In this document: one piece after another, positions 1 through 64,000 of the stretch
Layout of the letters: each line of letters starts with the position of its first letter
Numbering within the stretch: the stretch's first letter is position 1
DNA from: Alteriqipengyuania lutimaris
GTDB taxonomy: Bacteria > Pseudomonadota > Alphaproteobacteria > Sphingomonadales > Sphingomonadaceae
Length of the DNA stretch: 64,000 nt
Assembly: GCF_003363135.1 (NCBI RefSeq)
Contig: NZ_QRBB01000002.1
Span: 372,001 to 436,000 of the forward strand
Direction: 5' to 3'
The notes under the pieces: generated by a model
What the model saw: the letters and a program-made list of their open reading frames with translations, nothing else
What the model was told of the DNA's origin: nothing
Databases searched by the model: none
Program-made: the position numbers and the translations under genes

Positions 1-1
1 G

Positions 2-1378
2 GAGATCGTCGCAGAAATCCTCTCCGCCGCGCCGGAGGGCACGCGCTATGGGCTGGTGGTCCAGAAAAGGGAGGGCGGCGAAATCCTCGCTATCGCGGCG
101 GACGAGCGTTTCATTCCCGCATCGAACACCAAGATCTACACCACGCTCGCCGCCTATCGCCAGCTCGCGGCCTTGCAGAGAGCCGCCGAAGGTACCGGCG
201 TACGCATCGAGCCGGCACCTGATGGCGCAGTCGATGTCGTGCTCGAAGGGCGCGGCGAAGCGACCGTGTCGAGCGCGCGCGATTGCCGGACCCAGTGCCT
301 CGCCACTCTCGCCGACGCGGTCGCCGCGCGCGCACGCCGGGTTCGCAATGTCGTGGGCGATGCGAGCTGGTATCCCGATGAGCGCTGGAGCGCGGGGATG
401 AGCTGGAACAACATCCCGTTTCGGTACGGCACCGCCACCGGCGCGTTGGTGGTGGACGACAACGAGATCGTGGTGTCGGTGGCGCCGGGCAGGATCGGAC
501 AGCCGGGCACGATAGAAAGCGACGGCTATTACCGGATCGACAACCTGACACGGACGGTGGCGGGCGCCGACAGTGCGCTCGACCTTCGCCGCCTGCCCGG
601 CAGCGATACGCTGGTTGTCGACGGCACGATCGGTACGGGCGCGGACCCTTCCGCGTTTCGCCTCGGCTTGGACGATCCCGCCCACCGCGCCGCCTGGCGG
701 CTTGCGAGACTGCTTGAGGAGCGCGGCGTACAGGTAACGGGCGACGTCACGTCACGCTATCGTCCGCTCCTACCCTCGGACGATCCGGTAAACCGCGCGG
801 GCGCCCCAGCCGCCCGAATGCCGAAGGAGGAAATGCTCGCGCGATTGCCGCCCGAGCAAATCGCAGCCGACATCGTGACGATCAACAAGCAGAGCCAGAA
901 CCTTCACGCCGAATTGATGCTGCGCCGGGCCGGAAAACTCACGGGCAGCGGCTCGGTGGCGGACGGCCAGCGCGCTCTGGAAGACCTGCTGGACGCTGCC
1001 GATCTCCCCCGCGATGGCTTCGTCCTTGCCGACGGATCGGGCATGTCGAGTTACAATCGTTTGAACCCCCGCATCACTTCGAGACTTCTCGCCTGGGCCG
1101 CCCGGCAGGAATGGGGCGATGCGTGGCGCGCCAGCCTCCCCGTGGGCGGGATCGACGGGACGCTCGCGCGCCGTTTTGCGGAAACGCCGCTGGAAGGGCG
1201 TATATTTGCCAAGACCGGCTCGCTCAACGCATCGCGCGCACTGTCAGGCTATATGATTGCGGCCAGCGGCGAGCAGTTGGTCTTCTCCGCCGTTGCCAAC
1301 GACATCCCGCCCGGCGGAGAAGCCGCCGCGCTGGCGGCGCTGGATGCGGCGCTGGTGGCGATCGCCGCCGAAAACTGA
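2..1378 (+). CDS. dacB: D-alanyl-D-alanine carboxypeptidase/endopeptidase, PBP4 (S13) family, 5' partial
   Basis: Periplasmic serine peptidase that trims or cleaves peptidoglycan cross-links, releasing D-Ala. The reading frame is open back to the first bases of the window, so the signal peptide and true start lie outside. All three penicillin-binding motifs are visible: SNTK (nucleophile Ser codon at 122-124), a Ser-Tyr-Asn (SxN) triad inside GSGMSSYN, and KTG within AKTGSLNA near the C-terminus. About 458 codons are present, matching the usual S13 length minus the N-terminus. It converges on the penicillin acylase gene with only 3 bases between stop codons. Family call is firm; the exact start cannot be seen. 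Confidence 0.9.
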   Translation, partial: EIVAEILSAAPEGTRYGLVVQKREGGEILAIAADERFIPASNTKIYTTLAAYRQLAALQRAAEGTGVRIEPAPDGAVDVVLEGRGEATVSSARDCRTQCLATLADAVAARARRVRNVVGDASWYPDERWSAGMSWNNIPFRYGTATGALVVDDNEIVVSVAPGRIGQPGTIESDGYYRIDNLTRTVAGADSALDLRRLPGSDTLVVDGTIGTGADPSAFRLGLDDPAHRAAWRLARLLEERGVQVTGDVTSRYRPLLPSDDPVNRAGAPAARMPKEEMLARLPPEQIAADIVTINKQSQNLHAELMLRRAGKLTGSGSVADGQRALEDLLDAADLPRDGFVLADGSGMSSYNRLNPRITSRLLAWAARQEWGDAWRASLPVGGIDGTLARRFAETPLEGRIFAKTGSLNASRALSGYMIAASGEQLVFSAVANDIPPGGEAAALAALDAALVAIAAEN

Positions 1379-1381
1379 TCG

Positions 1382-3769
1382 TCAGTTCGGCGAAATGGTG
1401 AAGCGGCGCACTGCCGCCGCGTCCACGGCCGGGCGGGTAAAGGCCCACTCGGCCATCTCGCCCGCAAGCCAGGGCTCATAGAAATCGCGATAATGCGGCG
1501 AGGCGGGGTCGGCCGACTGGCCGGGCAGAAGGAGGAACCGCGTACGGTCCCAATTGCCGACATCGGCGGCGAAGAGGAAGCTTGCTCCGTGCCGAACCGA
1601 ATAGCTCCCGCCCGCACGCATTCCGCGCGCCATCACCGTAGTGCCGTCCCCGCCGGATTCTCCGCCCGCGATCGCAGGGAAGGCATCGGCGATGGCCGGA
1701 ACCGCGTCGAGCGGATGGTCGATAGTCACGCGGTGCAGATCGCCCCAGCGCCATTGCCCCGGATCGGCGCCACCCACTTGCACGGCCTCCGCCGAGCCAG
1801 CCGCCAGCGCGCCGTCGATCAACTCGCGCCTCGTCACAGCCGGATCGGGCCCGAGGCGAGCGTCGAGAGTTTCCAGCGCAGTCAGCATCGCATCGAGATT
1901 GACGCGCGATACGAGATCGCGCGCAGAGGGCGGAATGACGGCGGCATGAAACCGCTCCGCAAGCTCGGCAATCACCATCTCGTAAAGCAGTGCCGCGCCG
2001 CTATCGGCAGCAAGATCGCCGTTCCAGCCGGCGAGCATCCGCGCAGCATCGCGCGCGTCCGGCGAGGGTTCCTCCGGCAGCATTGCCACGAGCTTCGTCG
2101 CCGGAATGGCGACGGTATCATGCAACAGCGCCACACTGTCATCGAGCGAGTGCCGGCCCTGCGCACCGAGCACCTCCTCGATCCGGTCGTGGCGAAAGGG
2201 ATCGGACCAGGTGAAGCTCAAGATACGCTCGTCATAGGGATAATCCGGCGGCAGATTCATGGCATTGGCCGATACGATCACGCCATTGTCCGGATTGAAG
2301 CGGCTCGGCATGTCCGCGACCGCCTGTACGCCCGCCCAGTCGAACGATCCGTCGCCCGGCGCAGGAAACAGCCCGTCATGGCGCGGCCTTTTGGGAGCGA
2401 ACCCGATCGCCTGCCAACCAGTGTTGCCGTCGATATCGGCGTAATGGAGATTGGTCGGGGAAACATGCAGCCTGAACGCCTCGCGCAAGCCAGCCCAATC
2501 TTTCGCCAGATTGATGGCAACGATGGCGAAGCGCATATTGGCGCCCGGCAGCATGGTCACCGTCGCGAATGCGATGGCCCGGTTCCTCGATGGATCCTCG
2601 GCGATCACCGGGCGCCCTTCGCTGTATCGCATGACGATCCGCTCCGCCGCCCCGCCCTTCACCGCGACCACATCCTCGACCACATCGAAGGGCTTCCAGT
2701 CCCCATTATGGCGGTAACGCGTCGGATCGTCGGGATGCGTTTCCAGCACGAAGAGATCGGTCTGGTCGATATGGAAATTGGTCCGCCCGAAGGCGAAGCG
2801 ATCGGTATGGCCCTGCATGATCCCCGGCAGACCCGGATATCCCGCGCCGATCACGTCGAGGCCGGGCGCGGTCAGATGAACGATGTGACGGGGACTGAAA
2901 CCGCCGATCGCAAGATGGGGATCATTGGCGAGGATCGGGCGTCCCGTATCGGTTCGAGTGCCGGCAACGGTCCAGGCATTGCTCCCCTGCGCGGCCTGAT
3001 CGGTCCGGCGGTTCTCTCTCAGCAGTGCCGCGTCGATCCGCGCGACCAGCGGCGGCTCGATTGCCGGGGGACGATCGAGATCGCGCAGCGCGCCGAGGTC
3101 GAGCGGGGAAACGGCGGCGCAATCGAGACCGGGAGGCACGGTGAAATCCCATGCCGGGCGCAGCGGTTCGCGCCAGTTTTCGAGATCCAGTAAACCGCGC
3201 GCTTCCAGCATGGCGCGCCGGATCTCCTCGTCGGCATCGTCGCTCCCCGCCCCGCGACGGCGCAAGCAGTCCTCCACCGACCAGCGCATGGGTTCGATCC
3301 CGAGGATCGCGAATTCGCGTGGCGCCAGTGACGGATCGGCTGCAATCTCGTCGATCCGGGCGTTGATCCCTGCGCAATATCCGCACACGCAATCGACGAC
3401 ATCGGCGGGAATGGACGCCAGTTCCGCGCTCAGGTCGCCGCGATAATGAAACAGCCGTGCCGCGCGGTCGGAGGGGATAAAACGCGGACCGAAGGCTTCC
3501 GCCATCCGCCCCATGTCTCTTCGCAGATCGAGGTCGAGCTGGAACAGGCGGTCGCGTGCGACCAGATAGCCCTGGCCCCAATAGGCATCGTGCAGCGACG
3601 CGGCGCGGACATGCGGAATGCCGAAGCGATCCTCCAATACGCTGATTGTCGCCTTCAGCCCCCTGCCCCTCGACAATTCGCCGGGGTGAAACCGGGCCAT
3701 ACCGCGCGCGGACAGGCCAGCCAGGGCAGCGATCCCCGCCGTGGCGAGCAGAAGAGCCCGGCGGGTCAT
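1382..3769 (-). CDS. penicillin acylase (S45/Ntn-hydrolase) family protein, Tat-like signal
   Basis: Family members hydrolyse amide bonds of N-acyl compounds: beta-lactams, acyl-homoserine lactones, N-acyl amino acids. The ATG at 3769 is preferred over an upstream ATG at 3880 because it directly precedes a twin-arginine-like signal (MTRRALLLATAG, hydrophobic core, SARG). The expected autoproteolysis site is seen as Gln-Gly-Ser-Asn-Ala-Trp, with the new N-terminal Ser at about residue 263; the alpha chain would be residues ~35-262 and the beta chain 263-795. The 795-aa length is normal. It lies tail-to-tail with dacB and divergent from a TonB receptor, suggesting periplasmic deacylation of an imported compound. 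The substrate cannot be told from sequence. Confidence 0.87.
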   Translation of the reverse strand: MTRRALLLATAGIAALAGLSARGMARFHPGELSRGRGLKATISVLEDRFGIPHVRAASLHDAYWGQGYLVARDRLFQLDLDLRRDMGRMAEAFGPRFIPSDRAARLFHYRGDLSAELASIPADVVDCVCGYCAGINARIDEIAADPSLAPREFAILGIEPMRWSVEDCLRRRGAGSDDADEEIRRAMLEARGLLDLENWREPLRPAWDFTVPPGLDCAAVSPLDLGALRDLDRPPAIEPPLVARIDAALLRENRRTDQAAQGSNAWTVAGTRTDTGRPILANDPHLAIGGFSPRHIVHLTAPGLDVIGAGYPGLPGIMQGHTDRFAFGRTNFHIDQTDLFVLETHPDDPTRYRHNGDWKPFDVVEDVVAVKGGAAERIVMRYSEGRPVIAEDPSRNRAIAFATVTMLPGANMRFAIVAINLAKDWAGLREAFRLHVSPTNLHYADIDGNTGWQAIGFAPKRPRHDGLFPAPGDGSFDWAGVQAVADMPSRFNPDNGVIVSANAMNLPPDYPYDERILSFTWSDPFRHDRIEEVLGAQGRHSLDDSVALLHDTVAIPATKLVAMLPEEPSPDARDAARMLAGWNGDLAADSGAALLYEMVIAELAERFHAAVIPPSARDLVSRVNLDAMLTALETLDARLGPDPAVTRRELIDGALAAGSAEAVQVGGADPGQWRWGDLHRVTIDHPLDAVPAIADAFPAIAGGESGGDGTTVMARGMRAGGSYSVRHGASFLFAADVGNWDRTRFLLLPGQSADPASPHYRDFYEPWLAGEMAEWAFTRPAVDAAAVRRFTISPN

Positions 3770-4237
3770 CGCCCGGTTCGCTGATTGGAAGTCAAAAGTG
3801 CCGCTCCGCCTGACCGTGGGGTTCGCGTGATCGTAGCGGCACGGCACCGCCCCGCGCATATCTTTGGGAAGCCAGGCCATAACTCGCGGCTATCTGGGCC
3901 GATCGCGCGCGAAAGCGTTAAATCGCATCCCATACCCCAAAGCTATATGTCCGTGCACATCTCGGAGCGCTGCACGTATTGACGAAGCTACACTCGCGGT
4001 TAGGTTCGAATCTGCTGAAAAAAGAAGGTTTGGCGACAGATCGAACCAATTTTCGATGCAGCGCGCACAATCTTGATACGGTCAATTCTACCCGGCCGTC
4101 ACGGGGTAGAAATGTTTCGCGATTTCGGCGCAACGGCCGGAATCGCTTCAGGGAACAGGGTGGTTCGAATTTGTCATGACCCGTTTCGACGGGCCAGCAG
4201 TGGCGTGAACCGTCCGCTTGGTAATGAGGGATTTAAG
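3770..4237. other. divergent intergenic region between penicillin acylase and TonB receptor
   Basis: About 470 bases without a convincing gene, holding the promoters of two divergent genes. It is visibly AT-richer than its flanks around 3900-4060. It contains an inverted repeat (4086-4111, separate entry) and a plausible Shine-Dalgarno GAGGG at 4226-4230 before the receptor ATG. Open frames running through it are N-terminal read-through extensions of the flanking genes and were not accepted. Confidence 0.6.
4086..4111. promoter_or_regulatory. inverted repeat TTCTACCC-N10-GGGTAGAA upstream of TonB receptor
   Basis: Perfect 8-bp arms (4086-4093 and 4104-4111) separated by 10 bases, about 125 bp before the receptor start. 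It could be a dimeric-repressor operator or an RNA hairpin in the leader. No T-run follows, so it is not a typical intrinsic terminator. Its function is inference. Confidence 0.35.
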
Positions 4238-7153
4238 ATGCAAATGCCAAAGCGCACACCATCCCGGTTTTCGTCCGGTCGCACTCGCCTCGTCAGCAGC
4301 AGCGCGCTTGCAGGCACCGCCCTTCTCGCGATGGCGGCAGTACCCGCGGCAGCGCAGACGGTTGCAGACGAAGACGAAGATCCCGCCGTGCAGACGACCG
4401 AGACCATCGAACGCTCTTCCGACGACATTATCGTCACCGGCTCACGCGTCGCGAGGCTCGGTTTCGACAGCCCAACACCACTGACGGTCATCAGCACGGA
4501 ACAGATCGAGGCGGAATCGCCGACCAACAACCTGTTCGACCTCGTCAGTCAGCTTCCCTCCGTGGCGGGCAGTGCGCAGCTGTCGAATTCCCGCCTCAAC
4601 ATCAGCTCCGGCCTGTCGGGCATCAACACGATCAACCTGCGAAATCTCGGGCTGGAGCGGACGCTGGTCCTGCTCGATGGGCGGCGGACCGTGCCCTCGA
4701 CCGTGCAGGGCTATGTCGACGTCAACACCTTCCCCCAGCAGCTCGTCAGTCGCGTCGAGGTGGTCACCGGCGGCGCTTCGGCCGCCTATGGTTCGGACGC
4801 GGTTGCGGGCGTGGTCAACTTCGTGCTCGACAAGCGCTATGACGGGCTGAAACTCAGCGGCAATTCCGGCATCACCGACAAGGGAGACGGCTTCACCTAT
4901 CAGGTGAGCGCCGCGACCGGCGTGCCCTTCGCGGACGGACGCGGACATATCCTTTTGAGCGGGCAAGTTTCGCACCAGGACGGCATCTTCCAAGTCGATC
5001 GGGACTGGAATTTCGGTGTGCAGAACATCATTCCGAACCCCGATTACACTGCGACCAACGGCCTCCCCCAATTCATCGTGCGCGGCCCCGGCAATCGCAA
5101 CAATGCCGCGCCCGGCGGGATCATCAACGCGTCCTCCGGAGGCGTCGCCGACCGCTTGCGGGGCCTGTATTTCGGTCCCGGCGGGCAGGTGCTTCGTTAC
5201 GATTACGGCCAGTTCCCGACCGTCGCGCAAAGCAGCGGCATTACCATCGGCGGCAGCTATCAGGTCGACGATTCGAACAGCCGCATCGGGCTTTCGCCGG
5301 AAGAGGACCGACGCAATGCCTTCGGTCGGCTGAGCTTCGATATCACGCCATGGGCCACGGCTTTCATCGAAGCGTCCTACAATTGGCAGGAAACCTTTTT
5401 CAATGCAGGGCCCCAATTCTCGACCGGCCGGGTTCTGCGCGGCGACAACGCGTTCCTGATCCGCACCCTGGGCGCGCAGGCGGCGGGTATCAATACGGTG
5501 ACAGTCGGGACGACGCAGAGCGACCTGCCTTTCCGCGCCCTCAACAACACGCGCGACGTCCAGCGCTATGTCGGCGGATTGGAAGGGGAATTCCAAATCG
5601 CGGGTAAGGCCGCGATCTGGGACGCCTATGTGCAGTATGGCGAGACCAATTCGCGCGAGCAGTTGCGCGACATCATCATAAACACCAATTACAACAATGC
5701 GATCGATGCCGTATTCGCTCCGGCGGGCAATGCGATCGGCGTCCCGGCAGGCACCATCGTATGCCGTTCCACGCTGACGAACCCGACAAATGGCTGCGTT
5801 CCGCTGAACATTTTGGGCACGGGGGTCGCCACTTCGGCGGCGGTCGATTACGTTCTCGGCGATCCCTATCGCGATCAGACATTGAAACAGACGGTGGTCG
5901 GCGCGAACCTGTCTTTCACGCCGTTCGCGCTCTGGGCCGGTGACGTGAGCCTCGCCGTTGGTGCCGAATATCGCAAGGAAGAGGTATCCGGCTTCGTGCC
6001 CACCGAGCTCCAGACCGGATTCCAGGTCGGCAATTACCTCCCGACCTTCGGGGAATACGACGTCAAGGAAGCCTATCTCGAAGCCGTCGTTCCGCTTGGC
6101 TTCGGGTTCATCTTCAACGGCGCGGTGCGTGCGACGGACTATTCCACCTCAGGCTACGTCACGACCTACAAGCTGGGTGCGACCTGGCAGCCGATCGACG
6201 ACATCATGCTGCGCGGAACCTATTCGCGCGACATCCGGGCGCCCAATCTGAACGAATTGTTCCAAGCCGGCACATCGCGGACGAACACGCTGACCAATGC
6301 CTTCGTCAATCCGGCGACCACCATCACCTTTCGCGAGACCACGACGGGCAATCTCGATCTCGAACCGGAAAAGGCCGACACCTATTCGGCGGGCGTGGTG
6401 CTGATGCCGCGCTTCATTCCCGGGCTGTCCGCCTCGGTCGATTATTTCAACATCACCGTGGAAGGAGCCATCGGGCAGTATTTCGCGCAGGATATCTTCA
6501 ACCGCTGCAACGAAGGCATCACCCGGTTCTGCGCGGCCTACGGCCCTGATCCCGACGGGGTGCGCGAACTGTTCTTCCGTGCGAGCCCCTTCAACTTCGC
6601 CGAGGTGCGGAACGAAGGCATCGACTTCGACGTGTCCTATCGACTGGGCCTCGACGATGTCTTCGGCATGGTGGACAGCTCGCTCGTCCTGCGCGCGGTG
6701 GCGACGCACTATCTCGAAAGCATCGTCGATGACGGGATCAGCGAACCGATCAGTCCGCTCGGCACCCTGTCCGGCAGCGGGCCGCCCGACTGGCTGTATC
6801 GCGGCTCGATCGCATTTCAGACGCCCGATTTCGGCCTGACCGCCGTAGGACGCGGCGTGGGCAGCGGGCGGTATTCCGCAACGCGCTTCGAATGTTCGAC
6901 GGCATGTCCGCCCTCGACCTCGCTGGCACGCACGACCGACGACAACAGCATCGACGGCGTGTTCTATGTCGACCTCAACGCGACTGCCAAGATCGCGGAG
7001 GCGATGGGGGCCGATGCGGAGGTGTTCGTGCACATTACCAATCTGTTCGATGCCGATCCCATCATCCTGCCCGAAACCGGCCTGGCCGCGAACAGCACCT
7101 ACAGCGATCTGCTGGGCCGCGCATTCCGCTTCGGGGTCCGGCTCGAATTCTGA
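4238..7153 (+). CDS. TonB-dependent receptor, outer membrane
   Basis: Energised outer-membrane importer of 971 aa. The ATG at 4238 follows a GAGGG Shine-Dalgarno by 7 bases and begins a signal peptide ending near AAVPAAAQT; the frame is open upstream to 4073 but without signal-like sequence. A TonB-box-like DDIIVTGSR stands at the mature N-terminus. The plug (about residues 80-190) carries NLRNLGLERTLVLLDGRR and VEVVTGGASAAYGSDAVAGVVNF. The rest is a beta-barrel ending in FRFGVRLEF with a terminal Phe. There is no STN domain, so it is a transporter rather than a signalling receptor. Neighbouring amidohydrolases suggest an N-acylated or peptide ligand, which is inference. Confidence 0.93.
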   Translation: MQMPKRTPSRFSSGRTRLVSSSALAGTALLAMAAVPAAAQTVADEDEDPAVQTTETIERSSDDIIVTGSRVARLGFDSPTPLTVISTEQIEAESPTNNLFDLVSQLPSVAGSAQLSNSRLNISSGLSGINTINLRNLGLERTLVLLDGRRTVPSTVQGYVDVNTFPQQLVSRVEVVTGGASAAYGSDAVAGVVNFVLDKRYDGLKLSGNSGITDKGDGFTYQVSAATGVPFADGRGHILLSGQVSHQDGIFQVDRDWNFGVQNIIPNPDYTATNGLPQFIVRGPGNRNNAAPGGIINASSGGVADRLRGLYFGPGGQVLRYDYGQFPTVAQSSGITIGGSYQVDDSNSRIGLSPEEDRRNAFGRLSFDITPWATAFIEASYNWQETFFNAGPQFSTGRVLRGDNAFLIRTLGAQAAGINTVTVGTTQSDLPFRALNNTRDVQRYVGGLEGEFQIAGKAAIWDAYVQYGETNSREQLRDIIINTNYNNAIDAVFAPAGNAIGVPAGTIVCRSTLTNPTNGCVPLNILGTGVATSAAVDYVLGDPYRDQTLKQTVVGANLSFTPFALWAGDVSLAVGAEYRKEEVSGFVPTELQTGFQVGNYLPTFGEYDVKEAYLEAVVPLGFGFIFNGAVRATDYSTSGYVTTYKLGATWQPIDDIMLRGTYSRDIRAPNLNELFQAGTSRTNTLTNAFVNPATTITFRETTTGNLDLEPEKADTYSAGVVLMPRFIPGLSASVDYFNITVEGAIGQYFAQDIFNRCNEGITRFCAAYGPDPDGVRELFFRASPFNFAEVRNEGIDFDVSYRLGLDDVFGMVDSSLVLRAVATHYLESIVDDGISEPISPLGTLSGSGPPDWLYRGSIAFQTPDFGLTAVGRGVGSGRYSATRFECSTACPPSTSLARTTDDNSIDGVFYVDLNATAKIAEAMGADAEVFVHITNLFDADPIILPETGLAANSTYSDLLGRAFRFGVRLEF

Positions 7154-7169
7154 GCCTTCGAATACGGGG

Positions 7170-7206
7170 AGGCCCGCGCGCGGTTCACGCCGCGGGCGGG
7201 CCTTTT
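7170..7206 (+). terminator. intrinsic terminator after TonB receptor
   Basis: GC-rich hairpin with arms AGGCCCGC and GCGGGCCT, followed by TTTT, 16 bases beyond the receptor stop. It lies between convergent genes and may serve both, since the deacylase gene ends at 7208. Confidence 0.75.
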
Positions 7207-7207
7207 C

Positions 7208-8818
7208 CTATGAGGGGCACTGAGCGGGTGGCGACCGCAGCAGCACGCGGCCCGCCGCCTCCCCGGTCACCGCGCCGTTCACCACCGCCAATCGTCCATT
7301 CACGAACAGGGCAGTGACACCCTCGCTCAGTTCGCGCGGAGACAGGTAGGTCGCGCGCGGCGCGTATCCGTCGGGATCGAGAACCAGCACGTCGGCGAAA
7401 TAGCCCGGCTTTAGATAACCGCGCTCTTCGACCTTATAGATATCGGCCACCTGCCCGGTCGATTGGCGGATAAAGCGAGCAAGGTCGATCGTGCCACGTT
7501 CCACCACATAGGTACGGTATTTCTCGGGATAGGTGGCGAACATGCGGGGATGTCCCAGCGAGCCGTCCGAGGCGGTGACGACCCATGGCTGGCGCATCAA
7601 GGCCTCGACATCGCCCTGCGCCATGTTGAAGGACGCGACTTCCGTCCCCCGCCCGCCTTCCGACGCGACCTGTGCGATAATGCGGATCGCAGCCTCGACC
7701 GGATCGATCCCCTTCGCTTTCGCGTGTTCTTCCAGTGTCCGACCTGTCCAGACCCGATCGGGAGCAGTCAGAAGAAGCGACCCCGCTCCGCCCCGGCGGC
7801 GCAGGTTTTCGGCCATTTCCGTGCGGATACGCGCCTCGTTCGCGGGATCGGAGAACCGCGCCAGGAGTGCTTCCGACCCCCCATCGACCGCCCAGCGCGG
7901 CAGCAGCGCGGCATCGAGGCTCGATCCCGAAGCGAGCCATGGATATTGGTCGGCGGTTACGTCGATCCCGCGCGCCCTTGCCGCCTCGATCAAGGCGATC
8001 AGGGCGGGCGCTTCGCCCTGCACGTCCACACCAAGCGCCTTGATATGCGCGATATGGACGGGCGCGCCCGCCTCCTCGCCGATGCGGATCGCTTCGCGCG
8101 TCGAATCCATCAGGCCGATCGTATAGGAGGACTCATCGCGCTGGTGCGTGTCGTAAAGGCCGCCGCGCCGCCCAGCCTCCCCCGCCAGGGCGATCACCTC
8201 CTCGGTCGTGGCGAAGCTTTGCGGGGCATAGAACAGGCCCGTCGAAAAGCCCGTCGCGCCAGCGCACATCGCGTCTGCGACGAGCTTCTTCATGGTGTCG
8301 AGCTCGTTCTGGTCAGGCGCGCGCGCCACATCGCCCAGCACCCGCTCCCGTACCGCACCGAAGCCCACGAAAGGAACCACATTGGTGCCGACGCCCGAAT
8401 TGGCCAGTTTTCGCGCATCCGCCGCGACATCGGGCGTGCCGCCGCCGTCGACGCCGATCATCACCGTGCTCGCCCCCTGTGTCAGCCAGGCGGCGTTGAT
8501 CCGATCGGCGGGATCGTTCGCGCGCAGAAAGATATCCGCATGAGTATGGGGATCGATAAAGCCCGGCGCCACGATCTGCCCCCGCGCGTCGATCACCCGC
8601 TCGGCCGTGAATGCGCGCTGGGGTCCGACATAGGCGATCCGGTCATCTGTTATCGCGACGTCGCCGGGATAGGCCGGCGCCTCGCTGCCATCGTAGATAG
8701 TCCCGCCGCGGATCACGATATCGACTGCAGGCGGCGCGCTGGTGGCGCAGGCACCGAGGGTCAGGGCGCAGGCGAGCGCGGCGAGAGACGGCAGGCGGTG
8801 GACAGGCAAGGACGGCAT
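7208..8818 (-). CDS. N-acyl-D-amino-acid deacylase (D-aminoacylase, amidohydrolase superfamily), lipoprotein-type signal
   Basis: Zinc-dependent hydrolase that frees D-amino acids from N-acyl-D-amino acids or similar amides. The start at 8818 is preferred over 8851 because AGAGGAA lies 9 bases upstream and the protein then opens with a lipobox-type signal (ALTLGAC). D-aminoacylase family marks are GGTIYDG near the mature N-terminus, the metal motif GFIDPHTHAD, EAGAPVHIAHIKALG with its metal His, DVTADQYPW, and the C-terminal GYLKPGYFADVLVLDPD strand. Its 536 aa suit the family. It is transcribed away from a LysR regulator and the dgcN-dgcA operon, which points to D-amino-acid catabolism. Confidence 0.88.
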   Translation of the reverse strand: MPSLPVHRLPSLAALACALTLGACATSAPPAVDIVIRGGTIYDGSEAPAYPGDVAITDDRIAYVGPQRAFTAERVIDARGQIVAPGFIDPHTHADIFLRANDPADRINAAWLTQGASTVMIGVDGGGTPDVAADARKLANSGVGTNVVPFVGFGAVRERVLGDVARAPDQNELDTMKKLVADAMCAGATGFSTGLFYAPQSFATTEEVIALAGEAGRRGGLYDTHQRDESSYTIGLMDSTREAIRIGEEAGAPVHIAHIKALGVDVQGEAPALIALIEAARARGIDVTADQYPWLASGSSLDAALLPRWAVDGGSEALLARFSDPANEARIRTEMAENLRRRGGAGSLLLTAPDRVWTGRTLEEHAKAKGIDPVEAAIRIIAQVASEGGRGTEVASFNMAQGDVEALMRQPWVVTASDGSLGHPRMFATYPEKYRTYVVERGTIDLARFIRQSTGQVADIYKVEERGYLKPGYFADVLVLDPDGYAPRATYLSPRELSEGVTALFVNGRLAVVNGAVTGEAAGRVLLRSPPAQCPS

Positions 8819-8982
8819 GAAGAACGTTCCTCTTCGCAACCGACGACGCAAGCCGCGCCGCGCGTTGGTGAACGAAAGGCATTTACGATTGCCGCCGATC
8901 CGTCCACCCCTGAACCCTGTCGGCGCGTTTGCCGCCTATAGCCGCACCGAATGCGTCCCCTTTGAGCGAGGTCGTCTCACCG

Positions 8983-9867
8983 ATGAATTTACGCCAGATC
9001 GAAGTCTTCCACGCGGTATTCCTCCATGGCACGGTCAGCGCCGCGGCGCGCGCGCTCAACGTGTCGCAGCCGAGCGTCACCAAGGTGCTTCGCCATGCCG
9101 AGAAGTCGTTGGGACTGGATCTTTTCGAGCGGACCAAGGGGCGGCTGATTCCGACGGAAGATGCGCGCACCCTGTTCGGCGAGGTCTCGGACATTCAGGA
9201 TCGCGTGCGCTCGCTGCATCAGGCTTGCCGCAACTTGCGCCAGGGCGAAGGCAGCCTGCTGCGCATTTCGGCCCTGCCCTCGCTGGGGCTCGGCGCTTTG
9301 CCGGAAGCGGTGGCGCGTTTCACCGAAAAGCGAAGCGAAATCCGTTTCGATCTCCAGACGCTTCACCACGACGAGATCGTGCGCAAGCTCTACGAGCGGG
9401 AAACCGATATAGCGATCAGCTTTGAAGTTCCGATTGCCGCACCGGTCGCCCATCAGGTGATCGGCGAAGGGGAATTGGTGGTACTGTTCCGGCCGGAGGA
9501 TATGCCCGATGCGCCCTCGCGCGTCCATCTGGCCGACATGGAGGACAAGAATTTTATCAGTCCGATCCAAAACGGCCCCATCGGCCAATTGCTGCGCAGC
9601 GAACTCGACCGCCTCGAAGTAACGCTGACCGAAAGCGCCTCCTCGCGCACCTATTACATCGCGGCCGCGCTGGTGCGCGCGGGATTGGGCATGGCGATCG
9701 TCGATAATTTCACGGCCGAATCCGCACTGTCGGCAGGGCTCGCCAGCCGCCCGCTCCAGCCCGCCCTGACCTTCGACATAAATGCCGTCTATCTCCAGGC
9801 CCGACCACCTTCGCGCGCCGGTGCCGATTTCCTCGCTCTTCTCGCGGAAGTGATCGACGCGGTATAG
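8983..9867 (+). CDS. LysR-family transcriptional regulator, candidate regulator of the D-amino-acid genes
   Basis: DNA-binding regulator of 294 aa. The start at 8983 gives the canonical LysR opening MNLRQIEVFHAVFLHGT; the upstream ATG-less extension from 8929 lacks family similarity. The winged helix-turn-helix occupies residues ~3-60 (SAAARALNVSQPSVTKVLRHAEKSLGLDLFER in segments), followed by an effector-binding domain from about 90. It is divergent from the D-aminoacylase (164-bp shared promoter region) and 87 bp before dgcN, the classic LysR arrangement for controlling both sides. Effector unknown; an N-acyl or D-amino acid is the natural guess. Confidence 0.92.
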   Translation: MNLRQIEVFHAVFLHGTVSAAARALNVSQPSVTKVLRHAEKSLGLDLFERTKGRLIPTEDARTLFGEVSDIQDRVRSLHQACRNLRQGEGSLLRISALPSLGLGALPEAVARFTEKRSEIRFDLQTLHHDEIVRKLYERETDIAISFEVPIAAPVAHQVIGEGELVVLFRPEDMPDAPSRVHLADMEDKNFISPIQNGPIGQLLRSELDRLEVTLTESASSRTYYIAAALVRAGLGMAIVDNFTAESALSAGLASRPLQPALTFDINAVYLQARPPSRAGADFLALLAEVIDAV

Positions 9868-9954
9868 CCCGACGCTATGCCCCCGATGGGACACGCCATC
9901 TGGGTGAGCCGAACGCATCGAAGTAAAGTCGCCCTTTCTTTCGACATGCGGGCT

Positions 9955-10980
9955 ATGATGATCGCGACACCCTATCTCCTCTATCTCGGCAATTCGACCG
10001 ATCCCTACGCCATCAAGACCGCGCGCGGCCTGGCGGTTTTTCGACCCGAACGATGCGTGGCCGAATTTCGCCGCGACGACTGCGCGCTGACGCTCGGGCT
10101 TCCGAGGATGACGTTCGCCGAGGCGGCTGCGAGCGGCGCGCGCACGATGGTGCTCGGCATCGTGAATTCGGGCGGCACGCTCGACAACGACGTCCTGGAG
10201 GACGCGATCGAGGCGATGGATGCAGGGCTGGACCTTGCCTCAGGCCTGCATCGGCGGTTGAAGGACGAGCCGCGCCTGGTGGAAGCCGCGCGGCGGACAG
10301 GCCGTCACCTTCACGACGTTCGCGATCCGCCTACCGGGCTGATGGTCGGGACGGGCGATCCACGACCGGGCAATCGCCTGCTGACTGTCGGGACCGATTG
10401 CTCTTCCGGCAAGATGTATACGACGCTGGCGCTTGAGCGCGGGATGGAAGCGCGCGGCGTCGCCTGCGATTTCCGCGCGACGGGACAGACTGGCATACTC
10501 GTCGCGGGTGCGGGCATCCCGCTCGACGCGGTGGTGGCCGATTTCATTTCCGGCGCGATCGAACAGCTCGCCCCCGCCCGCCATGACGCGGGCTGGGATC
10601 TGATCGAAGGGCAGGGATCGCTCTTCCACCCTTCTTTCGCCGGCGTTTCGACCGGTCTGCTGCATGGTGCCCAGCCCGCAGCGCTCGTCATGTGCCACGA
10701 TCCGACCCGGCGCGTGATGCGAGGTCTGGCGCATCGCGCACCGCCCGGACTGGCCGACTGTATCGCCGCGAACCTTGCGACTGCCCGGCTCACCAGCCCC
10801 GATGTCCGCATGATCGGAATCGCCCTCAACACGTCGAGCCTCGACCAGAACGACGCGATCGCACTCTGTCTGCGCCTGCAGGACGAACACGGCCTGCCCT
10901 GTACCGATCCGCACCGGATGGGCGTGGAGCCGATCCTCGACGCGCTGCTCGGTCCGGCGGAAGGGGTGGCACGGGCCTGA
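9955..10980 (+). CDS. dgcN: DUF1611 family protein, probable D-glutamate N-acetyltransferase DgcN
   Basis: DgcN proteins acetylate D-glutamate as the first step of a D-Glu catabolic route described in marine Proteobacteria and haloarchaea. The start is chosen at the first of two adjacent ATGs (9955/9958), giving the family opening MIATPYLLYLGN; an upstream frame to 9877 looks non-coding. A Walker-A-like GTDCSSGKM lies at about residues 146-154, typical of the C-terminal DUF1611 P-loop domain, and the N-terminal Rossmann-like domain precedes it. Its stop codon overlaps the dgcA start by one base. The co-occurrence with a dipeptide-epimerase homologue is what makes DgcN the preferred name. Confidence 0.82.
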   Translation: MMIATPYLLYLGNSTDPYAIKTARGLAVFRPERCVAEFRRDDCALTLGLPRMTFAEAAASGARTMVLGIVNSGGTLDNDVLEDAIEAMDAGLDLASGLHRRLKDEPRLVEAARRTGRHLHDVRDPPTGLMVGTGDPRPGNRLLTVGTDCSSGKMYTTLALERGMEARGVACDFRATGQTGILVAGAGIPLDAVVADFISGAIEQLAPARHDAGWDLIEGQGSLFHPSFAGVSTGLLHGAQPAALVMCHDPTRRVMRGLAHRAPPGLADCIAANLATARLTSPDVRMIGIALNTSSLDQNDAIALCLRLQDEHGLPCTDPHRMGVEPILDALLGPAEGVARA

Positions 10981-11984
10981 TGGCGGGAGCTGGCACCACC
11001 CTTTGCGCTCGCCACGAAAGCCTTCCGCTCGCGCGGCCCTTCCGCATTTCGCGCGGGGTGAAGACCGCCGCCGAAGTGGTGACGGTTTCGATCGGTCGCG
11101 ACGGAAAGGTCGGGCGCGGCGAGGGAGTACCCTACCCGCGCTATGGCGAGAGCGTGGAGAGCGCGCTTGCCGCGATCGAAGCGCAGAGGGGGCATATCGA
11201 AGCCGGAGCGAGCAGACACGATCTGCTCGATCTGATGCCGGCTGGCGCGGCGCGAAATGCACTCGATTGCGCGCTGTGGGATCTGGAGGCGCGGCTGACG
11301 GGCCAGAGTGTGTTCGCAGAGCTGGGTCTCGCAGAGCCGCTGTCGCCGATCCCCACCGCTCTCACCATCGGGCTCGACACGCCTGCCGCGATGCGGGATG
11401 CCGCGCGCGCATTGGCGGGAGCACCGCTTGTAAAGGTCAAGGTCGATGCTAGCGATCCCGCCGCGCAATTGCGCGCCGTGCGCGAAGCCGCACCCGATCC
11501 GCGCCTGATCGTGGATCCGAACGAAAGCTGGTCGATGAAAGAGGTCGAGGGGCTACAGGACCTGATGATCGACCTGCGCATCGACCTGCTGGAACAGCCT
11601 TTGCCCGCAGGTGAGGACAGTGCGCTCGACGGCTTCGCATCCTCGATTCCGGTCGCCGCCGACGAATCGATCCACACGTCCGGCGATCTCGACGATCTGG
11701 CGAGCGGATACGGAGTGGTGAACGTGAAGCTCGACAAGGCGGGCGGGCTCACCGGAGCGCTCCAGCTGATCGAACAGGCTCGCCAGCGTGAGCTGGGGAT
11801 CATGATCGGGTGCATGATAAGCTCCTCGCTCTCGATCGCCCCAGCCCTGGCTTTGGCTGCGGATAGTGCTTTCGCCGATCTGGACGGACCATTGTGGCTG
11901 CTAGAAGACCACAGCGAAGGTATTTCCTGCGATCGGGGCATGCTGCATCCACCGCGCGAAGGCTTCTGGGGCGCAGCGAATTAA
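10980..11984 (+). CDS. dgcA: enolase-superfamily epimerase, probable N-acetyl-D-glutamate racemase DgcA
   Basis: Dipeptide-epimerase-type enolase superfamily enzyme of 334 aa. The ATG overlaps the dgcN stop (TGATG), so the two are translationally coupled. Visible catalytic marks are the KVKVD strand with the Lys-x-Lys base, metal ligands in IVDPNESW, LLEQPLP and AADESIHT, and the opposing Lys in VNVKLDKAGG. In the DgcN-DgcA route it converts N-acetyl-D-Glu to N-acetyl-L-Glu. It could instead be an L-Ala-D/L-Glu epimerase (YcjG-like) of murein recycling; the DUF1611 partner favours DgcA. It is followed after 15 bases by a symporter. Confidence 0.84.
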   Translation: MAGAGTTLCARHESLPLARPFRISRGVKTAAEVVTVSIGRDGKVGRGEGVPYPRYGESVESALAAIEAQRGHIEAGASRHDLLDLMPAGAARNALDCALWDLEARLTGQSVFAELGLAEPLSPIPTALTIGLDTPAAMRDAARALAGAPLVKVKVDASDPAAQLRAVREAAPDPRLIVDPNESWSMKEVEGLQDLMIDLRIDLLEQPLPAGEDSALDGFASSIPVAADESIHTSGDLDDLASGYGVVNVKLDKAGGLTGALQLIEQARQRELGIMIGCMISSSLSIAPALALAADSAFADLDGPLWLLEDHSEGISCDRGMLHPPREGFWGAAN

Positions 11985-11999
11985 AGGGGAGATGCGATT

Positions 12000-13229
12000 A
12001 TGACCTGGCTGCGGCGGTGGCAGGCGCTGGCATTGTGGCGCCGCGTCGTGGTCGGTCTGATTGCGGGGATCGCTCTGGGTCTGCTAGCACCATCGGCAAG
12101 CGCCTATATCGCCTTCCTCGGGGATCTGTTCGTGCGGCTGATCCGAATGCTGGTGGTCCCCATCGTCTTCATCAGCCTTGCCTCTGGCGTCACCGCACTA
12201 GCCGATCCGCGCAGGCTGGGCGCGGTCGGTGCGCGTACGATCGCCCTGTTCGCGGCCACCACCTTCTGCGCAGTCGCGATCGGGATGGCGGCGGGCCTCG
12301 TCATCCAGCCCGGCCTGGGCGCGGCGATCGGAAACGGGGAGGCGTTTGCTCTGGGCGAGCCTGTGCCGGTCTACGATCAGTTGATGGGCATCGTCCCTAT
12401 TAACGTGGTCGAGGCTCTGGTGGCGGGTGACATGCTCGCAATCATCTTCTTCGCCATCGCATTCGGTGTCGCCACCGTATTGGCAGGCGAGGAAGGATAT
12501 CCGGTCGCAAACCTGCTGCAATCGGCTGCTCGCATTCTGTTTCGGCTGGTCGCGCTGGTGATGGAATTCACGCCCTATGGCGTTTTCGCGCTGATAGCCG
12601 TTGCAGTGGCTCAGAACGGAATTGCGGTCTTCACCAATATCGGATGGCTGGCTCTTTGTGTGGCGATCGGGGTCGGAGTGCAGATCGCGCTGATCCACGT
12701 TCCACTGCTCATTTTCGTCGCAAGGCGGCAGATCGGGGCGTTCTATCGTGCGGCGATCGACGCGCTTGCCGTCGCCTTCGCCACGGCATCGTCGGCTGCA
12801 ACTCTGCCCGTCGCATTGCGGGTGGCCATCGAGAAAATGCAGATCGATCGCGGCGTTGCCTCGACCGTTCTTCCGATCGGCGCGAGTATCGGCAAGGACG
12901 GCACGGCGATGTATGTCGGGCTGCTGAGCGTCTTCAGCCTACAGGCGCTGGGCGTGACACCGGACCTCGCGATGCTGAGCATCGTTCTGCTCACCGGAGC
13001 CCTCGCGGCCTTCGGGACCGCGCCCATTCCCTCGGCCTCGTTGTTCATGCTTGCCGCCGTTCTCGCCTCGGTCGGCGTTTCGACAGCTCAGACAGCTTTG
13101 ATAATCGGGTTCGTACTGCCCTTCGATCGGCTGCTCGATATGACCCGCACCGTCGCGAGCGCAAGTGCCAATCTGACCGTGACCGCATCAGTCGATAAGT
13201 GGGAAAGGCGAGACGATCTGGTTCAATAA
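12000..13229 (+). CDS. dicarboxylate/amino acid:cation symporter (DAACS, GltP/DctA family)
   Basis: Inner-membrane secondary transporter of 409 aa, taking up glutamate, aspartate or C4-dicarboxylates with H+ or Na+. AAAGGGGAG precedes the ATG by 7 bases. Family landmarks are the Ser-rich re-entrant loop TASSAATLP and the substrate/cation motif GKDGTAMY (NMDGT-type; here Lys-Asp-Gly-Thr), with about eight hydrophobic segments. As the third gene of the dgcN-dgcA unit (15-bp gap), the simplest role is import of D/L-glutamate or a related acidic amino acid. Confidence 0.9.
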   Translation: MTWLRRWQALALWRRVVVGLIAGIALGLLAPSASAYIAFLGDLFVRLIRMLVVPIVFISLASGVTALADPRRLGAVGARTIALFAATTFCAVAIGMAAGLVIQPGLGAAIGNGEAFALGEPVPVYDQLMGIVPINVVEALVAGDMLAIIFFAIAFGVATVLAGEEGYPVANLLQSAARILFRLVALVMEFTPYGVFALIAVAVAQNGIAVFTNIGWLALCVAIGVGVQIALIHVPLLIFVARRQIGAFYRAAIDALAVAFATASSAATLPVALRVAIEKMQIDRGVASTVLPIGASIGKDGTAMYVGLLSVFSLQALGVTPDLAMLSIVLLTGALAAFGTAPIPSASLFMLAAVLASVGVSTAQTALIIGFVLPFDRLLDMTRTVASASANLTVTASVDKWERRDDLVQ

Positions 13230-13582
13230 CCCGGTTATTCCGTTTCGACCGAGGTTCGAAGGCATGGTGCCGCTTCGAAAAAAACATGCCTCGAAAATGA
13301 CTCAGCACGGGACACAGTGCTCGCCTGTTGCTGCCTCACCTGACTGTCCAGAGTAGCCGTCCCAACTCTCATTCGGTGACCACTGACGAACGCATTTCTG
13401 AGGTTTTCGAGGCATCATATCTTGGCTGAGGGTCCTGCCACCTCAGCCAGCTCTTCGATCCAGACGATTGCGTGAATCGCCCGGTACCACGGGGTCACCC
13501 GGCGGCGAGCTTGGATGGCGCGCCGCCTGAATGGCGTTGGCGGTTCTACGGCGGAGCGTCCTGTTCGCCGCGTGCGTGGGCC
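13230..13582. other. intergenic region with inverted repeats between convergent transporter genes
   Basis: About 350 bases with no supportable gene between the convergent symporter and APC permease genes. Visible structures: AATAACC/GGTTATT directly at the symporter stop; a longer imperfect inverted repeat at 13255-13295 (TTCGAAGGCATG pairs with CATGCCTCGAA, one bulge, A-rich loop); and a perfect 9-bp hairpin at 13423-13449 (TGGCTGAGG / CCTCAGCCA). They could be bidirectional terminators, though none has a clear T-tail. Confidence 0.5.
13423..13449. repeat. 9-bp inverted repeat, terminator-like hairpin
   Basis: Arms TGGCTGAGG (13423-13431) and CCTCAGCCA (13441-13449) with a 9-base loop, in the spacer between convergent transporter genes. 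No U-tract; role uncertain. Confidence 0.4.
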
Positions 13583-15160
13583 TCAGCCGACGGGATCGAC
13601 GCCGGGAACCGTCGGCTCGATCGCGCCCAGCTCCGGCTCGTGCACTTCGACGTGTCCGCGACCCAGATGGCTCTTGCGATAGCCATAGAGCCCGTAGATC
13701 GCGAGGCCGATGGCACCCCAAACAGGCAGCACGAGCATCGCCTTACCGGGCAGGTTCACGAACAGGAACAGCGTCCCCGCCATCGTCGCGGGCCCGACGA
13801 ACCATAGCGCGGGCGTTCGGAAGCTGCGCAGACGATCCGGCTCGGTCCGCCGCAGCAGCATGACGGCGAGCGCGACCATGAAGAAGGCGTAGAGTGTGCC
13901 CGCGTTGGCGATGTCGGCCAACTGCCCCACCGGCAGGAAGGCGGCGGCGAAAGCGACCACCGCGCCGGTGATCGCGGTGACGATATGCGGCGTCTTCCAC
14001 TTCGGATGGATGCGCGAGAGCACCTCGGGCAGCAGGCCGTCGCGGCTCATCACGAAGAAGATGCGCGTCTGCGCGAAGAGCAGGATCAGGATCACCGACG
14101 GCAGCGCGACGAAGGCGGCGATGCCCAGCAGGTTGCCGATTCCCGAATAGCCGATCTCGCGCAGAACATGCGCCAGCGCCTCGTCTGAACAGACCAGCCG
14201 GTCCGCGAATTGCGGCAGCGCACACTGCACCGCGAGCTGTTCCGAGCCCGCAGGGAAGGGAATGCCGTCCGGCCCCATGATCGGCTGGCCGCCGATGGTG
14301 CCGATCGCGCCCGCCGCGACGAGGATGTAGAACAGCGTGCAGAAGGCGAGGCTGCCGATCAGCCCGATCGGCACGTTGCGCTGCGGGTTCTTGGTTTCCT
14401 CGGCCGCGGTCGAAACCGCATCGAAGCCCACGTAGGCGAAGAAGATCGTCGCCGCCGCGCCGACCGCACCCATGCCCGATCCCAATCCGCCGAACACGCC
14501 TGCGGGCAGCATGGGATTGAACCTGTCGAGCTCGGCCTGGGGCAGCGTGAGCACGATGAAGACCGTTAGCGCGGTGACCTTGATCGCCACGAGCACGGCG
14601 TTGACCCGCGCGCTTTCGCTGGTGCCGATCATCAGCAGCCAGGTGACCAGCAGCGCGATCACCACGGCGGGCAGATTGATCAGACCGCCCTCGATCCCGC
14701 CGAGGCTCAGCGGCCCGCCGGCGAGCCATGGGGGCAGCTCGACTCCGAAGAACTGGTTCAGGATCGTCCCGCTGAAATAGCCCGACCAGCCGACCGAAAC
14801 CGCGCTCGCCGCGACCGCGTATTCGAGCACCAGGGCCCAGCCGACCGTCCACGCGAGCAGCTCGCCCATCACAGAATAGGTGTAGGTATAGGCGGACCCC
14901 GAGACCGGGATCATCGCCGCGATCTCGGCATAGCACAGGGCTGCGACGACGCAGATCGCACCTGCGATCAGGAACGCCAGCATCAGGCCGGGGCCTGCCT
15001 TCTGCGCGCCTGCCGCGGTCAGTACGAAGATCCCCGTGCCGATGATGCAGCCGATGCCGAAAAGGGTGAGTTGGAGCGCCCCGAGCGAGCGGTGCAGGGA
15101 TTTCTTTTCCGCCGTTGCAAGGATCGCATCGAGCGGCTTGATACGCCAATTAAACGCCAT
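13583..15160 (-). CDS. APC-superfamily amino acid permease
   Basis: Inner-membrane amino acid transporter of 525 aa with about 12-14 hydrophobic segments, resembling the cationic amino acid transporter (CAT/YfnA-like) branch. The first membrane segment holds the conserved GIGCIIGTGIFVLTA, and VSGSAYTYTYSVMGE follows in segment 3. The ATG at 15160 is preferred to a TTG at 15169; neither has a strong Shine-Dalgarno. A loop rich in Cys between two segments (about residues 280-310) is notable for this family. It lies downstream of the autotransporter on the same strand but about 200 bp away, so operon membership is uncertain. Substrate not inferable. Confidence 0.88.
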   Translation of the reverse strand: MAFNWRIKPLDAILATAEKKSLHRSLGALQLTLFGIGCIIGTGIFVLTAAGAQKAGPGLMLAFLIAGAICVVAALCYAEIAAMIPVSGSAYTYTYSVMGELLAWTVGWALVLEYAVAASAVSVGWSGYFSGTILNQFFGVELPPWLAGGPLSLGGIEGGLINLPAVVIALLVTWLLMIGTSESARVNAVLVAIKVTALTVFIVLTLPQAELDRFNPMLPAGVFGGLGSGMGAVGAAATIFFAYVGFDAVSTAAEETKNPQRNVPIGLIGSLAFCTLFYILVAAGAIGTIGGQPIMGPDGIPFPAGSEQLAVQCALPQFADRLVCSDEALAHVLREIGYSGIGNLLGIAAFVALPSVILILLFAQTRIFFVMSRDGLLPEVLSRIHPKWKTPHIVTAITGAVVAFAAAFLPVGQLADIANAGTLYAFFMVALAVMLLRRTEPDRLRSFRTPALWFVGPATMAGTLFLFVNLPGKAMLVLPVWGAIGLAIYGLYGYRKSHLGRGHVEVHEPELGAIEPTVPGVDPVG

Positions 15161-15263
15161 CGGCGGCAACTTTCGAGAAGGGCAGGCGGTGATCGCTTGC
15201 CGAAGATTCGCCGCTGCGCCCGAGCGCGAGATTCGTCAAGCGGGATAATGCATCGAAGGAAAT

Positions 15264-15295
15264 GGACCCGGACGCCCTGGGTGGCGCCCGGGTCC
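15264..15295 (-). terminator. possible terminator downstream of the autotransporter gene
   Basis: Perfect 8-bp arms GGACCCGG / CCGGGTCC with a 16-base GC-rich loop. Read on the minus strand it is followed by a short ATTTCC. It lies 67 bases after the autotransporter stop and before the APC permease. The T-tract is weak. Confidence 0.4.
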
Positions 15296-15361
15296 GGATT
15301 CGGTCGGTCCTGGTGGGGGAAGACCGGATGCCGAACCCATCTCGTCGACGTAGCGGTCGGG

Positions 15362-18300
15362 CTACATCGAGAACCGGAGCGAAGCCCGCAGCGCGTAACC
15401 GATCTGCTCGTTGCGCTCCTCGGCCGAAAGCTCGCCAGCGATCGTATAGAAGGCATCGCCGCCGACGCCGCGCAGCCGCGCGAACCAGCCGCTGGTGCGT
15501 GCGTCCGGCGTCAGGGTGAAGGCATCGCCATCGCCGAAGCGTGCGGTCGTCGCCCCCAGTTCGCCCGAGAGAATCTCGCGCCAGCCGCCTTCGACCTCGA
15601 TCCGCAGCCAGTTGTCGTCGCCGCGACGCATGCCGAGCAGGTCGAAGCCCACGGCACTGCCGGCATTGATCGCGAGTTCGTCGCTCGTGCGCTCCTCGAC
15701 CGTGAGGTCGAGCGCGTCGCCGCCGCCGGTCTCGACATATCCGTCCTCGCTCAGGCGGATATAGTCGATCGTCACCGATGGCCGGAAGAAGAAGAACTGC
15801 GACCCGGTTTCGAGCGAGGCGCCCCCGATGAAGCTCGCGGCGTTGCCCGACCATTCACCCTCGATCGTGCGCGAGACTGCGTCTTCGCCGTTCATGCCGT
15901 CGAAATAGCGCGCGCCCTTGAAGTCCGCGAAGCTGTAGGAGCCACGCGCGAAGCCGGAGAACGCGCCCCAGGTGCCGCGCCAGTAGGCCGCGCCTTCATA
16001 GGAATTCGAGACCAGGCTGTTCTCCGCGAGCGTGTCGTGCCGGTTCCACAACCAAGTCGCGGTCGCACCCAGCGTGCCGAGGCCCGTCGTGAGTTCGGCA
16101 CCGCCCGAAAAGCCGAGGCCGTCGAGATCGTACTGCGCGGTCTCGCCTTCGTCCTTCGAGGAATCCCAGCCTGCGAAATCGACCACGACATTGAGCTTGC
16201 GATCGCTCTTGAAAGGCCCTTGGGGCGTGGCGAGGCGCCGCGCGAAGGTGCGCATGCCCAGGCTCAGCCCGTCGAACGCGCCACCGGCGTGGTCCGGCAG
16301 CGTCTGTGCCACCGCCGCCTTGAACGCATCCCCTTCGGTAATGCCGAGGAACACGCCCGCCACGTCCTCATCTTCGGACAATGCGCTGTAGAGCGCATCG
16401 TAGGCGCTCGTCTGTGCGCGGTTGAGGCCCAGTTCGTCGGTCGCCTTGCGGTCGATGTCGACACTGACGAGTCCGGCAGCCTGATCCACGGCAAGCGCTG
16501 CGTCGTACATGAAGGGCACCAGGGCGGCGTCCGATTCCAGATCGCCCGCGCCGCTCAGCGAGCCCGCCTCGATGACGGTGTAGGAGCCTTCGGCCTTCGC
16601 GATGTCGGTCAGCCGCAGCTTCAGCTTCGCGCCGTCGGCGAAACTCGCGTTGCCGGTGACGGTAAGGCCGCTTCCGACAGCGGGATCCTTGCTCAGCGTC
16701 GCGACGACGACGCCGGACTTGCCGACGGCAAGGCTGGCGATGGTGGCGGGAGAGGTCAGATCGAGCGTGCCGCCATCGAGCGTGACCGCCACGTTCTCGC
16801 TGGCGATAAGACCGCCCTTGAAGAGCGCCTTGTCACTCAGCGCGATCAGGCCGGCACCGCTGGCGAAATCGGCCTGCCCCGTGAAGCTCGACGTGCCCGC
16901 GAGGCTCAGTTCGTCGGCCTGACCACCGAAATTCGCCTTGCCGGAGAAAGCGGCATCGCCCGACAGCACCATGCGATCGACACCCGCGCCGAAGGACACG
17001 TCGCCGGTCCCCGTCCCGTCGAGCAGCTCTAGCCGGTCGGCACCGCTGCCGAACAGGATATCGCCCTTGATACCGGGCGCGGTGACGCCCGATCCTACGA
17101 CCGTCTGGCGCACGACCGCGCCGGCAACCACGCTGGTGAGGTCGATCGCGATGTTGCGGCCCGTGCCTGCCTTGGCGCCGGTTGCGCTGATCTGTCCGCT
17201 GTTTTCCACCAGGCGAAGCGTGCCGCTGCGATCGACGATCGCGGTGGCGGCGCCCGCCGCGTTGGAAGCGGTCGCCTTGATCTCGCCGCTGTTGCGAACA
17301 TAGGGGAGGGTCGCGCCCGCATCGATGGAAAGCGCGGTCGTATCGATGCCCTCGCCACCGGCGCTCGTCGCCGCGATGCTGCCCGCGTTGCGCAGTTCGG
17401 GCGTCGTCGCGCCCGCGCCGAACCGCAGCGCGGTGGCGTCGCGGTCCTTCGAGGTGGCGGAAACCGATCCGTTGACGGCAACGCCGCCCGCAATCGCGAC
17501 ATTCCCGCCACGACCGCCAAGGAGCATGCCGTTGCCCTCGACCCCGGAATAGACGCCGGCGCCCGCGATCGATCCGTCGACGATGATCCCGAAACCGGTC
17601 CCGGTTGCTGGGAGCGCGCCGATCGCGATGTCCCGGTCGCCAGCTCCGATGACGACCGCCGGGGCGGCGCCGTAGCTGGTGATCTTGGCGTTGCCTTCCT
17701 TGGCATCCTCGATCCCGTCCTTGTCCTCGTCGGGATCGTCCTTGTTCGCGTCGGCGGGTGCCACGGCGAAGCGGATGCCCTTGGCGACGTCGCCTTCGAC
17801 GAGGATCGCGCTGCCGCCCTGGAGGAGATCGTCGGCGTCGAGCTTGCTCGTATCGCCCGGCGCGGTGGTCGAGCGGTAGCCGGTCGACCCGATGGCGCCC
17901 TGCACCACCAGCGTACCTCCCAGATCGCCCGCGAAGCGTGCAGCGACCGCATCCTCGCCCACGGCGGCGACCGTTCCGGCCAGCCGGACGTCGCCCGTCA
18001 CGTCGTTCAGTTCGATCCCGACGCTGCGGTCGCCCAGAACGCTCGTCTCGCCATCATGGACGACCTTGGCGTTGATCGCCCCCGCCACGCGGATGCCCGC
18101 CGAATCATTGCCTTCGACAGCGATCTTGCCCGAATTGACGATGTTGCCGGTCAGGTCGCCGCGTACACGGATGCCCGCGCGATCCGTGCCCACCGCGAAG
18201 GGGCCGTCGAGATCCTTGTCCTTGTCGACATCGGTCGGCGTATAGGTCTCGTCGATCGTGATCGTACCGCTGTTGACGATGTTCGCCTGCCGGTCGCCCG

Positions 18301-18565
18301 TGGTCTCGATCCCGCTCGCCCCGTCGGCGTTGGTGACCACGATCTTGCCCTCGCTGGTCACATCGTGATCGCTGTCGACCACGATCGCCGACCCGCTCGT
18401 CAGTTCGACCGAGCCGTTCTTCGTCACCTTGACGTGGTCGCCCGCGCCGTTCTTGAGCTGCGAGGTGCGCACCGTCTGGGTCCGCTTGGCGTCGATGGTG
18501 GTCTGCGCCGCCAGCGGCGATGCAAGGGCTGCGAGGGCGGTCCCGGCGAGCAGATAGCGATACAT
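15362..18565 (-). CDS. autotransporter (type Va) outer membrane beta-barrel protein
   Basis: Large 1067-aa surface protein. GGAAGGA precedes the ATG, and a clear Sec signal peptide ends ASPLAAQT. Residues ~25-760 are a repetitive beta-helix passenger with recurrent N-S-G-x-I units (IVNSGTITID, IVNSGKIAVEG, LRNAGSIAATS, VRNSGEIKATA) and an Asp/Lys-rich insert (VDKDKDLDG; DANKDDPDEDKDG) that could bind calcium. The last ~280 residues form the autotransporter translocator barrel, ending RASLRFSM. The passenger carries no recognisable enzyme motif. It is 98 bases downstream of the STN receptor on the same strand and so may be under the same ECF sigma factor. Confidence 0.9.
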   Translation of the reverse strand: MYRYLLAGTALAALASPLAAQTTIDAKRTQTVRTSQLKNGAGDHVKVTKNGSVELTSGSAIVVDSDHDVTSEGKIVVTNADGASGIETTGDRQANIVNSGTITIDETYTPTDVDKDKDLDGPFAVGTDRAGIRVRGDLTGNIVNSGKIAVEGNDSAGIRVAGAINAKVVHDGETSVLGDRSVGIELNDVTGDVRLAGTVAAVGEDAVAARFAGDLGGTLVVQGAIGSTGYRSTTAPGDTSKLDADDLLQGGSAILVEGDVAKGIRFAVAPADANKDDPDEDKDGIEDAKEGNAKITSYGAAPAVVIGAGDRDIAIGALPATGTGFGIIVDGSIAGAGVYSGVEGNGMLLGGRGGNVAIAGGVAVNGSVSATSKDRDATALRFGAGATTPELRNAGSIAATSAGGEGIDTTALSIDAGATLPYVRNSGEIKATASNAAGAATAIVDRSGTLRLVENSGQISATGAKAGTGRNIAIDLTSVVAGAVVRQTVVGSGVTAPGIKGDILFGSGADRLELLDGTGTGDVSFGAGVDRMVLSGDAAFSGKANFGGQADELSLAGTSSFTGQADFASGAGLIALSDKALFKGGLIASENVAVTLDGGTLDLTSPATIASLAVGKSGVVVATLSKDPAVGSGLTVTGNASFADGAKLKLRLTDIAKAEGSYTVIEAGSLSGAGDLESDAALVPFMYDAALAVDQAAGLVSVDIDRKATDELGLNRAQTSAYDALYSALSEDEDVAGVFLGITEGDAFKAAVAQTLPDHAGGAFDGLSLGMRTFARRLATPQGPFKSDRKLNVVVDFAGWDSSKDEGETAQYDLDGLGFSGGAELTTGLGTLGATATWLWNRHDTLAENSLVSNSYEGAAYWRGTWGAFSGFARGSYSFADFKGARYFDGMNGEDAVSRTIEGEWSGNAASFIGGASLETGSQFFFFRPSVTIDYIRLSEDGYVETGGGDALDLTVEERTSDELAINAGSAVGFDLLGMRRGDDNWLRIEVEGGWREILSGELGATTARFGDGDAFTLTPDARTSGWFARLRGVGGDAFYTIAGELSAEERNEQIGYALRASLRFSM

Positions 18566-18663
18566 TGTGGTCCTTCCGTCTTGGGTCTGACGGGAGGACG
18601 GAGCCGCGCGGCGATTGCCTTGGCCCGGGACGCAAAAAAATGAACGGCGCCCTGCCGGGGACG

Positions 18664-21051
18664 CTAGAACGCGAAGTCGACGCCGAGGCGGATGGTGCGC
18701 GGGCGCAGCGGAGTCTCCTGCGCGCGGGCGACGGCGAAGGGCGTGCCCAGCGCGAAGCGGTTGCCCTTCACATCGGCCAGGTTCGTGATCGAGAGCGTTC
18801 CGCCGAGCCGTTCGTTACCGATGCGCACGGTCAGCCCGCTGTCGAGATAATCGCCCTGCAGGTCGCCCAGTTCGGGCCCGATGCCCAGCCGGGACTTGCC
18901 GACATAGCTGCCCCACAGGCGCGCATCGAGATCGAGACCGGGGTCGATCGGCCGCGAATATTCGAGCCCGAGACGCCCGGACACCTCCGCGATATTGGGG
19001 ACGTGCGAGGCGCGTCCCGAAAGCAGGATGGCGGAAAGCGGCGGCTCGTCGATCGTGCTGCGATTGACGCTGAGGCCCCCGGTCAGGCGCAGATCGGGGG
19101 TGACGAACACGCCTCCGCTCGCGCTGAGCGTCCACACGCGCCCATCGCCGATATTCGCGGTGCTCGGCAGGCCGAAGGTATCGATGAAATCGGCCTGGAT
19201 GTCGTTCCAGCGCGTGTAGGAGAGGTTGAGCGCGAGGTCGAAGGGATCGCGCCCGGGCTGCCCGTGCCGCAGGCCCGCTTCGAAGGCCTGCGCATCGTCG
19301 CGTTCGAAGCGACGCACGAAGTTGCCCTCGATCGCGAGGCCGCCGGGCCTGAAGCCTTCCTGATAGCGCAGATAGAAGCTGGTGTCCGGCGCCAGCCGGG
19401 CCACCAACGATGCCGAGGGAAGGAAGGCGGACTGGTTGCGGCTGGCGGTGACCGCCGCCCTCTCGATCGCGAGGGCGAGCGCCACATCCTCCCCCGCGCC
19501 CCCCAGCCGCACCCCCGAGTAGCGACCGCCCAGCGTAGCGGTGAGATTGTCGCGCAACCTGTAGGACCCCTCGGCGTAGACCGTCGCCTCCGTCACGGTG
19601 TTGAGCACCCCAGTGGTGGCGGAGCGCAGCGAGCTCGATTGCAGGCTGCGGTTCAGTTCGGTCCGGTTGTCCACCAGGCTCAGCCCCGCGACCCATCCGA
19701 ACCGGTCCCGGACCGGCTGCCACAGCCGCGTTTCGTGCGCGATCATGCGCGTCTGGTTATCCTGGACGAAAACCCGGTCGCTCAGCATATCGGTCGAGGC
19801 GTCGTACCGCTCTTCCAGCGTCTGCCCCGCAATGGCGGTCGAAGAGCGCAGGCGGATGGTGCCGAGACGGCCCCCGACCACCAGTTGGCCATGCAGGTAA
19901 TCCGCCTCGGATCCTTCGCGAACCCGTGCCGCGCTGTCGTAGCCCGGCTGGTTGCGCGCGGCATACTGGCTGTCGCGCGCATCGGTGCTCTGGCCCAGAC
20001 CGATCAGGTCGACCGTCCAGCCGGGCGCGACCTGTGCCCGCAGCGTCGCCCGGGCCGACAGGATCGAGGTCCGGTTGACGTCGGTCCGGTCGAGGAACGG
20101 CTTGTCGATATAGCCGCCCTCGCTCGCAGCATCGAGGCTGACGCGAAGCCCGGCCGCGTCGGTGGCGAGCGGGAAATTGGCGACTACGCCCAGATCGACG
20201 CTGCCCTCGCCATGTTCGGTGAGCGCGCCTCCCAGCGCGCCGGTCGCGAAGCTGTCGCCCAGGTCGGGGCTGTTCGGAACCAGCCTGATGATCCCGCCGA
20301 GCGAGCCCGCCCCATACAAGGTGCCCTGCGGCCCTTCGAGAACCTCCACCCGTTCGAGGTCCGACAGCCTCAGGTCGGGATCGGGCGCGTTGTAGCTCAG
20401 CCTGATATCGCCGAGATATTGCCCGACCGTGGCCTGCGTCGGGCCGGTGAAGCTGGAATCGGCGATGCCCCTGATGAACAGCTTGTTGCGCCCGCTGCCG
20501 AGGTAGGTCGAAGCGACCGTGGCCACCCGCTGGGTGATCTTCTCGGTCCCGCCGACCCCGCCGAGCGTAAGCTCCTCGCCCTCGATGATCGAGACCTGCG
20601 CGGGCAGATCCTTCAACGGCAACTCGCGCTTGCTCGCCGTCACCACGATCGGGGGCAGCGGAGCCTGGGGTGGCGGGGCGGGTGCAGGGGGTGGGCTGGT
20701 CGGGCGTTCCGCCTTTGCGGGCCGGGTGTCGCGGCGCGGCCGCGCGGGCAGCGGATCGAGACGCCACGCGTTGGGGCCGACGCGGACGGCGCGGGCATTC
20801 GCCTGCCGGGTAAGCCGCCGGACCGCCTCGCCCGCAGACATCGTGCCCTGAATGCGGCTGACCTTGCGCTTTGCAAGGACGGACCCGTTGACGACGATGC
20901 TCGATCCGGTCTGGCGGGCCAGCGCGATCGCGGTGTCGGCGACCGTGCCCGCGGGTACGTCGACGCGCCGCTCCTGCGCGCTGGCCGGGTAGGCCGCGCT
21001 TGCCACGATTGCCACCAGCGGGGCTGCGAGGAAGACCGGAGAGACGCGCAC
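18664..21051 (-). CDS. TonB-dependent siderophore-type receptor with N-terminal STN signalling domain
   Basis: Outer-membrane receptor of 795 aa that both imports ligand and signals to FecR. The GTG at 21051 lies immediately after the fecR stop, and the signal peptide runs to AYPASAQE; a much longer upstream frame only re-reads fecR. The STN (secretin/TonB N-terminus) domain is at residues ~28-80 (VPAGTVADTAIALARQTG, then MSAGEAVRRLTRQ). A Pro/Ala linker (PPPAPAPPPQAPLPP) leads to a TonB-box/plug (IVVTASKRELPLKDLP; LERVEVLEGPQGTLYG; GGIIRLVPN). The barrel ends TIRLGVDFAF. With FecI and FecR upstream, it is a cell-surface-signalling system. The ligand is unknown; a ferric siderophore or haem is typical. 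Confidence 0.92.
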   Translation of the reverse strand: MRVSPVFLAAPLVAIVASAAYPASAQERRVDVPAGTVADTAIALARQTGSSIVVNGSVLAKRKVSRIQGTMSAGEAVRRLTRQANARAVRVGPNAWRLDPLPARPRRDTRPAKAERPTSPPPAPAPPPQAPLPPIVVTASKRELPLKDLPAQVSIIEGEELTLGGVGGTEKITQRVATVASTYLGSGRNKLFIRGIADSSFTGPTQATVGQYLGDIRLSYNAPDPDLRLSDLERVEVLEGPQGTLYGAGSLGGIIRLVPNSPDLGDSFATGALGGALTEHGEGSVDLGVVANFPLATDAAGLRVSLDAASEGGYIDKPFLDRTDVNRTSILSARATLRAQVAPGWTVDLIGLGQSTDARDSQYAARNQPGYDSAARVREGSEADYLHGQLVVGGRLGTIRLRSSTAIAGQTLEERYDASTDMLSDRVFVQDNQTRMIAHETRLWQPVRDRFGWVAGLSLVDNRTELNRSLQSSSLRSATTGVLNTVTEATVYAEGSYRLRDNLTATLGGRYSGVRLGGAGEDVALALAIERAAVTASRNQSAFLPSASLVARLAPDTSFYLRYQEGFRPGGLAIEGNFVRRFERDDAQAFEAGLRHGQPGRDPFDLALNLSYTRWNDIQADFIDTFGLPSTANIGDGRVWTLSASGGVFVTPDLRLTGGLSVNRSTIDEPPLSAILLSGRASHVPNIAEVSGRLGLEYSRPIDPGLDLDARLWGSYVGKSRLGIGPELGDLQGDYLDSGLTVRIGNERLGGTLSITNLADVKGNRFALGTPFAVARAQETPLRPRTIRLGVDFAF

Positions 21052-21053
21052 CG

Positions 21054-21983
21054 TCAGCCTCCGTCGAGGATCCACGCATCGCCGTCGCGGCGGACCTCGA
21101 TCCCAAGTAGCGGGCCGACCGCGCCCGGATCGCGGCGAAGCGGCTCGATCGCGAGGCTGCCCGAAATCGCGCGGGTGCCGCCCGCCGGGGCAACGCGATA
21201 TTCGATACCCGTCGCGCGTGAAAGGTCGACCGCGACGTCCGCCAGCGGCGCCTCGCGGAAGGTCAGGCGCCCCTGCCGCCATTCGCCGACCTGTTCGACC
21301 GGCATGCTTTCGATCCGATAAGCACCCCCGGCCCGCTCGAAGCTCAGCACCTCGCCCGGGTCGATGCGCGCGGCCGGCCCGCCCGGATCGTAGATCACCG
21401 CCCCTTCGGCCACACCGACCGAAACCGCGCTTTGCCGGATGTTCACGTCGAACACGGTGCCTGCGTCGACCAGTGAGGCATCGCCCACCGCGAGGCGGAA
21501 GGGATCGCCCTCGTCGTGGCGGATTTCGAAGACCGCCCGCCCGCTTTCGAGGCGCGCCTGCCTCGGGTCGTCGGCATCCACGACGAGGGTCGTCCCGCCC
21601 GACAGGATGACGCTGCTGCCTTCGCCCAGGGCAACCGTGCGCGTCTCTCCCGCTGCGGTGTCATAGGTGAGATCCGCATCCCCCGCGGGCCACAGCCACA
21701 GCACGGCGAGCGCCGCGAGACATCCGGCGAGGGCCGGCCCGACCCAGCGGCGCAGCGAGCGTTCCTCTTCCTCCTCGTCCGACCAATCCGCATCATTGGC
21801 GGGCAGCGAACCGAGCATCTCCGCACCGTCCTGCGCGGCGAGCATCGCACGGTCGTATGCGTCCGAATGGAATGGCGATGCCTCGAGCCATTCGGTGAAC
21901 GCCGCCCAGTCGTCGAAGTCCGGCTCCGCGGTCCGCACCGCCCACATCGCGGCTTCATCCATGGTTTTCCGATCAAGCGCCAT
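21054..21983 (-). CDS. FecR-family anti-sigma factor / sensor
   Basis: Inner-membrane anti-sigma factor of 309 aa that transmits the receptor signal to the ECF sigma factor. The start at 21983 has AGGAGCA upstream. The N-terminal cytosolic domain (DUF4880) shows WAAFTEWLEASPFHSDAYDRA. One membrane helix at about residues 85-105 (VGPALAGCLAALAVLWLW) is followed by the periplasmic FecR domain with GEGSSVILSGGTTLVVD, VFDVNIRQSAVSVGVAEGAV, and a C-terminal DUF4974-like part (VDLSRATGIEYRV). It is 38 bases after the sigma gene and 2 bases before the receptor start. Confidence 0.93.
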   Translation of the reverse strand: MALDRKTMDEAAMWAVRTAEPDFDDWAAFTEWLEASPFHSDAYDRAMLAAQDGAEMLGSLPANDADWSDEEEEERSLRRWVGPALAGCLAALAVLWLWPAGDADLTYDTAAGETRTVALGEGSSVILSGGTTLVVDADDPRQARLESGRAVFEIRHDEGDPFRLAVGDASLVDAGTVFDVNIRQSAVSVGVAEGAVIYDPGGPAARIDPGEVLSFERAGGAYRIESMPVEQVGEWRQGRLTFREAPLADVAVDLSRATGIEYRVAPAGGTRAISGSLAIEPLRRDPGAVGPLLGIEVRRDGDAWILDGG

Positions 21984-22021
21984 TCGCAAATGCTCCTGGC
22001 ACCATGACGGAGTCCTCGCCA

Positions 22022-22552
22022 CTATTCCTCATCCAGCCGCTCCCTGAGTTCGACCAGAACCCTGTAGACCTGCCTCAGATCGCTCTCGACGGTGCTGATG
22101 CTGACGCCGAACTCCTCGGCGATCACGCGCTGGGCGGCTCCGTCGATCCGGCTCCGGCGGAAGATGCGATTGGCTCGCTCGGGCAATTCGGCAAGAGCTT
22201 CCTCGACGCGCCGGGCGAACTGCCTGCCCGCAACCACCCGCTCGGCCGAGGGAGAGTCGGAGACGCCGAGCATGGCGCCGCCGTGTCCTTCGCTCCAGGC
22301 GGCATCGCGCAGCTCGGCCTGCCGGGCGGAGCGGTATCGGTCGATCATCGCGGCGTTGGCGGCGCGGTAGAGGTAGGCGAGCGGCGCCGCGATCGGCCCG
22401 GCTTGCACCTGCGTGATCCTCAACCAGACCTCGTGGAGAATGTCCTCGGCATCATCGCCCGCCCCGCGCGCGGCGAGAAAGCGGAGAAGCGCGTCCCGGT
22501 TGGCCAGGAAAACGGCTTCCAGTCCGTCATGAGGATCAACGGAATGTGCCAC
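22022..22552 (-). CDS. ECF RNA polymerase sigma factor, FecI type
   Basis: Sigma-70 family extracytoplasmic-function factor of 176 aa with a GTG start. Region 2 is visible in DALLRFLAARGAGDDAEDILHE and YLYRAANAAMIDRYRSARQ. Region 4 appears as ALAELPERANRIFRRSRIDG with the helix-turn-helix QRVIAEEFGVSISTVESDLRQ. It heads a minus-strand unit with FecR, STN receptor and probably the autotransporter, and is divergent from the Slam gene. It should recruit polymerase to its own receptor promoter once FecR is triggered. Confidence 0.93.
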   Translation of the reverse strand: MAHSVDPHDGLEAVFLANRDALLRFLAARGAGDDAEDILHEVWLRITQVQAGPIAAPLAYLYRAANAAMIDRYRSARQAELRDAAWSEGHGGAMLGVSDSPSAERVVAGRQFARRVEEALAELPERANRIFRRSRIDGAAQRVIAEEFGVSISTVESDLRQVYRVLVELRERLDEE

Positions 22553-22914
22553 CGTCGGTTCTTACTCGCTTGCGCAGGCGGGTGACCAGCAAAGATCCGC
22601 GAGGTGGTGGTTGCAAGCTGGATCTGTCTGTAACATCGACGCCGCAATCTGGCGGGTCAGGTATTGGCATCCCGCGCATCTTGCAAGAGTCATCGCGCGG
22701 CCGATCGCTCAGCCGGACGGCAGTTTCGACCAGGGGCGCGGAGTATTCCGCCAGGCATCCGTCCCGGCGCGGGGGCACGTCGTGAGGAGATTGTGCCCGA
22801 CCCGACTATCTGGGATAGAACCCCGCAGCAGCCACACGACCACGCATACCTTCCGCCATGGCAATCGACGCAGCCGGCTTCGTGTCCACAGCGCCGGACC
22901 GTGGGAGCACGAAC
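22553..22914. other. divergent intergenic region between FecI-type sigma gene and Slam gene
   Basis: About 360 bases presumed to hold two divergent promoters. Short open frames here have no coding character. A SD-like GGGAG at 22902-22906 supports the Slam TTG start. No obvious iron-box palindrome could be identified by eye. Confidence 0.5.
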
Positions 22915-24267
22915 TTGATCTCCAGACTCCGCCGCGCCGCCGGTTTCGCTCTTGCACTTGCGATGCTGGCATGGCCTGCGATCGTCTCCGCCCAATCCAC
23001 GAGCGAGCCCGGGGACAGCCGGCACGCGCGCGTGCTCTCTCCGGCAGAGCTTTTCGCGCTCGCCGACGACGCCCGCGAGCGCGGGCAATTCAAGGCGGCG
23101 GAAAATGCATACCGGGCGCTCGCCCAGCATCCCCAGATCGACCTGCGGACCGAGGCACGCTTCCGCCTTGCGCTGATGCTGGCGGACGATCTTTCCCGCC
23201 CCACCGATGCCGCGGTCCTTCTGCGCATGATCCTCGACGAACAGCCCGATGCGGCGCGGGTGCGCGTGGAACTGGCGCGGATGCAGGTGATGCTGGGCAA
23301 TTACGAGGCTGCCGGGCGCGAACTGCGCGCGGCGCAGGCAGCGGGCGTGCCGGCCGAGGTGGACCGGCTGCTGCGGTTCTACACCCTCGCGCTCGAAAGC
23401 CGGAAGCCGTTCGGGGCCAACCTACAGGTCGGTTTCGCGCCCGACAGCAATATCAATCGCGCGACGAGCGAAGATACCCTGTCGACCATCATCGGCGATT
23501 TCGACCTGTCCGAAGACGCACGGGCCACGAGCGGCATCGGCGCTTTCGCCCGCGCGCAAGGCTATTACCGACAGGCTGCGGGATCGCGGCTCGATATCCT
23601 CTACCGACTGAACGGGCAGGCCCGGGTCTACGAAGACGGCGCATTCAACGACTACGCGCTTTCGGTGCAGGCGGGCCCGCAGATGAGATCGGGTTCGGAC
23701 GAGATCACGCTTTCCGCCATTGCCAGCCAGCGATGGTTCGGCGGCAAGCCATTCCTCTCCAGCTACGGGGCGTCGATGAATTATCGCCACCCGATGGACG
23801 CGCGCACGCGACTGACGGTCGACCTTGCGGGCAATGTCGTGGACGATCGCTTGAACGATCTGCGCGACAATGATCGCGTGAACCTGGCGGTGGGCGTCGA
23901 CCGGGCCTTCAGCGCGCGGTCGGGTGGCGGCCTGCGGGTCGCGGCCGATCGGCAGATGGCCCGCGATCCCGGCTATTCGCATGCCTCGGGCGAAGTTCAG
24001 GCCTACCTGTTCCGCGAACTGGGTTCGGTGACCGTCGTGCTCGATTCGAGCTACAGCCATCTGGAGGCGGACCGGAGGCTGTTCCTCTATCCGCGGCGGC
24101 GGATCGACGATCGGTTCGAGCTGGGCATTGCGGGCACTTTCCGCGCGCTGCGCGTGGGACAATTCGCACCGACAATCGGAGTGGACTGGGAAAAGAATAC
24201 TTCCACGGTCGGAATTTACGATTATCAGAGGCTTAGTGCCGAGGTCGGCATGAGTGCAGCGTTTTGA
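22915..24267 (+). CDS. Slam-type outer membrane protein (surface lipoprotein assembly modulator, T11SS), TPR + porin domain
   Basis: Slam proteins move lipoproteins across the outer membrane to the cell surface. Layout fits: signal peptide (AAGFALALAMLAWPAIVSAQ), an N-terminal TPR region at residues ~35-150 (LFALADDARERGQFKAAENA; LARMQVMLGNYEAAGRELRA), then a C-terminal Slam barrel from about 165 (PFGANLQVGFAPDSNINRAT) to EVGMSAAF with a terminal Phe. The TTG at 22915 is preferred because GGGAG stands 8 bases upstream; an ATG at 22858 lacks a Shine-Dalgarno. It is followed by, and its stop lies 39 bases before, a TbpB-like surface lipoprotein, its likely cargo. Confidence 0.85.
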   Translation: MISRLRRAAGFALALAMLAWPAIVSAQSTSEPGDSRHARVLSPAELFALADDARERGQFKAAENAYRALAQHPQIDLRTEARFRLALMLADDLSRPTDAAVLLRMILDEQPDAARVRVELARMQVMLGNYEAAGRELRAAQAAGVPAEVDRLLRFYTLALESRKPFGANLQVGFAPDSNINRATSEDTLSTIIGDFDLSEDARATSGIGAFARAQGYYRQAAGSRLDILYRLNGQARVYEDGAFNDYALSVQAGPQMRSGSDEITLSAIASQRWFGGKPFLSSYGASMNYRHPMDARTRLTVDLAGNVVDDRLNDLRDNDRVNLAVGVDRAFSARSGGGLRVAADRQMARDPGYSHASGEVQAYLFRELGSVTVVLDSSYSHLEADRRLFLYPRRRIDDRFELGIAGTFRALRVGQFAPTIGVDWEKNTSTVGIYDYQRLSAEVGMSAAF

Positions 24268-24305
24268 CAATTCGGTCGGCACGGCCGTTGGGGGGAATTC
24301 GGTCG

Positions 24306-26207
24306 GTGAACACTCATCGTGGGGCCGCACAGGCGTCGCTATGTGCTTTGGCGCTTGGTCTGGCCGGATGTGGCGGGGGCGGAGGATCGCCCCCGGTTAC
24401 CAGTCCGCCGCCGCCCGTTGGTTCCCCGGCACCCGCACCGACGCCTGCTCCAACCCCGGCTCCGTCACCTGCGCCTTCTCCGACGCCGGCCCCTGCTCCG
24501 ACGCCCACACCGGCGCCGACACCTACGCCCACTCCAGCACCGGCTCCGACACCTACCCCGCCTCCCCCGCCGCCGCCCAGCGGCGCGGTTACCGCGCCGA
24601 TCGGCAGCACGGGGTACGAGGCGATTGCTGCCTCGACGACGGTCCGGTTCGTGGACGGTCAGCAGCAGGCCGGCGCAAAGGCCGAAATCCTCGATGCCAG
24701 CATCGACAATGATTCGACGGACGGAGCAATTCGCCTTTCGGTCGATGGCGAGGACTTCACCTTCGCCGCCAGCGAGGCAGTGATTCGGGCCGGCAATCTC
24801 ACCCGTTACGACCGCCTCGCGACCGATAAGCAGAGCCGGCTCGATCTGATGTTCGGTCAGCGTCTCGCTTGGTACAGCGATCCCCAGTTCGTGAAGCTGG
24901 GGCAGCTGCTCCAGATCGACGGCGATCCCGCGAGCAACGATGTGACGCACCGCTTCGTCGATTTCGTGTTCGGCGTGCCGAGTGCGCCGGGCGACATCCC
25001 GACGACCGGCACTGCCGCCTATGCGCTGCAATTCAGCGGCACGCGCGGGTCGTCGATATCGGACGTGGCGCTCGTGATGTTTGGCGACGGCGCGGCTCTG
25101 GTCGATTTCGGCAATGGACGGATCGATCTTCGAGGCACCACAGCCGACTTCAAGTTCGACGGGCGCCCGCTTTCATCGCTCGATGGCTCCAGCACGATCA
25201 GCGCAAGCGCGCTGATCGGTTCCGACGGCCTGTTCACCAACGGCACGTTCACTGCGACCACCGGCTCGTCAGGCACCTTTACCGGAACGCTTGGTGGAAA
25301 GTTCTATGGCCCCGGGGCGACCGAACTCGGCGGAACCATGATCGGCGATGCCAGCAACCTGTTCTACAGCCTTGCCTTCACCGGCTACGAGGTGCCCGAC
25401 GTCGCCGAAACCGACACGCTTGCGAACCTCACCGGAAGCAACCGGCTCGAGACCGTGCGCCGGGTGGTCGATCTGCCCGATCCGGATCCGAATTTCTCCG
25501 AAGCGTCAATCGGCAGGGACATCGTCTACGATGCCGACACCGGAACCTATTTCTTGCCGTATGCGATCTCTGCCGCGTTCGGCCCGAACGATCGCAGGCC
25601 TGCAGATGACGGGCAGGACCTCATCGCCTATGGTCTCACGATCCCACGCGCAGACGGCGCGGCAACCTATGAAATCGGGCTGTTCGATGGCAGCACGCAG
25701 GGCATCACGCTGTCTTACACCAGCTTCGCCCGCACGCTGGAAACGATCACCGATACTGCGGGCGATCTGGTCGATCAGCAACTGACCTATACCGCCTTCG
25801 GCAAGTCCACTCCGGCCGATCAGCTGCCGCAGACCGGCACGGCGAGCTACACCGGCGCGCTGTTCGGCGATGTGACCGACGGCACGCAGGTCCTCTCACC
25901 GCTGCGCGGTTCGTCGACCATGCGGGTGGATTTCGGGTCGATGAACCTCACGGGCTCGCTCGCACCCGTGGCGACCGATCTGAACGGTGCCACGCGCGAT
26001 TTCGGCAGTTTCGACTTTGCCGGCAGTATCGACAGTTTCACCGCCACGTTCGAAGCGATGTTCGGCTCCGCCGAAGGAAGCCTAGCCGGCCGTTTCTTTG
26101 GCGACAGGGCGCAGGAATTTGCGGCGACCTTCGGGATCGTTCTGCCCGACGAAGGCCTGAGACTGGAAGGCGTGACCGTGGGCAAACGGAATTCCCCGGC
26201 ACCGTGA
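24306..26207 (+). CDS. TbpB-like (transferrin-binding-protein-like) surface lipoprotein, likely Slam cargo
   Basis: 633-aa lipoprotein. The GTG at 24306 follows a G-rich Shine-Dalgarno and begins a short lipoprotein signal with lipobox LAGC (LALGLAGCGGGGG); a TTG at 24264 overlapping the Slam stop is the alternative. After the lipidated Cys come a Gly run and a ~60-residue Pro/Ala/Thr tether. The folded part has two lobes, each ending in a TbpB-type beta-barrel signature: GTFTATTGSSGTFTGTLGGKFYGPGATELGG in pieces near residues 315-345, and a C-terminal FEAMFGSAEGSLAGRFFGDRAQEFAATFG. This is the classic Slam-dependent surface lipoprotein architecture. The ligand is unknown. Confidence 0.86.
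   Translation: MNTHRGAAQASLCALALGLAGCGGGGGSPPVTSPPPPVGSPAPAPTPAPTPAPSPAPSPTPAPAPTPTPAPTPTPTPAPAPTPTPPPPPPPSGAVTAPIGSTGYEAIAASTTVRFVDGQQQAGAKAEILDASIDNDSTDGAIRLSVDGEDFTFAASEAVIRAGNLTRYDRLATDKQSRLDLMFGQRLAWYSDPQFVKLGQLLQIDGDPASNDVTHRFVDFVFGVPSAPGDIPTTGTAAYALQFSGTRGSSISDVALVMFGDGAALVDFGNGRIDLRGTTADFKFDGRPLSSLDGSSTISASALIGSDGLFTNGTFTATTGSSGTFTGTLGGKFYGPGATELGGTMIGDASNLFYSLAFTGYEVPDVAETDTLANLTGSNRLETVRRVVDLPDPDPNFSEASIGRDIVYDADTGTYFLPYAISAAFGPNDRRPADDGQDLIAYGLTIPRADGAATYEIGLFDGSTQGITLSYTSFARTLETITDTAGDLVDQQLTYTAFGKSTPADQLPQTGTASYTGALFGDVTDGTQVLSPLRGSSTMRVDFGSMNLTGSLAPVATDLNGATRDFGSFDFAGSIDSFTATFEAMFGSAEGSLAGRFFGDRAQEFAATFGIVLPDEGLRLEGVTVGKRNSPAP
24389..24582 (+). repeat. Pro-Thr-Pro-Ala low-complexity tether coding repeat
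   Basis: Degenerate in-frame repeats encoding PTPAP/PAPTPTP units directly after the lipidated Cys. Codons vary (CCG, CCT, CCC, ACG, ACC, ACT), so it is repetitive at protein rather than strictly at DNA level. Such tethers space a surface lipoprotein from the membrane. Length variation between strains would be expected. Confidence 0.8.
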
Positions 26208-26299
26208 GGTAGCCCACGGCCTGCCGCTGCGCACGCCCGACAGAAATGCCGGATCACGATCGCGGCGCGGCAACGGGCTGCTCTGCGCGATACGCCGGG

Positions 26300-27805
26300 T
26301 CAGGCGCCGCTGGCGAAGGCCTTGGTCGCCTCGACCGCCTTGTGCCACGCGGCCAGTTTGCGCGCGCGGATCGCGGCGTCCATCTGCGAGGTGAAGCGCG
26401 CGCCCTCTCCGCCATCCTCCCCCTCGCCTTGGCGAAGGTCGATGTCTTCGGGCAGGATATCGAGCGCGCGGCCGGCGACGAAGGCCGCGCCGACGGCGGT
26501 GGTCTCGAGATTGGCAGGACGCTCGATCGTCAGGTCGAGGATGTCGGCGAGGAACTGGCACATCCAGTCGTTGTGAACCATGCCGCCGTCGACGCGCATG
26601 GTGGCGGCCGCGATCCCGTCGCTCGCCATCGCCTGCGTCAGGTCGGCGGTCTGGAAGCCGACCGCTTCGAGCATGGCGGCGGCGATCTGTTCGGGCCCCG
26701 TCGCACGCGACAGGCCGAAGATGGCGCCGCGCGCATCGGGCAGCCAGTGCGGCGCGCCCAGGCCCGTCAGCGCGGGCACGAAATAGACGTCGGTGCCATG
26801 CTCCAGCCCGCGCGCCATCGCCTCGCTCTCGGCCGCATCGTCCATCAGCGCCAGATTGTCGCGCAGCCACTGTACGCCCGCGCCCGCGATGAAGATCGAC
26901 CCTTCGAGCGCATAGGCCACCTTGCCGCGCAGCCGGTAGGCGATGGTCGAGATCAGCCGGTGGTCCGAGCGCACGATCTCCTCGCCCGTGTTGAGCAGGA
27001 TGAACCCGCCCGTGCCGTAGGTCGACTTGGCCTCGCCCGGCGCGAAGCATTGCTGGCCGATCAGCGCCGCCTGCTGGTCGCCTGCGATGCCGCGCACGGG
27101 GATCGGCGCATCGCAGCCCTCGATGCGGGTCTCGCCGAAATCGGCATCGCAATCGCGGACCTCCGGCAGCATGGCGCGCGGCACGCCGAACAGGTCGAGC
27201 AGCTCGTCGTCCCATTGCAGCGTTTCGATATTGTAGAGGCTGGTGCGCGAGGCGTTGGTGACGTCGGTCGCATGGACGCGGCCTTGCGTCAGGTGCCACA
27301 GGAGGAAGCTGTCGATCGTGCCGCAGGCGAGCTTGCCCGCCGGGGCCGCCTCGCGCGCGCCGTCTACATTGTCGAGCAGCCAGCCGATCTTGGTGGCGGA
27401 GAAATAGGGATCGAGCAGCAGCCCCGTCCGCTCCGCGATCAGCGCCTCGGCGCCCTGCTGCGCCAGCGCCTTGCACTGGGGCGCGGTGCGGCGATCCTGC
27501 CAGACGATGGCATTATGGATCGGCTTTCCGGTGGCGCGGTCCCACACGACCACGGTCTCGCGCTGGTTGGTGATGCCGAGCGCTTTCACGCTCACGCCCT
27601 CCGCCGCCGCCTCGGCAATGGCGGCGCGCGTGGTCTGCTGCGTCGCCTGCCAGATTTCCTCGGCATCGTGCTCGACCCAGCCGCTATGCGGATAGATCTG
27701 GCGCAGCTCGCACTGGCTGGTCGCCACGACCTTCATCGCCTGGTCGAAGATAATCGCCCGGGTCGAGGTGGTGCCCTGGTCGATCGCGAGAATGCCGGTC
27801 GTCAT
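26300..27805 (-). CDS. glpK: glycerol kinase
   Basis: Cytosolic FGGY-family kinase making glycerol-3-phosphate from glycerol and ATP; 501 aa, normal length. The ATG at 27805 has AGGGAGC upstream and gives the exact family opening GILAIDQGTTSTRAIIFD; the longer frame is a Pro/Arg-rich read-through. Other marks: GWVEHDAEEIW, TNQRETVVVWDRATG, QDRRTA, and DQQAALIGQQCFAPGEAKSTYGTG in segments. No glpD, glpF or glpR is adjacent. It converges on the surface-lipoprotein gene. Confidence 0.96.
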   Translation of the reverse strand: MTTGILAIDQGTTSTRAIIFDQAMKVVATSQCELRQIYPHSGWVEHDAEEIWQATQQTTRAAIAEAAAEGVSVKALGITNQRETVVVWDRATGKPIHNAIVWQDRRTAPQCKALAQQGAEALIAERTGLLLDPYFSATKIGWLLDNVDGAREAAPAGKLACGTIDSFLLWHLTQGRVHATDVTNASRTSLYNIETLQWDDELLDLFGVPRAMLPEVRDCDADFGETRIEGCDAPIPVRGIAGDQQAALIGQQCFAPGEAKSTYGTGGFILLNTGEEIVRSDHRLISTIAYRLRGKVAYALEGSIFIAGAGVQWLRDNLALMDDAAESEAMARGLEHGTDVYFVPALTGLGAPHWLPDARGAIFGLSRATGPEQIAAAMLEAVGFQTADLTQAMASDGIAAATMRVDGGMVHNDWMCQFLADILDLTIERPANLETTAVGAAFVAGRALDILPEDIDLRQGEGEDGGEGARFTSQMDAAIRARKLAAWHKAVEATKAFASGA

Positions 27806-27896
27806 GCTGCCCTTGCTCCCTGCCGCGCTCTGCTGCCGCGTCGGACCGCAGGCCCTACCCGAAACCGGCGCCCCTTGGCGAGGGGCTAGGCGCGCG

Positions 27897-29333
27897 TCAG
27901 GCGCTGGCTTCCTCGCGCCGGGGCAGCGGCATGACCAGCCGGAAGGCGGTTCCCCCGCCTCCACCAGCACCGGTGGGCACGTAGCCGCCATCGGCATGCA
28001 GCTGGGCCGATAGCGCCTGCACGATCCGCATGCCGAGCCCCGTGCTGCCCTCGGAACGCACCGCCGAATCGAAGCCCACGCCGTCGTCGCCGATGGTCAG
28101 CGTGAGATGGTCGCCCTCGACCTGCGTGCTCAGCGTCACCGTGCCCTGCGCGCCGTCGGGAAAGGCGTATTTGGCGGAATTGATCGCCATTTCGACCACG
28201 ATCAGCGCCAGCGGGACCGAATATTCCACGCCCAGTTCCACCCGCTCGCCCTCGTGCACGAAGCGGTAGCGTACCGCATCGTCGTCCGCCCCGATCGAGG
28301 CGACCACATTGGTCAGCAGGTCTTCGAGATAGCCGACGATCTCCACCCGGTCGTGCGCGCTGGTGTCGTAGAGCCGCTCGTGCACGCGGGCGACGGTTTC
28401 CACGCGGCTGCGCGCCTCGCGCAGGTGGCCCGCCAGCACCTCGTCGCCCATCCGTTCCTGCAGCTTGAGCAGCGAGGTAATGATCTGGAGGCTGTTCTTG
28501 ACCCGGTGATTGACCTCGTGAAGCAGCGCATCCTTGGTTTCGAGCGCGGTTTCGAGATCGCGCTCGATCTGCTTGCGCGAGGTAATGTCGAGCGAGGCGA
28601 GGAACACGCGCTTGTTCGAATTGCGCATCGGCGTGATCGTGGCGACGAACCAACGGTCGAGCCCGTCGGCCTTCCACGGATATTCGACGATCGTCGGCTC
28701 CTGGCTCGCCTGCGCCTTGTGGAACCCTTCTATGATCCAGTCGGCGTAGCGATCCCCCAGTACCGCACGGCCCGACTGGCCGCACAGCGTGTCGAGCCCG
28801 AAGGCCGAAGCCATGCGCTGATTGCCCATGACGAGCCGGAAATCGTCCTCCTCGACGTCGATCACGGCGGTATAGACGCCCGCGGTTTCGAAGAAGGCGC
28901 GCACGGTTTCTTCGCTTTCGCGCAGTTCATTGCGCGCCTGCATCGTGTCGGTCACGTCGCGGATGGTGAGGACCGCGCCGATCTGCGCCCCGTCCTCGTC
29001 GCGCAGCGGCTTGGCGCTGCCCACCGCCCATACCTCGCTGCCGTCGGGGCGGCGGATGATCCACGGCGCGTCGAACACCTCCTCGCCCCGAACCGCGCGG
29101 GCGAGCGCGAGGTCTTCGAACGGGTGAGGTTGCCCGTCGACGGTGAACAGGTGGTAGCGTTCCGAGTAGTTCTCGGGCTCGACATGCAGGTCGGCTACGC
29201 CGTGCATCTCGCGCGCGGCATTGTTGACGTAGCGGATGGCGCCTTTCGCGTCGGCCACGATCACGCCTTCGGCGAGCTGATCGAGCACGGGAGCGGAGGC
29301 TAGCTGGTCGAGATCGAATACGGCGTGAGGCAT
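27897..29333 (-). CDS. PAS-domain sensor histidine kinase, HisKA_2 family
   Basis: Probably a soluble sensor kinase of 478 aa; no membrane segment is visible. Two PAS domains: residues ~10-135 (VIVADAKGAIRYVNNAAREMHG, then AVLTIRDVTDTMQ with its PAC end) and ~140-260 (AVIDVEEDDFRLVMGNQRMA; FLASLDITSRKQIE). The HisKA_2 dimerisation/phosphoacceptor region reads LLHEVNHRVKNSLQIITSLL, with the phospho-His in NHRVKN. The HATPase_c domain shows VVEMAINSAKYAF (N box) and IGDDGVGFD (G1). No cognate response regulator is adjacent. In Alphaproteobacteria such kinases often feed the general stress response; that link is inference. Confidence 0.9.
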   Translation of the reverse strand: MPHAVFDLDQLASAPVLDQLAEGVIVADAKGAIRYVNNAAREMHGVADLHVEPENYSERYHLFTVDGQPHPFEDLALARAVRGEEVFDAPWIIRRPDGSEVWAVGSAKPLRDEDGAQIGAVLTIRDVTDTMQARNELRESEETVRAFFETAGVYTAVIDVEEDDFRLVMGNQRMASAFGLDTLCGQSGRAVLGDRYADWIIEGFHKAQASQEPTIVEYPWKADGLDRWFVATITPMRNSNKRVFLASLDITSRKQIERDLETALETKDALLHEVNHRVKNSLQIITSLLKLQERMGDEVLAGHLREARSRVETVARVHERLYDTSAHDRVEIVGYLEDLLTNVVASIGADDDAVRYRFVHEGERVELGVEYSVPLALIVVEMAINSAKYAFPDGAQGTVTLSTQVEGDHLTLTIGDDGVGFDSAVRSEGSTGLGMRIVQALSAQLHADGGYVPTGAGGGGGTAFRLVMPLPRREEASA

Positions 29334-29468
29334 CGTCGTGCGCGCTAATCCTGAAGCAACGTCCTTCGCGCCACCACTCGCAACCGGACTTGAGGCGGCG
29401 CGATTATCACAGGCTGGCGAAGAGCGGAAGTTATTGTGAACCCTGTGCCACGGCGCACGGACCGCAGC

Positions 29469-30158
29469 CTACGCTCCGGGCGTGCCGGTGGTGCCCACTT
29501 CCTGCATTTGCGGATTATTGGGCACCAGGATCAGCGTGCCCTGCTCCACCCGCCATTGCGACAAGCGGCTGAGCAGGTTCATCCCGATCACGTTGGTCTC
29601 GCCGATATTGGGCGCGATCACCGCGTCGAGGCCGAAGGCCGCGACATTGCCGAAGCGCAGCTCTTCCACCGTGGTGGTGCCGACCGAGATCGTCCCGTTG
29701 GCGGTGGTCATCATCACCGGCAGGCGATCGGTCCGCGGCTCCAGCCCCGCCGCCTGCGCGGTCGATTCGGAAATCGCGGTCAGCGTCGCGCCGGTATCGA
29801 CGAGGAAGCGCGCGGGCACGCCGTTGACCTCCGCATTGAGCCAGTAGTGCCCGTCAGGCGCGAGCTCCACGCGCGTCTCGCCGCCCACCACGCTTTGTTC
29901 GGGCAGCCCGACACCGGACATCGCCACATCGAAGCGCGGGTCGAGCCGCGCGAGCTGCAGCACGATCAGCACCAGCACGCCGCACAGCACCAGCGTGCTC
30001 CCCGTGCTCAGCATCCGGCCCACGAAGATGTCGCGCCGCGCCATCGTGCCCCCCAGCCAGCCGAGCACCAGCGCGGCGACCGCGATGATCAGGAGCCCAG
30101 ACTGCGGGATGCTGGCGATGGTCGCGGCCAGTTGGTCGAATACGGGCTTCAGGTCCAT
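29469..30158 (-). CDS. membrane-anchored retropepsin-like aspartic protease (clan AA, TIGR02281-like)
   Basis: 229-aa protein with two N-terminal hydrophobic segments (SGLLIIAVAALVLGWLGG and TLVLCGVLVLIVLQLA) and a C-terminal single-copy aspartic protease domain facing the periplasm. The catalytic motif is FLVDTGATLTAIS, and the second hydrophobic-hydrophobic-Gly strand is NVIGMNLLSRL. One DTG per chain implies a homodimer, as in retropepsins. Physiological substrate unknown. It stands alone between the kinase and a palindromic repeat. Confidence 0.87.
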   Translation of the reverse strand: MDLKPVFDQLAATIASIPQSGLLIIAVAALVLGWLGGTMARRDIFVGRMLSTGSTLVLCGVLVLIVLQLARLDPRFDVAMSGVGLPEQSVVGGETRVELAPDGHYWLNAEVNGVPARFLVDTGATLTAISESTAQAAGLEPRTDRLPVMMTTANGTISVGTTTVEELRFGNVAAFGLDAVIAPNIGETNVIGMNLLSRLSQWRVEQGTLILVPNNPQMQEVGTTGTPGA

Positions 30159-30248
30159 GCGTGCCTATATAGAGCGCAGCGGGTCTCTATTCCATGAATG
30201 GAAATGGCTTGCGTAGAGCCGGAGATTTTCGAACTTCGCCTTCACCAT

Positions 30249-30326
30249 CCGCTCATGCTGAGGTTGTCGAAGCATCGCACTGCCTGAAGAAACAGGACGG
30301 TCCTTCGACAAGGTCAGGACGAGCGG
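30249..30326. repeat. REP-like imperfect inverted repeat
   Basis: The arm at 30249-30275 (CCGCTCATGCTGAGGTTGTC...) is matched in inverted form by 30299-30326 (...CGACAAGGTCAGGACGAGCGG) with a few mismatches, around a 23-base spacer. It lies between the convergent ends... of no gene pair: egtD ends at 30347 and the protease starts at 30158, both minus strand. Such CTGAGCTTGTCGAAG-type palindromes are widely dispersed in sphingomonad genomes. It may act as an mRNA end/processing hairpin. Confidence 0.6.
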
Positions 30327-30346
30327 GAATAAGGTGATTGAGGCAA

Positions 30347-31333
30347 TCAGGGCGCGCTGCGCGGCACACTCGCCTCGGCGAGCACGACGCTGAAGCGCTC
30401 CTCGCTGTCGAGCCAGCGCGCCACCGGAGTCCATTCGCCCGCGAGCAACTGCTTGTCCGCGCTGCGGCGGTCGAACTTGTGGCTGTTTTCGGTATGGATC
30501 GTTTCGCCTGCGGCCATGGAGAATTCCTCGCCCGCGATTTCGAACGCGATGTCCTCGGTCGCCACCAGATGCATCTCTACCCGCGCGAAACGGTCGTTCC
30601 AGCGCGCGGAATGCTCCAGCTTGTCGACTTGTATGGTCCCGCCCAGCTCGCGGTTGATCCGCCGTGCCAGGTTGAGGTTGAACTCGGCCGTCACCCGTCC
30701 CGCGTCGTCGTATGCGGCCTCGAGCACGGCGGTGTCCTTGATCAGGTCCATGCCGACGAGCAGCATCGATCCCTCGCCCAGCGTCTCGCGCATGGTGCGC
30801 AGCAGGTCGGTCGCGGTGCGCGCGACCATGTTGCCCAGCGTGCCGCCGGGGAAGAAGCCGAGCTTGGGAATGTCCGCGACTTCGGCGGGCAATTCGACCC
30901 GGCGCATGAAATCGGCCTCCACCGGGTAGACCGGCAGGCCGGGGAACTTGGCCGACAGGTCGGCGGCCGCCGCGCGCAGGAAATCGCCCGCAATGTCGAG
31001 CGGGACGTAGGCCGCGGGATCGATCGCGCTGAGAAGGGCAGGCGTCTTGACCGAAGAGCCGCTGCCGAATTCGACCACCGCACGTCCCTTGCCGATCGCC
31101 TGCGCGAATTCGGCGCCGCGCGATTTCAGGATTTCCGTCTCTGCACGGGCTGGGTAATATTCGGGGACCTGCGTGATGTCCTCGTAGAGCTGCGATCCCG
31201 CATCGTCGTAGAGCCAGCGCGCGGGTATCGCCTTCTGCCCCTCGCGCATGCCGGAGAGCACATCGGCACGAAAGGCCCGGTCGACCCCCGTCTCGTCGCG
31301 GTCGACCAGTTGCAGGCCTGTCGTGTCGCGCAT
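30347..31333 (-). CDS. egtD: L-histidine N(alpha)-methyltransferase, ergothioneine biosynthesis
   Basis: SAM-dependent enzyme that trimethylates histidine to hercynine, the first step to the thiol antioxidant ergothioneine; 328 aa, normal length. Family marks: IPARWLYDDAGSQLYEDIT, PEYYPARAETEIL, the SAM-binding VVEFGSGSSVKTPALL, and FFPGGTLGNM, with the C-terminal IHTENSHKFD His-pocket motif. Its ATG overlaps the egtB stop (TGATG), so the two are translationally coupled. Confidence 0.96.
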   Translation of the reverse strand: MRDTTGLQLVDRDETGVDRAFRADVLSGMREGQKAIPARWLYDDAGSQLYEDITQVPEYYPARAETEILKSRGAEFAQAIGKGRAVVEFGSGSSVKTPALLSAIDPAAYVPLDIAGDFLRAAAADLSAKFPGLPVYPVEADFMRRVELPAEVADIPKLGFFPGGTLGNMVARTATDLLRTMRETLGEGSMLLVGMDLIKDTAVLEAAYDDAGRVTAEFNLNLARRINRELGGTIQVDKLEHSARWNDRFARVEMHLVATEDIAFEIAGEEFSMAAGETIHTENSHKFDRRSADKQLLAGEWTPVARWLDSEERFSVVLAEASVPRSAP

Positions 31334-32625
31334 CAGATATCCTTTGCGAGGCGCAGGCCGGTGAACTGCCAGCGCTGGTGGGGGTAGAAGAAATTGCGGT
31401 AGGATGCGCGCGAATGACCGCGCGGGGTGGCGCAGCTCGCGCCCTTCAGCACGAACTGTCCACTCATGAACTTGCCGTTATATTCGCCGACCGCGCCGGC
31501 AGCGGGCTGGAAGCGCGGAAAAGGCAGGTAGGCGCTGCGGGTGAACTGCCAGCAATCGCCGAACAGTCCCGCCGAGCCGACCGGATGCACCGGCCCTGCC
31601 GCATCGAGCTGGTTGCCCGCGGCAGGGTCGTGCGCGGGCGCGTCTTCGGCGTGCTGTCCGCGAGCGACCGCTTCCCATTCGAATTCGGTCGGCAGGCGCG
31701 CCCTGTCCCATGCCCCGCCCTGTTCTGCCGCCCAGCTGGCGAAGGCGTCGGCCTCAAAATAGGAAATATGCGTCACCGGCGCGTGCGGGTCGCGCGGCTG
31801 CCATCCGGCGAGGGTGAACTGCTCATCATCGCGCCAATAAAGCGGTGCGCGCACGCCATTGTCGTTGACCCATGCCCATCCGTCGGAGAGCCAGAATGCG
31901 GCGTTCCGATACCCGCCATCGGCGATGAAGATGTCCCACTCGGCATTGGTGATCAGGCTATCGGCAAGCGCGAAGGGTTCGAGCAGGACGCGGTGGCGGG
32001 GACCTTCGCAATCGAACGCAAAGCCGCCTCCCTTGTGCCCGACCGCGCCGATCCCGCCGGGATGCTCGGTCCAGCCGCGTTCGCACGCGGTGGCCGCAGG
32101 CAGCGGAGCATCGAACATCGCGGGGCCGAGCGGGTTCTGGAACAGCGCATGCTTGATGTCGGTCAGCAGAAGCTCCTGGTGCTGCTGTTCGTGCGCGACG
32201 CCCAGCTCGATCAGCGGGGCGAGTTCGGAATCATCGAGCAGCGCGCCCATCGCTTCGGTTACGTGTGCCCGCCAGCCGAGAAGGTCCTCAACGGTCGGAC
32301 GCGAGAGCATGCCGCGCGAAAAGCGCCCGATCCGCTCGCCCTCGCACTCGTAGTAGGAATTGAACAGAAACGGCCAGCGCTCGTCGTAGAGCGCGTATCC
32401 GTCGAGGTGGTCGCGCAGCAGGAAGCTTTCCCAGAACCACGTGGTGTGCGCCAGATGCCACTTGGCGGGCGAGGCGTCTTCCATCGACTGGATGGTCGCG
32501 TCGCTTTCGCTAAGCGGCGCGCACAGCGCCTCGCTCAGCGCGCGCGTTGCATGGAAGCGTTCTGCGAGCGAGCCGTCCTCCGCTTCGGTGCGGGGTACTG
32601 CCACTTTCGTTTGCGGTCGGGCCAC
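31333..32625 (-). CDS. egtB: ergothioneine biosynthesis sulfoxide synthase EgtB
   Basis: Non-haem iron enzyme that joins hercynine to a thiol (Cys or gamma-Glu-Cys) with O2. The GTG at 32625 has AGGAGAGG just upstream and gives a 430-aa protein; a longer frame to 33090 overlaps the DAHP synthase gene and was rejected. The N-terminal DinB_2 domain includes KWHLAHTTWFWESFLL and the iron ligands in VAHEQQHQELLL (HxxxHxE). The C-terminal FGE-sulfatase/C-type-lectin-like domain ends RASYRNFFYPHQRWQFTGLRLA. It is the first gene of the two-gene egtBD operon; no egtA, egtC or egtE is seen. Confidence 0.94.
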   Translation of the reverse strand: MARPQTKVAVPRTEAEDGSLAERFHATRALSEALCAPLSESDATIQSMEDASPAKWHLAHTTWFWESFLLRDHLDGYALYDERWPFLFNSYYECEGERIGRFSRGMLSRPTVEDLLGWRAHVTEAMGALLDDSELAPLIELGVAHEQQHQELLLTDIKHALFQNPLGPAMFDAPLPAATACERGWTEHPGGIGAVGHKGGGFAFDCEGPRHRVLLEPFALADSLITNAEWDIFIADGGYRNAAFWLSDGWAWVNDNGVRAPLYWRDDEQFTLAGWQPRDPHAPVTHISYFEADAFASWAAEQGGAWDRARLPTEFEWEAVARGQHAEDAPAHDPAAGNQLDAAGPVHPVGSAGLFGDCWQFTRSAYLPFPRFQPAAGAVGEYNGKFMSGQFVLKGASCATPRGHSRASYRNFFYPHQRWQFTGLRLAKDI

Positions 32626-32759
32626 GGATCCTCTCCTACCGGGCGAGCAATCCTGACCCACCTTGGGGAATTGAACAACCGAAGGGAAGCCCGGTTTCCC
32701 GAATTGCCATTTGTATGGCCTAAAGCAGCAGGTGAGCGGGCCGTGGCCTCGGAGAGGAC

Positions 32760-34130
32760 CTACGCCGCTGCGGCGGCGCGAGCAGCCTCCGGCTGCAGCA
32801 TTTCGGCAATCGCGAAGGCCAGTTCGAGCGCCTGCGCCGCATTGAGGCGCGGGTCGCAATGCGTGTGGTAACGGCTCGAAAGCTCGGCATCTGTGATCGC
32901 CACCGCGCCGCCGACGCATTCGGTCACGTTCTGCCCGGTCATCTCCAGATGGACACCGCCGGCATAGCTCCCCTCCGCGCGATGGACCGCGAAGACCGCC
33001 GCCAGCTCGGCCTTGATCCGGTCGAAGGGCCTGGTCTTGTAGCCGCTGTCGGACTTGACCACGTTGCCGTGCATCGGGTCGCTCGACCACACCACCGGGT
33101 GCCCTTCGCGCTGCACGGCGCGGATCAGCTTGGGCAGGTGCGCCTCCACCTTGTCATGCCCGAAGCGCGTGATCAGCACAATCCGCCCGCTCTCGCGCGC
33201 CGGGTTGAGCGTATCGAGCAATTTCAGCAGCACGTCGGGATCGAGGCTGGGGCCGCATTTCACGCCGATCGGATTGCGGATGCCGCGCATGAATTCGACA
33301 TGCGCGCTGCCTTCGAAACGCGTGCGGTCGCCGATCCAGACCATGTGCGCGCTGGAATCGTACCACTGCCCGTTGCCCGGATCGCGCCGGGTCATCGCCT
33401 GTTCGTAGGGCAGCAGCAGCGCCTCGTGGCTGGTGTAGAAATTGGTCCCCTGCAATTGCGGCAGTTCGCCCGGATCGATCCCGCAGGCGGCCATGAAGTC
33501 GAGCGCTTCGGTAATCCGGTCCGCCATCGAGAGGAATTTCTCCGACCACGGGCTGCGGCCCATGAAATCGAGGGTCCAGTCATGCACCTGCCGCAGGTTG
33601 GCATAGCCGCCCCCGGCATAGGCGCGCAGCAGGTTCAATGTGGAGGATGCCTGGTAATAGGCGCGCACCATGCGCTGCGGATCGTTGCGGCGCGATTCCG
33701 GTGTGAACTCGATCCCGTTGACATTGTCGCCGAAATAGCTGGGCAGCGTCACGTCGCCCTGCGTTTCGGTCTCGCTCGAACGTGGCTTGGCGAACTGGCC
33801 TGCCATGCGGCCGACCTTCACCACCGGCAGCGATCCGGCGAAGGTCAGCACCACCGCCATCTGCAGGATCACGCGGAAGGTGTCGCGAATGTTCTCGGGT
33901 GCGAACTCGGCGAAGCTTTCCGCGCAATCCCCGCCCTGGAGCAGGAAGGCCTTGCCCGCCTGGACCCGCGCCAGCTCGCCCTTCAGCGCGTCGGATTCGC
34001 CCGCGAAGACCAGCGGAGGGCACGCGCCAAGCTCGCTCTCCGCACGTGCCAGCGCCGCAGCATCCTCGTAGGCGGGCAGATGCTTCGCCTCGAAATTCGT
34101 CCAGCTATCGGGGCTCCAGTCGGAAGCCAT
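32760..34130 (-). CDS. class II 3-deoxy-7-phosphoheptulonate (DAHP) synthase
   Basis: First committed enzyme of the shikimate pathway, condensing phosphoenolpyruvate and erythrose-4-phosphate. The 456 aa are typical of the plant/actinobacterial type II (AroAII) family rather than AroF/G/H. Marks: opening [16 protein letters not shown], the metal Cys in [48 protein letters not shown], and [18 protein letters not shown]. Monocistronic by spacing: 134 bases to egtB downstream and about 116 bases to the M16 protease gene upstream. Confidence 0.95.
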
Positions 34131-34246
34131 GTCACTATGCTCTTTTTGATCGATGTGTTCGCGTAAGCCGAACGACTGGCAAGAGCGCTGCGTGCACGCA
34201 ACCCTATTTGTACTTTACCACCTGTCGATCTGCCTTCGCAAAATCC

Positions 34247-37200
34247 TCACCGTGCCAGATCGGACCCTTCGGGCACGATCGCGATTTCGAGCGGTTCGCG
34301 GCTGGCGAGATACTTCGCGGCCAGCGCCTGCATCCGTTCGGGCGTGGTCTGCGAGTAATCGTCGAGCAGCGATACGATCGCGCGCAGACGGTCGGCATCG
34401 CGGGTGGCCCCGCGCAGCTGCCACATCCAGAAACCGTTGCCGGTCGTCGCGCGCAAAATCTGCTGGCGCAGCGGCTCGGTCACCCGGCCGACCTCGTCGG
34501 CAGTCGGACCGTTGGCGGCAAGATCGGCGACGATCTCTTCCGATGCGGCATAGAACGCGGTCACGTCGTCGGGGCGCAGCTGGGCGAGCGCGATCAGGGT
34601 GCCCCCGCCGACATCGTCGACCGGCCAGTCGACCCGGACCTGCGGGGCGTAGCTTGCCCCGGCGCGTTCGCGCATCTCGTCGAACAGGCGGTTCATCACG
34701 ATCTGGCCGAGGATTTCGAGCTGGCGTCCTTCGGAGATCGCCTGCGTCCCGCTGCCGATCGGCCATGCGAGCACGGCCGCCGCCTGATTGTCGTCGCCGC
34801 GATGGGTCAGCACCTCGCGCGCCCCGGCTTCGGGCGCTTCGGGACGCGGAGCGAGCGTGGCGGGGTCGACGGGCGCACGCGGCGGCAAGGCGCCGAAGCT
34901 GGTCCGCAGCGCCTCGATCGCGGCGTCGCGTTCGAAATCGCCGAAGATCATCACTTCGATCTCGCCCGCCTTCAGCAGCGGCTCCCACACCTCGCGGAAC
35001 TCCTCGGCGCTGGTGCCCTCGATCATCTCCGGGCTCGGCGTGGCGAAGCGCGGGTCGCCGCCGCGGATCAGCGTCTCGAGATCGCGGTTGAGCAGGCCCG
35101 CGGGGCTGGTGGCATAGGTATCGTAGGCGATACGAGCCCCGGCCTTCGCCCGCGCAATCGGCCGCGCGTCCCATTCGGGCAGCGCGAGCTTGGCCGCGAA
35201 GAGGTAAAGCTGGTCGCCAAGATCCGCAGCGCGCGTGTCGGCGGAGAAGGTGAAGTCCGACAGGCCGACCGAGAAATTGAAGCCGAGCTTACGGCCCGTG
35301 GCCAGCCGGTCGAGATCCTCCTGGTCGAGCCCGGCGAGACCCGAACTGATCAGCGCGGATTCGCCCAGCATGATGTAGGCGGCTTGCGCATCCTCGAAAG
35401 CGCGAATGCCTGCACCGAAATGCACGTTCACCGCCACCCGGCCCGGTTCGGCATCATTGGGCCACAGCAGCGCGGTCACCCCATTGGCAAGCTCGACCCG
35501 CTCGATCTCGAGCACTCCAAGCGGCCGCGCGGAGGCAACTTCGCCCGGCGTGCCGATCTGCGGCAGCGAAGCGAAATCGACGGTGCTGGCGGCGATGCGC
35601 GCCGATCCGTCGGCCTCGACCGGAGCGAGCAGCGCGTCGCGAAGGCCCTGCGCGGTGGCTTCGCCTTCCTGCGGTGTGACGTAGACGCCGCGGATCACTT
35701 CGCCATCGAACAGCGCCTGCGTGCGTTCGAGCATCGCCTCGGGCGTCACCCGTTCCCGCATGCCGCGGAAGATGTTGAGCACGGTCTGGGCGGAAGCGAC
35801 CGTCTCGCGGATATCGATTGCGCCGATCAGCGTGTTGGCGAGCTGCGAGCCCGGTTCGACCGCGGCTTCCTCGACCCCGGCGACGAAGGCCACCTCGAAT
35901 TCGTCGATCTCGCGCTGCAATTCCTCCGGCGTCGGCGGCGTGGTGGTCGCATCCGCGATCACCGCGCGCACATCGCCCAGCGCAGCCTGCCAGTCCTCGG
36001 TCAGCGGCGCGAAGCTGACGAAGGTCGCGTCGGTGCTGCGGCTGACGTCTTCCTGTTCGACCTGTGCATACAGATAGTCGCCGCCGCCGCGTGCACGCGC
36101 TTCGAGCCGCCGGTTGATCAGCGACTGGGCGAGCGCGTCCATCAACAGGCCTTCGTTGTAGGAAATCGTATCCTGCACCGGCTCCCACTTGCGCATTACG
36201 CCATAGGTTAGCGATCGCGGCAGGTCGGGTTCGACCAGCACGCTCGTCTCGCCCACCGGATTGTCGGGGTTCGTGCCCGCCGGGGCCTGCGGGTCGCCGA
36301 AATCGGGTTCGTCCGAGACTTCGCCTTCGACGTTCCAGTCGCCGAAATAGCGCTCGATCAGCCGCGCGAGTTCGACCGGATCGGCATCGCCGGCGACCGC
36401 GATCACCGTTTCCTGCGGGCGATACCAGCGATTGTAGAAGTCCTGCACCGCCTCGGCCGTTGCCGCGCCGAGCGTCTCTTCGGTGCCGATCGGGGGGCGC
36501 ACGGCGAGGCGCTGGCCCTTGAAGAAGGTGTCGCGGCTCTCGGTCGCCACGCGCTCTCCCGGCCCGCCACGTTCGCGCTTTTCGGCGAGCACTATCGGGA
36601 CTTCGGCGGCGACGTTGGTCTGGTTGATCACCGGCGCCTGGACCATGCCCGACAGCAGGCGGAACGCCTCGTCCAGCTTGGCCGGATCGGCCTCGGGCAG
36701 GTCGAGCTGGTAGACCGTGCTGGTCGCGCTCGTCACCGCATTGGTATCATTGCCGAAGGTCGCCCCGAGCCGCTGCCACGTCGGGATCGTCTCGCCGACA
36801 TCGAGATAGCGCGACTGGCGGAACAGCAGGTGCTCCAGCAGGTGGGCATAGCCCCGCTCGGCATCCTCCTCGTGCAGCGAACCGGCATCGATGCGGATCC
36901 GGATCGAGACCTGGCCCGGCGGCACGCCGTTGTCGCGCGTCGCATAGCGCAGGCCGTTGTCGAGCACGCCGAAGCGCCACTCGCGGTCGATCGGGATATT
37001 GCTCCCTTCGTACAGCCACGGGGTTTCGTCGACGGGCTGGAGCGAGGCGGGAGCCGCTGCCTGTGGGGGCGTGGAATTCGACTGGGCGGCATTCGCGACG
37101 GACTGCGCGGCACCATGCTCTTCGGGCGCGGCCTGCGTCGTTGCGGGGACGCTCTCGTTCGCGCCGTCCGGGGTCGCACAGGCTGCCGCCAGGAACGCAA

Positions 37201-37255
37201 GAAGCAGGGCGGAACGGCGTAGCGCGGACGATGGCGCGGACAGGAATCGATGCAT
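34247..37255 (-). CDS. M16 (pitrilysin/insulinase) family metalloprotease, lipoprotein-type signal
   Basis: 1002-aa periplasmic zinc protease. The ATG at 37255 begins a lipoprotein signal (LLLAFLAAAC, lipobox AAAC); an upstream frame reading through nfu in antisense was rejected. The inverted zinc motif HLLEH lies at residues 138-142 (YAHLLEHLLF), with a downstream Glu-rich segment expected for the third ligand. Two M16 halves are visible: the active N-terminal half with its C-terminal mate, and a second half starting near GVTALLWPND that lacks HxxEH. The R/Y pair region near the end is kept. Substrates are probably short peptides. Confidence 0.93.
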   Translation of the reverse strand: MHRFLSAPSSALRRSALLLAFLAAACATPDGANESVPATTQAAPEEHGAAQSVANAAQSNSTPPQAAAPASLQPVDETPWLYEGSNIPIDREWRFGVLDNGLRYATRDNGVPPGQVSIRIRIDAGSLHEEDAERGYAHLLEHLLFRQSRYLDVGETIPTWQRLGATFGNDTNAVTSATSTVYQLDLPEADPAKLDEAFRLLSGMVQAPVINQTNVAAEVPIVLAEKRERGGPGERVATESRDTFFKGQRLAVRPPIGTEETLGAATAEAVQDFYNRWYRPQETVIAVAGDADPVELARLIERYFGDWNVEGEVSDEPDFGDPQAPAGTNPDNPVGETSVLVEPDLPRSLTYGVMRKWEPVQDTISYNEGLLMDALAQSLINRRLEARARGGGDYLYAQVEQEDVSRSTDATFVSFAPLTEDWQAALGDVRAVIADATTTPPTPEELQREIDEFEVAFVAGVEEAAVEPGSQLANTLIGAIDIRETVASAQTVLNIFRGMRERVTPEAMLERTQALFDGEVIRGVYVTPQEGEATAQGLRDALLAPVEADGSARIAASTVDFASLPQIGTPGEVASARPLGVLEIERVELANGVTALLWPNDAEPGRVAVNVHFGAGIRAFEDAQAAYIMLGESALISSGLAGLDQEDLDRLATGRKLGFNFSVGLSDFTFSADTRAADLGDQLYLFAAKLALPEWDARPIARAKAGARIAYDTYATSPAGLLNRDLETLIRGGDPRFATPSPEMIEGTSAEEFREVWEPLLKAGEIEVMIFGDFERDAAIEALRTSFGALPPRAPVDPATLAPRPEAPEAGAREVLTHRGDDNQAAAVLAWPIGSGTQAISEGRQLEILGQIVMNRLFDEMRERAGASYAPQVRVDWPVDDVGGGTLIALAQLRPDDVTAFYAASEEIVADLAANGPTADEVGRVTEPLRQQILRATTGNGFWMWQLRGATRDADRLRAIVSLLDDYSQTTPERMQALAAKYLASREPLEIAIVPEGSDLAR

Positions 37256-37396
37256 GAGACCGCCTATAGGGGGGCAAGAAGTGAAGGTCGGGTGAATAGC
37301 AAAGATGGTGTCCCGGCCATGCCCCGCAATGGTGCGCAGACAAGTAAGACGAGCGACCGCTTGCCGCGTTCCCGCCGCGCACCTACATCGCAAGGC

Positions 37397-37975
37397 ATGT
37401 ACATAGAGACCGAAACAACGCCCAATCCCGCCACGCTCAAGTTCCTCCCCCAGCGGCAGGTCATGCCGCAGGGCACGCGCGACTTCGCGAGCCCCGAGGA
37501 TGCCGAGGCGAGCCCGCTGGCGCAGGCGCTGTTCGACACGGGCGAAGTGACGGGCGTGTTCTTCGGCCACGATTTCGTTTCGGTCACCAAGGACCAGGGC
37601 GCGCAGTGGACCGACCTGAAACCGCAGGTGGTCGCGGTGCTGCTCGACCATTTCGTGTCCGAGGCGCCGCTGTTCCACGGCGGCAGCGCGGCAGGCATTG
37701 CGGTGCCTGCGGAAGACACGCTGGTAGTCGAGGACGATCCCGCCAACGCGGAGATCGTGGACCAGATCAAGGAGCTGCTGGAAACGCGCATCCGCCCCGC
37801 GGTTGCGGGCGACGGCGGCGACATCGCCTATCGCGGCTACCGCGACGGGATCGTGCACCTGCAGCTGCAGGGCGCATGCGACGGCTGCCCCTCGGCCACG
37901 GCCACGCTCAAGCACGGGATCGAGGGCCTGCTGAAACATTACGTGCCCGAAGTCGTTGAGGTTCGCGCGACCTGA
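37397..37975 (+). CDS. NifU/Nfu-family Fe-S cluster scaffold/carrier protein
   Basis: 192-aa protein that carries [4Fe-4S] clusters to client enzymes. The start at 37397 gives the family opening MYIETETTPNPATLKFLP; the frame is open to 37250 but that part overlaps the protease start region. An N-terminal Nfu_N domain (residues ~1-90) precedes a C-terminal NifU domain with LLETRIRPAVAGDGGDI and the cluster-binding C-D-G-C in GACDGCPSA. It is divergent from the M16 gene and 52 bases before the reductase gene. Client Fe-S proteins nearby include MiaB. Confidence 0.95.
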   Translation: MYIETETTPNPATLKFLPQRQVMPQGTRDFASPEDAEASPLAQALFDTGEVTGVFFGHDFVSVTKDQGAQWTDLKPQVVAVLLDHFVSEAPLFHGGSAAGIAVPAEDTLVVEDDPANAEIVDQIKELLETRIRPAVAGDGGDIAYRGYRDGIVHLQLQGACDGCPSATATLKHGIEGLLKHYVPEVVEVRAT

Positions 37976-38027
37976 TGCCGCGCTGCAGCCCCGAAATTCA
38001 TCACGATAAAGAAGGCCCGACCCGCCC

Positions 38028-38636
38028 ATGACCAAACAATTCCACGGACACGACCTGTCGCACGAGGCGCTCGAACAGCTGTTCCTCGAAGCGCGGAGCT
38101 ACAATGCCTGGCTCGACAAGGACGTGACCGAGGATCAGGTCCGGCGCATCTACGACCTCACCAAGATGGGGCCGACTTCGGCCAACCAGCAGTCGGCACG
38201 CTTCGTGTGGTGCAAGTCGCAGGACGCGAAGGACCGCCTCGCGAAGCACGCGATGGACGCCAACAAGGACAAGATCAAAACCGCGCCCGTGTGCGTCATC
38301 ATCGGCTACGACATCGATTTCCACGAAGAACTGCCATGGCTGTTCCCGCACACCGATGCCAAGAGCTGGTTCGAAGGCGACGTCGAGGGCCGGATCACGC
38401 AGGCCAAGCGCAATTCGGCATTGCAGGGCGCCTACCTGATGCTCGCGGCGCGCGCGATCGGGCTCGATTGCGGGCCTATGTCGGGCGTCGATCTCGACGC
38501 GGTGACCGAGGACTTCTTCGCCGACCAGCCGCAATACCGCGCGGACTGGATCTGCTCGATCGGCTATGGCGACGTCGAATCGATCTTCGATCGCAGCCCG
38601 CGGCCCGACTTCGACAAGTTCAACCGCATCGAGTGA
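38028..38636 (+). CDS. malonic semialdehyde reductase / RutE-HadB-like nitroreductase family protein
   Basis: FMN-dependent nitroreductase-fold enzyme of 202 aa. The RutE-type arrangement is visible in ARSYNAWLDKDVTEDQVRRIYD, KMGPTSANQQSARFVW, and GLDCGPMSGVDLDAV. RutE reduces malonic semialdehyde to 3-hydroxypropionate in uracil breakdown, but no other rut genes are present here, so the physiological substrate may differ. It follows nfu by 52 bases on the same strand. Confidence 0.9.
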   Translation: MTKQFHGHDLSHEALEQLFLEARSYNAWLDKDVTEDQVRRIYDLTKMGPTSANQQSARFVWCKSQDAKDRLAKHAMDANKDKIKTAPVCVIIGYDIDFHEELPWLFPHTDAKSWFEGDVEGRITQAKRNSALQGAYLMLAARAIGLDCGPMSGVDLDAVTEDFFADQPQYRADWICSIGYGDVESIFDRSPRPDFDKFNRIE

Positions 38637-38714
38637 CAGCCCGGCCCTTCGAAACCGCACTGAAAAACTGACCCTAAAAAACCGCTTGGCCTGCTTGCGC
38701 TTTCGCACTGCAGC

Positions 38715-39404
38715 GTGGCAACGCGGGTCCGGTTTTTTCGGACGCGCTCAAGGGGGCCAGCGATAACAGCTCAACGAACACTTGCGATCGACTGCGCCAC
38801 CGCCGCCTGTTCGGTGGCGCTGTTCGGCGGGCCTGAGCTGCATTCGGGCACTTTCGAAGTGCTCGGGCGCGGCCATGCCGAACGCCTGGTGCCGATGATC
38901 GCCGAGCTGTCAGAGCGCGGGCGGGCGGGCCGGATCGCGGTCGCGCGTGGTCCCGGAAGCTTTACCGGCGTGCGCATCGGGCTTGCGGTGGCGCGCAGTC
39001 TTGCGCTCGCATGGCGCGCACAGCTGCAAGGCTATTCGACGATGGCGCTCGTCGCGGCGATGGCGCGCAGCCGGTCGGGCGGGCAGGCGCTCACCGTTGC
39101 GATGGAAGGCGGTCATGGCGAATGGTTCGTGCAGGCCTTCGATGGTGACGGCTTGGCAATCGCGGACGCCGTCTCGCTGCCGCCCCGGCAGGCGGTCGAC
39201 AGCTTCAGGAACAATGTGGTGGCGGGAACGCGGGCGGAAGATTTCGTCGAGCTGGCGGGCGCGGGCACCGCGCTTCCCCTGTATAGCGACGCGCGCGCGT
39301 TCCTCTCGCTCCCGGCGGCAGCGCTGTCGGACGATACGGCGCCGATCTACGGGCGGGCGCCAGATGCGAAGCCAAGCGGCGCCGCGACGGGCAAGTCGGC
39401 ATGA
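38715..39404 (+). CDS. tsaB: tRNA threonylcarbamoyladenosine biosynthesis protein TsaB, start codon uncertain
   Basis: Partner of TsaD in making t6A37 on ANN-decoding tRNAs. The ASKHA-fold N-terminal half is clear: RTLAIDCATAACSVALF, then HAERLVPMIAEL and VARGPGSFTGVRIGLAVARSLA. The only conventional in-frame start is a GTG at 38715, whose first ~16 codons (MATRVRFFRTRSRGPA) look unlike TsaB. A near-perfect Shine-Dalgarno AAGGGGG (38750-38756) sits 6 bases before an in-frame ATA at 38763, followed by ACAGCTCAACG, as though the natural start were AUA or a mutated ATG. Its stop overlaps rimI by 4 bases (ATGA). Confidence 0.9.
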   Translation: MATRVRFFRTRSRGPAITAQRTLAIDCATAACSVALFGGPELHSGTFEVLGRGHAERLVPMIAELSERGRAGRIAVARGPGSFTGVRIGLAVARSLALAWRAQLQGYSTMALVAAMARSRSGGQALTVAMEGGHGEWFVQAFDGDGLAIADAVSLPPRQAVDSFRNNVVAGTRAEDFVELAGAGTALPLYSDARAFLSLPAAALSDDTAPIYGRAPDAKPSGAATGKSA

Positions 39405-39868
39405 ACGAGGACGTGCTCGACGCGATCATGCGGCTGATGGACAGCGCCTTCGATCCGCAATGGGGCGAGGCCTGGACCCGGTCGCAGGTCGCATCGGCCA
39501 TCGCCTTCGCCAACACGCATGCCACGCTGATCGATGCCGAGGGCGGCGCGCCTCGCGCGCCCGAGGATGCGGTCGGCTTCGCCATCGTGCGCGCCGCGCC
39601 GGGCGAGGAGGAAATTCTTCTGATCGCGATCGAGCCTGCGATGCGCCGCCGCGGACTGGGGGCAAAGCTTCTGAGGACCCTCGCCGCTGCGGCAAGGCTG
39701 CGCGGGGCCGATCGCCTGTTCCTAGAGATGCGAGAGAACAATCCGGCACGTTCTGTTTACGAAAATCACGGCTTCCACCCGATCGGGCGACGCAAAGAGT
39801 ATTACCGGCTCGACGACGGGGCGCGGATGGATGCGATTACCTTCGCACTCGATCTTTCAGCCGGTTGA
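39401..39868 (+). CDS. rimI: RimI-like GNAT N-acetyltransferase (ribosomal protein alanine acetyltransferase)
   Basis: 155-aa acetyltransferase modelled on RimI, which acetylates the N-terminal Ala of ribosomal protein S18. The acetyl-CoA loop is RRRGLGAKLL in motif A, followed by RLFLEMRENNPARSVYENHGF (motif B) and the terminal RKEYYRL strand. The ATG overlaps the tsaB stop (ATGA); tsaB-rimI coupling is conserved across many bacteria. Confidence 0.92.
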   Translation: MNEDVLDAIMRLMDSAFDPQWGEAWTRSQVASAIAFANTHATLIDAEGGAPRAPEDAVGFAIVRAAPGEEEILLIAIEPAMRRRGLGAKLLRTLAAAARLRGADRLFLEMRENNPARSVYENHGFHPIGRRKEYYRLDDGARMDAITFALDLSAG

Positions 39869-40000
39869 TCGATATTGTCCCAATAATGGAAAGAAATTTT
39901 CCCCAAGAGCATTGCAATCGGTAAATGATTGCGACAGGGAATTTCACCTATGCGGCCCTATCCCCCTGGCGGCCGTATCCCAAAACCCTAGAGGAAATTG

Positions 40001-40444
40001 ATGGAAGACCAAGATATCGAAATGACGCAGACGCTTATCGCGTTCACGTCGAACATCGTTGAAGCATATGTCAGTAATAATTCGGCGGAACTCGACGACG
40101 TTCCGGTGCTGATCAACAGTGTCTATTCGGCATTGTCTGGCCTCAGCAGCGGTGCCGAAGAGGAAGAGCCGCGCCCCGAACCTGCGGTGTCCGTCCGCGC
40201 GTCGGTGAAGCCCGACTATCTCGTCTGTCTCGAAGACGGCAAGAAGCTGAAGATGCTCAAGCGCTATCTGCGCACCAATTACGACATGAGCCCCGAGGAA
40301 TATCGCGAGCGCTGGAACCTGCCGAGCGATTACCCGATGGTTGCGCCCAACTATGCCGAAAAGCGCCGCGAACTGGCGAAGAAGATCGGCCTTGGTCGCG
40401 CACCGGGCCAGAAGCGCGGTCGTCGCAAGAAAACCGCCGAATAA
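40001..40444 (+). CDS. MucR/Ros-family transcriptional regulator lacking zinc-ligand histidines
   Basis: 147-aa nucleoid-associated regulator. The ATG at 40001 (a TTG sits directly before it) follows GAGGAA. The N-terminal half (residues ~5-50) is the oligomerisation region (TLIAFTSNIVEAYVSNN; VLINSVYSAL); the DNA-binding half contains KPDYLVCLEDGKKLKMLKRYL, then YDMSPEEYRERWNL and PMVAPNYAEKRRELAKKIGLG, and a basic RGRRKK tail. The Cys is kept, but the positions normally occupied by zinc-binding His (KRHL, THH) read KRYL and TNY. It probably folds without zinc, as known for some MucR homologues. It likely controls surface and cell-cycle genes broadly. Confidence 0.93.
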   Translation: MEDQDIEMTQTLIAFTSNIVEAYVSNNSAELDDVPVLINSVYSALSGLSSGAEEEEPRPEPAVSVRASVKPDYLVCLEDGKKLKMLKRYLRTNYDMSPEEYRERWNLPSDYPMVAPNYAEKRRELAKKIGLGRAPGQKRGRRKKTAE

Positions 40445-40452
40445 TCCGTGCA

Positions 40453-40487
40453 CTCGCCGGTCGGCTGCCAACAGCTCGACCGGCGAG
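40453..40487 (+). terminator. hairpin downstream of mucR-like gene
   Basis: Perfect 11-bp arms CTCGCCGGTCG (40453-40463) and CGACCGGCGAG (40477-40487), 13-base loop, 9 bases after the stop. Only a short CTT follows, so termination may be weak or Rho-assisted. Confidence 0.55.
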
Positions 40488-40544
40488 GCTTGAGCGGGCC
40501 GCGCACCCGTCCTATGCCCCGAGCGAAAGCCTGAGGAATCCCGC

Positions 40545-40967
40545 GTGCCCCATAAAATCGATCTCGAACAGCTGTGTGCCGACAAGGGCCTGCGCATCAC
40601 CGAACAGCGCAAGGTGATCGCGCGCGTATTGTCGGACAGCGAAGACCACCCCGATGTCGAGCAGCTGCACGAGCGTGCCTCGAAGATCGACCCCGGCATC
40701 TCGATCGCGACCGTCTATCGCACGGTCCGCCTGTTCGAAGAGGCCGGCGTGCTCGACCGGCACGATTTCGGCGATGGCCGCTCGCGCTACGAGCCCGCGC
40801 CCGAATCGCACCACGATCACCTGATCGACGTCGAAAGCGGTAAGGTGGTCGAATTCGTCGACCCCGAGCTGGAGGCGCTGCAGAAGCAGATCGCCGAAAA
40901 GCTGGGCTATCGCCTCGTCGACCACCGGATGGAATTATATGGCGTCCGCCTCGAACGCGACAGCTGA
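40545..40967 (+). CDS. fur: Fur-family metalloregulator (alphaproteobacterial Fur/Mur-like)
   Basis: 140-aa repressor responding to iron or manganese. GTG start with GAGGAA 8 bases upstream. The N-terminal winged helix has RITEQRKVIARVL and ISIATVYRTVRLFEEAGVL; the hinge and metal site read YEPAPESHHDHLIDVESGKVVEF. The classical HHDHLICLDCG Cys pair is replaced by Asp-Val-Glu-Ser, and there is no C-terminal CxxC, as in alphaproteobacterial Fur/Mur proteins. Its 3' end overlaps the plsC start by 29 bases. Whether it senses Fe or Mn cannot be decided here. Confidence 0.92.
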   Translation: MPHKIDLEQLCADKGLRITEQRKVIARVLSDSEDHPDVEQLHERASKIDPGISIATVYRTVRLFEEAGVLDRHDFGDGRSRYEPAPESHHDHLIDVESGKVVEFVDPELEALQKQIAEKLGYRLVDHRMELYGVRLERDS

Positions 40968-41877
40968 CAACCGCTCCGACTGGGAACGGCGGCAGGCGGC
41001 CGCCCGCGGCGAGAGGACGCCGATCTCTTTCATGGGCTGGGTCCGCTTGTGGACCCGCACCATCGCGCTGGTTGTCGTGATGATGCTGTTCGTCATCCCA
41101 CTCTATGTCACGCGAATCTTCACCTACGGATCGCCGTGGCCCAAGTGGTACCTGGCGATTGCCGCATGGATCGTGGGCGCGCGGGTCGAGCGGCGCGGTA
41201 CGCCGCTGCGGCGCGACGTGTTCTTCATCGCCAACCATGTCAGCTGGGTCGACATCCTGGCGCTGGCAGGCGCCAGCGGCACCGCCTTCGTCGCCAAGGC
41301 CGAGCTGGCCAAGGCACCGCTGGTGGGCTGGCTGTGCTCATTGAACCGCACGGTCTTCGTCCAGCGCGAGGACCGCCTGCGCGTGGCGGACCAGATCAAC
41401 GCGCTGCGCGAGGCGCTGATGGACAACTGGTCGGTCACGGTCTTCCCCGAAGGCACGACGACCGACGGGCACTCGCTGCTGCCGTTCAAGTCCTCGATGC
41501 TCAGCGTCCTCGAACCGCCGCCGCCGGGCGTGCTCGTCCAGCCGGTGGTGATCGACTATGGCGCGATGGCCGAATGGCTCGGCTGGATCGGCGAGGAAGA
41601 CGGGCTCAACAACTACAAGCGCGTGATGGCGCGCAAGGGTACCTTCCCGGTCAAGCTGTTTTTCCTCGAACCCTTCAGCCCGGTCGAGTTCCGCGGCCGC
41701 AAGGCGATCGCGGCCGAGGCGCGCGTTCGGATCGAAGCGTGCCTTCGCGAGACGATGGGCCACGAACTGCGCCCCTTCGACCACGACGTCGCGCCGATCC
41801 GCTACAGCAAGGCCAAGCTGCCGCCGCTGGAGCCCGTCGCTGCTCCCTCCGCTACGGACGATCCCCCCGCGACCTGA
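40939..41877 (+). CDS. plsC: 1-acyl-sn-glycerol-3-phosphate acyltransferase
   Basis: Membrane enzyme that acylates lysophosphatidic acid to phosphatidic acid. The 312 aa include an N-terminal membrane segment (TIALVVVMMLFVIPLYV) and the four acyltransferase blocks; the clearest are block I NHVSWVDIL (HxxxxD; here NHVSWVD), the R-E-D-R stretch, and block III FPEGTTTDG. The ATG lies inside fur, suggesting coupled translation. The C-terminal tail is Pro/Ala-rich and disordered. A later start (MGWVRL, residue 32) would also keep the domain. Confidence 0.92.
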   Translation: MASASNATADNRSDWERRQAAARGERTPISFMGWVRLWTRTIALVVVMMLFVIPLYVTRIFTYGSPWPKWYLAIAAWIVGARVERRGTPLRRDVFFIANHVSWVDILALAGASGTAFVAKAELAKAPLVGWLCSLNRTVFVQREDRLRVADQINALREALMDNWSVTVFPEGTTTDGHSLLPFKSSMLSVLEPPPPGVLVQPVVIDYGAMAEWLGWIGEEDGLNNYKRVMARKGTFPVKLFFLEPFSPVEFRGRKAIAAEARVRIEACLRETMGHELRPFDHDVAPIRYSKAKLPPLEPVAAPSATDDPPAT

Positions 41878-41961
41878 GCGGCATGGCCGTGCCCCCACTA
41901 CGCCCTTCTTAGCGAAGGTTGATTTCGCACCCGGGCCCACGGGGATCGCATTGTACCCGCT

Positions 41962-42645
41962 ATGGATGCCAATACGATGACCGACCAGCGGGTCGAGCAA
42001 TTCGAGAATGTGATCAGGGGGCCGGATTTTCCCTGCGTCGGCGCAAAGTCGGCGCTGGCGAAGGGGAACATGGAGTTCGTCCTCGCGCGCGACCTCACCA
42101 GCGCATGGAACGACATCAAGATTCACGAGGCGCTGATGGCCTGGGCGAAGCGCGACCTGCCCGCCGACCAGCTGCGCAGCCTCGTCGTCATCTTCGACGG
42201 CCCGCTCGACCTCGACGAAAGGGCCTTCGAACAGGCGATGTGGGAGCGATTGCAGTCGCTGTCGGACAAGGACGTGTGGCTCTCGCAAAAGCCCGATCCG
42301 ACCGTCAGCAGCAATCCCGCCGAGCCCGATTTCTCGCTCAGCTTCGGCGGGCAGGCCTTCTTCGTGGTCGGACTGCACCCCAATGCCTCGCGCCCCGCAC
42401 GGCGCTTCCCGAAACCCTCGCTAGTCTTCAACCTCCACGAGCAGTTCGAGTGGCTGCGCAACAGCGGGATGTACGAGCGGATGCGCCAGCGCATCCTCGA
42501 TCGCGACAAATCGCTCGCCGGCGATATCAACCCGATGCTTGCGCGGCATGGGGAGAGCAGCGAGGCCCGGCAATATAGCGGGCGCGCGGTCGACGAAGAC
42601 TGGGCGTGCCCATTCCGGCGGGGCGAGATCAGGAGCATATTTTGA
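41962..42645 (+). CDS. YqcI/YcgG family protein, probable haem-dependent N-hydroxylase (GntA/DcsA-like)
   Basis: 227-aa cytosolic protein of the YqcI/YcgG family. Characterised relatives (GntA of guanitoxin, DcsA of D-cycloserine biosynthesis) are haem enzymes that N-hydroxylate guanidino groups, e.g. of arginine derivatives. Family marks: FPCVGAKSALAKGNMEF near residue 23, FDGPLDLDERAFEQAMWERL, FSLSFGGQAFFVVGLHPNASRP in parts, and PSLVFNLHEQFEWLR with a conserved His. The C-terminus DEDWACPF(R)R is also typical. Its stop overlaps the next gene's TTG start by 4 bases, so the two gene products are probably made together. No biosynthetic cluster surrounds it, so the substrate is open. Confidence 0.85.
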   Translation: MDANTMTDQRVEQFENVIRGPDFPCVGAKSALAKGNMEFVLARDLTSAWNDIKIHEALMAWAKRDLPADQLRSLVVIFDGPLDLDERAFEQAMWERLQSLSDKDVWLSQKPDPTVSSNPAEPDFSLSFGGQAFFVVGLHPNASRPARRFPKPSLVFNLHEQFEWLRNSGMYERMRQRILDRDKSLAGDINPMLARHGESSEARQYSGRAVDEDWACPFRRGEIRSIF

Positions 42646-43232
42646 GCGATGTAGTCGAAATCCCGCCGCGCAGCGGCACCGCCTTCGTGGTGGAGGCCGG
42701 GCAGGCCTTCACCGTGATCGACCCGCAGGGCACGCAGGTGTCCGACATGGTCGCCTATTCGCAGGCCGACGTGCGCGAGGTCATGTCGAACGGGCGAACC
42801 TTCGATTACGAGGAGACGATCCATCTCACTACGGGCAATCGGCTGTGGTCCAACCGGTCGAACGTGATGCTGGAGATCGAGGAGGACAGCCTTGGCCAGC
42901 ACGACTACCTGCTCACCCCGTGCAGCGAGGATACGTTCCGGCACTTCTATCCGGACAAGCCGGTGCACCGGGGCTGCTTCGGCAACTTGGCCGAGGCGCT
43001 GGCGCACTACGGTATCGAGCGCGACGCGATCCCGACCGCGTTCAACATCTTCATGAACGTGCCGGTCGATGGCGGCACGGGCGGGCTCTCGGTCGATCCG
43101 CCCGCGAGCCAGCCGGGCGAGGCGGTGCGCTTCCGCGCGCATATGGACCTGGTGATCGGGCTGACCGCCTGTTCGGCCTATGCTTCGAACGGGGGCAGCT
43201 TCAAGCCGATCCATTACCGGGTCGAAGAATAG
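42642..43232 (+). CDS. DUF1989 / urea carboxylase-associated family protein
   Basis: 196-aa protein of the family often found beside urea carboxylase or guanidine-metabolism genes; biochemical role unsettled. The TTG at 42642 is chosen because AGGAG (42631-42635) lies 6 bases upstream and it overlaps the previous stop as TTGA; a GTG at 42606 has no such signal. Visible family features: GTQVSDMVAYSQAD, the metal-like YLLTPCSEDTFRHFY, NLAEALAHYGI, FNIFMNVPV, and the C-terminal LTACSAYASNGGSFKPIHY. Conserved Cys and His suggest a metal site. Coupling to a YqcI/YcgG hydroxylase suggests it handles an N-hydroxyguanidine-type product; this is inference. Confidence 0.87.
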   Translation: MSDVVEIPPRSGTAFVVEAGQAFTVIDPQGTQVSDMVAYSQADVREVMSNGRTFDYEETIHLTTGNRLWSNRSNVMLEIEEDSLGQHDYLLTPCSEDTFRHFYPDKPVHRGCFGNLAEALAHYGIERDAIPTAFNIFMNVPVDGGTGGLSVDPPASQPGEAVRFRAHMDLVIGLTACSAYASNGGSFKPIHYRVEE

Positions 43233-43253
43233 GCCTCCACAGCTGAAACCCTG

Positions 43254-43347
43254 CCGTCACCCCGGGCCTGACCCGGGGTCGGTGCTTCTTGAAACTGCCC
43301 TGGGGTAAAAAGTGAAGCACCACCCCGGATCAAGTCCGCGGTGACGG
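43254..43347. repeat. palindromic intergenic repeat, copy 1 (GTCACCCCGG family)
   Basis: Long imperfect inverted repeat: left arm 43254-43288 (CCGTCACCCCGGGCCTGACC...) and right arm 43314-43347 (...CAAGTCCGCGGTGACGG) around a 25-base A-rich loop. The same family occurs at 49243-49328. It sits between the DUF1989 gene and miaB, where an accessory insertion meets the backbone. Confidence 0.75.
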
Positions 43348-43401
43348 TGGAGGTGGCAGGAGTTGCGCCCGCCCGTCGCGAAGCGTAAATGCGCGCTTCG
43401 C

Positions 43402-44736
43402 ATGAAACCCACGACTCCTCCCAAGACCTACCGGGTCAAAAGCTTCGGCTGCCAGATGAACGTCTATGATGGCGAGCGGATGGGCGAGCTCCTCGCCGCG
43501 CAGGGCATTACGCCCGCGCCAGAGGGCGAGGACGCCGATCTGGTGGTGCTCAACACCTGCCATATCCGCGAAAAGGCGACCGAGAAGGTCTATTCCGACA
43601 TCGGACGGCTCCGGCGCGAGGATGGCACATCGCCGCTGATCGCGGTCGCGGGCTGCGTCGCCCAGGCGGAGGGCGAGGAGATCATGGCCCGCGCGCCCGC
43701 CGTCTCGATGGTGGTGGGCCCGCAGGCGTACCAGAACCTTCCGGCGATGCTCGAACGCGCGGTGTCCGGCCAGCGCAGCACCGAGATGGACCTTGCCGCC
43801 GAAGCCAAGTTCGCCAGCCTCCCGCAGCGGCGAACCGCCCCCCCGGCGGCGTTCCTCACCATCCAGGAAGGGTGCGACAAGTTCTGCACCTATTGCGTCG
43901 TGCCCTACACCCGCGGCGCAGAGATCAGCCGTCCCTTCGCCGAACTGGTCGCCGAGGCGCAAAGGCTGGTCGAAGGCGGGGCGCGCGAGATCACCCTGCT
44001 CGGCCAGAACGTATCCGCTTGGAGCGGCGAGGACGCGAAGGGCCATCGCACCGGGCTCGCCGGGCTGGTCCGCGAGCTGGCGAAAATCGACGGGCTGGCG
44101 CGCATCCGCTACACCACCAGCCACCCGGCAGACATGGACGAAGAGATCATCGCCGCGCATGGCGAGATCGACAAGCTGATGCCCTTCCTCCACCTGCCGG
44201 TGCAGGCGGGCAATAACCGCGTGCTCAAGGCCATGAACCGCAGCCACACGGTCGAGAGCTACCTCAGGCTGCTCGAACGCTTCCGCGCCGCGCGGCCCGA
44301 TCTGGCGCTGTCGGGCGATTTCATCGTCGGCTTCCCGGGCGAGACCGAGGCCGAGTTCGAGGATACGCTGAAGGTGGTGGACGAGGTCGGCTACGCCCAG
44401 GCGTTCAGCTTCAAATATTCGCCCCGCCCCGGCACCCCTGCGGCAGGGATGGAAGGGCAGGTCGCGCCCAAGGTGCTGAAAGACCGGCTCAAGCGCCTTC
44501 AGGACCGCCTCAACCGCGACCAGCACGCCTTCAACACCGCCAGCGTGGGCCGCACCTGCGAGGTGCTGGTCGAACGCAAGGGCAAGCTGCCGGGCCAGTG
44601 GCTCGGCAAGTCGCCCTGGCTGCAATCAGTGCATTTCGAAAGCGATGCGGCCATCGGCGATCTGGTGCCGGTCACGCTGACCGAAGCCGGGCCCAATTCG
44701 CTGCGCGGGACGGTGCGCGAAAGCGTCGCCGCCTAG
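43402..44736 (+). CDS. miaB: tRNA (N6-isopentenyl adenosine(37)-C2)-methylthiotransferase
   Basis: Radical SAM enzyme adding the 2-methylthio group to i6A37 of tRNAs. Of 444 aa with ATG at 43402, the N-terminal UPF0004 domain binds the auxiliary cluster ([27 protein letters not shown]). The radical SAM motif CDKFCTYC uses Cys158, Cys162 and Cys165. The C-terminal TRAM domain closes with a short RNA-binding stretch. A longer TTG-initiated frame from 43363 would overlap the palindromic repeat and is unlikely. It needs [4Fe-4S] delivery, for which the nearby Nfu protein is a candidate. Confidence 0.97.
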
Positions 44737-45647
44737 TCTGCTGTGTCGCGGAAGGTAGCCGCGACCGCATTGGGCAACCGCGTCGCCGCCGAGTTGGGCG
44801 GCAGGCTGTAGAGCGCGGCGAGAAAAGCGCGATCGAACCGCGTGAGCATATCCTCGCCCTCCTCCGCCACGAAAGGATCGAGCACGCTGGCCAGGCCGGT
44901 GCTCTCGCTGCGGGAGGTCCGCAATCCCGGGGCGAGCAGACGCATCGTCGCGTGATCGGCGACGCGGGTCAGCTCCATCCCGACGAGACTTTCTATATCG
45001 AGGATGACGACGCCGCTCGCCGCGGCGATGCTGTGCGAAAGGCCGACGCGGCGCGAGCGCCCCTGCTTATTGACCGGCCCGCCCCATCGCAGCGGCGAGG
45101 CCGAGCCGCCCAGACCCGGCACGGTCGCCATTTGCGGAACGCTGCCCCCTTCGGCAGAGCGCTGCTCCTCGTTGTGCCAATCGAGCACGCGTTCGCCCCG
45201 CGAAAGGCGTGCGGCGATACGGTTGCGTTCGGCCTCGGAGATGAGCCAGGGCTGCTCGTCGACGATCCGATCGACCAGCGCTGCCGGATCGTCGACGATC
45301 AGCACCAGTGCATTGGCCGTGCAGCCGGGCTTCGCCACTCTCAGCCCCGCCTCGCGCGCATTGGCCTCTATCCGCTGCCTGACGGTCTCGCCTCCCTGAG
45401 CTCCCAGACCGGAGACCGACAGACACAGCGGATCAAAGAAACGCACCAGCGGTTCGTCGGAGACGAGCGTCTGGCTCATATTCCGCACCGCCTCGCGCAC
45501 CTGCGCGGTTGTGCGAGCGGATTCGCCGCGCACGAGGATATCGGTATGCGCCTCCTCGGCATCCTGCTGGCCATTGGCCGGCACAAAGCCTGCGGCAAGC
45601 AGGACGGCAGCGATCATCGCAGGAGCACGGCGGACCAAGCGTGGCAT
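44733..45647 (-). CDS. uncharacterised secreted protein, homologous to the divergent neighbour
   Basis: 304 aa, function not recognised. A Sec signal peptide ([18 protein letters not shown]) suggests periplasmic or outer-surface location. The mature part shares an ordered series of motifs with the protein encoded at 45822-46718: an early ILVRG strand, [26 protein letters not shown], a GC-x-x-N-x-L-V core with [12 protein letters not shown] and [13 protein letters not shown], and [12 protein letters not shown]. The two conserved Cys (in PLC and PGC) could form a disulfide. It overlaps the miaB 3' end by 4 bases, tail to tail. The pair looks like an inverted gene duplication. Confidence 0.75.
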
Positions 45648-45821
45648 GGCGCGATGCTAAGGCAATGATGGCCATCCGCCAATCGGTCTAATTCAGAAGC
45701 GGACCGGATTCGACTCGTCCTTGCCGTCTAGGCTCCGCTGCGCCATTCTTGCAGCATGGCCAGAGCGACCATTGGCGAGCGGGCTCGATCTTCGCGGAGC
45801 GGGCTTGGAAGAAGGCGTTCC

Positions 45822-46718
45822 ATGCCGGTCGGCTTGTGGCTGCTCGGTGTTTTCACGTTCTCGACCGCCACGCTCGCGCAGGAGCAGGGGGGACGCCCGA
45901 CCGGGGATGACGCCCCCACCATCATCGTCGAAGGGCAGGTGCAGCGCGGCGAGGATGCCCGCGAACTCGCCGAAGACATCCTACGGCCGGCGCGCGGCGG
46001 CGAAGTCATGGAGCGTTTTTATCAACCTTTATGCCCGCGCGTCATCGGCCTCCAGCCTGACGTGGCGCAGGTCCTCGCCGACCGGATATTGGCAAACGCG
46101 GCGTCCGCCGGGATCGAGCCGGGCGACGAGGGATGCACTCCAAACGTTCTGGTCGCTTTCGTCGACGACGTGGCGGGCGACCTGGAGGATTTGCTGGAGA
46201 ACCAGCCGTGGGCTTTCGGAGGATTGAAGAGGTACCAGCGGTCAAGGGTCGCAAACGAGGAAGGGCCCACCCGTGCCTGGCACGTCACGCAGATCGGCGA
46301 TCGCCACGGCAAGCCGCGCGAAGAGACGCTCCATACCGGCATTCCAGTGGTCAGACGTCCTCCGAATGGCGGCACGCTGATCAAGTTGCCGACCACGGTC
46401 CTCATTTCGGCCTCGGTCGTGCTGATCGAACGCAACGCCATCCGGGGCAAGTCGTTGCGGCAGATCGGCGACTTCGCATCGATGCGGGCGCTCCTCCCGG
46501 TCGAGGAGACCGCGCAGGGCGCGACCGGCCCGGTCGCGACGATTCTCTCGCTCTTCGTCCTCGCGGACGCCCCGGAAGGGCTGACCGAATTCGACCGGAC
46601 GTTCCTTGGAACCTATTATTCGGACGACAGATCGGGCCTGCGGACCGGTCTCGCGATCGAGGCGATCGGTCGTGAATTCGGCGAACGCCTCGACGAGGCG
46701 GCCGAGACGGAGGACTGA
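45822..46718 (+). CDS. uncharacterised secreted protein, paralogue of the divergent neighbour
   Basis: 298 aa, unknown function. The ATG at 45822 follows GAAGAAGG and starts a signal peptide (GLWLLGVFTFSTATLAQE); an ATG at 45756 adds an Arg-rich stretch and is less likely. The same motif order as the minus-strand neighbour is seen: IIVEGQV, RFYQPLCPRVIGL, RILANAASAGI, GCTPNVLVAFVDDVAGDL, NQPWAFGG, ASMRALLPV and FDRTFLGTYY. The spacer between the two divergent starts is about 175 bp. The conserved D-D and PLC / GC pairs suggest a common fold; no catalytic motif is recognised. Confidence 0.75.
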   Translation: MPVGLWLLGVFTFSTATLAQEQGGRPTGDDAPTIIVEGQVQRGEDARELAEDILRPARGGEVMERFYQPLCPRVIGLQPDVAQVLADRILANAASAGIEPGDEGCTPNVLVAFVDDVAGDLEDLLENQPWAFGGLKRYQRSRVANEEGPTRAWHVTQIGDRHGKPREETLHTGIPVVRRPPNGGTLIKLPTTVLISASVVLIERNAIRGKSLRQIGDFASMRALLPVEETAQGATGPVATILSLFVLADAPEGLTEFDRTFLGTYYSDDRSGLRTGLAIEAIGREFGERLDEAAETED

Positions 46719-46749
46719 GCGGCAGGACAAGCACGATTCTCGCGACGAC

Positions 46750-46777
46750 GGCGCCCCCTTTCGAGTAAGGGAGCGCC
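46750..46777. terminator. bidirectional hairpin between convergent genes
   Basis: Arms GGCGCCCCCTT (46750-46760) and AAGGGAGCGCC (46767-46777) pair with one mismatch around a 6-base loop. It lies between the ends of the secreted-protein gene and the RcnB-like gene; short T/A tracts flank the stem top rather than the end. Confidence 0.45.
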
Positions 46778-46836
46778 GCGCCGGACATGAGATCGCGAGA
46801 GCAGTGGGGAGGATCCTGCCGGTCAGCGGTCTCTCG

Positions 46837-47448
46837 TCACCAGAAGAAGTTGTCGTAGACCACCAGCACCCTTCCGCTGCGGGTATCGATCAGCAGCACG
46901 TCGTTGCCGTAGCGAATCCAGCGCTGGTAGCCGTAGCGCGGCTGCGGGAGATAGTATTCATAGGGGTCGACCCAGTAGCGCTGGCCCCAGAAGACGTTCG
47001 CGAACAAGCGTTCGCCAACGCTCAACCGATGGTAGCTATATCCACGCGGCGCGTAATAGGCCCCGCGGCGGAAAGCATAGCGATCGGCTTGGCGATAGGC
47101 GCGCCAGTCGCGATAGGCCCGCCGTTGATCGCGGCGGTAATCGCGCCGCGCATCCTGACGGGCATCGCGGCGTGCGTCCTGCCGGGCGTCGCGGTAAGCA
47201 TCGTGCCGGGCATCCTGGCGAACCTCACGCCGGTCTTCGCGGCGATCCTGCCGCACATCCCGTCGCTCCTCGCGAACCTCACGCCGGTCTTCGCGCCGAT
47301 CCTGCCGGCGATCCTGCCGAGCCTCGGCGCGGGCTTGGGCGTAGCCCTCGGCCCGCTCCTGCTGACGCAATTCCGGCCCGCGCTGGGCCTGTGCCGCAGC
47401 GGGAAGGACAAGCCCTGCGGCGGCCGCCAACATCAATACATTACGCAT
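46837..47448 (-). CDS. RcnB-family periplasmic protein with DRRE/RQDR repeats
   Basis: 203-aa secreted protein. The ATG at 47448 has GAGGAG upstream; a GTG at 47457 overlaps that signal. After the signal peptide (VLMLAAAAGLVLPAAAQAQ) comes a ~90-residue strongly charged, Arg/Asp/Glu-rich segment of repeats (RQDRREDRREV; DARRDARQDAR) that should be helical or disordered. The C-terminal RcnB domain (about residues 125-203) has YYLPQPRYGYQRWIRYGNDVLLIDTRSGRVL. E. coli RcnB influences Ni/Co homeostasis; a metal role here is unproven. Confidence 0.85.
   Translation of the reverse strand: MRNVLMLAAAAGLVLPAAAQAQRGPELRQQERAEGYAQARAEARQDRRQDRREDRREVREERRDVRQDRREDRREVRQDARHDAYRDARQDARRDARQDARRDYRRDQRRAYRDWRAYRQADRYAFRRGAYYAPRGYSYHRLSVGERLFANVFWGQRYWVDPYEYYLPQPRYGYQRWIRYGNDVLLIDTRSGRVLVVYDNFFW
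47218..47340 (-). repeat. tandem charged repeats inside the RcnB-like gene
   Basis: Direct repeats of about 23-37 bases (e.g. starting at 47218 and 47272, 54 bases apart) encode REVRQD/DRREDRRE units. They are internal to the gene and in phase, so copy-number change would keep the frame. Confidence 0.7.
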
Positions 47449-47728
47449 TACGGTCACTCCTCAAGAATGCCCGCTACCGGGCACGCATTCAGGAATATGA
47501 CGTCTAACATGAACGAATGAGGATCGATGTCGAGCGGACCGACCGATTTGTTGTCGCGGATTGTATCGGGGTCGCAGAAAGGAGCCCACGACCTGCGATT
47601 TCGTCCCGCGACGCCTCCGGCGCATTACACCGACGTGACTTTCCACCGGGTCGCACCACTCACGCTTGCCACGCTTCTCGCGCGCCCTAAACTCGCGACT
47701 CGCAATCGCCCTCAAACCCAGGAGACGC

Positions 47729-48772
47729 ATGGGCCGCAGACCAACCCGCGCCGGAGAGCCCCGGCTTTCCCCGCCGCCGCACCCGCAGCGTGAGATACGC
47801 CGCGCGAAAGTGGACATGGAGTTCGAGAACCAGTCGCTCCTCGTGCCGCTGTTCGGCCAGTTCGATGCCAATCTGGTGCAGGTCGAAAACCGCCTGTCGG
47901 TCTTCATCTCGGCCCGCGGCGACAAGGTGATGATCGAGGGGCCCGAAGATTCGGTCGCCCGCGCGCGCGACGTCCTCCAGGCGATGTACGACCGGCTGGC
48001 GCTGGGCCAGGATCTGGACGAGGGCGCGATCGAGGCGATCATCGCGATGACCAACGAGCCCACGCTCGACGGGATCATCAAGGGCCGCAAGCCGGGCGAG
48101 GATGGCGCGCCGCCGATCATGATCCGCACCCGGCGCAAGACGATCGTGCCGCGCAGCGCGGTGCAGGCGCATTACATGCGCTCGCTCAGCCGCGACGACA
48201 TCATCTTTGCGCTCGGCCCGGCAGGTACCGGCAAGACCTACCTCGCGGTCGCGCAGGCGGTCGCCCAGCTGACCAGCGGCAGCGTGCAGCGCCTGATCCT
48301 CAGCCGTCCGGCAGTGGAGGCGGGCGAGAAGATCGGCTTCCTGCCCGGCGATATGAAGGAGAAAGTCGATCCCTTCCTGCGCCCGCTCTACGACGCACTG
48401 TACGACTGCATGCCGCCCGAACAGGTCGAGCGGCACATCGCCAGCGGCGTGATCGAGATCGCGCCGATCGCCTTCATGCGTGGGCGCACGCTGGCGGACG
48501 CCTTCGTGATCCTCGACGAGGCGCAGAACACCACGCGCGAACAGATGAAGATGTTCCTCACCCGCTTCGGCCAGAACGCGCGGATGGTGATCGCGGGCGA
48601 CCCGCGGCAGGTCGACATCCCCGGCGGCGACCGCATGAGCGGCCTCGTCGACGCGGTCGACAAGCTGGAAGGCATCGAAGGCTTCGGCACGATCCGCTTC
48701 ACCAGCGCGGACGTGGTGAGGCACCCGATCGTTGGGCGGATCGTGGATGCGTACGAGGGGACGGAGGAGTAG
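47729..48772 (+). CDS. phoH: PhoH-like ATPase (YbeZ family)
   Basis: 347-aa cytosolic ATP-binding protein thought to work with YbeY in rRNA/ribosome processing. The ATG at 47729 follows AGGAG; a longer frame from 47666 lacks a signal. An N-terminal KH-like region (residues ~30-100) precedes the P-loop ATPase with FALGPAGTGKTYLAVAQ (Walker A), RLILSRPAVEAGE, LGF-type LPGDMKEKVDPFLRPLYDAL, and FVILDEAQNTT (Walker B/DEAQ). In most relatives ybeY and corC follow at once; here they are displaced to 54.3 kb by about 5.5 kb of other genes. Confidence 0.96.
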   Translation: MGRRPTRAGEPRLSPPPHPQREIRRAKVDMEFENQSLLVPLFGQFDANLVQVENRLSVFISARGDKVMIEGPEDSVARARDVLQAMYDRLALGQDLDEGAIEAIIAMTNEPTLDGIIKGRKPGEDGAPPIMIRTRRKTIVPRSAVQAHYMRSLSRDDIIFALGPAGTGKTYLAVAQAVAQLTSGSVQRLILSRPAVEAGEKIGFLPGDMKEKVDPFLRPLYDALYDCMPPEQVERHIASGVIEIAPIAFMRGRTLADAFVILDEAQNTTREQMKMFLTRFGQNARMVIAGDPRQVDIPGGDRMSGLVDAVDKLEGIEGFGTIRFTSADVVRHPIVGRIVDAYEGTEE

Positions 48773-48778
48773 GCCTAA

Positions 48779-49204
48779 GTGCTGAGGGCAGAGTATCGGA
48801 GAGGCTTTGTAGTGGCCTGTTTCCTCGTCTGCGCATTCGCCGCGGTCTTCGTCTTTTCCGGTGAGGAGAGCATTGGGCGAACGAGCAGACTGCTGTACTC
48901 GGGTGAAGACCTGACCGCGTTTGGCCTCGTCATTTTCGGTATTGGAATGATCGGAGCGGGGCTTTTTTCTGTATTTTCTTTCCGTGCGGTTCTTGGCCTT
49001 CCAGCGATTCTCAGCGACGGTGAGTATCTGCGCTCCTACACGTTTCCATTCTCAAGCACGCCAATCAGCGAAATCGAGACGCTTGAATCGACATCAAAGG
49101 ATGCCGAGGTTCGACTGAAGGACGGGAGTGTCCGGAAGATCAATGTACGGATGGTCCGCGATCCTGAACTCTTTTTCGACGGACTAAATCTGACTGTTGG
49201 TTAG
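48779..49204 (+). CDS. small uncharacterised membrane protein, AT-richer than neighbours
   Basis: 141 aa from a GTG start 4 bases beyond the phoH stop. Two hydrophobic segments (FVVACFLVCAFAAVFVF; LVIFGIGMIGAGLFSVFSF) are followed by a ~70-residue soluble tail with strand-like VRLKDGSVRKINVRMV, recalling small PH-like membrane domains. No family recognised. Base composition is clearly less GC-rich than its surroundings (T-rich stretches near 48966-48985), suggesting recent acquisition. A palindromic repeat follows 38 bases downstream. Confidence 0.6.
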   Translation: MLRAEYRRGFVVACFLVCAFAAVFVFSGEESIGRTSRLLYSGEDLTAFGLVIFGIGMIGAGLFSVFSFRAVLGLPAILSDGEYLRSYTFPFSSTPISEIETLESTSKDAEVRLKDGSVRKINVRMVRDPELFFDGLNLTVG

Positions 49205-49242
49205 AGAATGCCGCCGCGCTCCCGACAAGAAACTAGCCAATT

Positions 49243-49328
49243 CGTCACCCCGGACTTGATCCGGGGCGAGGCTATTTCATGTGCATCCCAGCATAAAAGC
49301 CCGACCCCGGGTCAAGTCCGGGGTGACG
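49243..49328. repeat. palindromic intergenic repeat, copy 2 (GTCACCCCGG family)
   Basis: Inverted repeat with arms 49243-49272 (CGTCACCCCGGACTTGATCC...) and 49299-49328 (...GGTCAAGTCCGGGGTGACG), nearly perfect, 26-base loop. It matches the arms of the copy at 43254-43347. It separates the 3' ends of the small membrane protein gene (+) and the OmpA gene (-), so it could also act as a bidirectional transcription-end hairpin. Confidence 0.8.
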
Positions 49329-49372
49329 AGTGAATTGAAAAGGGCGGACCTCGCAGCCCGCCCCTCTCAAAA

Positions 49373-50269
49373 TCACATCCCGTCGACCGCCTTGCTGACG
49401 AGGATGTTCACCGCCACGCGGCGGTTCTGCTGCTTGCCGTAGTCGGTGGAATTGTCGGCCACCGGGTCGGCCTGCGCCATGCCGGTCGGCGTCAGCATGC
49501 GGTAGGGCTTCCAGCCGCACTGCTGCTGCAGGTAGTTCACCACCCGCTCGGCGCGCTTCTCGCTCAGTTCCTGGTTGATCTCGTAGCTGCCGGTCGAATC
49601 GGTGTAGCCGACCACCAGCAGCAGCGCGTTGTCCATCGCGTCCGCCTGTGCGGCGGCACCGCACAGCTGCGACTGGGCCTGGCCCGACAGCGCGTATTCG
49701 CCGGTGTCGAAATAGACGTTGGTCGTGCCCTTCACGTTGTAATTGTCGATATCGGCCACGCGCCCGCGCAGCGCCTCGGTCGCGGCGGTCTGTTCGGCGA
49801 AGCCCTGCTGCGTGCCGCGCTGTATCATCGCCGCGGTCTTCAGGTCGGACTCCTTCATGCTGATGCGCTGCGCGATCAGCCCCTGATCCCACTGCACGGT
49901 GCGCACGGTGACGGGCACGCCGTTGAAGAGCTGGCTGTCGTCGAGCGAGGTACGGCCGAGGCCGAGGAACCCGCCGCGCGACTTGATCTCGGTCGCATTG
50001 GCGACAAACACGACGGTCTGCGTGCCGTCCTCGGACGTGACCTGGATGCGATCGTCAGCCTGCGCCGAGATGAAGCCGTCGATCTCGGGTCCGTCGGGCA
50101 GCCCGGAAATATCGGCCGGAAACGCGCCGGTGACGGTCAGCGTGTTCTCGGCGGTGGTTTCGGCCGGGGCGTCCTCCCACTGCTCCTGCGCCGACCCGCT
50201 CGCCGGCAGGGCAAGCGCGGCGATCCCGCAGACGAGGGCCGCCCTGGTGCTGTTCGAAATGGTATTCAT
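49373..50269 (-). CDS. OmpA-family outer membrane/periplasmic protein
   Basis: 298 aa. The ATG at 50269 has GGAG upstream and begins a Sec signal (ALVCGIAALALPASGSAQ); the longer frame from 50404 precedes it without a signal. The N-terminal part (residues ~25-165) is a DUF5666-like strand-rich region (TLTVTGAFPADISGLPDG; TVVFVANATEIKS) and the C-terminal OmpA peptidoglycan-binding domain (~180-298) has VYFDTGEYALS, VVGYTDSTGSYEINQELSEKRAERV in segments and QNRRVAVNI, with the conserved Asp and Arg that bind diaminopimelate. No beta-barrel is evident, so it may be periplasmic. Confidence 0.9.
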   Translation of the reverse strand: MNTISNSTRAALVCGIAALALPASGSAQEQWEDAPAETTAENTLTVTGAFPADISGLPDGPEIDGFISAQADDRIQVTSEDGTQTVVFVANATEIKSRGGFLGLGRTSLDDSQLFNGVPVTVRTVQWDQGLIAQRISMKESDLKTAAMIQRGTQQGFAEQTAATEALRGRVADIDNYNVKGTTNVYFDTGEYALSGQAQSQLCGAAAQADAMDNALLLVVGYTDSTGSYEINQELSEKRAERVVNYLQQQCGWKPYRMLTPTGMAQADPVADNSTDYGKQQNRRVAVNILVSKAVDGM

Positions 50270-50588
50270 CGTCTCGACTCCATCGAATTGGCCCCGCCGC
50301 CGATCCCGGTGCGCGAGGTTTGGGCCGGTCGCCTCGTCGAAGAGACCGGCATGTGAAGCCCCCGTCAGTTGCGATTGGTGACGAACGATCGACTGACGAG
50401 CCATCCCAATGACGGCCCCATCGCGGCGTTCCCGGCGGAGATGCGGGACGGCGCGAAATCGCGACGGCTCGGTGTGGCACAGGGATAAGCCGAGCGAAAG
50501 GCGATAGCTCTTGGCGGATCGGCCCCTCGCCCCCTATCCCCCGTTCCCGAAGCCTATCGGCCCAAAGTCCATCGGAAGGAACTCGCGC

Positions 50589-51755
50589 GTGCCCATTCCC
50601 GCTGCCCGGAACGACTTTCCCGAAATCCGCGACGCCGTGCGCGCGCTGGTCCGGGGGTTCGGCGACAGCTACTTTCGCAAGAAAGACGAAGCGCGCGAAT
50701 ATCCCGAGGAATTCGTCGAGGCGCTGACGAAGGAAGGCTGGATGGCCGCGCTGATTCCCGAGGAATTCGGCGGCGCGGGGCTCGGCCTGACCGAAGCCAG
50801 CATCATCATGGAGGAGATCAACCGGGCGGGCGGCAATTCGGGCGCGTGCCACGGGCAGATGTACAACATGAACACGCTGCTGCGGCACGGCAGCGACGCG
50901 CAGAAGGCGAAGTTCCTCCCCGAGATCGCCAGCGGCGCGCTGCGGCTGCAGAGCATGGCGGTGACCGAGCCGACCACCGGCACCAACACCACCGATCTGA
51001 AGACCCGCGCCGTACGCAAGGGCGATACCTATGTGATTGACGGGCAGAAGGTGTGGATCAGCCGCATCCAGCATTCGGACCTGATGATCCTGCTCGCGCG
51101 CACCACGCCGCGCGACGAGGTGAAAAGGAAGTCCGACGGGCTCTCGATCTTCCTCGTCGACCTGCACGCGGCCATCGGCAACGGGATGGAAATCCGCCCG
51201 ATCCGCAACATGGTCAACCACGAGACCAACGAGGTGTTCTTCGACGCGCTCGAACTGCCCGCGAGCAGCCTGATCGGCGAGGAGGGCAAGGGCTTCCGCT
51301 ACATCCTCGACGGGCTGAACGCCGAACGCGCGCTTATCGCGGCCGAGTGCATCGGCGATGGCTACTGGTTCGTCGAGAAGGCGGCGGAGTATGGCAGCGA
51401 GCGCGTGGTGTTCGACCGGCCGATCGGCCAGAATCAGGGCGTCCAGTTCCCCATCGCGCAGGCCTATATGGAGGTGCGCGCGGCGGACCTGATGCGCTAC
51501 GAGGCGTGCCGCCTGTTCGACGACGGCCAGCCTTGCGGGGCGGAGGCGAACATGGCCAAGCACCTCGCCGCCGAAAGTTCATGGAAGGCAGCTAACGCCT
51601 GCATGCAGACCTTCGGCGGCTTCGGCTTCGCGGCGGAATATGATGTCGAGCGCAAGTTCCGCGAGACGCGGCTCTATCAAGTAGCACCGATCAGTTCGAA
51701 CCTCATTTTAAGCTATGTCGGCGAACACGTGCTCGGAATGCCACGTTCATTTTAG
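50589..51755 (+). CDS. acyl-CoA dehydrogenase family protein
   Basis: 388-aa FAD flavoenzyme catalysing alpha,beta-dehydrogenation of an acyl-CoA. The GTG at 50589 has GGAAGGAA upstream; an upstream frame from 50511 is Pro-rich and unlikely. Marks: LIPEEFGGAGLGLTEASIIMEEI, the FAD/substrate site AVTEPTTGTNTTDLKTRA, NGQ-type VIDGQKVWISRIQHSD, and QTFGGFGFAAEYDVERKFRETRLYQVAPIS, which is the C-terminal FAD motif. The catalytic Glu position cannot be fixed by eye. Substrate chain length or branching is not inferable. Confidence 0.93.
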   Translation: MPIPAARNDFPEIRDAVRALVRGFGDSYFRKKDEAREYPEEFVEALTKEGWMAALIPEEFGGAGLGLTEASIIMEEINRAGGNSGACHGQMYNMNTLLRHGSDAQKAKFLPEIASGALRLQSMAVTEPTTGTNTTDLKTRAVRKGDTYVIDGQKVWISRIQHSDLMILLARTTPRDEVKRKSDGLSIFLVDLHAAIGNGMEIRPIRNMVNHETNEVFFDALELPASSLIGEEGKGFRYILDGLNAERALIAAECIGDGYWFVEKAAEYGSERVVFDRPIGQNQGVQFPIAQAYMEVRAADLMRYEACRLFDDGQPCGAEANMAKHLAAESSWKAANACMQTFGGFGFAAEYDVERKFRETRLYQVAPISSNLILSYVGEHVLGMPRSF

Positions 51756-51925
51756 AATGACACACGCGCTCGCGACGGGAAATTGCGCATCCCATCCATT
51801 CGAGGCGCCTATTTGATTCATTCCTCACTCAGCATAAAGATTCGATATTTGCACAATTCTGCGCAACATCGATGCGAACCGGAACGAATTCGGAACATCC
51901 TCCTCCACTCGTCCCTTGATTAGGT

Positions 51926-52519
51926 ATGGGACCTGACAACATCGACGCCGATCACACCTCCACTCACCATATGCCGAGCCGTCGCGAACGGCTTCAGGCG
52001 TTCATGCGCCTCAAGACGCAGCGCCGCTATCTCATCGCCGGTGTCGCCGCGCTCGGCGTGTCGACCGCCGCGTTCGCGGGCGCATTCGCCAATGAAAGCG
52101 GGTCGCCCGATGTCGTAAAGCTCGGTGCGGGCAAGGCCAGCGTCGAGGCGGAGCCGGTCGCGGCCTACGAACCGCTGGCCGAGGAAGCGGCTGCGCCCTC
52201 CCCCACGCCCTCGACTTCGGAAAGCCCGATGGGCGCCGGAGAGGCGAGCTATTACGGCCACGAACTCGCGGGCAACCGCACCGCCAGCGGCGAGGTGTTC
52301 GACCCTGGCCAGCTGACCGCAGCACACCGCACGCTGCCGCTGGGCAGCAAGGTCCGCGTGACCAATCCGCGCAATGGCGAGAGCGTCGTCGTGCGGATCA
52401 ACGATCGCGGCCCTTTTCACGGCAATCGCGTGATCGACCTGTCGACCGCCGCCGCACGCACGATCGGGCTGATCCGGTCGGGAACGGGGCGCGTCAATCT
52501 GGCCCTGCTGATCGACTGA
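51926..52519 (+). CDS. rlpA: RlpA-like septal ring lytic transglycosylase / double-psi beta-barrel protein
   Basis: 197-aa exported protein. An N-terminal signal anchor (YLIAGVAALGVSTAAFAGA) is followed by a Pro/Glu-rich linker and a C-terminal DPBB domain from about residue 103: GEASYYGHELAGNRTASGEVFDP, AAHRTLPLGSKVRVTN, VRINDRGPFHGNRVIDLSTAAA in segments. These are the diagnostic RlpA motifs, with catalytic Asp in NDRGP. No SPOR domain is present. The ATG at 51926 is used; MPSRRERL at 51971 is a possible alternative. Confidence 0.9.
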   Translation: MGPDNIDADHTSTHHMPSRRERLQAFMRLKTQRRYLIAGVAALGVSTAAFAGAFANESGSPDVVKLGAGKASVEAEPVAAYEPLAEEAAAPSPTPSTSESPMGAGEASYYGHELAGNRTASGEVFDPGQLTAAHRTLPLGSKVRVTNPRNGESVVVRINDRGPFHGNRVIDLSTAAARTIGLIRSGTGRVNLALLID

Positions 52520-52574
52520 CCGCGACGCGTTTTCTTCGATGGTGAGAGGACCGCGGGCGTTCGGCCAGCGGCAG

Positions 52575-54017
52575 TCAGGCCTCGACCCGTTCCAGCAGCA
52601 CCTCGAGCATGCACACCACACCATCGGGCTCGTAATGCATCTCGACGCGCGTGCCGCGCCGCGAACTGATGCCGGAACGGATCAGCTTCGAGCCGAAGCC
52701 CTCACGCTCGGGCGGTGACACCGACGGCCCTCCACGCTCGCGCCAGGTAAGCGACAGGGCGTCGTGATCTTTGTGCCGCGCCACGTGCCACGTCACCTGC
52801 ACCTGCCCCTCCGCATTCGAAAGCGCGCCGTACTTGATCGCGTTGGTCGTCAGTTCGTGGACGATCATGGTCAGCGCGAGCGCAACCTCGGGGCTCAGCA
52901 GGTAATCGGCACCCTCCAGCTTCAGGCGATCCACATCGGCTCCGGCGGCGGACTCGAAGGTCAGGGATACGATGTCGTCCACCCGCGCCGGCGACCAGCT
53001 CGACGCGGTCAGCAGGGCATGCGCGGCGGCAAGCGCCTGGAGCCGCGCCTTGTAGGTCGTCATCGCTCCTTGCGCTTCGCCGATCCCGCGAAACGTCTGC
53101 TGCGCGAGCCCCTGGACGACTGCCAGCGTGTTCTTCACCCGGTGGTTGAGTTCCTGGATCAGCAGCGCCTGACGTTCCTCGTACTCGATCTCCTCGGTCA
53201 CGTCGTAGCCCTGCACAATGATCCCGGTGACCGTGCCGTCGTGATCGAACATCGGCTGAAAGATGAAGTTGAGCACCCGGCGCGTCTGCGAGGGATCATT
53301 GGCGCCTTCGAGCACCACCGGCTCGCGCCGGCCGATATAGGGCTCGCCGGTGCGATACACCGTGTCGAGCACGTCTACGAAACCCTGCCCGACCACCTCG
53401 GGAAGCGCATCCCTGACCGACCGGCCGACCAGCTCGCTGCGCCCGACCAGATCCAGATAGGCGGCGTTGGTCATCTGGAAGACGTGATCATCACCCCCCA
53501 GAACCGCGACGAAACCGGGCGCCTGCTGGAAGAATTCGAGCAGTCGGCGGCTCTCGCGCGCTAGATCGCGATTGCGCGCCTGGATCGCTTCGGCACGGCG
53601 CACCACGCCGACCTCGTCGCGCAGCTTGCGCAGCTTCTGCAATTCGGTGACGTCGACAGTGTGCTGCAGGATGTATCTGAGCGTGCCGTCATCGTCCTTG
53701 AGCGGCGTGTGCGTAGCGCTCCAGTACCGTGCTTCCATCGATCCGTCGGGGCGCGCGATATCGTACCGGATCAGCGCGATCTCGTCGCGCTCCTCGGTCT
53801 CGACAACGCTGCGCAGGGACTGGTCGAGAAGGCGGAAGCTTTCCGATTCGGGATCGGCGGGAAAGGCTTCGAACATCGGCTTGCCGATGATGTCCTCGCG
53901 TTCGCGCATGGTGGCCGAAAGATAGGCGCGGTTCATCCAGACGAGCCGCAGGTCCCTGTCCAGCAACACATAGGGGTTGGGCGAAAACTCGGCCAGTTGC
54001 AGAAAATCGATGTCCAA
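52575..54017 (-). CDS. PAS-domain HWE-family sensor histidine kinase
   Basis: 480-aa soluble kinase with TTG start and AAGGGA upstream. Two PAS domains: residues ~5-125 (PNPYVLLDRDLRLVWMNRAY; YILQHTVDVTEL) and ~160-280 (APGFVAVLGGDDHVFQMTNAAY; GIIVQGYDVTEE). The HWE signature is clear: phosphoacceptor ELNHRVKNTLAVVQ, ATPase HELTTNAIKYGALS, and the W-x-E as WRERGGPSV. It lies 55 bases past rlpA, tail to tail, and divergent from ybeY. No response regulator is adjacent. Input could be light, redox or a small molecule; no flavin Cys of a LOV domain is seen. Confidence 0.91.
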   Translation of the reverse strand: MDIDFLQLAEFSPNPYVLLDRDLRLVWMNRAYLSATMREREDIIGKPMFEAFPADPESESFRLLDQSLRSVVETEERDEIALIRYDIARPDGSMEARYWSATHTPLKDDDGTLRYILQHTVDVTELQKLRKLRDEVGVVRRAEAIQARNRDLARESRRLLEFFQQAPGFVAVLGGDDHVFQMTNAAYLDLVGRSELVGRSVRDALPEVVGQGFVDVLDTVYRTGEPYIGRREPVVLEGANDPSQTRRVLNFIFQPMFDHDGTVTGIIVQGYDVTEEIEYEERQALLIQELNHRVKNTLAVVQGLAQQTFRGIGEAQGAMTTYKARLQALAAAHALLTASSWSPARVDDIVSLTFESAAGADVDRLKLEGADYLLSPEVALALTMIVHELTTNAIKYGALSNAEGQVQVTWHVARHKDHDALSLTWRERGGPSVSPPEREGFGSKLIRSGISSRRGTRVEMHYEPDGVVCMLEVLLERVEA

Positions 54018-54287
54018 ATCGGTCCCTTGCCATACGCGGGGAAGCGGCAGAAAAAAGCATCTAGAGCACGTGTCGGTTCCCTGTCACGCAAACACTGCCG
54101 TTCGCACGGCAAGCACGGCCCTTTCCTACCCACGGCACCCGGCGTTACAGAGGCGTCATGGTCACCGCGTCCTCCCCTTTGCACCCCCGCCCGCAGCAAG
54201 GCTTCGCCAGAGCCGTTTTTTTCACCCCAGGACAGTGTGTCAGGTGTGTCAGGCGAGCCGTGCGGGCGACGAACGGAGGCATCGGCC

Positions 54288-54782
54288 ATGCAGCTTGAGA
54301 TCGACGTGGAGAGCTGGCCGTCGTCGGCGAAGGGGGATGAATGGTCCGCGCTGGCCGAGCGCGCGGCGCGGGCCGCCGCCGCGGTGGAGCCCTGTCTTGC
54401 CAATCCGCGGCTCGAAGCCAGCGTCCTGTTCACCGACGATGCCGCCGTCCACGCGCTCAACCGCGAATGGCGGACCAAGGACAAGCCGACCAACGTGCTC
54501 AGCTTCCCGATGCTGGAGCGCGAGGAACTGCTCGCGCTGGATCCCGACGGTCCGCCCGTCCTGCTGGGGGACATCGCGCTGGCGCACGAGGCCTGCGCGC
54601 GCGAAGCGGCGGAAAAGGGCGTATCGCTACACGATCATGCCACGCACCTCGTGATCCACGGCCTGCTCCATCTGGCGGGGCTCGACCACGAGATTTCACC
54701 GCGCGATGCGCAGGAAATGGAAGCGCTGGAGGTGAAGGCGCTTGCACAGCTGGGCATTGCCGACCCATATGGTGACGCTTGA
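54288..54782 (+). CDS. ybeY: endoribonuclease YbeY (rRNA maturation factor)
   Basis: 164-aa metal-dependent RNase acting in 16S rRNA 3'-end maturation and ribosome quality control. The ATG at 54288 follows GGAGG. The zinc site is HGLLHLAGLDH (HGxLHLxGxDH) at about residues 124-134; an upstream NREWRTKDKPTNVLSFP and VLLGDIALA are family-typical. It is 24 bases before the CorC gene. The usual partner phoH lies 5.5 kb upstream. Confidence 0.96.
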   Translation: MQLEIDVESWPSSAKGDEWSALAERAARAAAAVEPCLANPRLEASVLFTDDAAVHALNREWRTKDKPTNVLSFPMLEREELLALDPDGPPVLLGDIALAHEACAREAAEKGVSLHDHATHLVIHGLLHLAGLDHEISPRDAQEMEALEVKALAQLGIADPYGDA

Positions 54783-54806
54783 GCAAGAGGAGAGCATTTC
54801 AGGGCC

Positions 54807-55754
54807 ATGCCCGATAGTGACAGCGACAAGTCTTCCGGCACGGGAGATGCGGACAGTAGACGCGGGCTCTGGCTCGCGATGCGCAGGTTTTTCGATCAGC
54901 AGGGCGGCGAGCGCAGCTTGCGGCGTGAGATCGAGGACAAGATCAACGAGCACGAGCGCGACGAAGAGGGCGATTCCTCCGCCGGGGGCGACGCCCACCG
55001 CGATGGCGACCTGTCGCGTGAGGAGCGCGAGATGGTGCGCAACCTCCTCCATTTCAGCGAACACGATGCGGACGATGTCGCGATCCCGCGCGGAAGGATC
55101 ATCGCCGTCGATTCGAGCGCCACGTGGGCCGAACTGCTCGCGGTGTTCTCCGAACATGGCCATTCGCGACTGCCGGTCTATCGCGAGCAACTCGACGATG
55201 TGATCGGGATGATCCACATCAAGGACGTCTTCCCCTATCTCACCAACGGCAAGCCGCCGCCCGCCGACTGGACCACGCTGATGCGCCAGCCGCTCTACGT
55301 GCCGCAGAGCCGCGGCGCGCTCGACGTGCTGGCGGACATGCGCGCCAGGCGCATCCATCTGGCGATCGTGGTCGACGAATTCTCGGGCACCGACGGCATC
55401 ATCACGATCGAGGATCTGGTCGAGGAGATCATCGGCGAGATCGAGGACGAGCACGACGAGGCGGCCGAGGACTGGATCAAGCCGGTTGCGGAAGGCGTGT
55501 GGGACATCGACGCCCGCGCCGAGCTGGAGGACATCGCCAAGCGGATCGACCCCGCGCTCGCCGAAGTGGAGGAATCGGTCGATACGATGGGCGGCCTCAC
55601 CTTCATCCTCGCCGAACAGGTGCCGCAGGTGGGGGCCACGGTCGAACATCCCAACGGCTGGACGATCGAGGTGATCGAAGGCGACGAGACCCATGTGAAG
55701 CGCGTGCGCCTGCGCGCGCATACGCCGACGGAGGATGCGGGCGAGCAGGATTGA
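54807..55754 (+). CDS. HlyC/CorC-family protein with tandem CBS domains
   Basis: 315-aa cytosolic-type CorC protein. The N-terminal ~90 residues are charged (DAHRDGDLSREEREMV) and have no DUF21 membrane domain. Then come two CBS repeats (IPRGRIIAVDSSATWAELL; VPQSRGALDVLADMRARRIHLAIVVDEF in parts) and a C-terminal transporter-associated HlyC/CorC domain (WDIDARAELEDIAKRID; VGATVEHPNGWTIEVIEGD). CorC-like proteins are linked to magnesium/cobalt homeostasis and ribosome-associated operons; the precise role is uncertain. It follows ybeY closely. Confidence 0.93.
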   Translation: MPDSDSDKSSGTGDADSRRGLWLAMRRFFDQQGGERSLRREIEDKINEHERDEEGDSSAGGDAHRDGDLSREEREMVRNLLHFSEHDADDVAIPRGRIIAVDSSATWAELLAVFSEHGHSRLPVYREQLDDVIGMIHIKDVFPYLTNGKPPPADWTTLMRQPLYVPQSRGALDVLADMRARRIHLAIVVDEFSGTDGIITIEDLVEEIIGEIEDEHDEAAEDWIKPVAEGVWDIDARAELEDIAKRIDPALAEVEESVDTMGGLTFILAEQVPQVGATVEHPNGWTIEVIEGDETHVKRVRLRAHTPTEDAGEQD

Positions 55755-55834
55755 GGGGGGTGCATTTCGCGCAACACCACCCTAGCCTAAAATAACGCTT
55801 TTCCGCCGCGCCGCATTTAGTAGGGGTAGGGACA

Positions 55835-56719
55835 ATGCCCAAACGTCGCCTGCCTCCGTTGCGTTCGCTCGAAGCTTTCATGTACACCGTACGCCTGGGT
55901 TCCGCCCGCGCGGCGGCCAACCAGCTGGGCCTCAGCCCCTCCGCGCTCAGCCGCCGGATCGCGACGCTGGAGGAGTTCATCGGCAAGAAGCTGTTCACCC
56001 GCGCGCGGCAGGCGATGCAGCTGACCGACGAGGGCGCGGCGTTTCACGAGGCCGTGCTGCCGCATTTCGAAGCGCTGGCGCGCGCGGTGGAAGGCCAGTC
56101 CGAAAGCACCTCGCTGCTGCGGCTTCACTTGGGCGTGCTGCCGCTGTTCGGCAGCCAGCGCCTGTTCCCGCGCCTCGCCGAACTGCGGCGGCTCCACCCG
56201 ATCCTGCATATCGACATCGACACCGGCCCGCATCTGGAAGACCGGGTGGGCGACACGCTGGACGCGGCGATCGTACTGACCCGCGGTCCGTCGAGCGGGT
56301 TGCACGCGGTGCGGCTCGACGAGAACAAGGTTCACGCGATCGCCAGCCGCGAGCTGGCGGAGGTCATCGGAAAGGTGCCCGACAGCGATCTGCTGTCGAA
56401 ACAGACCTTCCTCATCCACAACGAGCTGCCCGAAAGCTTTACCGCGTGGAAGGCCGCGCTGAAGCTCGACGATTTCGAGCCTGCCGCGATCGACCACTAT
56501 GATTCGGGCCAGCTGATCCTCGAAGCGGCCGCGCAGGGCCTGGGCATCGCGATCATGCACGACGATCACCTGCGCCGCGCGGCGGATTCGCGGCTGACCG
56601 AACTGTACGACCTCGATGTCGACAGCCCCTATTCCTACTGGTTCGTATGCAAGCCCGGCGCGCTCGAAGAACGCCCCGTGCGCATGTTCCACGACTGGCT
56701 GGTCAAGGCTGGGCTTTAG
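55835..56719 (+). CDS. LysR-family transcriptional regulator (GcvA-like)
   Basis: 294 aa with the GcvA-type opening RLPPLRSLEAFMYTVRLGS. Helix-turn-helix at residues ~20-60 (RAAANQLGLSPSALSRRIATLEEF). The effector domain from about 90 has LRLHLGVLPLFGSQRLFPRL and GLGIAIMHDDHLRR. The preceding TAGGGGTAGGGA provides a Shine-Dalgarno. No divergent target gene is nearby; corC lies upstream on the same strand, and its 3' end overlaps the convergent lipase gene by 17 bases. Confidence 0.92.
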   Translation: MPKRRLPPLRSLEAFMYTVRLGSARAAANQLGLSPSALSRRIATLEEFIGKKLFTRARQAMQLTDEGAAFHEAVLPHFEALARAVEGQSESTSLLRLHLGVLPLFGSQRLFPRLAELRRLHPILHIDIDTGPHLEDRVGDTLDAAIVLTRGPSSGLHAVRLDENKVHAIASRELAEVIGKVPDSDLLSKQTFLIHNELPESFTAWKAALKLDDFEPAAIDHYDSGQLILEAAAQGLGIAIMHDDHLRRAADSRLTELYDLDVDSPYSYWFVCKPGALEERPVRMFHDWLVKAGL

Positions 56720-57620
56720 CGTCGTCGCACCCGACCGACTCCTCAGGGAAGTCACCGCCGACGCCAGGATGTGGCAGTTGCAAGTCCAGATTGGCTGGCA
56801 GGCAGTACCGATTGACGCGCGGGGCGACGATCCCGTTTCTGCCGAGGCTTGCGAACGCGGTCTCGTCGCTGAACGCCGCGATCCAGGTGAGGCAATCGGC
56901 CAGCCTGCGCATGGAGTGGTCGCCTATCGGTCTGATGCCTGCCTCGCAGTTGATGACCAGGCCGTCACTCACCTGCATCCGCTTGAACCGTCGCAACGCC
57001 CTTAGGATTTCGCCCCTCTCGTCCACGGATACCCGCCTCGCTTCGCGCGCAACACTATCCGGGCGGAAACGAGGCGACGAATTGAAGATATATGCGGGAA
57101 CGCCGCGCTCCAGCGATACCTGCATGGCAAGCGCCCCGCCCAGGGAATGCCCCGCGACCGTGATGGGAATCTCCCGCCGGCCACTCTGATCGAGGCCCAT
57201 TCGCAGCGCATCGAATACTTCGACCGCCTGCCGGCGCTGGGTCTTGCCGATGTTTCCGCGCAGCCAATCGTTCAGATGAGAGAATTCCGTTCCGCGAAAG
57301 GCGAGTATGGTTTCGGCCACATCCCCCTGCTCCATCCGATCGAACACCGCATAGGCGAGGCCCGCGCTATTGTTGTCCTCGACCTTGCGTTCTTCGATAT
57401 CTTCGAGAAGCTGGAAATTCTTGCGGTCTTTGGGGCCGTATGCATTCTGCGACAATTGCGCATAGCGCCATGAGGCGGTCGCAAGATCGGCGGTGAAATC
57501 ACACCATCTGCCGGGTGCATCGAGGCAGGCGGTGCGGGCCTGCGTCAGATCGGATTGGAGCGATACGCAACCCGAGAGAAAGAGGACAGCAATGGCGAGG
57601 CACAGTGCGCGAGCCGGCAT
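56703..57620 (-). CDS. lipase-like (class 3 / alpha-beta hydrolase) lipoprotein
   Basis: 305-aa lipoprotein with lipobox LFLSGC right after MPARALCLAIAV. The alpha/beta-hydrolase core shows ILAFRGTEFSHLNDWLRGN and the nucleophile elbow ITVAGHSLGGALAMQV (GHSLGG), resembling class 3 lipases and Mbeg1-like (DUF2974) proteins. The downstream Asp and His of the triad probably lie in the last third (e.g. around GDHSMRRL). Substrate unknown. Its 3' end overlaps the LysR gene by 17 bases. Confidence 0.87.
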   Translation of the reverse strand: MPARALCLAIAVLFLSGCVSLQSDLTQARTACLDAPGRWCDFTADLATASWRYAQLSQNAYGPKDRKNFQLLEDIEERKVEDNNSAGLAYAVFDRMEQGDVAETILAFRGTEFSHLNDWLRGNIGKTQRRQAVEVFDALRMGLDQSGRREIPITVAGHSLGGALAMQVSLERGVPAYIFNSSPRFRPDSVAREARRVSVDERGEILRALRRFKRMQVSDGLVINCEAGIRPIGDHSMRRLADCLTWIAAFSDETAFASLGRNGIVAPRVNRYCLPANLDLQLPHPGVGGDFPEESVGCDDAKAQP

Positions 57621-57810
57621 TCGAGTTCTCCAGACAAAGAACTTCTCGCGACCGATCGTATCCTATGAAACAATTCTTGTGCACGCAAGCACATGCCGGC
57701 GGCAGGAATACTTTAGAGAACCCGCGGATAATCGCGGATTATTCTGATCCCTGCGCGCCGGAAACGCCCAGCCCTGACGAACCAGATCGCCCGGGCGGGG
57801 AAAGGTGAAT

Positions 57811-58272
57811 TTACGAAACGGTCGCCTTGACGATCTTGCCCGGCTGTGCGGGCGGCTCGCCCTTGGGCAGCGCATCGACCAGTTCCATGCCGCTCTCGAC
57901 CTGGCCCCAGACGGTGTATTGCCCATCGAGGAATTCGGCATCGTCGAAGCAGATGAAGAACTGGCTGTTGGCGCTGTCGGGCACCTGGGTGCGCGCCATC
58001 GAGCAGGTGCCGCGCGTGTGCGGTTCGGAATTGAACTCGGCCTTGAGGTCGGGCTTCTCGCTGCCACCCATGCCGGTGCCGGTCGGATCGCCGCCCTGCG
58101 CCATGAAGCCGGGGATCACGCGGTGGAACACGACGCCGTCGTAGAAGCCTTCGCCCGCCAGCTCGGTAATCCGTTCGACATGGCCGGGCGCGAGGTCGGG
58201 GCGCAGCTTGATCACGACATCGCCAGTCTCGCCGGTGCCGGTGTCGATGTTGAAGGTCAGTTTGTCGGCCAT
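57811..58272 (-). CDS. cyclophilin-type peptidyl-prolyl cis-trans isomerase
   Basis: 153-aa single-domain cyclophilin without a signal peptide, so cytosolic. AGGAG precedes the ATG. Family marks: VFHRVIPGFMAQGGDPTGTG, the active-site RGTCSMART, and NSQFFICFDDAEFLDGQYTVWGQV in parts, with the usual Trp for cyclosporin binding in VWGQV. It is divergent from mgtE, sharing a short ~134-bp spacer. Confidence 0.96.
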   Translation of the reverse strand: MADKLTFNIDTGTGETGDVVIKLRPDLAPGHVERITELAGEGFYDGVVFHRVIPGFMAQGGDPTGTGMGGSEKPDLKAEFNSEPHTRGTCSMARTQVPDSANSQFFICFDDAEFLDGQYTVWGQVESGMELVDALPKGEPPAQPGKIVKATVS

Positions 58273-58406
58273 TGATCAATCTCCTGAAAGTTCGTGTTGG
58301 CGCCTGCGCTAGCGGCCCGGCAGTCCTGAGTCACCACCCCCATTGCCCACCACCGGTCACCACCCCCGCTTGCTTTTGGTGCCGGGTGGCTTAGGGGCGG
58401 ACACCC

Positions 58407-59867
58407 ATGAGCGCCGACCCCCTCCTCGACGAAACGATCGATACCGAAGAGATGGTCGCGCAAGAAGCTGCCAGCGAAGGCGGCCGCCCGGACGACCGCG
58501 TCGACGATGCGCGCCACGACGAGGAAAACCGCCTCAAGCCCGAATATCTGCGCGCCGTGCGGCTCGCGCTGGAGGAGGACCGGCGCGGCGAACTCTACGA
58601 GCTGGTCGAGCCGCTCCACCCCGCCGACGTGGCCGACCTGCTCGAACTGCTCGACAATGACGAGCGTGGTTCGCTGACGATTGCGATCAGCGACCTGATG
58701 ACCGGCGAGGTCGTCGCCGAGCTGAACGACTGGGTCCGCGAAGAGATGATGGAAGGGCTGCCCGCAGAGGCGGTGGCCCTGATCGCCGAACAGCTGGAAA
58801 CCGACGACGCGGTCCAGATGATCGAGGACATGGGCGCGGACGAGCGCGAAGCCGTCCTCGCCGAAATGGACGCGGAGGACCGCGCCGCGATCGAAAGCGC
58901 GCTGTCCTATCCGGAAGAAACCGCCGGGCGCCTGATGAGCCGCGAGTTCGTGGCGGTGCCCGAACATTTCTCGGTCGGCGACTTGATCGACTACCTGCGG
59001 ATCCACGGCACGCTGCTGGGCGATTTCTTCGAGGTCTTCGTGGTGGACGAGGCGCACCATCCGGTCGGCACCTGTGCGCTGAGCTGGATTCTCACCACGC
59101 CACGCCACATCGCGCTGGCCGACGTGATGAAGCGCGACCAGACCGTGATCCCGGTGATGATGGACCAGGAAGAGGTCGCGCTGATGTTCCAGAAATACGC
59201 GCTGATCTCGGCCGCCGTGATCGACGGGACCGGGCGACTGGTCGGCCAGATGACGGTCGACGACGTGGTCCACATCATCTCTGAAGAAGCGGGCGAGGAT
59301 GCGCTGCTGCTCTCGGGTGCGGGCGACGGCGACATCAACGAGCCGATCCGCGAGGCTTTCTCCAGCCGCGTGCGCTGGCTGGTCGCGAACCTCGGCACCG
59401 CGCTGGTCGCCAGCCTCATCATCGCGGCCTTCGGCGCGGCGATCGAGCAGCTGGTGGCGCTCGCGATCCTGATGCCGATCGTCGCCAGCATCGGCGGCAA
59501 TGCGGGCACGCAGACCATGGCGGTGACCGTCCGCGCGATCGCGACCAACCAGCTGACCCGCGCCAATACGGGCAAGATCCTGCTCCGCGAACTGCGCGTC
59601 GCGATCCTCAACGGGGTGACCATCGCGGTGCTGGTCGGCATCGCGACCGCGCTGGTGTTCGACTGGAAGCTGGGCGGCGTGATCGCGCTCGCGATGGTGA
59701 TCAACGTCGTGACCGCGGGCTTGGCGGGCGTGCTGGTCCCCGTGCTGTTCGAGCGCGCCAAGCAGGACCCGGCGGTCGCGTCCTCGGTGTTCGTGACGAT
59801 GGTGACCGACTCGATGGGCTTCTTCGCGTTCCTCGGGCTCGCTGTGGCGAGTGGGCTGGTGGGGTAG
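58407..59867 (+). CDS. mgtE: magnesium transporter MgtE
   Basis: 486-aa Mg2+ channel. The cytosolic N-domain (residues ~40-165: LHPADVADLLELLDNDERG), a CBS pair (~170-295, LMSREFVAVPEH; ADVMKRDQTVIPVMM), and five C-terminal membrane helices from about 315 (TALVASLIIAAFGAAIEQ) are present. The ion-selective pore motif PIVASIGGNAGTQT lies near residue 355. A disordered ~40-residue acidic N-terminal extension (EEMVAQEAASEGGRPDD) precedes the core. Confidence 0.96.
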   Translation: MSADPLLDETIDTEEMVAQEAASEGGRPDDRVDDARHDEENRLKPEYLRAVRLALEEDRRGELYELVEPLHPADVADLLELLDNDERGSLTIAISDLMTGEVVAELNDWVREEMMEGLPAEAVALIAEQLETDDAVQMIEDMGADEREAVLAEMDAEDRAAIESALSYPEETAGRLMSREFVAVPEHFSVGDLIDYLRIHGTLLGDFFEVFVVDEAHHPVGTCALSWILTTPRHIALADVMKRDQTVIPVMMDQEEVALMFQKYALISAAVIDGTGRLVGQMTVDDVVHIISEEAGEDALLLSGAGDGDINEPIREAFSSRVRWLVANLGTALVASLIIAAFGAAIEQLVALAILMPIVASIGGNAGTQTMAVTVRAIATNQLTRANTGKILLRELRVAILNGVTIAVLVGIATALVFDWKLGGVIALAMVINVVTAGLAGVLVPVLFERAKQDPAVASSVFVTMVTDSMGFFAFLGLAVASGLVG

Positions 59868-59965
59868 CGAGTCCCCCGAAACCGGGCATTCGTTTTCTAC
59901 CCGGTGAAGACATGCCGATATGATAAGAGCGGCCCGATTATCGGGCAGCAATTGAGGACTCGCCG

Positions 59966-61045
59966 TTGCAACTCAAAGATGCCTCCGTCGATTTCGAGGG
60001 AAATCTTATTGCCGCTGGGTCCATGGACCACCCGGCAGACGTTGCAGGCAGGTTCCCTTGCCCCGATCTCGATCGCATCAAGATCGATCGCGAAACTGCG
60101 CGGATCGTGCGGTGCACGGCAATGCGAGACAGCTCGGGCTTCCACAGAACCGAGGAAATCGGCACCGTCCTCTTCACCCCGTTTGCGTCCGAAATCTGGC
60201 GGGCCTTGCGCTTCGGCGCCGAAAAGCCAGTAGAGAGAGCGCTTCTCCAGCAAACGGGTGCGCTGACCAGCTCGACCAGTCCAGCCGACAGATCGGTCCA
60301 ACCCCTGTCCGACTGGCAACTGCGCATCGAGGAGGCGAACGGCGATGTCACCGTCCTCCTATCGGCGGCGCTTCACGCGGTGCCTCGGCGCGATTGGTTG
60401 GCGAGTGAAGGGAATTTCTGGGAACAGCAGGCTGGCGCTCGGGTGGAAACGCGCTTCACCATCAGTGCTGCGACCCGTGTCGCATGCTTCGGTGCCCATA
60501 TCCCGCACGAGCACGCCGAGGCAGAAGGTGCGACGTCGCAGCCCACCTCACCCGACGGCCGCCGACTCAACCTCGCACAAGCACCTGTTGGACCCCAATG
60601 CGAGTTTGGGATTCGAGATAGACATTGGGTAGATTTCGGCTCCCATTCGGGCGGCTCACAGCCAAATATGACTATTACCGAGCACCGGAACGTTCGCCGT
60701 CTGACGAATGGATTCCTTTCTCACGGTTTGTGTGTCTGGCCGAGAATATGGATCCGGGGCCTGTCGCTGGCGTCAATATCTTCGGCTCTGGGCGCGGAGT
60801 CCTTGCGGCTATCGGGAGGGGGCATCGTGGTGTCTCTGAGCGACGATGGGCGGGAGGGCTGGTCACAAACCGCGTCGGAGTCCGCTCTGGAATTTCGCCT
60901 TCAAGCAGATGGACTGGCTCTGGACTACGACCTTACGGTTGCAGGTCGGGTGGTCAAAGACCGGGTGCTTTTGCCATGGGAGCTACTGATTCTGCGCTAT
61001 CCCTCGATAGGAGTTCGCCGCCAGGAGATTCTCGACTCGGCTTAA
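59966..61045 (+). CDS. hypothetical protein of unknown family
   Basis: 359 codons from a TTG start with GAGGA 7 bases upstream; not recognised. No signal peptide or membrane segment. The first ~190 residues look like an ordinary soluble protein (GFHRTEEIGTVLFTPFASEIW; FTISAATRVACFGAHIPHE), with strand-rich character at the end (LEFRLQADGLALDYDLTVAG). The middle section (about 60,560-60,860) is less convincing, because another frame there also reads protein-like, so one or two frameshifts cannot be excluded. GC content is somewhat lower than in adjacent genes, which may indicate transfer. Confidence 0.5.
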   Translation: MQLKDASVDFEGNLIAAGSMDHPADVAGRFPCPDLDRIKIDRETARIVRCTAMRDSSGFHRTEEIGTVLFTPFASEIWRALRFGAEKPVERALLQQTGALTSSTSPADRSVQPLSDWQLRIEEANGDVTVLLSAALHAVPRRDWLASEGNFWEQQAGARVETRFTISAATRVACFGAHIPHEHAEAEGATSQPTSPDGRRLNLAQAPVGPQCEFGIRDRHWVDFGSHSGGSQPNMTITEHRNVRRLTNGFLSHGLCVWPRIWIRGLSLASISSALGAESLRLSGGGIVVSLSDDGREGWSQTASESALEFRLQADGLALDYDLTVAGRVVKDRVLLPWELLILRYPSIGVRRQEILDSA

Positions 61046-61107
61046 ACCAGCGTTCGCTCTCCACACCCTCGCTTGCCCCTCCACCCCCCCGCACCTACCT
61101 CACCCCC

Positions 61108-61497
61108 ATGCCGCTCAACCTGACCAAGATCGCGTTCGGCGCGCAGTCTTTTGCCGACCTCGAAAGCTGGTATGCGAACCGGCGCAGCCCCAACCTCACC
61201 ACGCGCTATCGCCCCACGCGGTGGGAGGAGTGCATCGGCGGGTCGCTGTTCTGGATCCACCAGCACAACCTCGTCGCCCGCAGCGAAATTCTCGGCTTCA
61301 GCGAGACCGGGAATGCCCGCTGGTCGATCGATCTCGAGCCGCGCCTGATCCCGGTCTATCCGCAACCCAAGCGCGCGCATCAGGGCTGGCGCTATCTCAA
61401 GGGCGAACCGCCGCGCGACCTGGCCGAAGGCGAGGAGGTGGGCGACGTGCTGCCCGGCGCGCTGGCGACCAAGCTGCAAAGGCTCGGGCTGATCTAG
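61108..61497 (+). CDS. DUF1489 family protein
   Basis: 129-aa conserved alphaproteobacterial protein of unknown function. The ATG at 61108 gives the family opening MPLNLTKIAFGAQSF; the longer upstream frame overlaps the previous ORF. Other family-like elements: TRYRPTRWEECIGGSLFWIHQHNLVARSEILGF in parts, LEPRLIPVYPQPKRAHQGWRYL and the LATKLQRLGLI end. Its stop overlaps the XRE regulator gene's stop region by 4 bases, tail to tail. Confidence 0.88.
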   Translation: MPLNLTKIAFGAQSFADLESWYANRRSPNLTTRYRPTRWEECIGGSLFWIHQHNLVARSEILGFSETGNARWSIDLEPRLIPVYPQPKRAHQGWRYLKGEPPRDLAEGEEVGDVLPGALATKLQRLGLI

Positions 61498-61700
61498 TCC
61501 GCCAGTTTGAAGAGGTCCTCGACACTGCGTCCCAGCGCTCGCGCCGCCTTCAGCGCAACGACGGTGGAGGGGATGAAGACCCCGTTCTCGACCGTGTTCA
61601 CGGTCTTGCGGCTTACCCCCATACGTTCGGCGAGTTCGGCCTGCGTCCAGCCCATCGCCTCGCGCGCAGCACGGATTTCGTTTCGCAGCCCTTCAGCCAT
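61494..61700 (-). CDS. small XRE-family helix-turn-helix regulator
   Basis: 68-aa single-domain DNA-binding protein, almost all helix-turn-helix: LRNEIRAAREAMGWTQAELAERMGVSRKTVNTVENG in segments, ending ALGRSVEDLFKLAD. The start at 61700 overlaps the upstream membrane-protein gene by 8 bases, indicating co-transcription and translational coupling. It very likely represses its own operon through the tandem palindromes at 62134-62168. Confidence 0.9.
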   Translation of the reverse strand: MAEGLRNEIRAAREAMGWTQAELAERMGVSRKTVNTVENGVFIPSTVVALKAARALGRSVEDLFKLAD

Positions 61701-62121
61701 TGCCGAACGTTTCCAGGAGCCCGAACGATAGCAGCGCACCCGCAAGCCCGACGCTGACGATGAGATGCGCAGCCTCCTGCGCCGACAGTGGCTCGAACGG
61801 GGCGACGACGAACACCAGCATCGCGACGAAGAGCGCTGCGAGGAAACCGCGCGTCACCGCCTTGGCGCGGTTGGCACGGGTCACTTCGTCATCCCCGATC
61901 TCGCGCAGATGTTTGGGAAACCACATGCCGCCCCAGAACAGCGTCGCCGCGGCAAAGCCGACGAGGACGAACCAGATGGCGCCCTGCCACCAGGTGACGG
62001 CCTCCCAGTCCCAGTTCGCCAGCACCACCTGCCGCACGGCGAGGATCAGCAGTCCGATGAAGGGTGCCATGTAGGCCCGGTTGCGGGAGAGTTCGTCTGC
62101 GCGTTCGATATCATTCGTCAT
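61693..62121 (-). CDS. four-helix membrane protein paired with XRE regulator
   Basis: 142 aa with AAGGA Shine-Dalgarno upstream of the ATG at 62121. Four membrane helices are clear: APFIGLLILAVRQVVLA, WWQGAIWFVLVGFAAATLFW, GFLAALFVAMLVFVVAPF and AAHLIVSVGLAGALLSFGLL. A short charged cytosolic loop (HLREIGDDEVTRANRAKA) separates helices 2 and 3. No enzymatic motif. Such small XRE-plus-membrane-protein operons are common and poorly understood; the membrane protein may modulate the regulator. Confidence 0.82.
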   Translation of the reverse strand: MTNDIERADELSRNRAYMAPFIGLLILAVRQVVLANWDWEAVTWWQGAIWFVLVGFAAATLFWGGMWFPKHLREIGDDEVTRANRAKAVTRGFLAALFVAMLVFVVAPFEPLSAQEAAHLIVSVGLAGALLSFGLLETFGNG

Positions 62122-62133
62122 GCCAGTATCCTT

Positions 62134-62167
62134 GTAACCTATGGGTTACTTGTAACCTTCGGGTTAC
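62134..62167. promoter_or_regulatory. twin palindromic operator GTAACC-N4-GGTTAC (two copies)
   Basis: Two 16-bp palindromes, 62134-62149 (N4 = TATG) and 62152-62167 (N4 = TTCG), centres exactly 18 bp apart. The second extends to an 18-bp TGTAACC...GGTTACA. They start 12 bp upstream of the membrane-protein ATG, directly abutting its Shine-Dalgarno. They cover the -10 and spacer of a candidate minus-strand promoter (TTGACA at 62173-62178, TACAAG at 62149-62154, 18-bp spacer). The small XRE regulator of the same operon is the obvious binder. Confidence 0.75.
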
Positions 62168-62178
62168 AGACATGTCAA
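62149..62178 (-). promoter_or_regulatory. candidate sigma-70 promoter of the membrane protein-XRE operon
   Basis: On the minus strand a perfect -35 TTGACA (62173-62178) is followed after 18 bases by TACAAG (4 of 6 to the -10 consensus). The promoter is overlapped by the twin palindromes, which fits autorepression. Confidence 0.5.
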
Positions 62179-62251
62179 CACGCAGCAGTCGCGCCATCGC
62201 ACTCGGAACGCTCTCCTGCCCCCAACCATTGATGAGGAAAGGAGAATTTTC

Positions 62252-62497
62252 ATGCCCGAACGCCAATCGCGTCACCCCGACAACGACCTGATCGACAAGA
62301 TCACCGAGAACCCCACACCCGACCAGCAGGGCCGTGCCGAAGGCGACGTCAACCGCCGTGTCGGCGCGCGCGACGAGCTGAACCGCGCGACCGATCCCGA
62401 CAATCGCGAGCCCGCCGTCGGCTCGGACAATCCCGAGCAGGACGCACGGAAGGGCGAGAAGACCATGCGCGCCATCAAGAACGGCAACCAGGCCTGA
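62252..62497 (+). CDS. small hydrophilic, probably disordered protein
   Basis: 81 aa, strongly charged and without hydrophobic core (DNREPAVGSDNPEQDARKGE), likely intrinsically disordered. An excellent Shine-Dalgarno AAGGAGA stands 8-10 bases before the ATG. Homologue-like small acidic proteins of this style are common in sphingomonads, but no function is known to me. It is divergent from the XRE operon, so it might also be affected by the twin operator about 85 bp upstream. Confidence 0.72.
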   Translation: MPERQSRHPDNDLIDKITENPTPDQQGRAEGDVNRRVGARDELNRATDPDNREPAVGSDNPEQDARKGEKTMRAIKNGNQA

Positions 62498-62637
62498 CAA
62501 TCCGTGCGAGTGGGGTGCCTTTGAACTCTGTCATACCCCACTCGTCCAAACTCAGTCACGACCCGGCGCGCTAAGGTTGTGGCGAAGCCGATGGATCACG
62601 AGGTGCGCGCCCGTATCATTCGAACGGGAGACACCTC

Positions 62638-62985
62638 ATGAATCTATTCCTCAGCACGATCGCCACCGCATCCCTTGCCCTCGCCGCGCAGCCCTCGCTG
62701 GCGCAGCAGGCTCCCGCTGCACCCTCAGCCACGCAGATGGCGCCCGTCTCCGACGCCGAACTCGAAACCTTCGTGATCGCCGCGTCGATGATCGGCCAGA
62801 TCCAGCAGAACGCCGAGATGGAAAAGGCTGCTAAGGACGAGGCGGCGATGAAGGTGCTCTCGCAGGCGCAGATGACGCCGCAGCGTTTCAACACGATCGG
62901 CGCCGCGCTCCAGACCAACGAAAAGCTTCAGGCGCGCGCCACGCAGACCGTGTCGCGCCTGAAGGCACAGCAAGCTGACGGCTGA
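62638..62985 (+). CDS. DUF4168-like small secreted protein
   Basis: 115 aa with a Sec signal (LSTIATASLALAAQPSLAQ) and a helical mature domain resembling DUF4168: VSDAELETFVIAASMIGQIQ, MKVLSQAQMTPQRFNTIGAA and a charged C-terminal helix. GGGAG lies before the ATG. Periplasmic location expected; function unknown. A strong terminator follows. Confidence 0.8.
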   Translation: MNLFLSTIATASLALAAQPSLAQQAPAAPSATQMAPVSDAELETFVIAASMIGQIQQNAEMEKAAKDEAAMKVLSQAQMTPQRFNTIGAALQTNEKLQARATQTVSRLKAQQADG

Positions 62986-63003
62986 CGATTTGCCCACAGC
63001 GAG

Positions 63004-63033
63004 AAGCCCCGCCATATCCGGCGGGGCTTTTTC
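63004..63033 (+). terminator. intrinsic terminator after DUF4168 gene
   Basis: Perfect 10-bp stem AAGCCCCGCC / GGCGGGGCTT, 6-base loop ATATCC, followed by TTTC. It ends the plus-strand unit and faces the end of the minus-strand glycosidase-like pseudogene. Confidence 0.9.
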
Positions 63034-63042
63034 TATCGGCCC

Positions 63043-64000
63043 CTATTCGCGAGCCAGCCACGGCGCCTCGACGCTCCAGAAGATGACGTCGACGCCGAGG
63101 TAATCGCGCGCGAAGGCCACGAATTCCTCGCGGGTGAATCTCTCGCCCGTTTCGGGATTGGTATAGGTCAGCGTCGGCTCCTGGATCGCCATCGCGACCA
63201 GCGGGAGCGCTTCCTTGTGGCGGTTGAAGAAGGGGTAGCTGTTCTTCATCTGCGCGCGCCTGTGCGGAACGATGTCGGGCCCGCCTGCGCCTATCCCCTC
63301 TTCCACCGCGAGCGCGAAGGCCCGCTCCATGTAGCGGTGGTCGTTGTTCCACTAGCACGGCCAGAAATTGAGGTACTGGACCACGTGCGTCTCTTCGAAC
63401 GCAGAGCGCGCGGCGCGCATGTTGTCGAGCGTCGCGTCGAAATAGGCATCGCAGGTGAAGCCGTCCTCGCCCCCCTCCTCGGCCAGCGGATCGAAAGAAC
63501 TTTCGGGCAGGTTCACCCCGTAGAGGCGACCATCGAACCGCTCGCCCAGCGCCTGCAACAGCATCTAAAAACGCGCGCGCACCACGGGGTTCCAGTGCAT
63601 CGCGGTCCACCCCTGCCCCTCCGGCTCGCCCTCGCCCGGATTGTCGTACTGGCGCGCGAGCCCGCCGCCATACTCGGGATCGTCGAGCAGATATTGCGGC
63701 ACGTTGCGCGCGGTTGGCAGGAAGAACCGGTCCTGGATCTGCGCAAACAGATGCTTGCCGCGCGCATCGGTCAGCGCGAGGTCGGCCTCGATCGCACTGA
63801 AATCGTACACGCCCTTCTCGGGCTCAAGCATTCGCCAGGGATAGACGACCTGCGCACCCTCGACATCGGGGCGGTCGAGCAGGTCGGTATTGGCTTCGAG
63901 TTCGCCGGGGCCGGTATAGATGAAGTTGCGCGGGTCCTCGCCCGCCGATGCAGGCGCGGCGCACAGCATGCCGAGCCAGCACAGCAGCGACAGGGCGATC
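63043..64000 (-). pseudogene. glycoside-hydrolase-like secreted protein, two in-frame TAG codons, partial at window edge
   Basis: One frame runs from the window edge to 63043 and is continuous in protein character but broken by TAG at 63565-63567 (after VVRARF) and TAG near 63349 (after YLNFWPC). It opens inside a signal peptide (IALSLLCWLGMLCAAPASAG); the start lies beyond 64000. The mature sequence looks like a TIM-barrel glycosidase: YPWRMLEPEKGVYDFSAIEADL, HLFAQIQDRFFLPT, LYGVNLPESSFD with a candidate catalytic Glu, and the final strand DVIFWSVEAPWL. Both stops could come from GAG or CAG by one base. No frameshift or deletion is seen, so decay would be recent, or sequence error should be excluded. 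Confidence 0.72.

Follow-up and report, generated by a model that had tools for sequence, protein, structure and literature searches.

A YqcI/YcgG-family gene and a DUF1989 gene form a coupled, stand-alone and repeatedly fused pair across bacterial phyla

Why does a YqcI/YcgG-family gene run directly into a gene of the DUF1989 family in Alteriqipengyuania lutimaris, and do the two form a functional unit? The genes, hereafter Y and D, lie in a window of 64,000 nucleotides, which is the whole stretch of DNA analysed here (Table 1). The initial annotation described a YqcI/YcgG gene that ends in a TTGA overlap with a DUF1989 gene having its own AGGAG, and all of these elements were present. Y scored 186 bits against PF08892 (cut-off 27) and D scored 194.6 bits against PF09347 (cut-off 27), and the fold test also placed D in DUF1989. 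The TTG start of D (42642-42644) overlaps the TGA stop of Y (42643-42645). The same Y/D junction was found in eight congeners, with ATGA in seven and GTGA in one, which supports TTG as the start of D.

Table 1. Coordinates of the Y-D pair, its junction and its flanking genes in the window
Feature	Position	Strand	Remarks
Y, YqcI/YcgG-family predicted thiolate-haem N-oxygenase	41962..42645	+	227 aa
D, predicted DUF1989 metalloprotein	42642..43232	+	196 aa, TTG start
TTGA start-stop overlap, D coupled to Y	42642..42645	+	sequence read directly
Shine-Dalgarno-like AGGAG, 6 nt upstream of the start codon of D	42631..42635	+	sequence read directly
plsC-type acyltransferase, upstream neighbour, outside the module	40939..41877	+	PF01553
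miaB-type methylthiotransferase, downstream neighbour, outside the module	43363..44736	+	PF00919, PF04055, PF01938

Thirteen of the neighbouring ORFs between 37250 and 50404 were scanned, and no guanitoxin or cycloserine gene was seen among them, as the initial annotation had stated. Their Pfam matches were NifU, nitroreductase, TsaD-family (TsaB-like), GNAT acetyltransferase, ROS/MucR, Fur, acyltransferase, MiaB-type radical-SAM, RcnB, PhoH and OmpA, and two of the 13 had no Pfam match; apart from these two, the neighbours scanned are of housekeeping types. An Rfam search of positions 40000-44000 found no riboswitch upstream of the pair, and its sole match, which lay downstream of D and was to a model of a viral microRNA, was sub-threshold (23.4 vs 70 bits) and was taken as chance. 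The window genome (3.29 Mb in 12 contigs) contained one PF08892-family match and one DUF1989 match. Within the genus, Y was present in nine of ten genomes, and among the matches listed the nearest Y, from Alteriqipengyuania, was 93% identical. The order plsC-Y-D-miaB was kept in eight of the nine Y-bearing genomes, the window included, and plsC was the upstream neighbour in seven of the eight pair-bearing congeners. In the tenth genome (G779), plsC adjoined miaB, and neither Y nor D was found between them. Comparison of the window copies with those of congeners gave dN/dS values of 0.06-0.23 for Y and 0.08-0.23 for D, which suggest purifying selection on each gene.

In a survey of gene order in 196 Sphingomonadales genomes, D lay 20-53 bp downstream of Y on the same strand for 44 of 52 Y matches. 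The eight exceptions were Y genes in G094, G119, G151, G013 and G118, and extra copies in G128, G134 and G164. Y and non-tandem D mostly occurred together: 46 genomes carried both, 2 carried Y only, 2 carried D only and 146 carried neither (Fisher test, 8e-40, uncorrected for phylogeny). The other 32 D matches in these genomes comprised 26 in tandem D-D arrangements and 6 single ones, and one tandem D-D was identified as UAAP1/UAAP2, i.e. CgdAB-like. Separately, a divergent YqcI match in G013 (contig C12, ~51260-51880; L058) was located inside an open frame of 3451 residues, possibly a megaenzyme. In a second survey, of 398 genomes at the level of the phylum, D was beside 22 of 23 Y matches (22 Y-bearing genomes, 10 of which were common to both surveys). 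Among 198 Actinomycetota genomes there were seven Y matches, six of them over the cut-off, and D was beside Y in three of these six. The Bacillus subtilis control genome matched both the PF08892 and the DUF1989 families; in B. subtilis 168 the two genes would be ycgG and ycgI, near neighbours on the chromosome.

Far relatives were sought with a pattern derived from 14 Y proteins in a Deinococcus-led alignment, and the best 80 of 585 loci were inspected. D lay within 400 bp downstream of Y in 66 of these 80 loci, an adjacency rate that holds for one Y clade because a single 14-protein pattern selected them; for the same reason, the conservation of the QYSG stretch in the 80 loci reflects how the pattern was built. 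D was found 0.47-0.78 kb downstream in seven more of the best 80, upstream in one and not beside Y in six, so that it was downstream in 73 of the 74 loci with D near Y. Three of the six D-less loci were from Nitrospira, which carried D elsewhere in the genome, in one case beside another copy of Y. Y occurred without any D match in the genome in Uabimicrobium (L104) and Streptomyces (L108, L110), and also in G118 and G013. By record titles, in which names of metagenome-assembled genomes may be wrong (e.g., L083), the pair loci belonged to 14 phyla: Pseudomonadota, Bacteroidota, Verrucomicrobiota, Nitrospirota, Acidobacteriota, Actinomycetota, Gemmatimonadota, Myxococcota, Armatimonadota, Eremiobacterota, Planctomycetota, Bdellovibrionota, Chloroflexota and Deinococcota. 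A survey of co-occurrence had been set beforehand as the test that could refute the pairing, and the order, phylum and best-80 counts rule out a rare chance adjacency. Distances between Y proteins correlated with those between D proteins across 89 loci (Mantel r 0.70, reached in 0 of 999 permutations), a correlation to which the shared species tree also contributes. In Nitrosomonas (L100), Y and D were each nearest to Nitrospira, and from this sequence affinity the two look to have been transferred jointly.

Plasmids also carried Y. Matches occurred in 19 plasmid records; in the 14 of these that were inspected, D adjoined Y in ten and not in four. On a Rahnella plasmid (L074), a D-less Y headed a different run of genes, annotated as an SDR oxidoreductase, a hypothetical protein, a 2Fe-2S protein, a LysE-family translocator, a phenylalanine--tRNA ligase beta subunit-related protein and a MOSC-domain protein. 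A Chryseobacterium plasmid (L071) carried a cyanophycin synthetase gene (9204-10651) ~3 kb downstream of the pair.

A constant third gene was not found among the pair loci. With neighbouring ORFs of the relatives delimited by a crude gene caller, the commonest Pfam family accounted for 4 of 78 immediate-neighbour ORFs. In 14 of 93 loci, the 14 spanning several phyla, a GT2/GT21-like glycosyltransferase gene flanked the pair, in one orientation or the other (L086, L087, L090, L091, L094, L095, L096, L098, L106, L107, L112, L130, L151 and L155), and it was absent beside the window pair; a GT2-like glycosyltransferase is a possible occasional third partner. In some of these 14 loci, a methyltransferase gene lay beyond the glycosyltransferase gene. 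Five Bacteroidota loci (L135, L149, L158, L159 and L160) had a gene of one family between Y and D, where the window pair has none; its sole member scanned, that of L160, matched FMN_bind_2.

In three Nannocystis loci (L081, L092 and L109), Y and D were joined in one open frame. With the Nannocystis Y-D protein as the query, 393 proteins were retrieved and the best 120 were taken, of which 50 (P0241-P0341) contained both domains, in the order Y then D in every case. Each domain scored >150 bits in 46 of the 50; five predicted fusions were shorter than 380 aa, and among the metagenomic ones there may be some artefacts. On the Y tree (89 rows), the fusion label needed 11 changes, three of which were forced by well-supported branches alone, and these became ten and two, respectively, when one possible fragment row was removed. 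Because the label changes in this way, fusion, or fusion plus splitting, probably happened several times. The free-standing two-gene module proposed in the initial annotation is therefore strongly supported by adjacency in 14 phyla, correlated presence, repeated fusion and the lack of a constant third gene among the pair loci.

With regard to the first protein, Y scored 256.8 bits against NF041366, the model for the guanitoxin N-hydroxylase GntA (cut-off 145). The GntA name was also applied to pair members across several phyla, so the cut-off of this model looks too permissive and the model too wide. A GntA identity for Y is unsupported, since guanitoxin genes were lacking among the 13 neighbouring ORFs scanned. 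In sequence, Y matched AglA at 33-36 bits; its predicted fold was an AglA-like sandwich with 18-21% identity in the fold alignment, and a weak fold resemblance to nitric oxide synthase had no profile support. Conservation was assessed in selected alignments of 99 Y and 92 D rows, with plasmid loci, most Sphingomonadales loci, L097, L101 and L123 left out. C25, which aligns with Cys44 of AglA, was present in 99 of 99 Y rows and is the predicted axial haem ligand, and the invariant R147 is a predicted haem-propionate residue. The haem N-oxygenase predicted for the first gene is thus supported by family, modelled AglA-like fold and these two residues. The available text of the AglA paper states that the family specialises in guanidine N-H hydroxylation and describes six characterised bacterial relatives as hydroxylating arginine derivatives (PMC12866846). 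Since the relationship between Y and AglA is remote, the substrate of Y could differ.

In D, the residues D35, C94, C112 and C177 were present in 92 of 92 rows and form a predicted three-cysteine metal site with Asp. H109, which corresponds to H276, a proposed iron ligand of the TMAO demethylase Tdm, was kept in 79 of 92. The "urea carboxylase-associated" label of the initial annotation proved misleading: D scored far below the cut-offs of the UAAP1 and UAAP2 models (110.6 < 284.7 bits for TIGR03424 and 75.6 < 205.95 bits for TIGR03425), as did D from three other pairs, and the window genome had no urea/guanidine carboxylase match (TIGR02712) over the cut-off. Moreover, D and CgdAB were on opposite sides of a branch with an SH-aLRT value of 99, and G51, D55, N183 and K188 were invariant residues that set D apart from CgdAB. 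CgdAB-type guanidine catabolism was rejected as the role of D on three grounds: the missed UAAP cut-offs, the separate side of the tree and a genome without a carboxylase match over the cut-off. In a survey of Nitrospirales, low-identity CgdB matches from two genomes were dismissed as probable false positives, according to the portion of that report available (PMC12342949); Nitrospira carry D, and these matches may be D.

We place about even odds on a two-enzyme module in which, by analogy with characterised relatives, Y would hydroxylate a nitrogen of a small guanidino compound and D would then convert the product. The initial annotation suggested that the pair makes or detoxifies N-hydroxyguanidine, hydroxyurea or NO-related compounds, a candidate pathway that the present results narrow only through analogy. 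Sequential action, the class of substrate, the order of steps, the reaction of D and the role in the cell are what we infer from these analogies. Y would be a cysteine-thiolate haem enzyme using O2 and a host reductase. Its substrate would, as a first guess, be arginine or a similar compound, given the lack of dedicated biosynthetic genes alongside the pair. D would act as a metalloenzyme that takes the labile N-hydroxyguanidino product from Y and converts it, probably hydrolytically, giving either an N-hydroxyurea-type product and ammonia or a urea-type product and hydroxylamine. The nearest chemical parallel is CgdAB, which deiminates a guanidine that N-carboxylation has activated; D would correspondingly hydrolyse one activated by N-hydroxylation. 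Repeated Y-D fusion would suit a labile intermediate. A broader proposal, which we regard as speculative and rather unlikely, is a pathway of arginine or guanidine oxidation across phyla that is independent of nitric oxide synthase, in which Y would make N-hydroxyguanidine and D would release hydroxylamine, HNO/NO or N-hydroxyurea; the fusions would then have recurred because a labile intermediate passes between Y and D. If so, the reactive nitrogen product would serve signalling, stress response or competition.

Other explanations of the pair were weighed against this two-enzyme module. D might be an iron enzyme that catalyses oxidative rearrangement of the N-hydroxylated guanidine, through formation of an N-N bond or release of NO/HNO, with a diazeniumdiolate- or NO-type product. 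Precedents in the available texts of three papers lend this some weight: 107 ChmN homologues co-localise with SznF homologues (PMC11177257), the YqcI-type GrbE is paired with GrbD, for which SznF-type N-N/NO chemistry is proposed (PMC9679993), and the DUF1989-bearing Tdm binds Fe and Zn and has an N-oxide as its substrate (PMC12560246). However, the SznF-like partner of ChmN and GrbE is a cupin-type protein, not DUF1989; the ChmN/SznF genes co-localise with NRPS/PKS genes in the part of the source available (PMC11177257), and none of these was seen beside the window pair or recurred beside its relatives; and the histidine proposed as an iron ligand is not invariant in D, being kept in 79 of 92. 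We therefore consider an oxidative D unlikely. Y acting on a non-guanidine nitrogen (that of an amine, an amidine, a urea or an amide), with D hydrolysing or eliminating from the product, appears a little less probable still. It would fit the large sequence distance between Y and AglA, the sole characterised member with a solved structure, and the lack of a guanidine-related neighbour common to the pair loci, but the family is described as guanidine N-H hydroxylases in the available text (PMC12866846), and the substrate of CgdAB, a DUF1989 protein, is likewise a derivative of guanidine.

Adjacency and fusion are evidence of coupling, not of the order of reactions, and Y stands alone in several genomes; instead of using the product of Y, D might thus act before Y or in parallel with it, or might regulate or protect it. 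This we judge improbable, because the complete set of metal residues in all 92 D rows is unlike a degenerate partner, and because D is downstream in 73 of 74 of the best-80 loci with both genes and Y precedes D in all 50 fusions. A chance or merely ancestral neighbourhood with no functional link is very improbable. Synteny alone can persist inside the genus, where the plsC and miaB flanks are conserved, but the pair stays while the flanks vary outside the genus, Y and D have fused repeatedly, and both are absent from the otherwise similar plsC-miaB site of G779. Chance adjacency was contradicted by the order, phylum, best-80-loci and fusion surveys. Hydrolysis by an arginase-type enzyme encoded elsewhere in the genome was also considered as a candidate and rejected, since the window genome had no PF00491 match.

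No description of the Y-D pair was found in the open-licence PMC papers searched. Both protein families are known; what is new is their stand-alone module, coupled and fused. Characterised YqcI/YcgG enzymes belong to natural-product pathways in the available text of PMC12866846, whereas here, in 14 phyla as judged by record titles, an enzyme of this type is linked to a single metalloenzyme. Pairing across these phyla, repeated fusion and the lack of recurring biosynthetic neighbours therefore argue for a basic metabolic reaction. The labels "guanitoxin GntA" and "urea carboxylase-associated" are unsupported for the genes of the pair.

Among known systems, AglA, of argolaphos, provides the type structure of the YqcI/YcgG haem guanidine N-hydroxylases, to which Y is ~20% identical. 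AglA, DcsA, GntA, ChmN, Mhr24 and AmbT sit in natural-product pathways, as far as the available text describes them (PMC12866846), whereas no genes of such pathways were seen near Y, and the partner of Y is a DUF1989 protein. DcsB, which belongs to the D-cycloserine system, is an arginase homologue. It is not a DUF1989 protein, and no dcs genes were found among the ORFs scanned near the pair. According to the available part of another report, arginine is turned into hydroxyurea by DcsA and DcsB jointly (PMC10214352). ChmN-ChmM and GrbE-GrbD resemble Y-D in combining a YqcI N-oxygenase with a separate metalloenzyme, but the partner family and the genomic setting differ. On the side of D, CgdAB is placed in DUF1989 in the available text of PMC11271267 and thus shares the fold family of D, and D35, C94, C112 and C177 are common to D and the three UAAP2-like rows of alignment A2; however, CgdA and CgdB form a tandem pair, whereas D is single and the sole DUF1989 match in the window genome. 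The site of Tdm (D198/C263/C279/C343) corresponds by alignment to D35/C94/C112/C177, and Tdm acts on an N-O compound and binds Fe and Zn, in the portion of its description available (PMC12560246). D lacks the GcvT-like domain of Tdm, consists of DUF1989 only and scored 75.9 vs 1100 bits against NF053776. Because CgdAB and Tdm differ in chemistry, membership in DUF1989 is not by itself enough to assign the reaction of D.
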